Shown here: piece after piece, positions 1 to 41,720 of the stretch
Layout: the number at the start of each line of letters is the position of its first letter
Numbering within the stretch: position 1 is the stretch's first letter
Source: a virus
IMG/VR virus record: IMGVR_UViG_3300010208_000015
Location: 1 to 41,720 of that record
Length of the DNA: 41,720 nt
Direction: 5' to 3' (one strand)
The notes under the pieces: generated by a model
Databases searched by the model: none
What the model was told of the DNA's origin: nothing
The model's input: the letters and a program-made list of their open reading frames with translations, nothing else
Position numbers and translations under genes: made by a program

Positions 1-136
1 TTGCATCAGTACCAATTCCCGAGAGCAATCTTCTCATAATTGTTTTCTGTCTTGCACCTAAATCATTTAGCATATTTAGAGGGTCTGTTATATCTGATTC
101 TATTGAAAAAAAATCTGTATTTGATTTCTGTCTCAT
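1..136 (-). CDS. Partial phage late gene, probably head-tail joining (N-terminal 45 residues)
   Basis: An open frame starts with ATG at 136 and runs off the left edge, so only 45 codons are visible. It begins MRQKSNTDFFSIES and contains a basic helical stretch (ARQKTIMRRLL). The start lies one base after the stop of the gp6-like gene, with AAGG a few bases upstream, so the two are translationally coupled. I do not recognise the family from this fragment. In HK97-type late operons this position after the gp6 connector is normally held by a head-closure or gp10-type tail-joining protein, which is an inference from position only. Confidence 0.6.
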   Translation of the reverse strand, partial: MRQKSNTDFFSIESDITDPLNMLNDLGARQKTIMRRLLSGIGTDA

Positions 137-137
137 A

Positions 138-683
138 TTAAAACCTTACAATTCTTAATATATCCAAAGGCTGCAAGTATTTTCTATAATTACTATAGTT
201 AATAAAAGTTCTACTATTATCTGAAAAACTCTTACCAGTTAAACCAATATTACCATTTGTTTCAGAGAGCATTAGTGTTGCTATTCTTAAAATTGAAAGT
301 TTAATTACACTTGGCATGTTATTATCATTCCATCCCGCTTTAAAACTTAATAAAATATTATCAACACCTTTTTTAAAAGGCATTTTATAATCATTGAAAT
401 AGATATAATCATCATTATAATTAAATTCATTTGTATCAAAAGTTGAATCATTAATAGAAACTGAATAAAGGGAAGTGATAGGACGAGAGGGTAAATATAA
501 TCTCTTTTTATCGTTTCCTGAAATTAATACATCAACATACTCTTGCTCTGTTGGATCAAAACCAAGATAGCCTTTTATTACTTCTTCAGCAGAAGATATA
601 AAAGATTCTTTTAAAAGAATAGCTGATTCATTATCTTCATAATTTCCAGTATAGGAATTAAATAAATCTAAACTTACTATCAT
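138..683 (-). CDS. Phage head-tail connector protein, gp6-like
   Basis: This 181-residue protein resembles the gp6-like head-tail connector (adaptor) family, which forms a ring under the portal and joins the head to the tail. The supporting features are an N-terminal helical part with a YLGFDP segment, a middle LPSRPITSLYSV segment typical of the family, and a C-terminal helical region. Length and position (after capsid and head-fibre genes) are as expected. The start at 683 is preceded by GGGGTG, which lies directly downstream of an intrinsic terminator (697-725), so the gene depends on read-through or on a promoter I cannot see. Its stop is one base from the next gene's start. Confidence 0.75.
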   Translation of the reverse strand: MIVSLDLFNSYTGNYEDNESAILLKESFISSAEEVIKGYLGFDPTEQEYVDVLISGNDKKRLYLPSRPITSLYSVSINDSTFDTNEFNYNDDYIYFNDYKMPFKKGVDNILLSFKAGWNDNNMPSVIKLSILRIATLMLSETNGNIGLTGKSFSDNSRTFINYSNYRKYLQPLDILRIVRF

Positions 684-696
684 CTTAACACCCCAT

Positions 697-725
697 AAAA
701 AAACACCTTAGATTTCTCTAAAGTG
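697..725 (-). terminator. Intrinsic terminator inside the late operon, before the gp6-like gene
   Basis: Read on the minus strand, a 9-bp stem (arms 717-725 and 704-712, one G-T wobble) closes a GAAA tetraloop and is followed directly by seven T. This is a textbook intrinsic terminator. It separates capsid and head fibre from the connector genes, yet no new promoter is obvious after it, so it probably reduces rather than ends late transcription. Confidence 0.8.
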
Positions 726-735
726 CTTAAAATAA

Positions 736-978
736 CTATACTTTTAGCAATCCAACTTCTCTTAATTTAGAAAGAAGTAAGTTAAAATCATTTTTTAAAG
801 CTTTTACAGTTTCAGCAGTACTATCTTCAAGATTATCTATTTCTTTAAAAGTTGAAAGGCCCTTAATATTTGAACCTTCTTCAATTATTATATTTGCAGT
901 GGAGGTGATTTTTACATCACCCCCAAGAACAATAGTATCTCCACCATCTTCTTTATAATTTTTTGAATTATTCATCAA
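736..978 (-). CDS. Head fibre-like protein
   Basis: This 80-residue protein follows the capsid gene. The N-terminal part (GGDTIVLGGDVKITSTANII) looks like short beta repeats. The C-terminal helix (STAETVKALKNDFNLLLSKL) strongly resembles the conserved tail of the phage head fibre family, where a short coiled coil lets fibres trimerise on the capsid surface. It begins with two Met codons; AAGGA lies about seven bases upstream of the first. It sits 10 bp after the capsid stop and is followed by the intrinsic terminator at 697-725, so capsid and fibre end one expression unit. The function is inferred from the C-terminal resemblance. Confidence 0.65.
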   Translation of the reverse strand: MMNNSKNYKEDGGDTIVLGGDVKITSTANIIIEEGSNIKGLSTFKEIDNLEDSTAETVKALKNDFNLLLSKLREVGLLKV

Positions 979-988
979 ATTATCCTTA

Positions 989-2197
989 CTAAGCTACTTT
1001 TTGTTGAAGTACTTTAACTGCTTCTGGAAGAATTAGTTTTCCATCTACTCTTTGAGAACCTAAGAAACCAACCTGACCACTTGGTGCATATAATTCACCT
1101 AAGCGTTTAAAGACTCTACCTTGTCTATCAGCAATCCAATAATATGAGAAGTCCCCAAATACAACACTCTTATTTCCAGCGGTTAATTCAGGCATAAAAG
1201 AAGAGGTTTGAACAGGTCTATTTAAAATACTGTCAGGGGTTCCTGCAGTTACTGATGGCTGCCAAATGTACTGACCATTTCCATCTTTTAATTTTCTTAA
1301 AGCTTTTATAGTTGTATCATTTACAATCCAAGTTGCATTCTTTCTATATGGTGATTTTAAGGAATAATATAAATCTATAATTTCATCAAATTTAATACCT
1401 GAATCCAAAGAGGATGTTACTCCAATTTGAGCACCCCCAGTTGTTGCTAAAATCCCTAATGGTTTTCCACTTCCATCCCCAATGAAGAAAGCTTCTTCTT
1501 CCTTTGATCCAATTCTTCTTCCAAATTCTTTTGCAATATATCCCTCTAAATCAAATATATTATCATTGATCAATTCTTCAGATACTTTAATCATTGTACC
1601 AACTTTATGAGCACCAATACTTACTTGACCAAAGGCATCATCACTTTCAGGATAAGCTCCCCCTTCATCAATCCAGGATGCACTACCTTTTGAAGCTACA
1701 ATAGGGATTTTTTTATCACCACTTGCTGTCTTCATTTTATGAGCAATTGTTCTAAAGATATTCTCTTCTTCTAATGCTTCAACAAGCCTTCTCTCAAATT
1801 CATCTGGAACTAAATAACCACCTTCGGTATCAACTCCAATTCTTAGTGCATTTCTAATCTCAGGGGTTACAATGCCATCTCTTGCTCTAATTTGTTTCCA
1901 GAAAGCTGAAGCATATTCACCACTATCTCTTCCCATCTTTTTAGAGTTTTCCATATCACCAGGTTTAGTTGTAATAGGAGAATTGATTGGAGCATTTAAT
2001 TCTCTTTCAATTTTATCTAATCTTTCTTGTCTTTCAATTTCTTTTCCAAGATTTACAATCTCATTTTCCATTCTTTCATAAGTTTGCGTATCTTCACTGG
2101 AAAGCATATTATTTTCATTTCTATGAGAGTCTAAAAACTTTTTAGCTTTCTCCCAAACACCAGCTCTTTGTTCTCTTAATTCATTAGCTTTATTCAT
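989..2197 (-). CDS. Major capsid protein, HK97 family
   Basis: This 402-residue protein builds the icosahedral head. Residues 1 to about 75 are charged and helical (scaffolding delta-domain style), followed by a linker and then the HK97 fold from about residue 115, starting with TEGGYLVPDEFERRLVE and continuing with a region typical of Phage_capsid proteins (GSKEEEAFFIGDGSGKPLGI). The preceding gene is a ClpP-type prohead protease, which would remove the N-terminal segment during maturation; the cleavage site probably lies between residues 75 and 115. AGGAG precedes the ATG at 2197. The gene lies 19 bp after the protease. Confidence 0.93.
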   Translation of the reverse strand: MNKANELREQRAGVWEKAKKFLDSHRNENNMLSSEDTQTYERMENEIVNLGKEIERQERLDKIERELNAPINSPITTKPGDMENSKKMGRDSGEYASAFWKQIRARDGIVTPEIRNALRIGVDTEGGYLVPDEFERRLVEALEEENIFRTIAHKMKTASGDKKIPIVASKGSASWIDEGGAYPESDDAFGQVSIGAHKVGTMIKVSEELINDNIFDLEGYIAKEFGRRIGSKEEEAFFIGDGSGKPLGILATTGGAQIGVTSSLDSGIKFDEIIDLYYSLKSPYRKNATWIVNDTTIKALRKLKDGNGQYIWQPSVTAGTPDSILNRPVQTSSFMPELTAGNKSVVFGDFSYYWIADRQGRVFKRLGELYAPSGQVGFLGSQRVDGKLILPEAVKVLQQKVA

Positions 2198-2216
2198 AAA
2201 TCATATCTCCTATTTA

Positions 2217-2942
2217 TTATGGTTTAATTAAAAATAATCTCTTCTCTAATTCGTTTATTGATACACCTGTTTCAATTTTTTCTTGAGAAGCTTTTTTATA
2301 TTTATTTGTTATTTTGTTTATTAATTTTGATTCAACAGCTTTTCCTGAATAGGAATAACTATCTTCAATATTTGTTTTTTTAGAATCTTCTAATAACCCA
2401 TCTGCAAATCCAAGTTCTATTGCTTTATTTGCATTCATCCACGTTTCACTATCCATCAGCTTACTAAGCTTTGCTCTTGGTTGGTTAGTCTTTAATTCAT
2501 AAGCATTGATTATGCTCTCTTTTACTTGATTAAGCATATCAATAGCTTTTTGCATATCTTCATGATTTCCAAAAGCTACAGTCATTGGGTTATGAATCAT
2601 CATAAGAGCAGTTGGGGCCAATAATACTTTAGTTCCAGCCATTGCAATTACAGATGCAGCAGAAGCAGCTATTCCATCAATCTTTATTGTTATATTAAAT
2701 GGATAATCCATAAGCATTGAATATATTTGACTTGCGGCAATACAATCTCCACCCGGAGAATTTAACCATATAACTAGATCCCCATCCTCAGAAAATAATT
2801 CTTCTTTAAATAGTTTTGGAGTTACATCATCATCAAACCAACTATCCTCAGCAATTGTTCCATTTATTGATAAAACTCTTACTTTATTTTCGTTTTCTAC
2901 TTGGTTTTTCCAAATCCAGAACTTCTTGTTCTTCACTACCAT
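2217..2942 (-). CDS. Prohead protease, ClpP-like (S14 family)
   Basis: This is a head maturation serine protease of about 241 residues. The family signature is visible: the strand-turn NSPGGD, the catalytic Ser in GIAASAASVIAMAG (about residue 94) and the catalytic His in MMIHNPM (about residue 117). I chose the ATG at 2942 because GGAGG lies just upstream (spacing is short, 3 bases; a GTG two codons later is possible). An in-frame ATG at 2975 has only a weak ribosome site. The gene overlaps the 3' end of the portal gene by 59 bp in another frame. The C-terminal Lys-rich tail is typical of phage versions. Confidence 0.9.
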   Translation of the reverse strand: MVVKNKKFWIWKNQVENENKVRVLSINGTIAEDSWFDDDVTPKLFKEELFSEDGDLVIWLNSPGGDCIAASQIYSMLMDYPFNITIKIDGIAASAASVIAMAGTKVLLAPTALMMIHNPMTVAFGNHEDMQKAIDMLNQVKESIINAYELKTNQPRAKLSKLMDSETWMNANKAIELGFADGLLEDSKKTNIEDSYSYSGKAVESKLINKITNKYKKASQEKIETGVSINELEKRLFLIKP

Positions 2943-4197
2943 TATCCTCCGTATTTGTACTTTCTTTATTGGCATATATTCCAGCCATATTTAAAGGAAG
3001 CATATTTCCATTAACGAGATAGAGATTACCTCCATCTTCATCAGATATTTTATTTAAATTTTCTAACTCTCTAATATCATTTGCACTCATCCACCCATTC
3101 TGTCTTGCAGTGGCATACCCATTCATACGGCTTTGATAATCACCTCTTAAGAGACCTTCTACATTGAATTTTATAAAGTATTTTTTCTTATCTTCTTTGT
3201 TAAATAGAATTCTAGATAAAGATTGCTCCCATCTAATTACCCAAGGGTCTAATGTGTATTTAACAAACTCTAAAGATTGCTGCTCAATATTAGAAAAACT
3301 TGATTTCTCTAAATCCCCAACCATATGAGGTGGAACTCTAAATATTCTAGCTATTTCATTTATCTGAAATTTTCTTGTTTCTAAAAATTGAGCCTGCTCA
3401 GGGGAGATTGAGATTGGAGTGTATTTCATACCCTCTTCAAGTACTGCAACTTTTCCAGTATTGGAAGAACCCCCAAATTGTCCTTGCCAGGTTTCTCTAA
3501 CTCTTTTTGGATCTTTTAAAGAACCAGGATGCTCAAGAACTCCACTAGGAGCTGCTCCGTTTGCAAAGAAAGATGCTCCAAATTCTTCACAAGCTATAGC
3601 CATTCCAATAGCATTTTTAGCCATTGCAATTGGAGAATATCCGACCAATCCATCAAAGCCAAGTCCAGGTATATGTAATACTTCACTTGGGTCTAATATT
3701 ACAGTTGAACCCTTTAAAGTATTAGTATCCCCTTCTCTTTTTGTATATTGATAAAAAAGATTTCCAGATTTATCTCTATCAACACTCATTCTATCAGGCA
3801 TTAAGGGATAGAGAGCTATAACGTCCCCCTTACCATTTCTTATTATTTGGGAGTAAGCATTTCCCCATAAAAGTAAATGAGTCATTAAGGTTTCTCTGAA
3901 AATAAAACTTGTCATTTCAGGATTTGGCTCATCATGTAATAAGAAATAAAGAGGATGTTCTACTGCTTTTAATGTGTTATTATTCTCCCCATAGTGATAT
4001 AAATGTAGTGGAAGTCCTGCAATTGCTTCTGATAAAATTCTTACACAAGAATAAACAGCAGTCATTTGCATACTTGTTTTTTCATTTACTGCTTTTCCTG
4101 AAGTAGTTCCTCCAAAAAGGAAATTAAAAGAAGAGCCATTTATACTATTTTTAGGTTTATCTCGTGACTTCTTTTTAAAGTTTGGCAAAAATTGCAT
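2884..4197 (-). CDS. Portal protein, HK97 family
   Basis: This 437-residue protein of the Phage_portal family forms the dodecameric ring through which DNA enters and leaves the head. Typical segments are the N-terminal MQMTAVYSCVRILSEAIAGLPL, split here as MQMTAVYSCVRIL and SEAIAGLPLHLY, the central NPEMTSFIFRETLMTHLLLWG region, and IARIFRVPPHMVGDLE. The C-terminal part is acidic with a basic end (PSRKRK). A strong ribosome site (GGAGTGA) precedes the ATG at 4197. It follows terL by 17 bp and overlaps the protease gene, so terL, portal, protease and capsid form one translational block. Confidence 0.93.
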   Translation of the reverse strand: MQFLPNFKKKSRDKPKNSINGSSFNFLFGGTTSGKAVNEKTSMQMTAVYSCVRILSEAIAGLPLHLYHYGENNNTLKAVEHPLYFLLHDEPNPEMTSFIFRETLMTHLLLWGNAYSQIIRNGKGDVIALYPLMPDRMSVDRDKSGNLFYQYTKREGDTNTLKGSTVILDPSEVLHIPGLGFDGLVGYSPIAMAKNAIGMAIACEEFGASFFANGAAPSGVLEHPGSLKDPKRVRETWQGQFGGSSNTGKVAVLEEGMKYTPISISPEQAQFLETRKFQINEIARIFRVPPHMVGDLEKSSFSNIEQQSLEFVKYTLDPWVIRWEQSLSRILFNKEDKKKYFIKFNVEGLLRGDYQSRMNGYATARQNGWMSANDIRELENLNKISDEDGGNLYLVNGNMLPLNMAGIYANKESTNTEDNGSEEQEVLDLEKPSRKRK

Positions 4198-4214
4198 TAT
4201 ATTTCACTCCAAAT

Positions 4215-5816
4215 TTAGATAAATAAAATACCTCTGCCATCATAAACAGAAGTATTATTTACATTTTCACATCTTATTGCTCTGTCCAGTGCCATTATAG
4301 TTGCAACAGCTCCATCAATCTTTTCAGTTGATTTCTCTTTATCAGGTTTTATATTACCTGCAGGGTCTCTTCTTATAAAAATATTATCCATCATCCATCT
4401 TAAAACAGGATGTTTTCCATGTGCTATTTTTCGCTCTAATACAAGTTTCATTAACTCTTTAGTTGGTGGACTCATATCTTTAAACCCTTGCCCGAAGGGA
4501 ACAACAGTAAAGCCCATGCCCTCTAGGTTTTGAACCATTTGAACAGCACCCCATCTATCGAAGGCTATTTCTTTTATATTATATTTAGTTCCTAATTCTT
4601 CTATGAATTTTTCAATGTATCCATAGTGAACAACATTACCTTCGGTTATTTCTAAATGGCCAGTTTTTAACCAAACATCGTATGGAACATGATCTCGTCT
4701 AACTCTTAAATCAAGACATTCTTCAGGTATCCAAAAATATGGTTTAATTATATATTTATCATCTTCATCAACTGGTGGAAAAACTAAGACAAAAGCTGTT
4801 ATATCAGTTGTTGAAGATAAATCTAATCCTCCATAACAAACTCTACCATTAAGGGAATTATTATCAATTTTAAATCCACATAAATCCCATTTATTCATTG
4901 GCATCCATCTAACAGTTTGTTTTACCCATTGATTCAATCTTAACTGTCTAAAAGAATTCTCTTCACCAGGATTTTGTCTTGCACTATCACATGCAGCTTG
5001 AACCTTATCAAAACCTATTGTTTCTCCAATGGAGGGATTTGCTTTTATCCAAGTTTTTCTTTTAGTCCAATCATCCTCTTCACTTGCTCCATATATTACA
5101 GGATAGAAGGTACTATCTATTTTTCTACCTTCTATCAAATCAATTGCTTTTTGATGTTGCTCATAACATATTGAGTGCGTATCTGTTCCTGCTGTAGTTA
5201 TTAAAAAGAATAAAGGTTGTGTTCTTGCATCGCCTGATCCTTTAGTCATTACATCAAATAGTTTTCTATTAGGTTGAGTATGCAATTCATCAAAAACAAC
5301 CCCATGTACATTAAAGCCATGTTTTGAATAAGCTTCAGCTGATAAAACTTGATAGAAACTATTCGTTGGAAGGTAAATTATTCTCTTGGTAGCTGTTAGT
5401 ATTTTTACTCTTCTACTCAAGGCTGGGCACATTCTAACCATGTCAGCTGCAACTTCAAAAACAATAGATGCTTGCCCTCTATCTGCTGCACATCCATATA
5501 CTTCAGCTCTCTCTTCAAAGTCCCCACAAGTTAATAAAAGTGCAACAGCGGCTGCTAGTTCACTCTTTCCATTCTTCTTTGGAATTTCTATATATGCTGT
5601 ATTAAATTGTCTATATCCATTTGATTTAACAATTCCAAAAAGATCTCTTATTATTTGCTCTTGCCAATCCAATAATTCAAAAGGTTTTCCAGCCCATATC
5701 CCTTTGGTATGACTTAAACAATTTATAAAATTAACTGCATAATCAGCCTTTTCTTTGTCATAAATTGAATCCTTTGCTATAAATTTTGACACTTCATATT
5801 GTTTTAATTTTTTCAT
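4215..5816 (-). CDS. terL: Terminase large subunit (packaging ATPase-nuclease)
   Basis: This 533-residue motor cuts concatemeric DNA and drives it into the prohead. The ATPase has Walker A IPKKNGKS (about residues 78-85), a Walker B/catalytic segment VVFDELHTQ, and a coupling segment LITTAGTD. The C-terminal RNase H-like nuclease shows the acidic positions in GGLDLSSTTD, IAFDRWG and KIDGAVA. The ATG at 5816 gives the normal N terminus (MKKLKQYE). A TTG five codons upstream has a better-placed AGGGG, but that AGGGG lies within the terminator hairpin at 5830-5852. The gene is therefore preceded by a terminator whose stem could also hide its ribosome site. Confidence 0.93.
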   Translation of the reverse strand: MKKLKQYEVSKFIAKDSIYDKEKADYAVNFINCLSHTKGIWAGKPFELLDWQEQIIRDLFGIVKSNGYRQFNTAYIEIPKKNGKSELAAAVALLLTCGDFEERAEVYGCAADRGQASIVFEVAADMVRMCPALSRRVKILTATKRIIYLPTNSFYQVLSAEAYSKHGFNVHGVVFDELHTQPNRKLFDVMTKGSGDARTQPLFFLITTAGTDTHSICYEQHQKAIDLIEGRKIDSTFYPVIYGASEEDDWTKRKTWIKANPSIGETIGFDKVQAACDSARQNPGEENSFRQLRLNQWVKQTVRWMPMNKWDLCGFKIDNNSLNGRVCYGGLDLSSTTDITAFVLVFPPVDEDDKYIIKPYFWIPEECLDLRVRRDHVPYDVWLKTGHLEITEGNVVHYGYIEKFIEELGTKYNIKEIAFDRWGAVQMVQNLEGMGFTVVPFGQGFKDMSPPTKELMKLVLERKIAHGKHPVLRWMMDNIFIRRDPAGNIKPDKEKSTEKIDGAVATIMALDRAIRCENVNNTSVYDGRGILFI

Positions 5817-5829
5817 AATTTTTAGACAC

Positions 5830-5852
5830 AAAAAAAGACCCCTAAGGGTCTT
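5830..5852 (-). terminator. Intrinsic terminator immediately upstream of terL
   Basis: On the minus strand the arms AAGACCC and GGGTCTT form a perfect 7-bp stem with a 4-base loop, followed by a run of seven T. The terL ATG begins about 14 bases after the T run. The 3' arm contains the only Shine-Dalgarno-like AGGGG upstream of terL, so folding could affect both transcription and translation. Confidence 0.8.
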
Positions 5853-5872
5853 AAAAAAATGGAAAACTTGTG

Positions 5873-6055
5873 TTATAGCTTTCCATTTATTATAAAAGTA
5901 AAATACTCTCTTTCATTATCACTATCTTCAATATAATTTTTTAATTCCTTTAAATCTAGTTCTTCTGCAATAAATCTAACATTTTTTAAATCAAACATAT
6001 TAGTTAGACAGGTATCTCGAACTCTTAAAATTTGTTCTTTAATTATCTTAGTCAT
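5873..6055 (-). CDS. DUF5049 small phage protein
   Basis: This 60-residue protein matches the DUF5049 pattern: KEQILRVRDTCLTNMFDLKNV followed by a helix and a C-terminal FTFIINGK. Here the conserved core is ILRVRDTCLTNMFD. The biochemical role of the family is not known. It is regularly found next to DUF4314 and the terminase genes in this phage group, as here, and its start overlaps the DUF4314 stop by a few bases, so the two are translated together. The next feature downstream is the terminator before terL. Confidence 0.8.
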   Translation of the reverse strand: MTKIIKEQILRVRDTCLTNMFDLKNVRFIAEELDLKELKNYIEDSDNEREYFTFIINGKL

Positions 6056-6275
6056 TGCTTACCTTCACAATTCTATCAACTCCGTATACTACTCCAAGTG
6101 TTGAACCTGTCTCCCATTTAACATGTATAGTTCCGGTATCATCAATATGAAAGACTTTACCTAAAGTTCCCTTTTTGGGAGCTTGTAAATCTTCCATACT
6201 AAGCAATTTAACAATAGTCCCTGCAGGATATTGTTTTCTAAGATAATCTAAATGATTTTTAGTAATAGTTCTCAT
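6048..6275 (-). CDS. DUF4314 small phage protein
   Basis: This 75-residue protein fits DUF4314: it starts MRTITKNHLDYLRKQYPAGT and continues with a beta-rich, KOW/SH3-like part (GTLGKVFHIDDTGTIHVKWE, then GVVYGVDRIVKV). I chose the ATG at 6275 because the family begins there and GGAG lies 11 bases upstream; the open frame extends 22 codons further without family similarity. The role is unknown. It pairs with DUF5049 in the terminase neighbourhood. The terminator at 6371-6398 separates it from the cargo gene upstream. Confidence 0.8.
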   Translation of the reverse strand: MRTITKNHLDYLRKQYPAGTIVKLLSMEDLQAPKKGTLGKVFHIDDTGTIHVKWETGSTLGVVYGVDRIVKVSND

Positions 6276-6370
6276 AAAATTATAATCTCCTATACATGTA
6301 TATATCACTCTATAAGGAGATATTAGCAAGTTACTAATCAAACATTTTTTATTTATAATTTTTTAAAAGA

Positions 6371-6398
6371 AAAACTTTCTGTATTAATGCAGAAAGTT
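6371..6398 (-). terminator. Intrinsic terminator after the glycosylase-like cargo gene
   Basis: A perfect 9-bp stem (arms AACTTTCTG and CAGAAAGTT, 8-base loop) is followed on the minus strand by TTTCTTTT. It lies 29 bp past the stop of the gene at 6427-7191 and upstream of DUF4314. A private terminator of this kind is typical of phage moron genes. Confidence 0.7.
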
Positions 6399-6426
6399 TA
6401 TATATAGTAAATTATAATTATTAACT

Positions 6427-7191
6427 TTAAAAATATTTATTTAAAAAGTCCATTAACTCTTCTTTTCCACTAAATGAATTTTTATATCTAGAATAGGCCT
6501 TATACCAACCTCTATAATAAGCTGGATGAGGAGCAAACCCGCTTATAATTTTTTTACTTTTTGTATTTATAAGCAATCTATTATTTTCTAATGACTCTGA
6601 AGTTTCCCAATATTGATTCATAAGCGCATCCCAAGCTTTTATTGAAACTACAAAGATTACATCAGGATCAAGTATTCTTATAAGCTCCTCAAATACCTCA
6701 TATGCAACTTTATCATCTAAATTAGTTCTCTTTAAACTCCCACCTGAAACTTCTGCAGGTCTTTGAAAAAAATTATAAAATGCAAAATATCTAAATAAAT
6801 TATCATTAGGGCCACTATCCAAAGTAATACCAGAATCTCTCATTGCATGATGAATATACCTATAAAATCTATGTCCGCCATCATTCCAATTATTCATTCC
6901 AGTGCTTACAATCTCTGCTGTTTCAGTATAGTCAACCTCAGATTCTTCATCTACTGGAGATAATCCCAAATCGTTAATTGTGGAATTATACCAAATTTCT
7001 GGGTTTTTTTGAATTGTACTACCTTCTGGTAAATAATGACTTTCTCCAATAATTAAAATTTTATTATGGCCTTGCCCATATTGGCTACCCACCCAAGGCA
7101 TCATTTGAGGGTATTTTTTGTAGTGAGGAACTTCATTTAATTGATCTTCAAAACGATTAGAATAATCAATATAATTTCTAATATATGACAT
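6427..7191 (-). CDS. Cargo protein with uracil-DNA-glycosylase-like features
   Basis: A 254-residue protein of uncertain function. An early strand-loop KILIIGESHYLPEG, a mid strand DPDVIFVVSIKAWDAL and a late GFAPHPAYYRG are arranged like the UDG-superfamily fold, where the first loop holds the water-activating residue and the HP segment is the minor-groove loop. It lacks the canonical family 1 GQDPYH motif, so base specificity cannot be stated. It sits between the lysis genes and the packaging genes and has its own downstream terminator and a possible -10 (TATACT, minus strand, 7240-7245), the layout of a moron. It could process modified or damaged DNA of host or rival phages. The UDG link is an inference from motifs. 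Confidence 0.5.
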   Translation of the reverse strand: MSYIRNYIDYSNRFEDQLNEVPHYKKYPQMMPWVGSQYGQGHNKILIIGESHYLPEGSTIQKNPEIWYNSTINDLGLSPVDEESEVDYTETAEIVSTGMNNWNDGGHRFYRYIHHAMRDSGITLDSGPNDNLFRYFAFYNFFQRPAEVSGGSLKRTNLDDKVAYEVFEELIRILDPDVIFVVSIKAWDALMNQYWETSESLENNRLLINTKSKKIISGFAPHPAYYRGWYKAYSRYKNSFSGKEELMDFLNKYF

Positions 7192-7284
7192 AGTATTTCT
7201 CCTTTTTGCTTATTTACATCTGTATAAATAATCTTATTTAGTATACATGAAGATTCCTAACAAATCCATACATTTATTCTTATA

Positions 7285-7647
7285 TTAATTATTTTTAATT
7301 TCCTTCAAAATCACCCCTAATTGTGTATTATAAATTTCCATTTCAAATCTATATAATGGCAACTCATATTCCCCATAATTTAATAACTTATCGACATCCT
7401 CTTCATTTATATAGTATTTATCAGTCTCAAAGTTCCAATTCAACTTAGGAAATGTAGGTATTTCAGGTAAATCTGGAATCATATTTATTAGTATAGGAGT
7501 TGAATCAAAAGACTCTTCAATATTATCAGTTGTCGTGCAGCTTATTAAGCCTATCAAGGCGAGAAGAAGAATCCCCAGATATTGCAGCTTTTTTCTTCTT
7601 AGGTTTTTCTTCCTTTCTAAGCTCTTTAATTTTATTTTGCAATTCAT
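7285..7647 (-). CDS. Rz1-like outer-membrane spanin lipoprotein
   Basis: This 120-residue protein has a very basic N terminus, a hydrophobic segment (LGILLLALIG) and a lipobox ending LISC at about residue 37. The mature part includes a proline-rich stretch (IPDLPEIPTFPKLN), a hallmark of Rz1-type o-spanins. The ATG at 7647 has GAGG six bases upstream. Its first 122 bp overlap the 3' end of the Rz-like gene in another frame, the classic i-spanin/o-spanin arrangement. Spanins fuse inner and outer membranes in the last step of lysis, so this gene is direct evidence for a diderm host. The family was assigned by architecture, since spanin sequences are poorly conserved. Confidence 0.75.
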   Translation of the reverse strand: MNCKIKLKSLERKKNLRRKKLQYLGILLLALIGLISCTTTDNIEESFDSTPILINMIPDLPEIPTFPKLNWNFETDKYYINEEDVDKLLNYGEYELPLYRFEMEIYNTQLGVILKEIKNN

Positions 7648-7798
7648 TTATATCCTCTAACTCTTTATACTTCTCTTTCACTTGCTGTTTTGTTTTATCT
7701 AATTCTTTCTTTTGGACTTTCATTTTATTTGATTGATGTTTTGTAATACCAACTAAACTTAATAAAATTGTTAAAACTATTGTTATGAAAGTATTCAT
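7526..7798 (-). CDS. Rz-like inner-membrane spanin
   Basis: This 90-residue protein has one N-terminal membrane segment (ITIVLTILLSLVGI) and then a long highly charged coiled coil (many K/E/Q heptads, about residues 25-70), the topology of an i-spanin. Its 3' end carries the start of the Rz1-like gene in another frame. The start overlaps the stop of the preceding membrane protein by 4 bp, so it belongs to one translated lysis cassette. In infected cells it would span the periplasm and contact the lipoprotein partner at the outer membrane. Confidence 0.72.
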   Translation of the reverse strand: MNTFITIVLTILLSLVGITKHQSNKMKVQKKELDKTKQQVKEKYKELEDINELQNKIKELRKEEKPKKKKAAISGDSSSRLDRLNKLHDN

Positions 7799-8103
7799 TT
7801 GATTTTCCTTTCAATTATATCCTTTAACAAAGGTTTCCAAATTTTCATACAAGAAGGAAGTTGTAACAAATAGATTAAAACTGTGTATAAAATAATGATA
7901 TAAGGAGTATTGTTAATCTCTTCAAAAATATCACTAATAGAGATTATCTTATAAACAAAAACACTAAATATAATTGATAAAACTAAAGCCAACAACCTTA
8001 TTTCTAACACACCTGATTTATTTTTTCTGATTACTTTTTTATAAAGTTCCATCATAAGTCCTATAAAACCTGCATAAACTAAAATTATTATTACTAGATA
8101 CAT
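7795..8103 (-). CDS. Small integral membrane protein, possible holin
   Basis: This 102-residue protein has three predicted membrane segments (about residues 2-20, 34-55 and 67-85) and a basic C terminus ending KIK. Size, topology and position (just upstream of the spanin genes, overlapping by 4 bp) fit a holin, which would make holes in the inner membrane to release or activate the endolysin. I see no family-specific sequence motif. No endolysin gene is present nearby, so that part of the lysis system must lie outside the visible late region. Confidence 0.5.
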   Translation of the reverse strand: MYLVIIILVYAGFIGLMMELYKKVIRKNKSGVLEIRLLALVLSIIFSVFVYKIISISDIFEEINNTPYIIILYTVLIYLLQLPSCMKIWKPLLKDIIERKIK

Positions 8104-8405
8104 TAATTCTCTCCATTATGTTTAAAAAGAGATAAAAAATATTCATCCATCTTCTCTTCTTGATTCTCTGATTCACCATTGATTTCATGATTTCTAAGAG
8201 CCTTAAAAATGACCTTATCATTTTCTAAGGTCATAACTAAACCTTCCTGAACAAAGGAAAGTTTTTCTTTTATTGTTTTGATATCATCATGAGTTGAATC
8301 TTTAAAATCTCTTTTTTTAGTAGCTCTATTTAAAAACCAAATCACTAAACCACCAGAACCAAATATTGATATTATGAGAGTATTAACTACATTCCAATTG
8401 TTCAT
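8103..8405 (-). CDS. Membrane-anchored coiled-coil phage protein, holin-like accessory
   Basis: This 100-residue protein has an N-terminal membrane segment (NTLIISIFGSGGLVIWFL), a KKR stop-transfer, a short coiled coil (about residues 35-60) and a C-terminal LENDKVIFKALRNHEINGES segment followed by a helix. Related small proteins accompany holins in many phages and are often annotated as holin-like. I chose the ATG at 8405 because AGGAAA lies upstream; the ATG at 8420 has no good ribosome site. It overlaps the methyltransferase gene and abuts the next membrane protein. It could anchor a lysis or superinfection-exclusion complex. Confidence 0.5.
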   Translation of the reverse strand: MNNWNVVNTLIISIFGSGGLVIWFLNRATKKRDFKDSTHDDIKTIKEKLSFVQEGLVMTLENDKVIFKALRNHEINGESENQEEKMDEYFLSLFKHNGEN

Positions 8406-9642
8406 AATTCTTTTCCTCATTAATCAACTCATCATAACAATAAGAAAGGCCATCTCTTTCAACTGATACCTTTTCACTTGAACCAACTAATTCAATATAT
8501 CTTTTTATAATTACATCACAATATTTTTCATCAATTTCACAAGTATAACAAACTCTATCAGTTTGTTCACAAGCTATAAGAGTACTACCGCTGCCACCAA
8601 AGGGGTCTAATACTAAAGTTCCACTCATAGAAGAATTCATAATAGGATATGCTATTAATTGAATAGGTTTCATTGTCGGATGATCAGCATTCTTTTTAGG
8701 TTTATCAAACTCCCAAATAGTAGATTCTTTTCTTCCTGTAAACCAATTATGCTTCCCTTTCTTTTTCCAACCATATAAAACAGGCTCATGTTGCCATTGA
8801 TAAGGGGATCGACCAAGTACAAGAGATTGTTTCTTCCAAATACAAGTCCCTGATAAATAAAAACCAGCATTGTTAAAAGCCTTTCTAAAATTAAGACCTT
8901 CAGTATCAGCATGGAATACATAAATGGATGCATCTATTGCCATGCATTTTTCTATATTTTCAAAGGCAGCCAACAGGAAAGAATAGAAAGAATTATTATC
9001 CATATTGTCATTTTGAATTTTACCTGCGTTACTTTCATAATTAACATTATATGGAGGGTCGGTTACAACAAGATTTGCTTTTTTTTCACACATTAAATGA
9101 TTATAAGTTTCTTCTTTTGTGCTATCCCCACAAATGAGCCTATGCTTTCCTAAGGTCCAAACATCACCTTTTTTAGTAATTAGAGGATTTTTCAACTCAT
9201 CTTCTACATCAAAATCATCATCCTCTAAGCCATCTTTTAAACTATCCTTAAATAAATCATCAATCTCTTCAGTATCAAAACCAGTTAGAGATACATCAAA
9301 ATCAGCACCTTCTAAATCTGTTATTAATAAAGCTAATTTTTCTTTATCCCAATCACCTGATATTTTATTTAATGCTATATTTAAGGCTTTTTCTTTCTCA
9401 ATTGATAAATCCACAATTACACAATCAAGTTCTTTTAAACCACAATCTTTTAATACTTTTAATCTTTGATGACCACCCACAACTTGTGATGTTTTTTTAT
9501 TAAAAATAACTGGCTCAACATAACCAAATTGAGTTATTGATCTCTTTAATTTTTCATACTCCACATCACCTGGTTTCAAATCTTTTCTAGGATTGTAATC
9601 GGCAGGTATTAATTCATTTATATTCTTTTTCTCAATTTCCAT
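8383..9642 (-). CDS. ParB-like domain fused to a DNA N6/N4 methyltransferase
   Basis: This 419-residue protein modifies phage or host DNA using S-adenosylmethionine. Residues 1 to about 125 form a ParB/sulfiredoxin-type domain (ELIPADYNPRK, QVVGGHQRLKVLKD). The catalytic motif DPPYNVNY (about residue 196) lies before the SAM-binding motif DPFGGSGSTLIACE (about residue 352), the order of beta-class amino-methyltransferases. The target-recognition region lies between them. An ATG at 9642 was preferred over a TTG at 9651. It overlaps metK by 11 bp, which couples SAM production to SAM use. I see no cognate restriction gene next to it. Confidence 0.88.
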   Translation of the reverse strand: MEIEKKNINELIPADYNPRKDLKPGDVEYEKLKRSITQFGYVEPVIFNKKTSQVVGGHQRLKVLKDCGLKELDCVIVDLSIEKEKALNIALNKISGDWDKEKLALLITDLEGADFDVSLTGFDTEEIDDLFKDSLKDGLEDDDFDVEDELKNPLITKKGDVWTLGKHRLICGDSTKEETYNHLMCEKKANLVVTDPPYNVNYESNAGKIQNDNMDNNSFYSFLLAAFENIEKCMAIDASIYVFHADTEGLNFRKAFNNAGFYLSGTCIWKKQSLVLGRSPYQWQHEPVLYGWKKKGKHNWFTGRKESTIWEFDKPKKNADHPTMKPIQLIAYPIMNSSMSGTLVLDPFGGSGSTLIACEQTDRVCYTCEIDEKYCDVIIKRYIELVGSSEKVSVERDGLSYCYDELINEEKNYEQLECS

Positions 9643-10798
9643 ATTTTTCAAACATCTCCATTAATTCTTGTGATTTATCAAAATACTCCCAAGTATTATT
9701 TTTTATATTATTGAAATGACCATAAGTCGAAGTTTTTGAATATTTAACATTTCTTAGGTCTAAATCATTAATGATTGCGGAAGGTCTTAAATCAAAAGTG
9801 TTTAAAACTATAGCTTCTAAAATAGCTTCAGATATACAAGAAGTCCCAAATGTTTTTATTTCTAAAGCTACTGGATAAGCTTTACCAATTGCGTAAGAAA
9901 TGGAAGTTTGACATTTACTTGCAAATCCACATTTCACAATATTCTTTGAAATAGCTCTTGCCATATAAGCTGCAGACCTATCAACCTTGGTTGGATCTTT
10001 CCCTGAAAAAGCACCCCCACCATGAGCTGCTAATCCACCATAGGTATCAACGATTATTTTTCTACCAGTTAGTCCTGTATCTGCAGCAGGACCTCCTAAC
10101 ACAAATTTGCCTGAAGGATTTATTAATATGTTTGTATTAATATCAATTGGAAAATCTTCAAAAACTGGATTTATTACTTTTTCAATTATTTCTTTTTTCA
10201 ATTCAATAACATATATCTCTTCAATGTGTTGAACTGATACTACTATTGTAGAAACCCTTATAGGGATATCCCCATCATACTCAATACTAACTTGAGCTTT
10301 TCCATCAGGACCAATTCCAAAAATTGATAAATCCTTCATACATACATCTAATTTTTTACAAATTGCGTGTGCTTTAACTAAGGGTAAAGGTAAAAATTCT
10401 TTTGTTTCATTTGTAGCATAGCCAATTACAGTCCCTTGATCTCCAGCACCTAACTCTATTTGTTTTTTTACTTCAATTTTTCTAACTTCTAAAGCCAAAT
10501 CAACACCATCAGAAATATCCAAACTTTGATTATGAACATATACGGATATTTTATAATCATTGGGATTATAGCCAACATTTAATAAAACTTCTTTTACAGT
10601 TTGTTTTATATTAATTCTTACTTTGCAGGTTATCTCACCAGCCACAATTATGTGATTCGCAGTTGCTAGAACTTCACAAGCAACTCTAGAATTTTTATCT
10701 TTTTCTAAACAAGCATCTAGAATTGTATCGGATATTAAATCACATAATTTATCAGGATGCCCTTTGCAAACTGATTCAGATGTCACTAGTTTTTTCAT
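9632..10798 (-). CDS. metK: S-adenosylmethionine synthetase (methionine adenosyltransferase)
   Basis: This 388-residue enzyme makes SAM from methionine and ATP. All main motifs are present: the N-terminal TSESVCKGHPDKLCD, the GAGDQGTVIGYATNE loop (about residue 117) and the Gly-rich GGGAFSGKDPTKVDRSAAY (about residue 255). Length is normal for bacterial MetK, so it is probably active. It sits between the small terminase and the methyltransferase on the late strand, overlapping the latter. A phage-borne metK beside a methyltransferase suggests that the phage supplies its own SAM during late infection, or restores it after depletion. That purpose is inference; the enzyme family is clear. Confidence 0.93.
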   Translation of the reverse strand: MKKLVTSESVCKGHPDKLCDLISDTILDACLEKDKNSRVACEVLATANHIIVAGEITCKVRINIKQTVKEVLLNVGYNPNDYKISVYVHNQSLDISDGVDLALEVRKIEVKKQIELGAGDQGTVIGYATNETKEFLPLPLVKAHAICKKLDVCMKDLSIFGIGPDGKAQVSIEYDGDIPIRVSTIVVSVQHIEEIYVIELKKEIIEKVINPVFEDFPIDINTNILINPSGKFVLGGPAADTGLTGRKIIVDTYGGLAAHGGGAFSGKDPTKVDRSAAYMARAISKNIVKCGFASKCQTSISYAIGKAYPVALEIKTFGTSCISEAILEAIVLNTFDLRPSAIINDLDLRNVKYSKTSTYGHFNNIKNNTWEYFDKSQELMEMFEKYGN

Positions 10799-10827
10799 CT
10801 TTGAAAAGTTCCTTTTGTTTGATTTTT

Positions 10828-11364
10828 TTATTTTTTCTTTGAATTAAGAAGTCTCTCCATCAAATCATCTTGAGGGCTAGCTCCCTTAAAATCAGATGAG
10901 CTATTTTCTTTTACAAGCTGGAATATCTGGAACCAACATTGGTTAACTTGCTTCATATATTCACGACTCATTGAAACATAGGGAGAAGCAATAGCCGCAC
11001 CAGTTGTTGGGTGCTTTGCAAGAAAACCAAAATCACTTATTGCTGTCTCGCACTGGATCCATCTTGCAACACTCATAGAATATTGCTCTATTAACTGTGG
11101 ATTAACTATTTCTTCACACCGCCTAGATTTAAGATAATTCCAAGTGTCCTTATACACATCTTTTGCACAGAACTCTAGACCACTTTTTTGTAAAGCTAAC
11201 ATGTAATCTTTTACAGGAGGCATTTCTAATCCATTTAAATTTGGAGTATCAGGGAGATCAAATACAACAGCAGATTTTCCTTCTGTTATTTTTGTTGCAA
11301 GTGCTTTTGGTTTTCTACCAGCACCAACTCTAGCTCCACCTCGATTTGTGCCATCCTTAGCCAT
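10828..11364 (-). CDS. terS: Terminase small subunit, P27-like
   Basis: This 178-residue protein would recognise the packaging site and load the large subunit. It starts MAKDGTNRGGARVGAGRKPK, with the GAGRKPK basic tail typical of P27-type small terminases, followed by helical segments (YKDTWNYLKSRRC, then MSVARWIQCETAISDFG). AAGGTGG precedes the ATG at 11364. It follows the HNH gene after a 122-bp gap and is separated from terL by metK, the methyltransferase, the lysis genes and cargo, an unusually wide separation of the two terminase subunits. Confidence 0.8.
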   Translation of the reverse strand: MAKDGTNRGGARVGAGRKPKALATKITEGKSAVVFDLPDTPNLNGLEMPPVKDYMLALQKSGLEFCAKDVYKDTWNYLKSRRCEEIVNPQLIEQYSMSVARWIQCETAISDFGFLAKHPTTGAAIASPYVSMSREYMKQVNQCWFQIFQLVKENSSSDFKGASPQDDLMERLLNSKKK

Positions 11365-11486
11365 CTCTTACCACCTTAAAAATGGGTTTAATACCCCCTT
11401 TGAATTCCAATTTTTCTGCGTCATTGCCCGTGTTCGTTGTAATTTGTTATCCTACAAGGATTTATATTCCCCTAGGTTATGTCATA

Positions 11487-11840
11487 TTAACCCCATCTGT
11501 CGCCATTTAATGTATGAAGTCTTGAATGGCATGACTTGCAAAGAGCCATTAAGTTATCCCAATCATTGCTACCACCTTCAGCTAAAGGGATAATATGATG
11601 AACTTCTTGTGTTGGAGTATTGATCCCACGTTTTTTACATATCTCACAAACTGGATGTTGTTTCACATAAGCATCTCGTATTCTTTTCCAATGAGGACCA
11701 TATCTTTTTTTCGTTTCAGGGTTGCGTTTATATTTTTCATAATGCTGTCTTGTTAACTTCTCATGCTCCTCGCAGTACCTTCCATACGTTAATTTTGGAC
11801 ATCCTGGATATGCACAAGGCTTTTTAGGTTTTTTAGGCAT
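11487..11840 (-). CDS. HNH endonuclease, packaging-associated
   Basis: This 117-residue HNH protein has a Cys-rich start (CAYPGCPKLTYGRYC), a basic middle part, and the HNH core: CEICKKRG, EVHHIIPLAEGGSN and NLMALCKSCHSRLH. In HK97-type cos phages a small HNH protein next to the terminase is needed for cohesive-end cutting. The start is the ATG at 11840 with GGGA upstream. The start lies only 13 bp from the T run of a terminator (11853-11885), so its expression requires read-through. The 122 bp between this gene and terS hold no gene; I see only a somewhat GC-richer patch. Confidence 0.88.
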   Translation of the reverse strand: MPKKPKKPCAYPGCPKLTYGRYCEEHEKLTRQHYEKYKRNPETKKRYGPHWKRIRDAYVKQHPVCEICKKRGINTPTQEVHHIIPLAEGGSNDWDNLMALCKSCHSRLHTLNGDRWG

Positions 11841-11852
11841 TTCATTTTCCCA

Positions 11853-11885
11853 TAAAAAAGAACCCAAATTGCTTTGAGTCCTCTT
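11853..11885 (-). terminator. Terminator hairpin of repeat unit 1, just before the HNH gene
   Basis: On the minus strand an imperfect stem (AAGAGGACTCAAA against TTTGGGTTCTT) with a short GCAA loop is followed by six T. The HNH start codon lies 13 bases further on. Late transcription must pass this site. Confidence 0.65.
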
Positions 11886-11899
11886 GATATATTTTTCTA

Positions 11900-11950
11900 A
11901 TTTTAGAGTAACTAAAAAATGCTACTGTAATCAACTGTTATTTACTGTAA
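11900..11950 (-). promoter_or_regulatory. Candidate late promoter and activator sites, unit 1
   Basis: Same architecture as unit 2: TWACAGT sites at 11944-11950, 11934-11940 and 11924-11930 (minus-strand reading), the last overlapping a -35, an 18-bp spacer and a -10 TAAAAT at 11900-11905. This copy is closest to the HNH gene and is followed by its own terminator. Confidence 0.6.
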
Positions 11951-11976
11951 TTTTTATTTTTTACCACTCATAAAAA

Positions 11977-12003
11977 AAGAACCCAAATTGCATCAGGTCC
12001 TTT
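11977..12003 (-). terminator. Terminator hairpin of repeat unit 2
   Basis: On the minus strand AAGGACC pairs with GGGTTCTT (one wobble) and is followed by seven T (11972-11978). It lies about 10-15 bases after the expected start site of the unit 2 promoter, so the default product would be a very short RNA. Confidence 0.65.
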
Positions 12004-12017
12004 TACATATTTTTCTA

Positions 12018-12068
12018 ATTTTAGAGTAACTAAAAAATACTACTGTAATCAACTGTTATTTACTGTAA
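12018..12068 (-). promoter_or_regulatory. Candidate late promoter and activator sites, unit 2
   Basis: On the minus strand three sites (TTACAGT, TAACAGT, TTACAGT; plus-strand coordinates 12062-12068, 12052-12058, 12042-12048) are spaced exactly 10 bp, one helical turn. The last overlaps a -35 (TACAGT) placed 18 bp from a -10 (TAAAAT, 12018-12023). A weak -35 overlapped by phased sites is what an activator-dependent promoter looks like. The DUF1492 protein (16147) is the obvious candidate activator, by inference. Confidence 0.6.
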
Positions 12069-12161
12069 TTTTTATTTTTTACCACTCATGCTTTAAAACA
12101 ATCCACCCTCAATTACTTTAACTGAAATTTTGTTTATACAACTCACCCCTTTATTTCTTTT

Positions 12162-12184
12162 GTGGCCAAGTGGGCACGGACACT
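12162..12184. other. Candidate cohesive-end (cos) region
   Basis: A GC-rich patch (GTGGCCAAG followed by TGGGCACGGACACT) stands out in otherwise very AT-rich noncoding DNA and contains an AAGTG/CACTT inverted repeat. It lies about 320 bp upstream of the HNH-terS genes, where cos phages of this type keep their packaging site, and is followed by a 12-bp inverted repeat at 12201-12255. The assignment rests only on position and composition. Confidence 0.3.
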
Positions 12185-12200
12185 TATTATTCCTACTCTT

Positions 12201-12255
12201 TATATATAATAGGGGTATACATACACATATAGTACTATTACCACTATTATATATA
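12201..12255. repeat. AT-rich inverted repeat
   Basis: The arms TATATATAATAG and CTATTATATATA are perfect over 12 bp with a loop of about 31 bases that contains GTATAC and AGTACT. It might be part of the packaging or replication region, or simply low-complexity DNA. Confidence 0.5.
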
Positions 12256-12340
12256 TATATACTTATTTATAATAATTATTGTCCTCTTGTACCATTAGGT
12301 GTTTAAGTAGCTGTTTGATAAGGAATTATTTCAATGACAA

Positions 12341-12390
12341 GGTGAGGGGATAAGAAAAAATGAATTGTCCTATTTTTCTTATCGTCCACC
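12341..12390. repeat. Long imperfect inverted repeat in the control region
   Basis: GATAAGAAAAA and TTTTTCTTATC form perfect 11-bp arms around a loop of about 12-13 bases. The pairing extends outwards to GGTG and CACC with a few mismatches. The remaining noncoding sequence from 12090 to 12578 shows no gene that I can support. Confidence 0.55.
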
Positions 12391-12578
12391 AAATTAAAAA
12401 AACAAAAATTAATGATTATCCAACTCTTTTACTTTTTGGACAGCTTTTTTTCATTAAAATAATTTATGAAATGCCTTAAATACTCCTTTAAAATTATAAA
12501 AATTTTAACTTCTTAAACAAAATTATTGAATAACAAAATAAGTTTTTAAATTATAATAAAATCTACTAATCCTTACTT

Positions 12579-12607
12579 TTGACTTAGTTTCCTTATAATG
12601 ATAATGT
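12579..12607 (+). promoter_or_regulatory. Candidate promoter of the channel operon
   Basis: TTGACT (12579-12584) is followed after exactly 17 bp by TAATGT (12602-12607). The channel gene's GGAG and ATG (12631) follow directly. Confidence 0.5.
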
Positions 12608-12630
12608 TTTTATTCAATGGAGAGTTTTTT

Positions 12631-13326
12631 ATGAAAAGTTTATATAATATTTTAGAAGATCCAAATAATAGACTTAATCCATTTTATAATGGGTTTATGT
12701 TAATAATAATTTTTATGAGTTTATTAAGTTTATTATTCAAAAATGAATATAAAGTTCTAACTTATATTGATTATATTACAGTTTCCATATTTATAATTGA
12801 TTATATATTAAGACTAGTAACAGCTAATATTAAACTTAAAAAAGGATTAGCATCTTATCTTATTTATCCTTTCACTGGATGGGCAATTATAGATTTGTTA
12901 TCAATTTTACCCTCATTTAATATTTTATCTAGTAGTTTTAAAATATTTAGAGTTCTAAGACTATCAAAGTTATTCAGAGGACTACGAATATTAAAAATAT
13001 TCAAAGTTTCAAAACAAGTAAAAATCTTTGTTGCAGTATTCAAAAAAGAGAAAAATGCACTAATTTCCTTTGGATTGTTTGCTCTTGGCTACATATTTAT
13101 TACTGCTCTATTAATTTTTAATGTTGAACCTGATACCTTTAATAATTTTTTTGATGCAATTTATTGGGCAACAGTTTCATTAACAACTGTTGGATATGGT
13201 GATATTTATGCAACATCAGTTATAGGAAGAATAATTACAATGATTTCTTCTTTATTTGGAATTGCTTTAATAGCAATGCCAGCTTCTATAATTACATCTG
13301 GGTTATTAGAAGAAATGAATAAATGA
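12631..13326 (+). CDS. Voltage-gated potassium channel (six-segment type)
   Basis: This 231-residue membrane protein has the complete six-segment plan: S1-S3 in residues 18-95, an S4 voltage sensor with Arg/Lys at every third position (FRVLRLSKLFRGLRILKIFK, about 107-126), S5, a pore helix with the selectivity filter TTVGYGD (about 185-191), and S6. It should conduct K+ across the inner membrane in response to voltage. The ATG at 12631 has GGAG 10 bases upstream; the longer frame from 12598 covers the promoter region. The next gene starts 14 bp later, so the two are one operon. An ion channel within a phage control region is unusual; whether it serves the host, lysis timing or defence cannot be told from sequence. 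Confidence 0.9.
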   Translation: MKSLYNILEDPNNRLNPFYNGFMLIIIFMSLLSLLFKNEYKVLTYIDYITVSIFIIDYILRLVTANIKLKKGLASYLIYPFTGWAIIDLLSILPSFNILSSSFKIFRVLRLSKLFRGLRILKIFKVSKQVKIFVAVFKKEKNALISFGLFALGYIFITALLIFNVEPDTFNNFFDAIYWATVSLTTVGYGDIYATSVIGRIITMISSLFGIALIAMPASIITSGLLEEMNK

Positions 13327-13340
13327 AAAGGAGTTAAAAA

Positions 13341-14138
13341 GTGAAAAAAGTAATAGTATATTGTTTAGAAGAACTAAATTACGAAATTTTGAAAACAATT
13401 CAAAACGAAGGCTTAGAAGCAGATTTAAATTACATTGATGTTTCAAATATCTATGATATGAGCAGATTATTTATAAATTTTCCTTTTATTGGGAATATAT
13501 CAAACTGGGATGTTTCAAATGTTGAAGATATGAGCTGCATGTTTTTTGGCAGTTGTTTTAATGGAAATATATCAAACTGGGATGTTTCAAGAGTAAAAAA
13601 CATGAGTGGAATGTTTAGTAAATCTACATTTCAAAGAGATATATCAAAATGGGATGTGTCTAATGTACTTGATATGAGTTATATGTTTATGAATTCTCAT
13701 TTTAATGAAAATATTTCAAATTGGGATGTTTCTAAAGTCGAAAACATGAGATTAATGTTTAGTAGCTCAAAATTTAATGGGGATATTTCTAAATGGAATG
13801 TTTTAAATACAAAAGACATGCTTGGATTATTTGCTTCGTCCAATTTCAATGGAGATATTTCTAAATGGAATGTTTCTAATGTGCTTGATATGAGTTTAAT
13901 GTTTGAGGGGACGCCTTTTACTGGGGAGCTTTATAGTTGGGATGTTTCTAAAGTCGAAAACATGAGTGGAATGTTCGCTCATTCAAAATTTTATGAAAAT
14001 ATTTCTAACTGGAATGTTTCAAATGTAAAAGATTTTAGTGGAATGTTTGTTGGATCTCTTTATAAAGGGGACTTATCAAATTGGAATATTTCACCAAAGG
14101 CAAATGTAAAATCTATGTATAAATTGTCTATAAATTAA
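13341..14138 (+). CDS. DUF285 (BspA-type) repeat protein, no signal peptide
   Basis: This 265-residue protein starts at a GTG with AAAAGGAG seven bases upstream. After about 50 residues it consists of nine 24-residue repeats of the form ISNWDVSNVEDMSGMF, the DUF285 (mycoplasma/BspA-type) pattern, which probably forms an elongated solenoid. Most relatives are surface proteins, but this one lacks an export signal (MKKVIVYCLEELNYEILK), so it is probably cytosolic. It lies 14 bp after the K+ channel gene and is probably co-expressed with it, which suggests a scaffold or sensor tied to the channel. That functional link is inference. Confidence 0.85.
   Translation: MKKVIVYCLEELNYEILKTIQNEGLEADLNYIDVSNIYDMSRLFINFPFIGNISNWDVSNVEDMSCMFFGSCFNGNISNWDVSRVKNMSGMFSKSTFQRDISKWDVSNVLDMSYMFMNSHFNENISNWDVSKVENMRLMFSSSKFNGDISKWNVLNTKDMLGLFASSNFNGDISKWNVSNVLDMSLMFEGTPFTGELYSWDVSKVENMSGMFAHSKFYENISNWNVSNVKDFSGMFVGSLYKGDLSNWNISPKANVKSMYKLSIN
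13494..14135 (+). repeat. Tandem 72-bp coding repeats of the DUF285 gene
   Basis: Nine units, each 72 bp (24 codons), run head to tail without indels; the last is shorter. Adjacent units share segments such as AATATTTC, AAATGG and GATGTTTC, so unequal crossing-over could change the number of units. Confidence 0.85.
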
Positions 14139-14261
14139 TAAAATTGGCAAGTCTAATAATTGTTAATATTTTTATTTGCTCATTCCAATCTATTGCCAAT
14201 TGTATAATATTTTTATATCCACTAAAATAATAGATAGGCAACTAAACTTTTGAGGTACTCT

Positions 14262-15449
14262 ATGAAACACATTAAAGCTACAATATTAATTGTGCTATCT
14301 TTATTATTTATATCTTGCCCTATAACTAATGCAATACCAAATAATACGCAACCTACAGAATCAATAAAACTAGCTAGCTGGAATATTAGAATTTTATCTA
14401 ATGATAGCCGAGATGATTCAGAACTACAAAAAATTGCTACAATAATAGATAGATATGATATCGTTGCAGTTCAAGAAGTTAGAGATGATGAAGTAATTAA
14501 TAGATTACTCAATATATTACCTGATGAATGGGATGCTATAATTTCCAACAAAACTGGAAGAGGTGTAAAAGAAAAATACACTTACTTTTATAATTCAGAT
14601 ATTATTCAACCACTTGGAACCTCTTATCTATTTAGTGATCCTGATGATCTACTAATTAGAGAACCCTTTATTGCTCATTTCAAAGCATCTAATTTTGATT
14701 TTACATTAACAACTATTCACTCCATTTTTGGAGATAGCATTAATGACAGAAGAGCAGAAATAATGAAGATGGATGATATAATTGCTTTAGTAGATACAGC
14801 AAATGGTAGTGAATCTGATATTATATTACTAGGGGATTTCAACATGCCAGCAGATGATTATAGCTGGGATATGGGAACCTACCACAATCTAATACAACCT
14901 ACATTAAAAACAACAATAACTGATACTAGTAGCTACGATAATTTTTGGATTAACTCTGGTACTTGGAACAGAGAATATAATTCTTTTTATGAAATGTACA
15001 AATTTGATGAATTGTTATTTTCTAATGATGATGAGCAAGCAAGCCTAGAAGTGTCAGACCATAGGCCTATATCAGCTAAATTTATCACAAACCTAGGCGA
15101 TGATGATTTATCTGGTAACTGGATTAAAACCACAGGATTTACAGCCACTGGTGGTTCTTCAGGCTATCCCACAACAGGTGATATTAGAATATATAGTGTT
15201 GTAAAAACCCCAACTGAAAATGAGTCAGTAACACTCAAGAATTATGATTCAGTTGATATTGATATAAGTGATTGGACTCTAGGTGATAAAAACAACCCAA
15301 CATCTCATAATTTTAGCAATGGTACAATTATCAAAGCTGGAGAAACTTTATTTCTAAATCATTCAACTCTAGGTTTTGGAATTAATGACACTGGAGAGAT
15401 ATTATATTTAAAAGATGGCTCTGGTGCTGATGTTGATATTTGGCCATAA
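14262..15449 (+). CDS. Exported endonuclease/exonuclease/phosphatase-family protein with lamin-tail domain
   Basis: This 395-residue protein has a signal sequence (KATILIVLSLLFISCPITNA) whose LFISC resembles a relaxed lipobox. Residues 35-285 form a DNase I-like domain: ASWNIR, VAVQEVRDD, the metal-binding GDFNMPADD and the catalytic VSDHRPI. The C-terminal 90 residues (LKNYDSVDIDISDWTLGD, then GTIIKAGETLFLN) are a lamin-tail immunoglobulin-like domain that often targets exported nucleases to the envelope or DNA. The start is the ATG at 14262 with GAGG upstream; the frame upstream uses TTG. It probably degrades extracellular DNA for nutrition or DNA removal. It ends 4 bp from the convergent gene at 15454. 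Confidence 0.82.
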   Translation: MKHIKATILIVLSLLFISCPITNAIPNNTQPTESIKLASWNIRILSNDSRDDSELQKIATIIDRYDIVAVQEVRDDEVINRLLNILPDEWDAIISNKTGRGVKEKYTYFYNSDIIQPLGTSYLFSDPDDLLIREPFIAHFKASNFDFTLTTIHSIFGDSINDRRAEIMKMDDIIALVDTANGSESDIILLGDFNMPADDYSWDMGTYHNLIQPTLKTTITDTSSYDNFWINSGTWNREYNSFYEMYKFDELLFSNDDEQASLEVSDHRPISAKFITNLGDDDLSGNWIKTTGFTATGGSSGYPTTGDIRIYSVVKTPTENESVTLKNYDSVDIDISDWTLGDKNNPTSHNFSNGTIIKAGETLFLNHSTLGFGINDTGEILYLKDGSGADVDIWP

Positions 15450-15453
15450 GTAC

Positions 15454-16077
15454 TCATAGAAATCTTCTATAATACCTATATCCTAAATAATCTAAATATT
15501 TGTAATATTCCTTCTTTTTGTTAGTATCAATTTCAAGATTAATTTTATTTTTTATAGAATCTACATATTTTGTTTGTTTTTCTTCTTCTAAATCATTAAA
15601 TTGATAATAACTCAATAAAACTTCTTCTTTAAGAGTCAAGTTATTTTCTTTACTTTGCTTATCAGAAAGAAAAATATGGTAAGGTTTATTTCTTTCATCA
15701 TTTTCACTATATTTTTTATTTTCTTTTGGACAATCCTTTTGTTTAATAAAGTCATTATCATTTGTTTTATAAGAAATATTTTGGTTAACAGAACCACTAT
15801 TATTTGTTTTAGTAGAAGCATTTATATTTTCTTTATTTTCAGTTTTTAATAATTTAAATATTTCTTGTAAAAAATCTTCAGTTTTTTGATTTGGGGCAAA
15901 CCCTAAAGTAATTAAAGCAAAAACCCCAAATAAAAAACCTAAAATCATCCAAGAAGAAACAGAATATCCTTTTTTATTTGCTAACCAACCAATTAAAAAA
16001 GTATTTGCAGCTGTATAAACTACAAATACAAGAATAAACACATTATTATAATATTCTATAAAGTTAAAAGAATTCAT
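15454..16077 (-). CDS. Membrane protein of unknown function with a long cytosolic tail
   Basis: This 207-residue protein has two N-terminal membrane segments (about residues 10-32 and 41-62, WMILGFLFGVFALITLGF). The rest is hydrophilic, low in complexity (Asn/Lys-rich, residues 65-140) and ends in a short helical region. GAGGTGG precedes the start. It lies between the cargo island and the DUF1492 gene on the early strand. Proteins with this two-segment N terminus are common, unassigned membrane proteins. I cannot assign a function. Confidence 0.65.
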   Translation of the reverse strand: MNSFNFIEYYNNVFILVFVVYTAANTFLIGWLANKKGYSVSSWMILGFLFGVFALITLGFAPNQKTEDFLQEIFKLLKTENKENINASTKTNNSGSVNQNISYKTNDNDFIKQKDCPKENKKYSENDERNKPYHIFLSDKQSKENNLTLKEEVLLSYYQFNDLEEEKQTKYVDSIKNKINLEIDTNKKKEYYKYLDYLGYRYYRRFL

Positions 16078-16146
16078 ATATTGCCACCTCTAATAAAAAG
16101 GTAACATACAAAAATATTTTAATAAATAAAAATATTAATATTAAGA

Positions 16147-16548
16147 TTATATTTTAACCAATCGTATAGCTTTTCTATGCAAATAATACACATGGTCTTG
16201 AGACACATTAAGTCTTATTGCTATTTCTTGCCAACTCAAATATTCAAGATATCTCATCTCCAATATTGTCTCACAGGATATATTGTTTATTGCTTTAATA
16301 GCACTCTCAATTTCTTCTTTTAAACCAATAAGCTTTATTATCTCTTTATTTATATAATCTTCTAATTCCATTATCGTTAATAAAGTTTTTTCCATTCTTG
16401 ATTTTTCAGTTACACTACAATTAGGCATATCTGAAATTGATGGAGTTACATATATTGCATGAGCTCTTAAATATTGTAATTGATTTTCTTTAGATTTGAT
16501 TTGTCTCTCCAAATAAAAAGCTCTAGATAAAAATTCTTTATTTGTCAT
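16147..16548 (-). CDS. DUF1492 / RinA-ArpU-like late transcription regulator
   Basis: This 133-residue protein matches DUF1492: N-terminal FLSRAFYLERQIKSKENQL, a long helical dimerisation part (IMELEDYINKEIIKLIGLKE), then a sigma-region-4-like helix-turn-helix (LEMRYLEYLSWQEIAIRLNV, followed by SQDHVYYLHRKAIR). Related proteins switch on late and packaging genes in Firmicutes phages. It is the last gene of the early strand and faces the late control region, so it is the best candidate to bind the phased TWACAGT sites at 11924-12068. It overlaps the next upstream gene by 11 bp. The binding link is inferred. Confidence 0.82.
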   Translation of the reverse strand: MTNKEFLSRAFYLERQIKSKENQLQYLRAHAIYVTPSISDMPNCSVTEKSRMEKTLLTIMELEDYINKEIIKLIGLKEEIESAIKAINNISCETILEMRYLEYLSWQEIAIRLNVSQDHVYYLHRKAIRLVKI

Positions 16549-16759
16549 TGAGTATGTTCTCCTTTTTTAATATTCTACTTACATCGTTAATTTCACATAA
16601 AAATTTAAACCAATCACTCTCAAAAAAGGTCTCTATCTCCTTCTTTGTTTTAATTGCATCTTCATAAGTTGGATTGCTATCTAGCTGCCTTAAAGCCTTT
16701 TTATAATCCTCGACTGCCCTAACTGTAATTGCTGCCACTAGAAGTCTATATGCTCTCAT
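16538..16759 (-). CDS. Small conserved phage protein next to the SNF2 gene
   Basis: This 73-residue, mainly helical protein begins MRAYRLLVAAITVRAVEDYK and has a FFESDWFKFLCEIN segment. Proteins of this look occur between the SNF2-type helicase and the DUF1492 regulator in related phage replication modules. AAGGAG lies six bases upstream of the ATG, which overlaps the helicase gene's 3' end, and its own end overlaps DUF1492. No domain or activity can be assigned. Confidence 0.65.
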   Translation of the reverse strand: MRAYRLLVAAITVRAVEDYKKALRQLDSNPTYEDAIKTKKEIETFFESDWFKFLCEINDVSRILKKENILNDK

Positions 16760-18122
16760 TTAGAACTCCTTTTAAATCAGCTTTTACAGCATCAATTAAT
16801 GCTGATTGAACTTTATCTTTACTTGACAGTGCAGTTAATATCTTCTCATCTATTGTTCCCTTGGTAACAATATGTTGAATAACTACAATATTTGATTTTT
16901 GACCTTGTCGATATAATCTTGCATTGGTTTGTTGATATAATTCTAAGCTCCAGGGAATAGAAAACCAAACTAGGTTATAACCACCAAATTGAAGGTTCAA
17001 TCCATGACCTGCGGAAGCAGGATGAATTAGTCCAATTTGATATTCGCCTTTATTCCATTTTTCTATATGTTCTGTTTTAAAAAGAGTTGAATAGTTTAAT
17101 TTAAGCCTAGATAACCTATCTATTATTCTATCAAGATCATGTTTAAACCAATAAGCTACTAAAATAGGATTACCGTTAGCTGCTTCGATAATATCTTCTA
17201 GCGCATCAAGTTTTCTATCATGAAGGTTAATTATGTTTTTATCATTATCATAAATAGCTCCACTCGCCATTTGTGATAATTTTCCACTAAGACTTGCAGC
17301 ATTGGCAGCAGTTATTTCAACATCTTTTAACTCAATCAATAACTTCTTTTTCATATCCTTATATATTTTTGTTTCTTGAGGATTCAAATGAACGAAAAAG
17401 GTAGTATTTATTAAATCAGGCATAGTTAGATAATCTTCAGCTTTCATTGATATAGTAATATCACCTATGGCTTTATAGATTCTTTCTTCTGCACCTTCTC
17501 TGAGTATATAACTATAAATTATTTGACCATTTCTCTTATCTGGAACAAAGTATTCATTTCTATAAGCAGTTATAAACTTACCTAGTCTCTTTCCCATATC
17601 TAGTAATTTAAATTGAGCCCAAAGGTCCATTAATCCATTACTAGCAGGAGTTCCAGTAAGTCCAACAATCCTATCAACTTTTGGTCTTACATTCATTAGA
17701 GATTTAAACCTTTTAGCTTGATGGTTTTTAAAAGATGATAATTCATCAATTACAACCATGTCATAATCAAACTTAATTTCATTAATTAACCATTGGACAT
17801 TTTCTCGATTTATAATATACAAATCAGCTCTTTTATTTAATGCAGCAAGTCTTTCATCCAAAGTCCCAACAACAATAGAATAGGATATTTCGTTTATATG
17901 ATCCTATTTTATTATTTCAGCTGGCCAGGTATCTCTAGCTACTCGTAATGGAGCAATTATTAATACTTTATGAACTAAAAAATAATCAAAAAGTAAATTA
18001 TCTATGGCTGTAAGAGTAATCACAGTTTTGCCTAAACCCATTTCAAGTAGAACAGCTGCAATGTTATTTTGCTCTATAAAATCTATAGCATAAGCTTGAT
18101 ATTTATGAGGTATATATTTCAT
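16746..18122 (-). pseudogene. SNF2-type (superfamily 2) helicase interrupted by an amber codon
   Basis: The full frame would encode about 458 residues. The part before the stop (18122-17904) has Walker A LLEMGLGKTVIT. The part after it (to 16746) has the DExx box VVIDELSSFKNHQ, GLTGTPASNG, and motifs V/VI (GHGLNLQFGG, QTNARLYRQGQ). The two parts are in the same frame, separated only by TAG at 17904-17906. The surrounding IIK-stop-DHINEISYS suggests that the stop replaces the Trp of a conserved KWDHL, one TGG-to-TAG change. The second half has no ATG near its start, so re-initiation is unlikely. This is a nonsense mutation, a sequencing error or a suppressed amber. Confidence 0.85.
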
Positions 18123-18384
18123 CTAATATTTCCTTAATTTGTTTTTTTGAATCAAGAACATAAACCTTAAACCCTAATTTTCTTAATAATTTATGTCTTG
18201 AGATTTGAATTGGTCTTGGTTTTTCACCTTCTCTTTTAACTTCAACGAAGGCTAATTTACCCCCTGGAAGAAGTACCAATCTATCAGGCACACCAACAAA
18301 GCCAGGGCTAGTAAACTTAAGAGCTAGACCTCTCATTCTTTTAGTTTCATTAACTAATTGTTTTTCAATATCTTTTTCTAACAT
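18103..18384 (-). CDS. VRR-NUC domain nuclease
   Basis: This 93-residue single-domain protein is of the VRR-NUC (PD-(D/E)XK) family. The catalytic block is GVPDRLVLLPGGKLAFVEVK, with the Asp, Glu and Lys of the fold, followed by helices that pack on the core. Stand-alone phage VRR-NUC proteins are thought to be structure-specific (for example Holliday junction) nucleases working with a helicase. Here it lies between vapE and the SNF2 gene, overlapping both by several bases, consistent with joint translation in the replication operon. Confidence 0.9.
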   Translation of the reverse strand: MLEKDIEKQLVNETKRMRGLALKFTSPGFVGVPDRLVLLPGGKLAFVEVKREGEKPRPIQISRHKLLRKLGFKVYVLDSKKQIKEILDEIYTS

Positions 18385-20723
18385 TTTGCAGGTTGAAGTC
18401 TTTTATAGAATCTTTGACGACCATAGATAGGAAAATTAGTTCTACCACTTTTTTCCCAGCCCTCAATCTTTTTCATAATACTTGCGATTGCATAGGAATC
18501 AGACATTCTCAAATCTGAAGGATTTTTACCTAAACATTCACTCCATATTTCAAGATTGCATACTTTATCTCGAAGAACGCCTTCCCCATTGTTAAAACCA
18601 GCTAAATAATCTCTTCTTTGTCCAATATCAAACTCATCCCATTTTTCAGGAATTGGTGTATCAAGATAAGCTCTAATTAAACCTTCTCTTTCATCAGTTT
18701 CCATAGCATCACCTTGATAAGACTGAGCAAGAGTTGCAACTTCACCTTCAAGAAATAAATTCTCACCGATAAAGTAAAAGATAAGAGCTTCTGCCCAAAT
18801 TTGTGCGATAATATCATCGTTTAAATGCCAAGGTTTCTTTATGCAATCTCCTGTTACTGTTATAGGCCAAAATCTTCTATTCCCTGTGATATCTCTTAAA
18901 AAGCCATCTTGTGCATTAGTAGTTCCAACAATAATACATTGTCTAAGATGGCTTTCAACATTAACTCCATAACTTGGTCGATACTTATCATCATTACGGG
19001 AAATAAAAGATTTAACACTTTCAATATCTACTTTTCTCATACCAGCAAGTTCACCAAGTTCTAATATCCAATATCCTTGAAGTTTCTCAGGTCCAGATTT
19101 ATCTTTCATATCAGTTAGAGTTAAACTATCCGAAAACCACTTACCACCTAATTTAGAAAATAGGGTCGATTTCCCAATTCCCTGAGGACCATTTAAAATT
19201 GGAACACTATCAAACTTAATCCCTGGTTCAAAAACTCTTGCTACTGCAGCTATTAAGGTTTTCCTTGCTACGGCTCTTGTATAAAGTGAATCTTCAGCCC
19301 CAAGATAATCGATAAATAAAGTTTCTATTCTCTCAATGCCATCCCACTTGGGTAAATTAATAAAATAATTTTTTACTGGATGAAAAGCCCTTTCATCTGC
19401 TACTGCGATTAATGCATCTTTTAGTTTAATTGGTGAATAAATATTATAGACTTTTGATAGATATACTTTGAGATGAGAAAAGTGAGTGTCACTCCACCCA
19501 GGTTTTTTCTGCTCCCAGGGCACATTACCTACAACCTCAATTGAATTACTCAAAATATTAAATTTAATATTTATTAGTTTTTTATCATTTCTCAATATTA
19601 AAACAAAATTATCTAAGGTTTCTAAAATTTTACCACTTTTATTTATTTCAAGATTTTTATACCAATCATCACTATCATCAAATTCAAGGCCCGCATCTTC
19701 TATTTTTTCTTTTGTAATTATTTTTTTAACTTTTTCATCATTAATTGCAAAGCTATTCATTTCAACAAAAGAAGGACTTTTTGTATTTAAATCATCAATA
19801 GCATTGTCTAAGTGTCCAAATTTATGAATTCTAACTAAATCAAATGCATTTAATAATTTATTACAAGCTGGATCACTTGCATGATGAGAAAAGGAAAACT
19901 TATTATCATAAATAATAACACCAGCACTGGAATCAGCTGGAATATAATCATATCTACCTTCTACAATTGAAGGTTCATAAACCTCCGGAATAAACTTAGC
20001 TATTGCTTCTTCAATTCCATAAGCTCTACAAAAAGCTCCCACTATTCCTTTCTTCTCTAACGGATCTTCTTGCTTTTTACTTGATGGTTTATAAACAGAG
20101 CTTTCTCTACTAGAAGTTGGAAGAAGAGTACAATCTCGCCAGTTAGGAAAAACAGCTAAAAACAAATCAGGATTTAACCATTCTTTTTTAACTTCTTTAA
20201 ATATAAATTCTCCATTTGATGGAGTTGTTGGCCAATACATTAATTGATGCGGTCTATAAGAACATTCATCAAACATATCTATACCTAACTTCCGTGTATA
20301 GTATCTAGAAATGGCTGTATACTCGTCAGGAGTTACATCTCGAGTTAATGGTATAATAATTCTACATCTAGGGGATACAGGTTGATGTGAGTGAGTTGTA
20401 TAAAGAGCTGCTCTATACTCACAAAGATTTTCAAAGTTAGCTATTAACTCAACTGATGCATTATCTGCATCAAGCGTTAACATAGATCTGCTAACTATGT
20501 TTTCTCTTTTTCGTCTATTATCTTTTAATAGACCACCAACAAATCCACCTTTATCTTTTATTCTATCTTTTTCTCTCTTAGGAAGAGCAGGATACTCTTC
20601 TTGAGTTTCAGTGGTTCTAATAGTTGTTTTTAATCTTTTGCAAAGGTCTTCAAAACTAATAGTCTTATTAGACCATTTCTTTGCAAAACAACTGTTCCCA
20701 TATGCAATAGGTAAATCTCGCAT
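18378..20723 (-). CDS. VapE-type primase-helicase
   Basis: This is a 781-residue replication protein. The N-terminal third resembles an archaeo-eukaryotic primase-type domain (SMLTLDADNA, YTTHSHQPVSPRCRIIIPLT). The C-terminal half is the VapE helicase: Walker A GPQGIGKST (about residue 512), WILELGELAGM, and the arginine-finger region GNRRFWPI. It should prime and unwind phage DNA at the origin. I chose the ATG at 20723 because GAGGAG lies six bases upstream. The open frame extends back through the repeat element at 20766 and the terminator at 20804, but that part is leader. A duplicated fragment of this gene lies at 22409. Confidence 0.9.
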   Translation of the reverse strand: MRDLPIAYGNSCFAKKWSNKTISFEDLCKRLKTTIRTTETQEEYPALPKREKDRIKDKGGFVGGLLKDNRRKRENIVSRSMLTLDADNASVELIANFENLCEYRAALYTTHSHQPVSPRCRIIIPLTRDVTPDEYTAISRYYTRKLGIDMFDECSYRPHQLMYWPTTPSNGEFIFKEVKKEWLNPDLFLAVFPNWRDCTLLPTSSRESSVYKPSSKKQEDPLEKKGIVGAFCRAYGIEEAIAKFIPEVYEPSIVEGRYDYIPADSSAGVIIYDNKFSFSHHASDPACNKLLNAFDLVRIHKFGHLDNAIDDLNTKSPSFVEMNSFAINDEKVKKIITKEKIEDAGLEFDDSDDWYKNLEINKSGKILETLDNFVLILRNDKKLINIKFNILSNSIEVVGNVPWEQKKPGWSDTHFSHLKVYLSKVYNIYSPIKLKDALIAVADERAFHPVKNYFINLPKWDGIERIETLFIDYLGAEDSLYTRAVARKTLIAAVARVFEPGIKFDSVPILNGPQGIGKSTLFSKLGGKWFSDSLTLTDMKDKSGPEKLQGYWILELGELAGMRKVDIESVKSFISRNDDKYRPSYGVNVESHLRQCIIVGTTNAQDGFLRDITGNRRFWPITVTGDCIKKPWHLNDDIIAQIWAEALIFYFIGENLFLEGEVATLAQSYQGDAMETDEREGLIRAYLDTPIPEKWDEFDIGQRRDYLAGFNNGEGVLRDKVCNLEIWSECLGKNPSDLRMSDSYAIASIMKKIEGWEKSGRTNFPIYGRQRFYKRLQPAKC

Positions 20724-20765
20724 ATTACACTCCTCGGTTAATTGATTGAGGACAAATACCGTTCC

Positions 20766-20797
20766 TCTATCTATAAACAAAAAAGCGTACCCTTTAT
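20766..20797 (-). repeat. Early 30-nt element, copy A (vapE leader)
   Basis: On the minus strand this reads GGGTACGCTTTTTTG, then a short spacer and GATAGAGGA. It is the most diverged of four ungapped copies. A small hairpin (AAAG, loop, CTTT) can form around GTAC. It lies between the terminator at 20804-20831 and the vapE start. Confidence 0.7.
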
Positions 20798-20803
20798 ATA
20801 ATG

Positions 20804-20831
20804 AAAAAAATGAGGTGCGAAAACGCACCTC
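20804..20831 (-). terminator. Strong terminator in the vapE leader
   Basis: On the minus strand a perfect 8-bp GC-rich stem (GAGGTGCG and CGCACCTC) with a TTTT loop is followed by A and seven T. It stops transcription arriving from the cargo gene at 21032, or attenuates the promoter at 20939-20966, about 80 bp upstream of vapE. Confidence 0.85.
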
Positions 20832-20898
20832 AAGCAAAAAATATAAAGGACAAATACAACCACAAACAACAAGGTTATATTTCTCTAAGTATAAAGCT

Positions 20899-20915
20899 AT
20901 AGGAATTCTTCCTAT
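20899..20915. promoter_or_regulatory. 17-bp palindrome downstream of the early promoter, possible operator
   Basis: ATAGGAA and TTCCTAT are perfect 7-bp arms around a 3-base centre. It lies about 17 bases after the expected start site of the promoter at 20939-20966, a good position for a repressor or an RNA hairpin. Confidence 0.45.
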
Positions 20916-20938
20916 TAAGACATTTGCTTTATAAACAA

Positions 20939-20966
20939 ATTATAACGCATACTTTTTACTTAGCAA
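20939..20966 (-). promoter_or_regulatory. Candidate promoter of the vapE-helicase operon
   Basis: On the minus strand TTGCTA (20961-20966) is followed after 16 bp by a perfect TATAAT (20939-20944). It lies in the 194-bp gap between the cargo gene at 21032 and vapE, so the second part of the early module can be expressed independently. Confidence 0.6.
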
Positions 20967-21031
20967 GTATTATTTTATTAAATATAAATCACTATATTTT
21001 TTATAAAAAAATTAATTTTTGAATAAAAGTT

Positions 21032-22321
21032 TTAAGCTCCGGTTGGAAATAATACAGGAGTTAATGTATCTAATTTTTCCCAAACTTTTTCTTTTGTTAC
21101 TTTTTCATCAGTTTCAAAATCTAATATATTTCTTCCAATAATAAAATTATTCCAATCGTATACTTTGTTAAATGTTTTTTCATCATTTCCTATTCTACAA
21201 CAATGCATTAATTCTAATACAAAAGGGATACATATAGGTCCTAAAGAATATCTTCCTTCATTAAAGGCTTTTTCAAAGTATTCCTTAGCTTTTGCATAAT
21301 CATTTTCACTCATATAATAATAATATCCTATATAATAATTTTTAAAAGGATCCATTACACTATCACCTTTTTCTAATTCTTCACAAAAACGATCTTTACG
21401 CATTTTATTTACACTATCACCTGGGTATTGTCTTAATCGAGGAAGAAATTTAAGCATTTCATCAACTTGTCCTGAAATTGGATAATTTTTATTATCTAAA
21501 TAAATTTTAAACTTAGTCCTATTTTCAAAATCAAAATTTTCATAAAATTTTATACTACTATTAGTATCTTCTTTTGAAATTTTATCTAATCTAGAAAACG
21601 CTAAGGAAATATATAACAAGTAATTTAATTCATCAGTCTTCTCTTCTGATAAATTATGTTTTCTAAAAAGTTTATTAAAGGATTCTTTTATTTCAATAAA
21701 ATTATTTGGTAAAACTTTTTTATTTTTCCAATTGTCTAAAACCTTTCTATCTTTACTTATTTCATCTGCTAATTTATTATCAGATTCTATTGAAAATAAC
21801 TTTCTAATAATTGTTATTACATTATAAAAGGCAGTATTTGGAACAATATTATCCAATACTAAAATAGTTTTATATAAAATAAAATCATAGCTTTCTAATT
21901 TTTCAATATCTTTATTAATAGAAAGATTTAAATAATGATCATCATTTGCTAAATTACCACCTTCAACAAAACACATCTCACATATTTCTGTGTTTAAATT
22001 AGACCAAAATCGAAGCATTGTATATTCTTTCTCATAAACTGTATAATTAGAAACAATAAAATTTTGATAATAGTTAATTATAAATAAAAATAAATTATCT
22101 AAATAAACTCTTACTCTTTTTGTTTTAAAATTTTGATTTACTAATTCCTTATATTCTTGATGAACCTCTTCAAAATTATGAGACAAAGAACCATTTTCTT
22201 TACTTAATCTATGTATTTTTTGTCTCATTTTTGCTTTATCTTTCTCATTATCAATATAATATAAATCAGACATAAAAGCCTTATAAATATTATTCACCAT
22301 TTCGTATACCTTTGGGACCAT
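21032..22321 (-). CDS. Unknown protein with a possible HTH-like segment and a TPR-like C terminus
   Basis: A 429-residue, mostly helical protein that I do not recognise. Residues 185-225 (ISKDRKVLDNWKNKKVLPN) look like the recognition part of a helix-turn-helix or a degenerate version. Residues 325-395 (GYYYYMSENDYAKAKEYFEK and the next helix pair) look like tetratricopeptide repeats. No signal peptide, membrane segment or catalytic motif is seen. AAGGAG precedes the ATG at 22321. It interrupts the early module between the polymerase block and vapE, and a scrap of vapE lies just upstream of it, so it was acquired by recombination. A sensor or regulator in a phage-phage conflict system is possible but unproven. 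Confidence 0.6.
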   Translation of the reverse strand: MVPKVYEMVNNIYKAFMSDLYYIDNEKDKAKMRQKIHRLSKENGSLSHNFEEVHQEYKELVNQNFKTKRVRVYLDNLFLFIINYYQNFIVSNYTVYEKEYTMLRFWSNLNTEICEMCFVEGGNLANDDHYLNLSINKDIEKLESYDFILYKTILVLDNIVPNTAFYNVITIIRKLFSIESDNKLADEISKDRKVLDNWKNKKVLPNNFIEIKESFNKLFRKHNLSEEKTDELNYLLYISLAFSRLDKISKEDTNSSIKFYENFDFENRTKFKIYLDNKNYPISGQVDEMLKFLPRLRQYPGDSVNKMRKDRFCEELEKGDSVMDPFKNYYIGYYYYMSENDYAKAKEYFEKAFNEGRYSLGPICIPFVLELMHCCRIGNDEKTFNKVYDWNNFIIGRNILDFETDEKVTKEKVWEKLDTLTPVLFPTGA

Positions 22322-22408
22322 GTAGAACTCCTTAAAATTGTTATGATATTAATATAAATAATTGAAACTCAAATTGCTATAGAATCTTTTGTGACAGATG
22401 TTTTTATA

Positions 22409-22485
22409 GTGTTTCTAATCTTTTGCAAAGATCTTCAAAACTAGTAGTCTTATTAGACCCTTTCTTTGCAAAACAACTATTACCG
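22409..22485 (-). pseudogene. Duplicated fragment of the vapE 5' region
   Basis: About 75 bp here match 20625-20701 (inside vapE, codons about 8-33) with only about six differences. Neither side continues the match. The remnant shows that the 21032-22321 gene entered by recombination between vapE alleles, leaving part of another vapE behind. The rest of the 328-bp gap (22322-22685) shows no supported gene; a 64-codon frame on the minus strand here overlaps the remnant and is not convincing. Confidence 0.85.
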
Positions 22486-22685
22486 AAAAAACTTTCTCCC
22501 TATTTTTTTCTCTAAAAACATTAATTAATTCGTTTATTATTTCTAAATATGAATAGTTAAAATAAATAAGCAACAACTCTTTAATTTGATTATGCAAAAC
22601 TAACTTCAACTTTTAAAAATAAATTTATATTTGTTTTAAGGATATTTAAATGCTATTATTAAAAAAAACTAAAAGGAAATATTTA

Positions 22686-23369
22686 ATGAAAAAGATAACT
22701 TCTCCTGTTTATTCCAAAAAAGTAAACAATATAATTAATAACGCAGAAAAGTATCATGATAACTTTTATTCAAACTCGCCTTTTACAGGTCCATCTCTTT
22801 ATTTTCACAGGAAGACTATAAACTCTCATTCTGACTGCTTAGATAATAATGAACTAATTTACGCAACCCTAGTTTCATGGGGTATGCATAGAATGGGCCC
22901 TAAAGGGGCAAAAATGGTTGAATATGATATATTTACTAACAGTCTAGACTCTTTGAAAGATAAAATTGTTAAATTATCAAAAATAAAACTTGAAGATATG
23001 TTAACACCGAATTCAGAAGGTTGGGAATTAGCAAGAACAATTTTTCATGATATAAATATAATGGAATCGAAAGTATATCTTGTAGGGAATTCAAAAGTTA
23101 TGACCCATTTATTTCCTCACCTCTTTGCTCCTATTGATCGCAGATATACACTTAATTTTTTATTTAACAAACAATACATTTCTGGAGATATTGAATATCA
23201 GTGGAAATTATTTAAAAAAATTCATATAGATTTTTATTATCCAATACTAATGAATAATGAAATACAAAATTTAATTGAAAAATGGTTAAAAGAAAATGAT
23301 AAAGAATTTAAATGGGACACATATCCTCTTAAAATAATTGATAATTTAATAATCGGAAGTCAAAAATAA
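22686..23369 (+). CDS. Conserved protein paired with the EVE-HNH nuclease, unknown activity
   Basis: This 227-residue protein starts at ATG 22686 with AGGAAA upstream. It has two conserved-looking blocks: VSWGMHRMGPKGAKMVEYD (about residue 72) and VGNSKVMTHLFPHLFAPIDR followed by RYTLNFLF. I recall proteins with these blocks as hypothetical genes near restriction and defence genes; the helical character and the PIDR segment resemble helix-hairpin-helix glycosylase-type folds, but I cannot confirm that. It is followed after 19 bp by the EVE-HNH gene, so they form a two-gene unit inserted against the early strand. Confidence 0.6.
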   Translation: MKKITSPVYSKKVNNIINNAEKYHDNFYSNSPFTGPSLYFHRKTINSHSDCLDNNELIYATLVSWGMHRMGPKGAKMVEYDIFTNSLDSLKDKIVKLSKIKLEDMLTPNSEGWELARTIFHDINIMESKVYLVGNSKVMTHLFPHLFAPIDRRYTLNFLFNKQYISGDIEYQWKLFKKIHIDFYYPILMNNEIQNLIEKWLKENDKEFKWDTYPLKIIDNLIIGSQK

Positions 23370-23388
23370 AATAGAAGGAAGGCTTTAT

Positions 23389-24384
23389 ATGAGATTATTT
23401 TATGTTTTTCAAGGAGATAATTATAAAGAGGAAAAAAACTTAAATTTAGTATTCTCTCCTCAAAAAACAAAGAATGGGAGCAATAACAAAGGTTATTCAA
23501 CAATGACTTTAATTAAGAAAGGAGATTTTATCTTTCACAATGCAAATGGATATTTAAAGGCAATAAGCACGGCAATGACAGATTGCTTTGATTCAAATAT
23601 CCCTGAACAATTTTCAGAAACTAGTCAAAGATGGAATTATATAGGTTATAGAATTAATACTAACTACTATGAACTAAATAAACCTTTATTAGTTACAGAA
23701 TATAAACCCTGGATAATTTCAAACTTTGATAGTGATGGACCATTTGATAAAAATGGAAATGGGAAACAACAGTATATGTCTATACTACCACATCATTATG
23801 CTCTATTTTTGATTGATAAAGCTATTAACATACAAGATACGGAAGATAGCATATTAGAATTAAAGAAACTAAAACAATCAATACTAAATGTAATTAATGA
23901 AGAAAGAGAACTTGATAATTATAACAATTTAGAACACCAAACTATCGAAGAAAATATTGATGAACAATCATCATCTCCTACTTGGGAAAGAAGATTTAGA
24001 AGACCTGAATATACTATTTCTCAAACTACTAACAGAAGCATTCCCAAGAGGAACCCAAAAATTGCAGCTACTGCTTTAAGGATAGCTAATTTTAAATGTG
24101 AATATGACCCAAATGACAGATTATTTTTAAGAAAGAGAAATAACTATAATTATACAGAACCACATCATTTAATTCCAATTAGTAATCAAAGTGATTTTGA
24201 ATGGAGTTTAGATATTGAAGAAAATATTGTCTCTTTATGTAGTCATTGTCACAATTTGATTCATTATGGAAGAATTGAAGATAAAAAAACAATATTAAAA
24301 AAACTTTTTAATGAAAGAAAACAAGCATTAGACGATTGCGGAATTAAATTAACATTCAAAGAGCTTATGAATTACTATAAATAA
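23389..24384 (+). CDS. EVE/PUA-like domain fused to HNH nuclease, probable type IV restriction enzyme
   Basis: This 331-residue protein has an N-terminal EVE/PUA-like reader domain: FYVFQGDNYKEEKNL, then STMTLIKKGDFIFHNANGYL and AIS (residues 1-130), which in related proteins binds modified bases. A linker of about 80 residues follows. The C-terminal HNH part has KCEYD, EPHHLIPISNQSDFEWSLD, and NIVSLCSHCHNLIHYG with paired Cys and His ligands. The combination suggests cleavage of DNA carrying modified cytosine or other hypermodified bases. GAAGG precedes the start. Together with the 22686 gene it is a candidate anti-phage unit carried by the prophage. Confidence 0.8.
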   Translation: MRLFYVFQGDNYKEEKNLNLVFSPQKTKNGSNNKGYSTMTLIKKGDFIFHNANGYLKAISTAMTDCFDSNIPEQFSETSQRWNYIGYRINTNYYELNKPLLVTEYKPWIISNFDSDGPFDKNGNGKQQYMSILPHHYALFLIDKAINIQDTEDSILELKKLKQSILNVINEERELDNYNNLEHQTIEENIDEQSSSPTWERRFRRPEYTISQTTNRSIPKRNPKIAATALRIANFKCEYDPNDRLFLRKRNNYNYTEPHHLIPISNQSDFEWSLDIEENIVSLCSHCHNLIHYGRIEDKKTILKKLFNERKQALDDCGIKLTFKELMNYYK

Positions 24385-24524
24385 ACATTATAAGCCTTCC
24401 ATCAGAGCCAAAATAAACTCGTTTTATTTTCGATAATTCTTTACATTATAAAGAAATAAAATGAAATACAACTGGATATTTATTCCTTTTAGAGTTACTA
24501 TGTAAACATAAGGAAGGATAAAAA

Positions 24525-24692
24525 ATGAAAAAAGAAATTGAAAAAATTGCAAAAGATGAACTACATGTTGAAACACTAGAAACAAGAAATAGTGATAGCC
24601 TAGACTTTTATGAATGCTCAATTTGGAGCATTAAAGAAGCCCTAGAAAAAGCTTATAAAGCAGGCCAAGCTTCAGTTTCAGCAAAAGCCTAG
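24525..24692 (+). CDS. DUF6900 small protein
   Basis: This 55-residue protein begins MKKEIEKIAKDELHVETLET and continues NSDSLDFYECSIWSIKEALE with AYKAGQA, the DUF6900 pattern. Function is unknown; the family is common on plasmids, phages and integrative elements. GGAAGG lies about seven bases upstream of the ATG. It is transcribed against the early operon between the EVE-HNH gene and the DUF4406 gene, and ends 12 bp from the latter. The 140 bp before it hold only a weak AT-rich hairpin (about 24411-24431) that may terminate the nuclease gene. Confidence 0.82.
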   Translation: MKKEIEKIAKDELHVETLETRNSDSLDFYECSIWSIKEALEKAYKAGQASVSAKA

Positions 24693-24703
24693 CCTTTAAA
24701 TTT

Positions 24704-25090
24704 TTACAGTTCATTGCAAAAGTTATCAAAATACCTAATAGTATATTTTTTAACTTTTGCTCTCTCTATCTCTTTTTTCATTCCTTCACTTATATAATTT
24801 CCAAAAACCCAAATTTCTGAACATCTATCCATTAGGATATTTCCAAATAACAAACCTATTTTTCTTTCACTCTTATTACTATCATTTAATATCTGAGGAT
24901 ACAGTAAATGTGGCACAATAGGCATATATCCTTTATTGATTGCAAATCTACTATATTTCTTTGCATTAATTATATTATTTTCAACATCTCCAGCATAAGG
25001 GGAGCAAATATATACTATTGGATAGTAGTGATTTTTCAAAGCTAAGTATGGAGTTAAATCCAAATAACCTTCTTTATTATATTTATCCAT
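24704..25090 (-). CDS. DUF4406-type protein (nucleoside deoxyribosyltransferase-like fold)
   Basis: This 128-residue protein shows the DUF4406 pattern: VYICSPYAGDVENNI (nucleotide-binding first strand), then YMPIVPHLLYPQILND, CSEIWVFGNYISEGMKKEIE and a final strand. The fold is shared with nucleoside 2-deoxyribosyltransferases, whose catalytic Glu corresponds to the GMKKEIE region, so a role in nucleotide salvage or in removing modified nucleotides is possible. It begins 2 bp after the polymerase stop, in the same operon. The exact substrate is unknown. Confidence 0.75.
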   Translation of the reverse strand: MDKYNKEGYLDLTPYLALKNHYYPIVYICSPYAGDVENNIINAKKYSRFAINKGYMPIVPHLLYPQILNDSNKSERKIGLLFGNILMDRCSEIWVFGNYISEGMKKEIERAKVKKYTIRYFDNFCNEL

Positions 25091-25092
25091 GT

Positions 25093-27054
25093 TTAATCCT
25101 TTTTATAAAATTCTGTTTCATATGCGTCTGCATTTAATAGCAAGCCTTTAGCCCAAGGAGGTGTTATTGTCATTATTTCAATAATCTCTTTAACAGTTAT
25201 TTCTTTTGGAGCTTCAATGACGACTTCATCGTGAATATGCATACAAATCTTATATTTTGATAAATTCTTCATTGCATAACACAAAATGTCTCTACTTGTA
25301 GCCTGAACAATATTCTCCACAATTTTAGGTCCATAAGTATTAATTCTACTCCACGACTTAGTAGAATCAATTCCTTCATAGGTAATACATTCCCCTCCAA
25401 ACTGGTTAACTCCAATTCGAGGTTTTATATATGAAAGTGTTCTGTTTGACGGAAGTTTTATAAAAAGAATTCCACTTTGATAAAAAAACTTTATTCCATA
25501 TGTTGTTACTGATGTTTTTTCTTTTACTGCGTTTTTTGCAGCATTATCAACAGCCCACCAAAATTTAACAATTTCTGGATTAGCAACTCTCCATGCATCT
25601 ACTAAAGGTTTCAATTCTTCTTCTTTTAAACCAAGTTCAATTGCCCCCATCGCTTTTAAAGCACCAACAGATCCACCATATCCACAAGCCAGCTCTGCCT
25701 GCTTACCTTTTTGCCTTAGATGTCCATTTACTCCATGCTTTTCAACAGGGACTTTAAACATCTTTGAAGCAGATGCACAATAAATATCTCCACCATTTTT
25801 GAAAACATCTAATCGCCATTTTTCATTTGCAAACCAAGCTATAACTCGAGCTTCAATAGCCGAATAGTCAGCTACTATAAATCTTTTATTCTTACCTGCA
25901 ATAAAAGCTGTTCTGATTAGTTGAGATAAAGTATCTGGGATATCTTCATATAAAAGCTTTAAAGCCTCTGTATTTTTATCTTTAACAAGATCTCTAGCTT
26001 CTTGTAAATCTTCTAGTTTATTTCTCACTAGGTTCTGCAATTGGATATTTCGGCCAGCAAACCGACCAGTCCTATTAGCACCATAGAATTGAAACATCCC
26101 TCTTGCTCTATTATCAGCACAAACAGTATTTTGCATTGCTTGATATTTTTTTATAGAAGATTTCGATAATTGAAGCCTTAACTCTAATATTTCTTGAAGA
26201 TGAGGTGGTGCTTTTTCAATTAATGCCTTTACTTCTTTTTTACCTAATGATTCAACTTTTAACCCATTCTCATTTAACCAATTTTTCATTTGAACTACAG
26301 AGTTTGGATTTTCAAGTTCTGTAATATTTATCATTTTATTTGTAATTTCAATTTTAGATTTAGCATCAATTTCAATGGCATTTTGAACAAATTCCATATC
26401 AAGTAAAACACCAGTATCATTTATTAATTGATCCACATGATATTCATCCCAAACAAAATCTGGAACAGGAAATTTAGATAATATATTTTTTATACCTAAT
26501 TCAACCTCTACATCTCTAATATTGTATTTTACAAAATTCTCCCACTTCTCTATATCATCTGTTGGATAATTTCTAGTTCTACCTTCATTTTTTATTGTAG
26601 GTTTGCATGGAATGCAAAAATATCTTATTAACTCTTTTCCTTCTTTCAACTTCTGCTTATCTAAACCTAAAACATCACCAGCACCTTCTAAAGATAAAGG
26701 AAGTCCAAGATATGCAGACCATATCATGGTACATCTCCAGGAAGTTGGGGGTAAATATTTACCTATAGGGTACCCTATATACTTTGAAAGACAAATCCTT
26801 TCAAACATTGCATTATATGCCCATTTAATTACTTTTTCATCTTGAATAGCTGATATTATTTCTAAGGGTATTTTTTCACCCCTTGCCAAATCTACAACTT
26901 GAACTGCTTCACCATTTATTGAGTATGCAAATAGTAAAATTTCAAAATCATCTGATTCACAATACTTATAAACACCTGATTTAAAAAGATTGATAGATGA
27001 ATATGTCTCTAGATCACAAGATAGTGTTTTAATTAGATTTTTATTATTAATCAT
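25093..27054 (-). CDS. DNA polymerase, family A (phage type)
   Basis: This 653-residue replicative polymerase has an N-terminal 3'-5' exonuclease-like domain with DLETYSS and the later DVEVELG acidic segment. Polymerase motif A is VADYSAIEARVIAWFA (about residue 390), motif B is RQKGKQAELACGYGG (about residue 455) and motif C is MHIHDEVVIEAP (about residue 620). The size and the DYSAIEARV form are typical of phage enzymes without a 5' nuclease domain. AGGAGG precedes the ATG at 27054, and copy B of the early 30-nt element overlaps that ribosome site region. Confidence 0.93.
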   Translation of the reverse strand: MINNKNLIKTLSCDLETYSSINLFKSGVYKYCESDDFEILLFAYSINGEAVQVVDLARGEKIPLEIISAIQDEKVIKWAYNAMFERICLSKYIGYPIGKYLPPTSWRCTMIWSAYLGLPLSLEGAGDVLGLDKQKLKEGKELIRYFCIPCKPTIKNEGRTRNYPTDDIEKWENFVKYNIRDVEVELGIKNILSKFPVPDFVWDEYHVDQLINDTGVLLDMEFVQNAIEIDAKSKIEITNKMINITELENPNSVVQMKNWLNENGLKVESLGKKEVKALIEKAPPHLQEILELRLQLSKSSIKKYQAMQNTVCADNRARGMFQFYGANRTGRFAGRNIQLQNLVRNKLEDLQEARDLVKDKNTEALKLLYEDIPDTLSQLIRTAFIAGKNKRFIVADYSAIEARVIAWFANEKWRLDVFKNGGDIYCASASKMFKVPVEKHGVNGHLRQKGKQAELACGYGGSVGALKAMGAIELGLKEEELKPLVDAWRVANPEIVKFWWAVDNAAKNAVKEKTSVTTYGIKFFYQSGILFIKLPSNRTLSYIKPRIGVNQFGGECITYEGIDSTKSWSRINTYGPKIVENIVQATSRDILCYAMKNLSKYKICMHIHDEVVIEAPKEITVKEIIEIMTITPPWAKGLLLNADAYETEFYKKD

Positions 27055-27061
27055 TAACGCC

Positions 27062-27092
27062 TCCTATCTATAGTCGAAAAGGAGTACCCTTT
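27062..27092 (-). repeat. Early 30-nt element, copy B (polymerase leader)
   Basis: On the minus strand GGGTACTCCTTTTCG is followed by a spacer and GATAGGAGG, the GGAGG being the polymerase ribosome site. The stem AAAAGG/CCTTTT can close a GTACT loop just upstream. Confidence 0.75.
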
Positions 27093-27219
27093 TTTTTGAC
27101 AGCAATAATTTTTTTTAATAAACTATAAAACCTTTTCAAAATAAAACTATTTTTTTATATTTAATAAAATTAAAGTATATATTATATTAGTTTATAAATA
27201 TTTAAATTAGAGGTTTAAA

Positions 27220-27840
27220 ATGAAAAAGAAATGCATCTTATTTTTAGTAATATTTATAACTATAACCCCAATATTTGCTACTACTAATTCAGATAGCAAA
27301 GAATCAAAAATTTATGAAAATTATATAACGTATAGAATCTCACCGACATTAGAAAGTAAAGCCTTAGAGAATCAACCTTCAACTAATTATTGTTTAGAAT
27401 ATAATTTAGCATACAGCTTTTTATTTCCGGCTAAAAATAATGGAATCTTTGTAAAAGATACTTTTTGTAGATTCGAAGACCTTAGTTTATTAGCTTTAGA
27501 TTTAGGATTAACCTATAAATATAAGCTTTTTGAAAATTTAAATCTTTTTACATCACCTTATATGGCTGTTAGCAATTATAATAAATGGTTTGAATTTGAT
27601 AATTGGTATTTAGGAGTTGGGGGTGAAATAACTCTTAGGTATAAAATTACAAATAATTTACAAATAGAAACTGGGGTTGATTCAAAAGCTTTTTATTTAA
27701 TAAAGGATTATGATACAAGTCCACTTGCTATTAATTATAGATATTCTATAACTGCTTTTTTAGGATTAACATTCTATTTTGAATTACAAGACTATGGAAG
27801 GTCATATCCTTCAAATTTAGTATACGTACATCTAATATAA
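27220..27840 (+). CDS. Exported, beta-barrel-like outer membrane protein (cargo)
   Basis: This 206-residue protein has a clear signal peptide (MKKKCILFLVIFITITPIFA, cleavage near ATT). The mature part has alternating aromatic/hydrophobic strands (LSLLALDLGLTYKYKLF, WYLGVGGEITLRYKITNN, YRYSITAFLGLTFYFEL), typical of a small outer-membrane barrel. It is a single plus-strand gene between the polymerase and DUF2815 genes of the minus-strand operon and is followed by its own terminator, the layout of a moron. Expression from a prophage could alter the host surface, for example by excluding other phages. No specific family is recognised. Confidence 0.65.
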   Translation: MKKKCILFLVIFITITPIFATTNSDSKESKIYENYITYRISPTLESKALENQPSTNYCLEYNLAYSFLFPAKNNGIFVKDTFCRFEDLSLLALDLGLTYKYKLFENLNLFTSPYMAVSNYNKWFEFDNWYLGVGGEITLRYKITNNLQIETGVDSKAFYLIKDYDTSPLAINYRYSITAFLGLTFYFELQDYGRSYPSNLVYVHLI

Positions 27841-27887
27841 ACAATTTTGTGATATTATATTATTGAATATCATTTTCATTTATCAAA

Positions 27888-27918
27888 GGCTGCCTATAAA
27901 GACAGCCCTATTTTTTTT
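27888..27918 (+). terminator. Terminator of the barrel-protein gene
   Basis: GGCTG and CAGCC (27888-27892 and 27903-27907) form a stem followed by CTA and eight T on the plus strand. It ends the plus-strand cargo gene; the T run overlaps the stop codon of DUF2815. Confidence 0.8.
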
Positions 27919-28480
27919 AAGCTAAAAAGTCATCTTCCTCATCAGTAGCAAAATCACTCTCAGCTGAGGCTTTACTACCTAAAGGTTCCCCTTCTCTAAT
28001 TAATTGAAGGTTTTGAAGTCCACAAGCAATACCTTTATTCCCATTAGAATTAAAAGCATAAAAAGTAATTGAAGCTCTTCCATATACTCCTGAATACACA
28101 GCAGACCTATCAAATATAGGATTACAATCAACATCTACAATACCAGGTGCTGTTGCACTATTTGCATTTATGAAATAGGAATTCTCATAAGCACTATCAT
28201 CAGGTCTTTCAATGTCTCCATCTCTCAAAGGAGTCTTAATTAATTCCAATTTTGGAAGGGATTTCCCATTGCCTCTTAATTTTGCTTCACCTTCTTTGTA
28301 TGCAGCTACAATTGCAGACTTAACTTTATTTATTGTAGCTGTATCAGATTTTGGAATAATAAGTGAAACTGAATATTTTGGTGTTCCACCATTAATTGAT
28401 TTTGGCTCCCATACATTTGCGTAGGACCATCTTGTTTCTTTCCCTGTAATTACTTTTGTTGGGTTTTCTAATTTTGACAT
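27917..28480 (-). CDS. DUF2815 protein, ssDNA-binding-like
   Basis: This 187-residue protein has the DUF2815 pattern: KVITGKETRWSYANVWEPKS, YSVSLIIPKSD, AYENSYFINANSATAPGIVD and SGVYGRASITFYAFN. The family is thought to have an OB-like fold, and the protein ends in an acidic tail (DEEDDFLA) like the partner-recruiting tail of ssDNA-binding proteins. It probably coats single-stranded DNA and contacts the polymerase or nuclease. It starts immediately after the DUF2800 stop and is the usual neighbour of that gene and the polymerase. The ssDNA-binding role is inferred. Confidence 0.82.
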   Translation of the reverse strand: MSKLENPTKVITGKETRWSYANVWEPKSINGGTPKYSVSLIIPKSDTATINKVKSAIVAAYKEGEAKLRGNGKSLPKLELIKTPLRDGDIERPDDSAYENSYFINANSATAPGIVDVDCNPIFDRSAVYSGVYGRASITFYAFNSNGNKGIACGLQNLQLIREGEPLGSKASAESDFATDEEDDFLA

Positions 28481-29602
28481 TTACTTTTCCTCCGTGTCAT
28501 TTTTAAAATCATTTATTTCTAGTGCTGGTCTTTTATCACTTTCCAGCGCAAGTGTAGGTTTTCCTTTTGGTTTATAAATATATTGTTTTAAAAGCTCTTC
28601 AAATTTTGACTTGCCTAATAATTTTGTCATTGCAGTAATTCCTAAAACCTTATGCTCATAGGGGTCTAAGCCTTCCTTTTTGACAGTTTCTATTACGGCT
28701 TTTTCATCTAAATATTTTCTATTGGATCTTCCTTCAACTAATTTAAATCCCTTAAGGGTGCCACCTCCACTTAACACCGAAAAGGCGTACCCCTGAATAT
28801 CTGAAATCCAAGAACTTATTTCATCAACCTGCTTTAAAATTTCAATTACTTCCTCATCAGAAATTAAAGGTGGTTTCTTAAAATCATAAGCTGCTAATTG
28901 CATATTCTTTTCAGCTCTTTTTCTACAAGTAGCTTTTATTTTGCAAAATCTACACCAGGCGCCTGCTTGCATTTCACCTTTACCCTCATAAGCTAATAAA
29001 GCTCTAGGCTTTAGATACTCATTAGCCCATTGCTTAATTTGACTTACTGTTATTGATGAAGTGCTAATATTTGAAAGTCTTGGTTGAAATATTGTCATAT
29101 TTATATTTTCAATCTCATAGATACTTTCAAACATATCTAAGGCACCTAAGGCATATAACATCATTTGAGTATTGTTCTCTGCTGTTACTTCAATACCTTT
29201 TCCATATTTAAAATCAATAATATGAAGAGTTCTATTTGCAATAATTAAACAGTCCCCAGTACCTGAGCAATCAGGGACATAGTTACTAATATCAAGCCTT
29301 TGCTCAGTAATAATAACTGGATCATTATCTTTTTCCTCTTGATATGCTTCAAGAACGAATAGCATATATTCTTCAGCAGATTGCTCCATCTCTTCATCAT
29401 AAAAGGATAAATTTTCTATTGGGTTTTCAACGTTAAGACCTAATGCCCTATTCACCTTATATTCACAAAGAGTATGAGCATCAGTACCCTCTCTTGCATA
29501 AACACTTGTTTCATCATTAATCTTTTCTGTAAGTCTTGCTGAAGGAGGACATTCTAACCATCTTTTAGAAGAAGATGGGGATAATAGAGAATGTTTACTC
29601 AT
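28481..29602 (-). CDS. DUF2800 protein, Cas4/RecB-like nuclease
   Basis: This 373-residue protein is of the PD-(D/E)XK type. It starts HSLLSPSSSKRWLECPPSAR, a form shared with RecB-like nucleases. The catalytic strand is LHIIDFKYGKGIEV (about residue 128). A Cys cluster (CRFCKIKATCRKRAEK, about residue 213) together with the N-terminal Cys could bind an iron-sulphur cluster as in Cas4/AddB. It probably resects DNA ends for recombination-dependent replication together with DUF2815. Copy C of the early element lies within the coding sequence, where it encodes GYAFSVLSGGG. Confidence 0.82.
   Translation of the reverse strand: MSKHSLLSPSSSKRWLECPPSARLTEKINDETSVYAREGTDAHTLCEYKVNRALGLNVENPIENLSFYDEEMEQSAEEYMLFVLEAYQEEKDNDPVIITEQRLDISNYVPDCSGTGDCLIIANRTLHIIDFKYGKGIEVTAENNTQMMLYALGALDMFESIYEIENINMTIFQPRLSNISTSSITVSQIKQWANEYLKPRALLAYEGKGEMQAGAWCRFCKIKATCRKRAEKNMQLAAYDFKKPPLISDEEVIEILKQVDEISSWISDIQGYAFSVLSGGGTLKGFKLVEGRSNRKYLDEKAVIETVKKEGLDPYEHKVLGITAMTKLLGKSKFEELLKQYIYKPKGKPTLALESDKRPALEINDFKNDTEEK
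28767..28797 (-). repeat. Early 30-nt element, copy C (inside DUF2800)
   Basis: On the minus strand GGGTACGCCTTTTCGGTG is followed by a purine-rich GTGGAGG in the same register as the other copies. The first 18 bases differ from copy D at one position only. It is translated as part of DUF2800, at a place that fits the normal length of the family. Confidence 0.65.
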
Positions 29603-30074
29603 TACCTAACCTCTTTATATCTCTTAAAAAGCCTGGATAGTATTCTTCTTTCAAGTCCTCTAAACAAGTTGCACTATGATATTTATAAATTTCATCAAAG
29701 GTATTTGAAAAAGCTTTTTTCTTATCCAACTCTTCTTTTATCATTTCAAGAGTAGCTCCTAAGCAAGAGGCTTCTTCAAGAAGAAGTTGATAATTCTTAG
29801 GGTTTATTTCTGATAATTTATCAGCACCATATTTTATTAATAAATCTCTAACTTGTTTTGTATAACCTTCTCTAGATTTAGCAACTAAAACTTTTCTAAC
29901 ATCTTCTAATTTTAAAATTGGTTTTTCAACTTCTTCTATTTGAAGATTAGTTACTTTAACTGTACTTTCAACTGATTCTTTAGAGTCAATAAGGTTATTT
30001 AACAAGCCAACACACAACTCGAATAATTTATTTGTTTCATTTAAAATATTAATTAGCTGTTCTTTAGTTTGCAT
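29595..30074 (-). CDS. Conserved early phage protein upstream of DUF2800
   Basis: This 159-residue protein is mostly helical. Residues 50-105 (LKLEDVRKVLVAKSREGYTK, DLLIKYGADKLSEINPKNYQ) resemble a conserved phage domain often mis-annotated as rRNA biogenesis protein Rrp5. It regularly precedes DUF2800 in this type of module. The N-terminal 45 residues and the C-terminal 50 residues are less conserved in appearance. It overlaps the DUF2800 start and the upstream gene's stop, so these genes are co-translated. The biochemical role is unknown. Confidence 0.7.
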   Translation of the reverse strand: MQTKEQLINILNETNKLFELCVGLLNNLIDSKESVESTVKVTNLQIEEVEKPILKLEDVRKVLVAKSREGYTKQVRDLLIKYGADKLSEINPKNYQLLLEEASCLGATLEMIKEELDKKKAFSNTFDEIYKYHSATCLEDLKEEYYPGFLRDIKRLGNE

Positions 30075-30267
30075 TTAATAACTCTCCTTCAATCTCTTTT
30101 ATTTCAATTGCTTGAATTGATTTCCCAGGTTTTAAAATCAAAACTTGGCTATAATCACCAAATAAAAAGTGCAAGAACCTATTTGAAATTCGCTTAAATC
30201 GGCTACTTAGCACTCTTTGATTCTTTCCATTAGCCTCTGCTACATTAATTTGTACTTTATGAATCAT
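30064..30267 (-). CDS. Small early phage protein, unknown
   Basis: This 67-residue protein starts MIHKVQINVAEANGKNQRVL and has a basic middle (SSRFKRISNRFLHFLFGD) and a beta-like end (VLILKPGKSIQAIEIKE). Short proteins of this form occur near the start of early operons in related phages. I chose the ATG at 30267 because GGAG lies nine bases upstream; the open frame extends 40 codons upstream, but that stretch holds copy D of the early element and hairpins and is better read as leader. Confidence 0.6.
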   Translation of the reverse strand: MIHKVQINVAEANGKNQRVLSSRFKRISNRFLHFLFGDYSQVLILKPGKSIQAIEIKEIEGELLNAN

Positions 30268-30287
30268 GTACTTCTCCTTAATTATTA

Positions 30288-30354
30288 CTGGATTTAATCC
30301 AGGAGGAGAGTTACCCCCTCCTCTATCATTCACCGAAAAGGAGTACCCCTTTGA
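30288..30354 (-). promoter_or_regulatory. Leader with 30-nt element copy D and two hairpins
   Basis: In transcript order (minus strand): element copy D (30322-30351, GGGTACTCCTTTTCG then GATAGAGGA), a GC-rich hairpin GAGGAG/CTCCTC partly overlapping its end, and a perfect 15-nt palindrome CTGGATTAAATCCAG (30288-30302), then the ribosome site of the 30267 gene. The leader occupies the 106 bp between the HTH gene stop and the small gene. Confidence 0.65.
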
Positions 30355-30373
30355 AAATAAAATTTTATTATTC

Positions 30374-30877
30374 CTATAAATCACCATATTTTTCTTGATA
30401 TAATTTCTTGATTTTTGTATGCATTTTTCGAATTCTGCTTCTAGCTGCTTCAGGACTTATATTGAATTTTTTTGCAATATCAACAATTTTAAAACCTTCA
30501 CATAACAAATACCAAAGGTCCTGTTGACTTTCTTTTAACAGGGGGATAAGAGGTTTGACTTTATCACTTAACATTGGAATTTTTGGTTCTGGAAATAATA
30601 TTTCTTCAACTGAAGAATTTTTATCTTGAATACTATCTATTGGGGAATCAAAAAAATTTGAAGGGTACAAGTGATATTGATTTTGATAATAATCAAATAA
30701 TGGGTCATGGGCTTCTCTCTCATATCTTTCAGATAAACGATTCCTCTTATCCATTTCTTTTAATATTGTTACTAATTCATTATTTTCTTTAGTATCAATT
30801 TCATAACGAGTCCCATCAACTAATTGATAAACATACTTTGGTTCATTTTTTGACTTTGATTTTCTTTGATTTGCCAT
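30374..30877 (-). CDS. Sigma-region-4-like HTH protein, first gene of the early operon
   Basis: This 167-residue protein begins MANQRKSKSKNEPKYVYQLV and has a C-terminal helix-turn-helix like sigma factor region 4: QQDLWYLLCEGFKIVDIAKK, then FNISPEAARSRIRKMH. The N-terminal 90 residues contain charged and aromatic segments without a known domain. It probably regulates early transcription. GGAG lies upstream of the ATG at 30877; an upstream extension to 30925 is leader. As the first gene after the structured intergenic region it is the gene most directly controlled by it. Confidence 0.75.
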   Translation of the reverse strand: MANQRKSKSKNEPKYVYQLVDGTRYEIDTKENNELVTILKEMDKRNRLSERYEREAHDPLFDYYQNQYHLYPSNFFDSPIDSIQDKNSSVEEILFPEPKIPMLSDKVKPLIPLLKESQQDLWYLLCEGFKIVDIAKKFNISPEAARSRIRKMHTKIKKLYQEKYGDL

Positions 30878-30918
30878 CTTTTTCTCCACATGAGAGGGAG
30901 AAAGGCACCAAAGACAAA

Positions 30919-31066
30919 TAGCCAATGAAAAGCAATCGTCTTCAATGGATTAACTCCATCTCAGACTGCTCACCTTCCGTTGGCTAACAGTTAAATAATT
31001 TTAGATATAAGAAGCCGGAATAGCTCTGCAGATGACCAACTCATATCCATATGTAGTTACACTACA
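30919..31066 (-). promoter_or_regulatory. Structured leader region of the early operon
   Basis: Nested pairing is visible: TAGCCAA/TTGGCTA (30919-30925 with 30980-30986), inside it GTCT/AGAC plus GCA/TGC (30932-30941 with 30963-30969), and inside that ATGGA/TCCAT (30945-30949 with 30955-30959). Further upstream in the transcript a 6-bp hairpin TGTAGT/ACTACA (31052-31066) is perfect. The stretch is richer in G and C than its surroundings and has no gene. It could be a leader RNA for attenuation or antitermination. I do not recognise a known riboswitch. Confidence 0.45.
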
Positions 31067-31101
31067 ATCGGGATATTAATATTTATCTGAGGACTTGTGA
31101 T

Positions 31102-31116
31102 GGACTTCGTATGTCC
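31102..31116. promoter_or_regulatory. Candidate operator 1 (GGAC-N7-GTCC)
   Basis: GGACTTCGTATGTCC is a dyad with 4-bp arms. The minus strand reads GGACATACGAAGTCC. A further GGACTT half-site starts at 31091, 11 bp upstream. Confidence 0.45.
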
Positions 31117-31150
31117 GAAGAAAAGTTGAATTTTAATAGAGAAAAAAAAC

Positions 31151-31174
31151 TTTTAAGCTTATTTAAGCTTAAAA
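31151..31174. repeat. Perfect 24-bp inverted repeat between divergent genes
   Basis: TTTTAAGCTTA and TAAGCTTAAAA are perfect 11-bp arms around TT, and T-rich sequence follows on the minus strand. It could be a terminator for leftward transcription or a protein-binding site. Confidence 0.6.
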
Positions 31175-31188
31175 ATAAAGAAAAAAAC

Positions 31189-31203
31189 GGACTTTATATG
31201 TCT
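31189..31203. promoter_or_regulatory. Candidate operator 2
   Basis: GGACTTTATATGTCT matches operator 1 at the key positions (GGACTT and TATGTC; minus strand AGACATATAAAGTCC). The two are 87 bp apart in the divergent control region. Confidence 0.45.
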
Positions 31204-31221
31204 AAAAAATTTAAAAAATAA

Positions 31222-31250
31222 TTGTCTAATGACATATACGTTATTATTTT
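31222..31250 (+). promoter_or_regulatory. Promoter of the ImmA/IrrE-HTH gene with overlapping half-site
   Basis: TTGTCT (31222-31227), a 17-bp spacer and TATTTT (31245-31250) precede the AGGAGG of the 31271 gene. The spacer holds TGACATATAC, which shares GACATAY with the two operators, and TGTCTAATGACA is a dyad over the -35. This suggests autoregulation. Confidence 0.5.
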
Positions 31251-31270
31251 TAATTAACTTAGGAGGAAGG

Positions 31271-33130
31271 ATGACAAAAGGACCCTCATTTAAAAATTTC
31301 ATAATTAAAAACTATTCAACAAAAATAAATAATTATGTAGAAAAATACTTCTTAAATAACAGAAATTGTATAAAATCAAATAAATTAATTAAAATATTAA
31401 ATATAGAATATGATACATCAGAAATAATCAAAGTTGGAGTAAATGACTTACCAGGAAAATATATTTCTTTTGAAATAATAGTTAAATCCTGTTTTTGGGC
31501 AAATGGAACATCAAAGTACAGTGATGAGGATGAAGAGGAAATTCATCAATGGTTTACAATAAAGGGTACAGGCAGTATTTCAGATAAGCTAAAGAATATT
31601 CAATTAGATGAAATTTACACCTTTGATGAACAATCTATAAGTAATAATAAATTATCTGATGATTTAGTACCTTTAATAAAAAAAACACAACTAGATGACA
31701 TAGCAAACGCTTTTTTAAAAAAATATCAACCAGATCCCCTCAATGAACCAAAAGCTATAAACCCATTTTCTATCGCAGAGAAAATGGGCTTAACGATAGA
31801 ACAACATAAGCTTTCTAATGATTACTCAATTTTTGGTTCAATTTTATTTGAGGAGTGCTCTTTAAACATTTGGGATAATAATAAAGAGCAAATAAAGGAT
31901 TTTAAAAAAGGTACAATTCTTGTAGACCCATCTGTATTTTATCTTAGAAATCTAGGTTCTTTTAACAATACGATTATTCATGAATGTATTCATTGGGAGT
32001 TACACAAAAAAGCTTTTGAATTTGAAAAAATATATAATAAGGATTTAAATAAAATTGCTTGTTTCGTAGATGGGAAAATGAAAACTTCAAATACAAAAGA
32101 ATCGTATATTGAATGGCAAGCTAATGAACTTACACCTAGAGTTCAGGCGCCAAGAGAAATGTTAATTAAAAAATTTAGGGAATATAGTAATAAATATGAT
32201 TCAATTTCTTCTAGTAGTTTAATTTTAGATTCAATAGAAAATATAATAGATGATCTTTCTAGTTTTTTTAACATTTCAAGACAATCAGCTAAGATTAGAT
32301 TAATAGAATGTGGATATAATATTGCACGAGGAGCCTTTAATTATATAGATAATAAATATATTAAGCCCTTTGCCTATAATGAAAAAGCTTTATTAGATAA
32401 TCAAACCTTTTCTATTGGAATTGAAGATTTAATTATTGAAGCGATGAAAAATCCTGATTTAAATAAGTTAATTGAGAAAGGGAAATTGATTTATACTAAT
32501 TCATTTCTATGTTTAAATGATTCAAAATATATAGAGAAAAGCACTCAAGAACTAACCGAATATGCAAGATTAAATGTTGATGAGTGCTGCTTAAAATTTG
32601 ATATTAATACAAGTAATTCAAGTAAAGGAAAAACCTTATCAAAAAAATGTATACTATGCAGAGATATAAATTCTGGAATTAAGTATAAAGTAGAATTTGA
32701 TGAAAAAGTAAACAATAATATTGTCTTGCAATCTCAAGCAATAATAGAAAGTGAGAGTTATATAAATGAGGGGTTGGATTGCATTTATAATTGTTTATCT
32801 AAATCACTTAAAGCCCTTATGAAATGGGTAAATATTACAGAGAGAAAATTGGCTGACAAATCTGAAGTGTCTGAAAAAACAATTCAAAGAATTAGAACTG
32901 GAGAAAGTGTATCTCCAACTTTAGAAACAATGGTTGCATTGTGTATTGGAATGGACCTCCCCTATGATGTAAGTCTAGCTTTTATTGAAAAAGCTGGATT
33001 AACTCTCATTGGTAATACTGCTGAAAAATTATTATTCAAATTTTTCTTAAAGGATGGATGTAGTTATGATATTTACAAATGTGATGAAATACTTAAAGCA
33101 AAAGGCTTTAAAGGATTTATAAGAGAATAA
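31271..33130 (+). CDS. ImmA/IrrE-type metalloprotease with C-terminal HTH
   Basis: This 619-residue protein has a central ImmA/IrrE zinc protease domain: TIIHECIHWELHKK holds HExxH (about residue 237) and the third ligand lies in IEWQANELTPRVQAPREM. The C-terminal quarter has an Xre-like helix-turn-helix (TERKLADKSEVSEKTIQRIR, about residues 520-560). ImmA/IrrE proteins cut or switch phage repressors. A fusion carrying its own DNA-binding domain may be both sensor and repressor. I chose ATG 31271 with AGGAGG upstream. It is divergent from the early operon, as a lysis-lysogeny control gene would be. Confidence 0.85.
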   Translation: MTKGPSFKNFIIKNYSTKINNYVEKYFLNNRNCIKSNKLIKILNIEYDTSEIIKVGVNDLPGKYISFEIIVKSCFWANGTSKYSDEDEEEIHQWFTIKGTGSISDKLKNIQLDEIYTFDEQSISNNKLSDDLVPLIKKTQLDDIANAFLKKYQPDPLNEPKAINPFSIAEKMGLTIEQHKLSNDYSIFGSILFEECSLNIWDNNKEQIKDFKKGTILVDPSVFYLRNLGSFNNTIIHECIHWELHKKAFEFEKIYNKDLNKIACFVDGKMKTSNTKESYIEWQANELTPRVQAPREMLIKKFREYSNKYDSISSSSLILDSIENIIDDLSSFFNISRQSAKIRLIECGYNIARGAFNYIDNKYIKPFAYNEKALLDNQTFSIGIEDLIIEAMKNPDLNKLIEKGKLIYTNSFLCLNDSKYIEKSTQELTEYARLNVDECCLKFDINTSNSSKGKTLSKKCILCRDINSGIKYKVEFDEKVNNNIVLQSQAIIESESYINEGLDCIYNCLSKSLKALMKWVNITERKLADKSEVSEKTIQRIRTGESVSPTLETMVALCIGMDLPYDVSLAFIEKAGLTLIGNTAEKLLFKFFLKDGCSYDIYKCDEILKAKGFKGFIRE

Positions 33131-33239
33131 TTTAAACTTTATTGAATAATAAAACTCCCTTATCAATTTAATTTAAAATACTAAAAATCAAAACTTTTAT
33201 AATTAATACTAAAAAAATTAATATCGATTAAAATAAATA

Positions 33240-33248
33240 TGCTATACT
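33240..33248 (+). promoter_or_regulatory. Extended -10 of the mcrBC operon
   Basis: TG (33240-33241), one base, then TATACT (33243-33248) form an extended -10 element about 75 bp before the mcrB start. The -35 is poor, which fits an extended -10 promoter. Confidence 0.5.
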
Positions 33249-33321
33249 AGCAATTAGGTATCTATATTAAAATACATTATTTGATATCATAATTGTAATA
33301 TATATTATTTTGGAGAACATA

Positions 33322-36300
33322 ATGACTGAATGGCTAATCCCTGCAAATCTAAATAAATATAATGTAATTGAAGCTTTTAATGAATTTAAAAGAATAGAAT
33401 GGAAACAATCCGCGAATATTGAAATAGGAGATATTATTTACATATATGTTTCGTTTCCATTACAAGCAATAAAATTTAAATGCAAAGTAAATAAAAATAA
33501 TATTTCCACCAGAACAATTGATGATAGTAAATATTATATAAATGAAGATTTTTCAGCTACTTCTGATAGATTTTTGGAAATAGAATTAATTAACAGTTAT
33601 TCTTCAGAATTATTTGCTATTGAATATCTTGAGAAACATGATTTTATTATTCCACAGGGGCCTTATAGAATATCAGTTGAATTGAAAAAATATTTATCTT
33701 TAGTAAATTCATTAATAAATTCAGAGGAGCTTGATCCAAATTCTCATGATGGGTCTTATCTTTTACTTCAGGAGACAATAAACTCATACAAAAATATGCA
33801 AGATATTTCTTTATGTGATTATAGAGATTTAAACTTGATATATCATATGGTTATTGGTACATGGAAACAAGGAATTTCTAAAAAAACTATTTCAATTCAA
33901 AAAAGCAATCTTCCAGACCCTGAAAAAGCTAGACTAGAAAATATTTTAAAATCAATCTGGGAGAATGCATTAAATCAAAAATATTCAAATCAAGAAAATA
34001 ATGTTGCTACAATTGGAATGTTTGGTACAGGGTTTTATTCTTTTGAAAAAAATACAGACAAAAATTCTGTTATTGATTTTATAAAAATGTGTATTAATAT
34101 TATTGATATTCAAAATGATAATGATATTTATACTATTTGTGAAAAAACGTTAAAAAATGAAATAAAAGGTATGAAAGTAGCCTCAGCATCAGTTATTCTA
34201 CATTGTTTAAAACCACTTTCTTTTCCTATTCTAAATAATAATCAAGGAGCTAAAAATATTTATGAATATTTAAGTATTCCAATAACAAATCTAGGAGAAT
34301 TAAATACATATATTAATAATTGCAAAATAATAAAAGAATTTAGAGATAAGAATTTTACTGTAAAAAATTATAGAATATTTGATTTAAAAGCAAGAGATAT
34401 AATTAATCAGTTTACAGAAATTGATTATATAGCGATTTTAGATTACTTAGAAAAATACAATGGTTCAGATTATGCAAATCCTGCAAAAGAAGAATTATCA
34501 AACGAATTAAAAGATAAATACAAAAAAATAAAAAAAGAAGCAAAAAGAATCGTTAATGAATTAAAAAAAATTGTTACATTTTGCAAGGATTATTTCGATT
34601 TATCTAATTTTGGCCAAATTTCTTGGTTAGATGGTTCTAACACAAAAGTACGTAATTATTTATGGGTTCAGCTTAAAGATAATAAATATCAGAATAACCC
34701 AATTAGTATATCTATTGTTGTTGAAATATCAGAAATTACAAATAAGCCAAGATTTAGTTTTAGTTTAGAAATAAAAAATCAAAAAGCAACTCAACAACAA
34801 TTAAAAAGCTTTCATACACATTTAGATATTCCTATAAAATTAGATAGTAAGTTGAAATATATATCAAGCAATAATGAAAACGGCTCAAAAAATATAGTTG
34901 AGGAGCCTGTTGATATAATAAAAAATAAAATCGAATCAGGGATATATAAAAAAATACAAATATCCAGAATAGTTGAACAAGAGGATAATCTTTCAAATAT
35001 TGATTATGAAAAATTAATGATTGAATCAATAAAAGAATTGATTCCTTATTATGAGCATGTTATTGGAGAAGATGAAATGTTAAATAATGACAATATTATT
35101 TATAAAAAAGAAGATATTAAACTAAAAACCCAATTTGATAAAAATTTGATTTTTTATGGGCCTCCTGGAACTGGTAAAACTTATCATACAGCAATATATG
35201 CTGTTGCTATATGTGATGGAAAAAAAATTGAAGAACTAACTGATTATGATTATGTTAAAAAAAGATATCATGAATTAGAAAAGGAAGGTAGAATAAATTT
35301 CACTACATTCCATCAATCCTTTTCCTATGAAGATTTTATTGAAGGTATAAAACCAATAGTAAATGAAGAAACAAAAGAAATTTCTTACGAAATAAAAGAT
35401 GGACTATTTAAAGACTTTTGTAATGAAGCTAAAAGTTTTGAAATCGAATCAGAAAACTCCCTAATAAAAGAAGATGCTGTACTATGGAAAATTACTATTA
35501 ATAATGGAGATTTAAATGATATAAAAAAAGAATGTTTCTTAGAAGATAATATTCGTATTGGTTTTAGTTATGATTCTAAAAATGCAAAGTCATTTGTTGA
35601 AGATATAAATATTGGGGATGTTATTTTATCCTTAAAAACAAGAAAAATAATTGATGGAATAGGAGTAGTAACAAGTGAAGCTTTTGAACTTAATAATAAA
35701 GACAGATATAAAACTGCAAGAAAAATTAAATGGCTAGCAAAAGAAGTAAATGAAAATATATTAGAAATAAACAAAGGGAAACAACTAGCAAGAGCTGCAG
35801 TTGCTCATGTTCCAAATATGCTTTTGCCTGATTTAATTGATTTAATTGAAAGAATTAATCCAGAAATTAAGCACACACAAATAAAGAAAAAAACAGACCC
35901 TTATGTTTTTATAATCGATGAAATAAATAGAGGTAACATTTCAAAGATATTTGGAGAATTAATTACTTTAATTGAAGATAAAAAACGTGAAGGAATGAAG
36001 GAAGAACTTCAAGCAACTTTACCCTATTCTAAAGATTACTTTAGTGTCCCTCAAAATGTTTATATTATAGGAACAATGAACACCGCTGATCGGTCAATTG
36101 CTTTATTAGATACAGCATTAAGAAGAAGATTTAAATTTAAAGAAATGTTGCCAAATTTAGAAGTTTTAAAAGGCTATAAAGTTGAAGATTTAGAAATATA
36201 TAATATGATTTACAAAATTAATGAAAGAATTTCTTTTTTATACGATAGAGAACATACTATTGGACATTCTTATTTTATGGATTTAAAAGATGAAAATGCA

Positions 36301-36564
36301 ACTATAGAAAAGCTACAAATAATCTTTGAAAAATCAATAATACCTCTATTACAAGAGTATTTCTATGAAGACTATGAAAAAATACAACTAGTACTAGGAG
36401 ACAATAACAAATCCGAAGATACTTTTAAATTTATTTTGGATAAAAAAGTTAATTCTAGAGACATATTTAAAGGAAATGTTGATGAAATAATTGATCTTCC
36501 TGAAAAAACTTATCAAATAAATAAAGAAGCATTTTTACATATAGAAAGTTATAAAGAAATTTAA
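33322..36564 (+). CDS. mcrB: McrB-like GTPase subunit of modification-dependent restriction system
   Basis: This 1080-residue protein has an N-terminal EVE-like reader domain (EWLIPANLNKYNVIEAF, then IEWKQSANIEIGDIIYIYVS, residues 1-130) and a long middle region. The McrB AAA+ domain has Walker A FYGPPGTGKTYH (about residue 612), TTFHQSFSYEDFIEGIKP, Walker B FIIDEINRGNISKIFGE (about 863) and TMNTADRSIALLDTALRRRF. Between Walker A and B lies an insert of about 140 residues (GDVILSLKTRKIIDGIGVV, ARKIKWLAKEV) that itself looks PUA/EVE-like. It should translocate DNA by GTP hydrolysis after binding modified bases. ATG 33322 has GGAG six bases upstream. mcrC follows 16 bp later. Confidence 0.9.
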   Translation: MTEWLIPANLNKYNVIEAFNEFKRIEWKQSANIEIGDIIYIYVSFPLQAIKFKCKVNKNNISTRTIDDSKYYINEDFSATSDRFLEIELINSYSSELFAIEYLEKHDFIIPQGPYRISVELKKYLSLVNSLINSEELDPNSHDGSYLLLQETINSYKNMQDISLCDYRDLNLIYHMVIGTWKQGISKKTISIQKSNLPDPEKARLENILKSIWENALNQKYSNQENNVATIGMFGTGFYSFEKNTDKNSVIDFIKMCINIIDIQNDNDIYTICEKTLKNEIKGMKVASASVILHCLKPLSFPILNNNQGAKNIYEYLSIPITNLGELNTYINNCKIIKEFRDKNFTVKNYRIFDLKARDIINQFTEIDYIAILDYLEKYNGSDYANPAKEELSNELKDKYKKIKKEAKRIVNELKKIVTFCKDYFDLSNFGQISWLDGSNTKVRNYLWVQLKDNKYQNNPISISIVVEISEITNKPRFSFSLEIKNQKATQQQLKSFHTHLDIPIKLDSKLKYISSNNENGSKNIVEEPVDIIKNKIESGIYKKIQISRIVEQEDNLSNIDYEKLMIESIKELIPYYEHVIGEDEMLNNDNIIYKKEDIKLKTQFDKNLIFYGPPGTGKTYHTAIYAVAICDGKKIEELTDYDYVKKRYHELEKEGRINFTTFHQSFSYEDFIEGIKPIVNEETKEISYEIKDGLFKDFCNEAKSFEIESENSLIKEDAVLWKITINNGDLNDIKKECFLEDNIRIGFSYDSKNAKSFVEDINIGDVILSLKTRKIIDGIGVVTSEAFELNNKDRYKTARKIKWLAKEVNENILEINKGKQLARAAVAHVPNMLLPDLIDLIERINPEIKHTQIKKKTDPYVFIIDEINRGNISKIFGELITLIEDKKREGMKEELQATLPYSKDYFSVPQNVYIIGTMNTADRSIALLDTALRRRFKFKEMLPNLEVLKGYKVEDLEIYNMIYKINERISFLYDREHTIGHSYFMDLKDENATIEKLQIIFEKSIIPLLQEYFYEDYEKIQLVLGDNNKSEDTFKFILDKKVNSRDIFKGNVDEIIDLPEKTYQINKEAFLHIESYKEI

Positions 36565-36580
36565 AAATAAAGGTATTACA

Positions 36581-37885
36581 ATGAATAAAACCTTTGAAGT
36601 CAAAGAATTTGATTTAATAGTTTGCAATCCAGACTATAAAAATAATAGTAACTATAAATACCTAGAAAAAGAAAAATTTGAAAACTTAATAACATTCATT
36701 CATGAATTTGCATCTTCAGAAGATAATGAAGATATTTTAAAATTTTTGAAAATAAGTTATAAAAGAAATATTGGTAATATAATTTCGATTAGGAATTATG
36801 TTGGTTTAATCCAACTAAATAATGGTTTTAAAATTCAGATTTTACCTAAAATAACTTTTTTTCAAAATGTTGATGAGAACAATATAGTTACAAAAAAAAT
36901 ATTCCTTAAAATGCTTAGAAGTTTAAAAGACTTTCCAAGTAATGTATTTAATGAATCTTCTTTAAGAGTTGAAAATATGAATCTATATGAAATATTTATT
37001 AATATGTATCTTCAAGAAGTAAATCATTTAGTAAAAAAAGGATTAAAGTCAGCATATATTAACAAACAAAACAATCTTACCTATTACAAAGGAAAATTAC
37101 TTTCAACTAAAAATTTAAGAGAAAATCTTGTACATAAAGAACGTTTTTTTGTTTCTTATGAAGAATTTCAGATAAATAGACCTGAAAATAAAATTATTAA
37201 AGCAACACTATTAAAATTACAAAAGCTAACAAATAGTTTTTCTAATTCAAAAAAAATAAGATTATTATTAATACATTTTGAAGAAGTAAAACCCTCAAAC
37301 AATTTTGATAAAGATTTTTCACAAGTAATAATTGATAGAAATACAAAGGATTATAAAATACTAATACAATGGTCTAAAGTATTTCTAAAGAATAAAAGTT
37401 TTTCAACATTTTCTGGTAGTACAAAGTCCAGATCACTGCTATTCCCAATGGAAACAATATATGAAAGTTATGTAGCTAAAGAACTTAAAAAAGTTATGTC
37501 ACCATTAGGATGGACTGTATCGAGTCAAGATAAGGGGAAATACCTTTTTAATGAGCCATTGAATAGATTTGCTTTAAGACCAGATATAGTAATGAGTAAG
37601 GATTATAGAGTAATAGTGCTTGATACAAAATGGAAAAATCTTATTGATAACGAGAAAAAAAATTATGGAATATCTCAAAGTGATATGTATCAAATGTACG
37701 CTTATTCTAAAAAATATAATACTTCAGAAATTTGGTTGTTATATCCGATAAACTTTGAGATGCAAAATCACTTACCAATTAAATACCACAGTGAAGATAA
37801 AACAACTGTAACTATTTATTTTATTGATCTACTAAATATTGATGAAAACTTAATCCGATTAGGAAATCAAATCGAGAAGTCTTAA
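36581..37885 (+). CDS. mcrC: McrC-like nuclease subunit
   Basis: This 434-residue partner of McrB has an N-terminal DUF2357-like/McrC beta domain (NIISIRNYVGLIQLNNGFKI, QILPKI) and a C-terminal PD-(D/E)XK nuclease: RFALRPDIVMSKDYRVIVLD with TKWKNL, that is PD...DTK (about residue 330). The helical middle (YYKGKLLSTKNLRENL, EFQINRPENKIIKATL) matches McrC proteins. It would cut DNA when McrB complexes collide. AAAGG is upstream of the ATG. The start-to-stop frame is intact, so the system looks functional. Confidence 0.9.
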   Translation: MNKTFEVKEFDLIVCNPDYKNNSNYKYLEKEKFENLITFIHEFASSEDNEDILKFLKISYKRNIGNIISIRNYVGLIQLNNGFKIQILPKITFFQNVDENNIVTKKIFLKMLRSLKDFPSNVFNESSLRVENMNLYEIFINMYLQEVNHLVKKGLKSAYINKQNNLTYYKGKLLSTKNLRENLVHKERFFVSYEEFQINRPENKIIKATLLKLQKLTNSFSNSKKIRLLLIHFEEVKPSNNFDKDFSQVIIDRNTKDYKILIQWSKVFLKNKSFSTFSGSTKSRSLLFPMETIYESYVAKELKKVMSPLGWTVSSQDKGKYLFNEPLNRFALRPDIVMSKDYRVIVLDTKWKNLIDNEKKNYGISQSDMYQMYAYSKKYNTSEIWLLYPINFEMQNHLPIKYHSEDKTTVTIYFIDLLNIDENLIRLGNQIEKS

Positions 37886-37959
37886 ATTTATATTTTGCAT
37901 TACTTAATAATTGTGAAATTCTTTTTATATTATAGACTATAGATGGAGTATTTAATCGA

Positions 37960-38301
37960 ATGGGATATATTAATAAAAGAGAAATATTTGTTGCTGATTT
38001 AGATCAATATTTTAAAGATAAAAAATACGATGGAGAGTTAATAGGTTTATATGAACCTGATGCTTATGATATGGAAATCGTAATTCAAAATTATGCAAAT
38101 ACTCAATATCAATTTATTGCCTATTTTTAACAAAAAATAATAGAAATGCCTAGATTTGATAATATTCATATTGAAATAGATTTTAATAAATTTTATAAGA
38201 ATGTTGATATATTTGCGGTTTATCAGGAAGAAGAATATTATGACTTTGCTTTAAAAGTTTATGATGAATACTTTTATAGGTCTTATTATAATTTAAATTG
38301 A
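37960..38301 (+). pseudogene. Small acidic protein gene split by an ochre codon
   Basis: The frame starts at ATG 37960 (GGAG 10 bases upstream), reads MGYINKREIFVADLDQYF, and stops at TAA 38128-38130 after 56 codons. In the same frame it continues QKIIEMPRFDNIHIEIDF to a second stop at 38301, giving 113 codons in total with the same acidic, aromatic character (EEEYYDFALKVYDEYFYR). A single-base change (for example CAA or GAA to TAA) would explain it. I do not recognise the family. It could also be two short genes, the second starting at 38146, but no ribosome site precedes it. Confidence 0.5.
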
Positions 38302-38325
38302 GTAATATTTAAATTATTTTTTCCA

Positions 38326-38354
38326 TTCAATAATATATTTTCATATGGTACAAT
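38326..38354 (+). promoter_or_regulatory. Promoter of the ankyrin gene, related to the 47-bp repeats
   Basis: TTCAAT, 17 bp, then TACAAT, with TGG before the -10 (extended -10). The surrounding CCATTCAATAAT and CATATGGTACAAT match the promoter in the 47-bp repeats at 40396 and 41632 at most positions. Confidence 0.55.
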
Positions 38355-38412
38355 ACAACTTATATAAAAACAGAATATAAGACAAATAAATTTTGACTTG
38401 AGGAAAATTCTA

Positions 38413-39083
38413 ATGAAAAAAAAACTTTAATTACAGTTTCCATACTAGCTTTTTTTATAATTATGGTAATATTGAGTATTCAAAAAACAATTGATTCCAC
38501 TGATTTCTGGAGAATTATTGAAACAGGAACAACTGAAGAATTACAGAGAGTAATCACTACAGGAATTAATGTAAACAAAACCAATAAATATGGAACTACA
38601 CCACTAATTGAGACCACGAGAAACAATAATCTTGGTATGGTAATTGCACTTATAAATGCTGGAGCTGATTCCAATGCAAAAGACAATGATGGAAATACTC
38701 CACTAATTTGGGCTGTACTAAATAAAAATCTTGATATGGCAATTGCGCTTATAAATGCTGGAGCTGATGTCAATTTAAAAAATGCTTATGATGAGCCTCT
38801 TCTACTACAGGCAGTAATAAATGAGGCCCCCCCTGAGGTTCTCTCAGAACTTATCAAGGCTGGTGTTGATGTTAATTACCAATATATAAATGGTCTAACA
38901 GCACTAATGTATGCTTCTTCTTCCAGCACAAATCCTGAAGTTATAATTGCACTTCTAGATTCAGATGTTAATGGTAGACTTAAGGACAATTTGGGGAGAA
39001 CTGCCTTTGACCGAGCAAAAGAGAATCCAGCAATTCAGGGAACAACAGCATACTGGAAACTTAATGAAGCACAATACAAATAA
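38413..39083 (+). pseudogene. Ankyrin-repeat protein with signal sequence out of frame at a poly(A) tract
   Basis: ATG at 38413 (GAGG upstream) is followed by nine A and then a stop in its own frame. With one more A (or two fewer) the frame would read MKKKTLITVSILAFFIIMVI, a clear signal or anchor sequence that leads directly into the 206-codon open frame from 38463. That frame has four to five ankyrin repeats (NKYGTTPLIETTRNNNLGMV, DNDGNTPLIWAVLNKNLDMA, NGLTALMYASSS). As it stands, only a signal-less product from ATG 38463 could be made. It may be a phase-variable gene, a real mutation or a homopolymer sequencing error. Ankyrin proteins of this type bind other proteins in the periplasm or at the membrane. 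Confidence 0.75.
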
Positions 39084-39249
39084 CTTTTAATAGTAATTTT
39101 TATTAACAATACCAGATAAAGTTTGAATTTCATTTTGAGCAAAGGTACTTTCATTCAATTTGATTTAACCTGTCAAACTATATTTTAGTTATTTTGAAAA
39201 AGGTCATACTTGTAACGTTTAAATATTATAATATTAATATATAGAAATT

Positions 39250-40305
39250 CTATTCTATACCACATTTCTTTAATCGATCTTTTCTTTTTTCTAACAATTT
39301 ATTAGTCATTTCTTGCTTTTCTTCTCTAGTTCCAAGATGAATCTTTTTATGACAATTTGGACATAGAGAGACAATATTAGCTTCAACGTCTAGACTTATT
39401 TTATAATTACTTTGTTGGCTTAATGGAATTATATGATGTGCTTCAACATATTCTTTACCTGTTGCACCTGATATAAAAGATTGATGCTCAGAATTTATTT
39501 CACATTTATAATTTGCATGTTTTAGAGCATTTATTGCTTTTTGAGGATTTCTTTTAATGCTTTGATTTGTTCTAGAATTATTTGTTCCTGGAATTTCTTC
39601 AGGTTGATCCTCAAAATCTACTGCAACATCATTCTGTATTTCATTTTGGAAGTATATATCATCATCTTCAATACTACTAGCCACATAAGAAGAGCATCCA
39701 GTGGCCCATCTAATATACTCTGCTTCATTATCTACATCTGGTAATATTGCTTTTAATTCATTAAAAATGCCTATAAGCTTATATAAATCATTAATTAAGT
39801 CATTTTGACTTGGTATATTATCTTTAGGATAATATTTAGATATTATATTCCCTAACTGATAACCTTTACCTAATTTTTGATTAGTATGAAGATTTATTGA
39901 ATCCTCAGGAAAATTAGAAATATCACTTCTAAGTTTTGTTCTTAAATAATCAGAGACTGATTTTACAGTATTGTTTGCTTCAGATTTAAAAGTATTACTA
40001 TACCATGTGTAACCTTGATTTAAAGATAAATAAACACCACTCATATCTTCAGAAAAAAGATAAACAAGATAAAAGCCTTTTTGTGCAGTATTCGTAATTC
40101 TTTTATCAAATACGCACAACCATGGAACACTTGCCCATTGGCCTTTTCCAACAGAGCCTTTAATTAAAATATATTCATCATTTAATTGTTGTTCAATTTG
40201 ATTTTTAAACTCATAATTCACAGTTTGCTGCATTGGATGGCCTGCAAAGTTTTCTGTTCTAGCAAGTAAGTAATTATTTAATATTTCTTCAATAGTATTT
40301 TTCAT
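39250..40305 (-). CDS. DUF3578 (MrcB N-terminal-type) domain fused to HNH nuclease
   Basis: In this 351-residue protein, residues 1-190 match the DUF3578/MrcB_N reader domain: IKGSVGKGQWASVPWLCVFD, YLVYLFSEDMSGVYLSLNQG and YQLGNIISKYY. The C-terminal HNH has KCEIN, EYVEAHHIIPLSQQSNYKIS and NIVSLCPNCHKKIHLG. Such fusions are predicted 5-methylcytosine-dependent restriction enzymes. AAGGAAAC precedes the ATG. A promoter on the minus strand (TTGAAA 40347-40352, 18 bp, GATACT 40323-40328) fits. It lies beside McrBC but on the other strand, a third reader-nuclease combination in this window. Confidence 0.82.
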   Translation of the reverse strand: MKNTIEEILNNYLLARTENFAGHPMQQTVNYEFKNQIEQQLNDEYILIKGSVGKGQWASVPWLCVFDKRITNTAQKGFYLVYLFSEDMSGVYLSLNQGYTWYSNTFKSEANNTVKSVSDYLRTKLRSDISNFPEDSINLHTNQKLGKGYQLGNIISKYYPKDNIPSQNDLINDLYKLIGIFNELKAILPDVDNEAEYIRWATGCSSYVASSIEDDDIYFQNEIQNDVAVDFEDQPEEIPGTNNSRTNQSIKRNPQKAINALKHANYKCEINSEHQSFISGATGKEYVEAHHIIPLSQQSNYKISLDVEANIVSLCPNCHKKIHLGTREEKQEMTNKLLEKRKDRLKKCGIE

Positions 40306-40322
40306 AAAGTTTCCTTACTTAT

Positions 40323-40352
40323 AGTATCTCATAGAAATAAATAACTTTTCAA
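40323..40352 (-). promoter_or_regulatory. Candidate promoter of the DUF3578-HNH gene
   Basis: TTGAAA and GATACT are separated by 18 bp, with TGA before the -10. It lies within 20-50 bp of the start codon. Confidence 0.5.
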
Positions 40353-40395
40353 CAAAAAAAAGAATAAAAGAAAATTCTCAAAAGAATAAAATTTA

Positions 40396-40442
40396 AAATC
40401 TCCCATTCAACAATTTAGTTTTCTATGGTAAAATGAAATTTA
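40396..40442 (+). repeat. 47-bp direct repeat, copy 1, carrying a promoter
   Basis: Identical over 47 bp to 41632-41678. It contains TTCAAC (40406-40411), 17 bp and TAAAAT (40429-40434) with an extended TGG. Downstream of this copy (40443-40621) I see no gene, only short frames. A gene once expressed from it may have been lost. The gap 40306-40621 otherwise holds only the promoter of the HNH gene. Confidence 0.9.
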
Positions 40443-40621
40443 GTTTGATATCAATTGCAAAGAGTTATATAGCATTGTCAGCATCTAAGACGAGGGAAAT
40501 AAGAGTTATTTTATTGATGGAGCTTATAACTACTCCCAAATTAAAAAAAAGAACCCTATTACTATTACCTCTATAACAAAAGTCATTTTAACAAAGAATA
40601 TAGATGTTATACAGAGTACTT

Positions 40622-41521
40622 TTAAAGTATATTTTCTATTTCATTAAGGTTTTTATAAAAATAATCTTTCTTAATTTCTATAAAATCCAACTTAAAGTAA
40701 CCAATAGCATCTTTTATTTTATAAAATTTTATAGCTTTAAAATTATAGTATTTTGAATCATATAATATCTTCATTGTTTTTAAGATTATTTTACAAGGTA
40801 CATTAATTCCAAAATATATTTCTTTTATACTATTTTTTCTTAATTTTAATATTTTTGAACCAACTTCTTCTTTTGTAATGATGGCTCGGGCCTCTTTTTC
40901 ATACTCCCACTCTTTTGCTTTCAAATATGAATTTTTCTCTATTAGCTCATTTTTAATCATATTAGCCGGGACTGGCATTTCTTTTTTGCCATCAATTGAA
41001 TAATTAACAAATTCAATTGGTATTTGAACATTACCTCTTTCTGATATTAAATCTGTAAAATTTACTTTATTTTGAGTCCTAGTTTTTAAGCTTACACAAA
41101 TTCCCCTATGTGAATCCGCATAGTGCGACCACATTAAAAGATTATTATATTCTGAAGAAAAACAACACACTAAATTATCATCAAGAGATTCTCTATGAAT
41201 TCGAGTCTTTAAATCATAATCTATCATAGGATCATTATGATATTTTACAAAACTTGGAATATCTCCATTAAAATCTGTAATTAAATATTCTTTAAATTTA
41301 GGATCTTCTTCCATTTTATTTTTTACGAATTCTTCAGTTATTTTACTTGGAAAAATAGGTATCCAACAATCAAATGGGTCATTAAATTCCCTTGGGGAAG
41401 AAAAGTATATTTCACCTTTAGTTAGCAAGGATAAAGTATGTTCATTGAATGTAAAATTATTATTATCACCTTTAAATAAAGGCCTATATTTATATAGATA
41501 GTCTATCCTCTCTTCAGTCAT
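40622..41521 (-). CDS. DUF2971 protein
   Basis: This 299-residue protein has the DUF2971 pattern: DYLYKYRPLFKG, EIYFSSPREFNDPFDCWIP, NLLMWSHYADSHRGICVSLK, and KAKEWEYEKEARAII. The role is unknown; family members are frequent in defence islands and on mobile elements. AAGGATG precedes the ATG. The gene is flanked by the two perfect 47-bp repeats, so it could be removed by a single recombination event. No signal peptide or membrane segment is present. Confidence 0.85.
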   Translation of the reverse strand: MTEERIDYLYKYRPLFKGDNNNFTFNEHTLSLLTKGEIYFSSPREFNDPFDCWIPIFPSKITEEFVKNKMEEDPKFKEYLITDFNGDIPSFVKYHNDPMIDYDLKTRIHRESLDDNLVCCFSSEYNNLLMWSHYADSHRGICVSLKTRTQNKVNFTDLISERGNVQIPIEFVNYSIDGKKEMPVPANMIKNELIEKNSYLKAKEWEYEKEARAIITKEEVGSKILKLRKNSIKEIYFGINVPCKIILKTMKILYDSKYYNFKAIKFYKIKDAIGYFKLDFIEIKKDYFYKNLNEIENIL

Positions 41522-41631
41522 AGTACATCCTTTAGATTCATTAACTTATTATAACCTTTATTATATAACAGAAATTGTTAGATTAATAGTATAAATAAAT
41601 AATAATACTAATCAGCTATGTATTATTTTAT

Positions 41632-41678
41632 AAATCTCCCATTCAACAATTTAGTTTTCTATGGTAAAATGAAATTTA
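41632..41678 (+). repeat. 47-bp direct repeat, copy 2, promoter of the next gene
   Basis: Identical to 40396-40442. TTCAAC (41642-41647), 17 bp and TAAAAT (41665-41670) with TGG form an extended -10 promoter that drives the gene starting at 41695. Confidence 0.9.
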
Positions 41679-41694
41679 TCTATGAGGTAAATTT

Positions 41695-41720
41695 ATGGGC
41701 TTATCATTAAAACTTTCAAT
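41695..41720 (+). CDS. Start of a gene cut by the window edge
   Basis: ATG at 41695 with GAGG seven bases upstream opens MGLSLKLS before the sequence ends. The promoter in the 47-bp repeat lies 25 bp upstream. Too little is visible to name it. Confidence 0.5.

What the first reader, a model, noticed from the sequence alone, without database searches (positions are those of the whole stretch)
11851..12088. Tandem operator-promoter-terminator units in front of the late operon
Each 118-bp unit has three TWACAGT sites phased at exactly 10 bp, a promoter whose -35 overlaps the last site, and a terminator a few bases after the start site. Two units in series give six sites, two promoters and two terminators before the HNH-terminase genes. 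This looks like an activator-dependent late switch combined with early termination (lambda pR'/tR' style), and would make very short RNAs by default. The hairpins differ in sequence between units but both still fold, which suggests selection for structure.
Basis: partly seen in the sequence, partly recalled or inferred. Interest (0 to 1): 0.75.

Follow-up and report, generated by a model that had tools for sequence, protein, structure and literature searches.

The report
Late-gene promoter fused to a terminator
The switch that turns on this phage's late genes carries a built-in stop signal just after each start point, and the same layout recurs in nearly every related phage examined, suggesting that the known late-gene "activators" may also have to carry RNA polymerase past a stop.

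Summary
Two tandem 118-nt copies lie in front of the HNH-terS-terL-portal-capsid operon. Each has three TWACAGT sites exactly 10 bp apart (0.02 matches expected by chance), a -10 and a strong terminator hairpin (-12.0 and -13.1 kcal/mol).

It is not a quirk of this phage. Phages controlled by DUF1492/RinA-type late regulators (Ltr) share the layout: sites phased at 10 bp in register with an extended -10, then an intrinsic terminator before the first late gene. A terminator was found in 78/83 viral leaders (11.5% of control gene starts) and 66/67 genome leaders. In 67 non-redundant loci it is always downstream of the -10. The estimated terminated RNA is about 56 nt, and the stem covaries (10 of 12 pairs). 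Phages phi11, phi13 and TP901-1 also have it.

Ltr-controlled late promoters with repeats are known; the terminator goes unmentioned in the one Ltr paper I could read. Best reading: a Q/AlpA-like "start, stop, then pass" switch in an unrelated regulator family. The anatomy is shown; termination and antitermination are inferred. The doubled unit recurs in the closest relatives (spirochaete phages), sometimes flanking cargo genes.

The parts
11969..12086 (-). Upstream unit A (operator, promoter, terminator)
   Evidence: direct repeat; compared
12042..12068 (-). Unit A: three TWACAGT sites phased at 10 bp
12023..12028 (-). Unit A: probable -10 (TACTCT); second -10-like TAAAAT at 12023-12018; estimated start near 12016
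   Evidence: register with relatives; inferred, not measured
11972..12004 (-). Unit A: terminator hairpin (12004-11975, partly overlapping the T tract that ends at 11972)
   Evidence: -12.0 kcal/mol, z -4.0
11851..11968 (-). Downstream unit B (operator, promoter, terminator)
   Evidence: direct repeat
11924..11950 (-). Unit B: three TWACAGT sites phased at 10 bp
11905..11910 (-). Unit B: probable -10 (TACTCT); estimated start near 11898
   Evidence: inferred
11854..11885 (-). Unit B: terminator hairpin (11885-11856) and T tract to 11854
   Evidence: -13.1 kcal/mol, z -5.1
11487..11840 (-). HNH endonuclease, first late gene (longest ORF begins 11867 inside the terminator; ATG at 11840 is the likelier start)
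   Evidence: Pfam HNH 1e-16; relatives begin at this ATG
10828..11364 (-). Terminase small subunit
   Evidence: Pfam Terminase_4 1.5e-7
4215..5831 (-). Terminase large subunit; portal, Clp-type protease and capsid follow downstream (to 989)
16147..16548 (-). DUF1492 late transcriptional regulator (Ltr), likely ligand of the sites
   Evidence: DUF1492 3.8e-7 and Sigma70_r4 7.7e-7, PHROG 36 7e-24, model

Best explanation
This is the late switch of a siphophage from a spirochaete-phage clade. The Ltr protein (DUF1492, 16147-16548) binds three sites on one face of the DNA. Its sigma-region-4-like domain takes the -35 position and helps RNA polymerase start from a promoter that lacks a proper -35. 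Some 13-20 nt after the start an intrinsic terminator is transcribed, so unmodified polymerase makes only a ~45-60 nt RNA and the late genes stay off. Where ltr abuts the operator, the same terminator also ends the early transcript. Late expression then needs polymerases started under Ltr to pass the terminator, most simply because Ltr (or an Ltr-dependent change at the promoter) makes them resistant to it, as Q and AlpA do. The second copy is a tandem duplication of the whole unit. Shown here: anatomy, phasing, register, conserved placement and covariation of the hairpin. Known for a relative: Ltr and its repeats are needed for the late promoter (PMC13123087). Inferred: Ltr binding here, termination, antitermination.
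For: Terminator between late promoter and first gene in 78/83 non-redundant viral leaders vs 104/904 control gene starts; exactly one in 100/100 loci with ltr adjacent; 66/67 genome leaders. In 67 non-redundant adjacent loci none has a terminator upstream of the -10; estimated start-to-hairpin 17-20 nt and RNA 54-57 nt, interquartile. Changes on both sides in 10 of 12 stem pairs. The most stable hairpin, chosen without regard to T, is still followed by T in 88, 79, 72 and 72%. Phasing: 40% of leaders pass a strict cut-off at 10 bp, none at 8, 9, 11, 12 or 13 bp, none of the shuffles at 10 bp; last site ends about 14 (or 24) bp before the -10. The terminator stays with the promoter where ltr lies 1-4 kb away, as in the window, and in 8 of 9 extra unit copies of the spirochaete clade. 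Also seen in phi11, phi13 and TP901-1. Regulator has a sigma-4-like C-terminal domain. Precedents: 21Q, sigma-4-like fold and direct-repeat site (PMC6606751); AlpA, promoter-bound regulator that passes a terminator (PMC9371919).
Against: No RNA data at all. A pause element after the start, required by Q and AlpA, is only weakly enriched. No Q or AlpA structure among the listed matches. At least three regulator types that showed no detectable relation in the tests run would each need this ability. Listeria A118-type leaders lack a clear terminator next to the promoter. Shared ancestry explains part of the tight spacing.
Confidence: 0.52

Rival explanations
1. Insulator. Ltr is only an activator. 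The terminator ends early (ltr) transcripts and blocks stray read-through into the late genes; the activated late promoter is strong enough, or the terminator leaky enough, for late expression without antitermination.
For: In most relatives ltr ends a median 31 nt before the -10, so early transcripts do run into this terminator. Three regulator types with no detectable relation share the layout, which fits a demand of the operon rather than of one protein. No clear pause element.
Against: A stop for early transcripts would cost nothing upstream of the late promoter, yet it is never there (0 of 67). It persists, with a folding stem, where kilobases of other genes separate ltr from the promoter, as in this window, and it accompanies extra unit copies.
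Confidence: 0.28
2. 5'-end structure. The hairpin mainly protects or processes the late mRNA, or tunes translation of the first gene; termination is minor.
For: It lies at the very 5' end of the message and close to the ribosome site (T tract starts a median 26 nt before the start codon).
Against: A T tract directly 3' of the stem is conserved even when hairpins are chosen without it, which stability would not need.
Confidence: 0.12
3. For the doubling only: the second unit is a neutral by-product of recombination at this joint and adds nothing to control.
For: Copies occur at varied spacing (118, 137, 225 bp and 0.5-1.4 kb) in the same clade and flank cargo genes, with pieces of the HNH start copied too. 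Ltr-proximal copies can decay.
Against: The closest relative also keeps two complete copies, 96% identical, and the window's copies differ almost only by pairing-neutral changes in the hairpin.
Confidence: 0.6

Closest known systems
Ltr-controlled late promoters of Gram-positive siphophages (RinA of phi11, Ltr of phi13/P23, Alt of TP901-1)
   Same: Small regulator and direct repeats just upstream of a promoter that heads the packaging operon. RinA is related to the window protein (hhalign E 5e-6; PHROG 36). A terminator before the first late gene is present in all three.
   Different: Repeat length and spacing differ (phi13: 18-bp repeats, PMC13123087; here 10 bp). The window lies in a spirochaete-phage clade. 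The terminator is not mentioned in the phi13 paper.
Q-dependent late promoters pR'/tR' (lambda, 21, 82)
   Same: Late promoter with a regulator site in it and a terminator shortly downstream; 21Q has a sigma-4-like fold and a direct-repeat site (PMC6606751).
   Different: The Q site lies between -35 and -10; here the sites lie at about -53 to -27. No clear pause element, no sequence or fold match to Q found.
AlpA of Pseudomonas aeruginosa (P-alpB/tB)
   Same: A promoter-bound positive regulator of lysis genes that works by letting polymerase bypass a downstream intrinsic terminator (PMC9371919).
   Different: Site between -35 and -10, needs a sigma-dependent pause, unrelated protein, not a late-operon switch of siphophages.

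Membership tests
Ltr late-regulator systems (RinA/ArpU/DUF1492 superfamily) | Regulator protein belongs to the family | tested here: met
   DUF1492 3.8e-7; PHROG 36 7e-24, shared with RinA; relation to RinA E 5e-6
Ltr late-regulator systems (RinA/ArpU/DUF1492 superfamily) | Direct repeats upstream of the promoter of the packaging operon | tested here: met
Ltr late-regulator systems (RinA/ArpU/DUF1492 superfamily) | Regulator gene directly upstream of the promoter it controls (usual, not biochemical, feature) | tested here: not met
   About 4 kb with other genes lies between. Clade members show the same gap, while L082 and L467 keep ltr close, so this reads as later insertion
Ltr late-regulator systems (RinA/ArpU/DUF1492 superfamily) | Regulator binds the repeats and is required for late transcription | not testable with these tools
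   Requirement of Ltr and repeats shown for phi13 in PMC13123087, not for this phage
Q-type antitermination (Q/AlpA) | Intrinsic terminator a short way downstream of the regulated promoter | tested here: met
   (terminator by sequence and folding only)
Q-type antitermination (Q/AlpA) | Regulator site between -35 and -10 | tested here: not met
   Last site ends about 14 bp upstream of the -10, in the -35 position; the others lie further upstream
Q-type antitermination (Q/AlpA) | -10-like pause element in the initially transcribed region | tested here: inconclusive
   Best -10-like score 1.74 vs 0.83 in shuffles, mean p 0.36; a second -10-like element overlaps the promoter -10
Q-type antitermination (Q/AlpA) | Protein alike in sequence or fold to Q or AlpA | tested here: not met
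   None among the listed PDB sequence or fold matches; only sigma factors match, at the sigma-4-like part
Q-type antitermination (Q/AlpA) | Regulator makes polymerase resistant to the terminator | not testable with these tools
   Needs transcription assays

The most novel reading that the evidence does not exclude
The RinA/ArpU/DUF1492 late "activators", and probably other Ltr types, are promoter-loaded antiterminators: each late operon is guarded by its own terminator about 56 nt after the start, and Ltr both recruits and modifies polymerase. This would be a Firmicute and spirochaete counterpart of lambda Q, built on a sigma-region-4-like domain.
Probability: 0.45. Interest if true: 0.85.

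Novelty: new variant of a known kind. Interest (0 to 1): 0.7.

Why it matters
Ltr proteins switch on packaging and lysis in many temperate phages of Firmicutes, including transducing phages, and are described as activators. A terminator conserved between nearly every such promoter and its first gene means late transcription must get past a stop, so the switch has a second step that is not considered in the work I could read. It makes clear, easily tested predictions (a ~56-nt RNA, and Ltr-dependent read-through) and would extend Q-like control beyond Proteobacteria. It also shows the late leader as a portable module that is copied along with cargo genes.

Tried and rejected
Rfam: no family covers the leader in the window or in seven relatives. 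Consensus promoter/terminator scan: nothing inside the units on this strand; replaced by folding plus a T-tract search with controls. A lambda-like sigma-dependent pause element in the leader looked convincing by eye (TAGAAT about 14 nt after a -10) but is only weakly enriched against shuffles, so it is not claimed. Fold comparison with Q: only sigma factors and generic helical proteins are listed. Leader peptide: an ATG often follows the T tract, but by inspection of the leaders its frame and stop are not conserved. The staphylococcal cabRNA (PMC10686824) maps inside terS-terL, not to this leader. The five viral leaders first scored as lacking a terminator: in four (L002, L022, L028, L094) it lies further upstream in the ltr-HNH gap, after the promoter, with extra DNA before HNH; only L072 has none found. 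Two founding RinA/Ltr papers (NAR 2011 and 2013) are not in the library, so I could not check whether they mention the terminator. My searches of the held library found no mention of it.

Full report
What is there. On the minus strand, just upstream of the HNH-terS-terL-portal-protease-capsid operon, a 118-nt stretch occurs twice in tandem. Each copy holds three TWACAGT sites in steps of exactly 10 bp; the three-site pattern occurs twice in the window where 0.02 would be expected. Each has a -10 and then a hairpin with a T tract: -12.0 and -13.1 kcal/mol, z -4.0 and -5.1. The first 80 nt of the copies differ at one position. The remaining differences are in the hairpin's 5' arm and its flank, and those within the stem keep pairing with an unchanged 3' arm.

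There is no sigma-70 consensus match on this strand in the units. A motif found by expectation-maximisation in 78 relatives, TGnTAnnnT followed closely by a second -10-like element and a purine-rich start, aligns by eye with AGTTACTCTAAAATTAG in the window. This makes TACTCT the likely -10, with the start near 11898 and 12016. No start site was measured.

Is the site array general? In 60 leaders filtered for similarity, three-copy repeats at 10-bp spacing reach a strict score in 40%, and in none at spacings of 8, 9, 11, 12 or 13 bp, nor in shuffled sequence at 10 bp. The sequence of the sites differs from phage to phage (TGGCACA, TTGAGCA, AATGTCC, ATGAGAG and others), as expected if each regulator has its own specificity. 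The last site usually ends about 14 bp before the -10, or ten further upstream, so the array is in register with the promoter and its last member lies where sigma region 4 would bind.

Is the terminator general? I fetched 157 viral loci by HNH and terS. A terminator lies just before HNH in 78 of 83 non-redundant leaders, against 104 of 904 control gene starts in the same contigs. Four of the five exceptions have one further upstream, after the promoter, with extra DNA before HNH. In the 100 loci where ltr adjoins HNH there is exactly one terminator in the gap, every time. Genome contigs, a separate collection that overlaps in part, gave 66 of 67, and the exception has one next to ltr. In 67 non-redundant loci it is downstream of the -10 in all and upstream in none; the estimated distance from start to hairpin is 17-20 nt and the estimated RNA 54-57 nt (interquartile ranges). 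The stem shows changes on both sides at 10 of 12 pairs. When the most stable hairpin is picked without any requirement for T, it is still followed by T at 88, 79, 72 and 72%, which argues for a terminator rather than a plain hairpin. Relatedness among leaders inflates the apparent tightness of the spacing.

Other regulator types. The phi11 RinA leader, the phi13 Ltr leader (downstream of the promoter called P23 in PMC13123087) and the TP901-1 Alt leader each have a terminator before the first late gene. In TP901-1-type phages tRNA-like elements sit between promoter and terminator. Listeria A118-type leaders differ: a long-loop hairpin without a good T tract follows the promoter. The phi13 study reports that the promoter needs Ltr and its repeats, used a reporter reaching 50 nt past the start, and does not mention a terminator. 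By my reading of the sequence that fragment probably ends inside the hairpin, so it would not have tested it.

The regulator. The window's DUF1492 protein matches Sigma70 region 4, PHROG 36 together with RinA, and RinA by profile (E 5e-6). The AlphaFold2 model (mean pLDDT 88) is two long helices with an uncertain loop and a sigma-4-like C-terminal domain (for example SigR region 4, rmsd 1.1 over 53 columns; no PDB match reached E 0.001). Phage DUF1492 and "sigma-70 region 4" proteins are the close structural relatives. No Q or AlpA structure appears among the listed matches. Q of phage 21 also has a sigma-4-like fold and a direct-repeat site, and AlpA is a promoter-bound regulator that passes a terminator (PMC6606751, PMC9371919). 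These are likenesses, not membership.

The doubling. Extra copies of the unit occur almost only in the window's own clade, whose members in genome collections are Sphaerochaeta and other Spirochaetes. L467, the closest relative found there (75% in TerS), has two copies 225 bp apart, 96% identical. L145 has two 137 bp apart, and L101 has four. In L101 the copies carry the start of the HNH gene with them, and in L101 and L109 a lipoprotein-like gene lies between copies. Eight of nine extra copies in this clade retain the terminator. The doubling is therefore recurrent, and probably arises by the same recombination that brings in cargo genes; whether six sites act together is open.

How it most likely works. 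Default: polymerase entering from upstream, or starting without Ltr, stops at the hairpin. Switch: Ltr on the phased sites recruits polymerase and, I infer, lets it pass. The main argument is placement. A stop meant only for early transcripts would be free of cost upstream of the late promoter, and it is never there; and it persists where ltr has moved kilobases away, as in this window. The insulator reading (about 28%) and a 5'-end role (about 12%) remain possible. I did not find a convincing pause element, which a strict Q mechanism would need.

Novelty. Ltr-controlled late promoters with repeats are known. The near-universal terminator, its fixed distance, its covariation, the strict 10-bp phasing in register with the -10, and the presence of the system in spirochaete phages were not found in the literature I could search. 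The founding Ltr papers were not available, so this is a limited claim.

Noticed in passing
L101:1583-4427; L109:4186-5317; also L087, L097, L088: The late leader unit, in L101 with the first codons of the HNH gene, is copied up to four times, with cargo genes (such as a small lipoprotein) between copies, as if this joint were a place where cargo genes are gained by recombination.
   Followed up: partly
window 12598-15449: Three plus-strand genes between ltr and the late operon: an ion channel, a DUF285 repeat protein and a nuclease-like protein with a lamin-tail domain.
   Followed up: no
window 9632-10798 and 8383-9651: An S-adenosylmethionine synthetase and a ParB-like/N6-N4 DNA methylase sit between terS and terL in the late operon; a synthetase-like gene also follows terS in L101 and L109.
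   Followed up: no
L165:5137-5500 and other Alt-type loci (L248-L327): One tRNA recognised by Rfam and further tRNA-like pieces, varying from phage to phage, lie between the Alt late promoter and the terminator before terS.
   Followed up: no
L166:5770-5830 and L386-L465: Listeria A118-type late leaders carry a long-loop hairpin (about 11 bp) with an apparent compensatory change in L421 but no good T tract.
   Followed up: no
window 12201-12255: An A+T-rich inverted repeat with 17-nt arms (94% complementary, 21 nt apart) about 115 bp upstream of the first unit.
   Followed up: no
leaders of L034, L042, L118 and others: A conserved TATGCCC often follows the T tract; GGGC of the terminator could pair with this GCCC. 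Purpose unknown.
   Followed up: no
L088:4698 and L109:3632: Degenerate unit copies right after ltr without a terminator, apparently decaying remnants of the ancestral ltr-adjacent position.
   Followed up: partly
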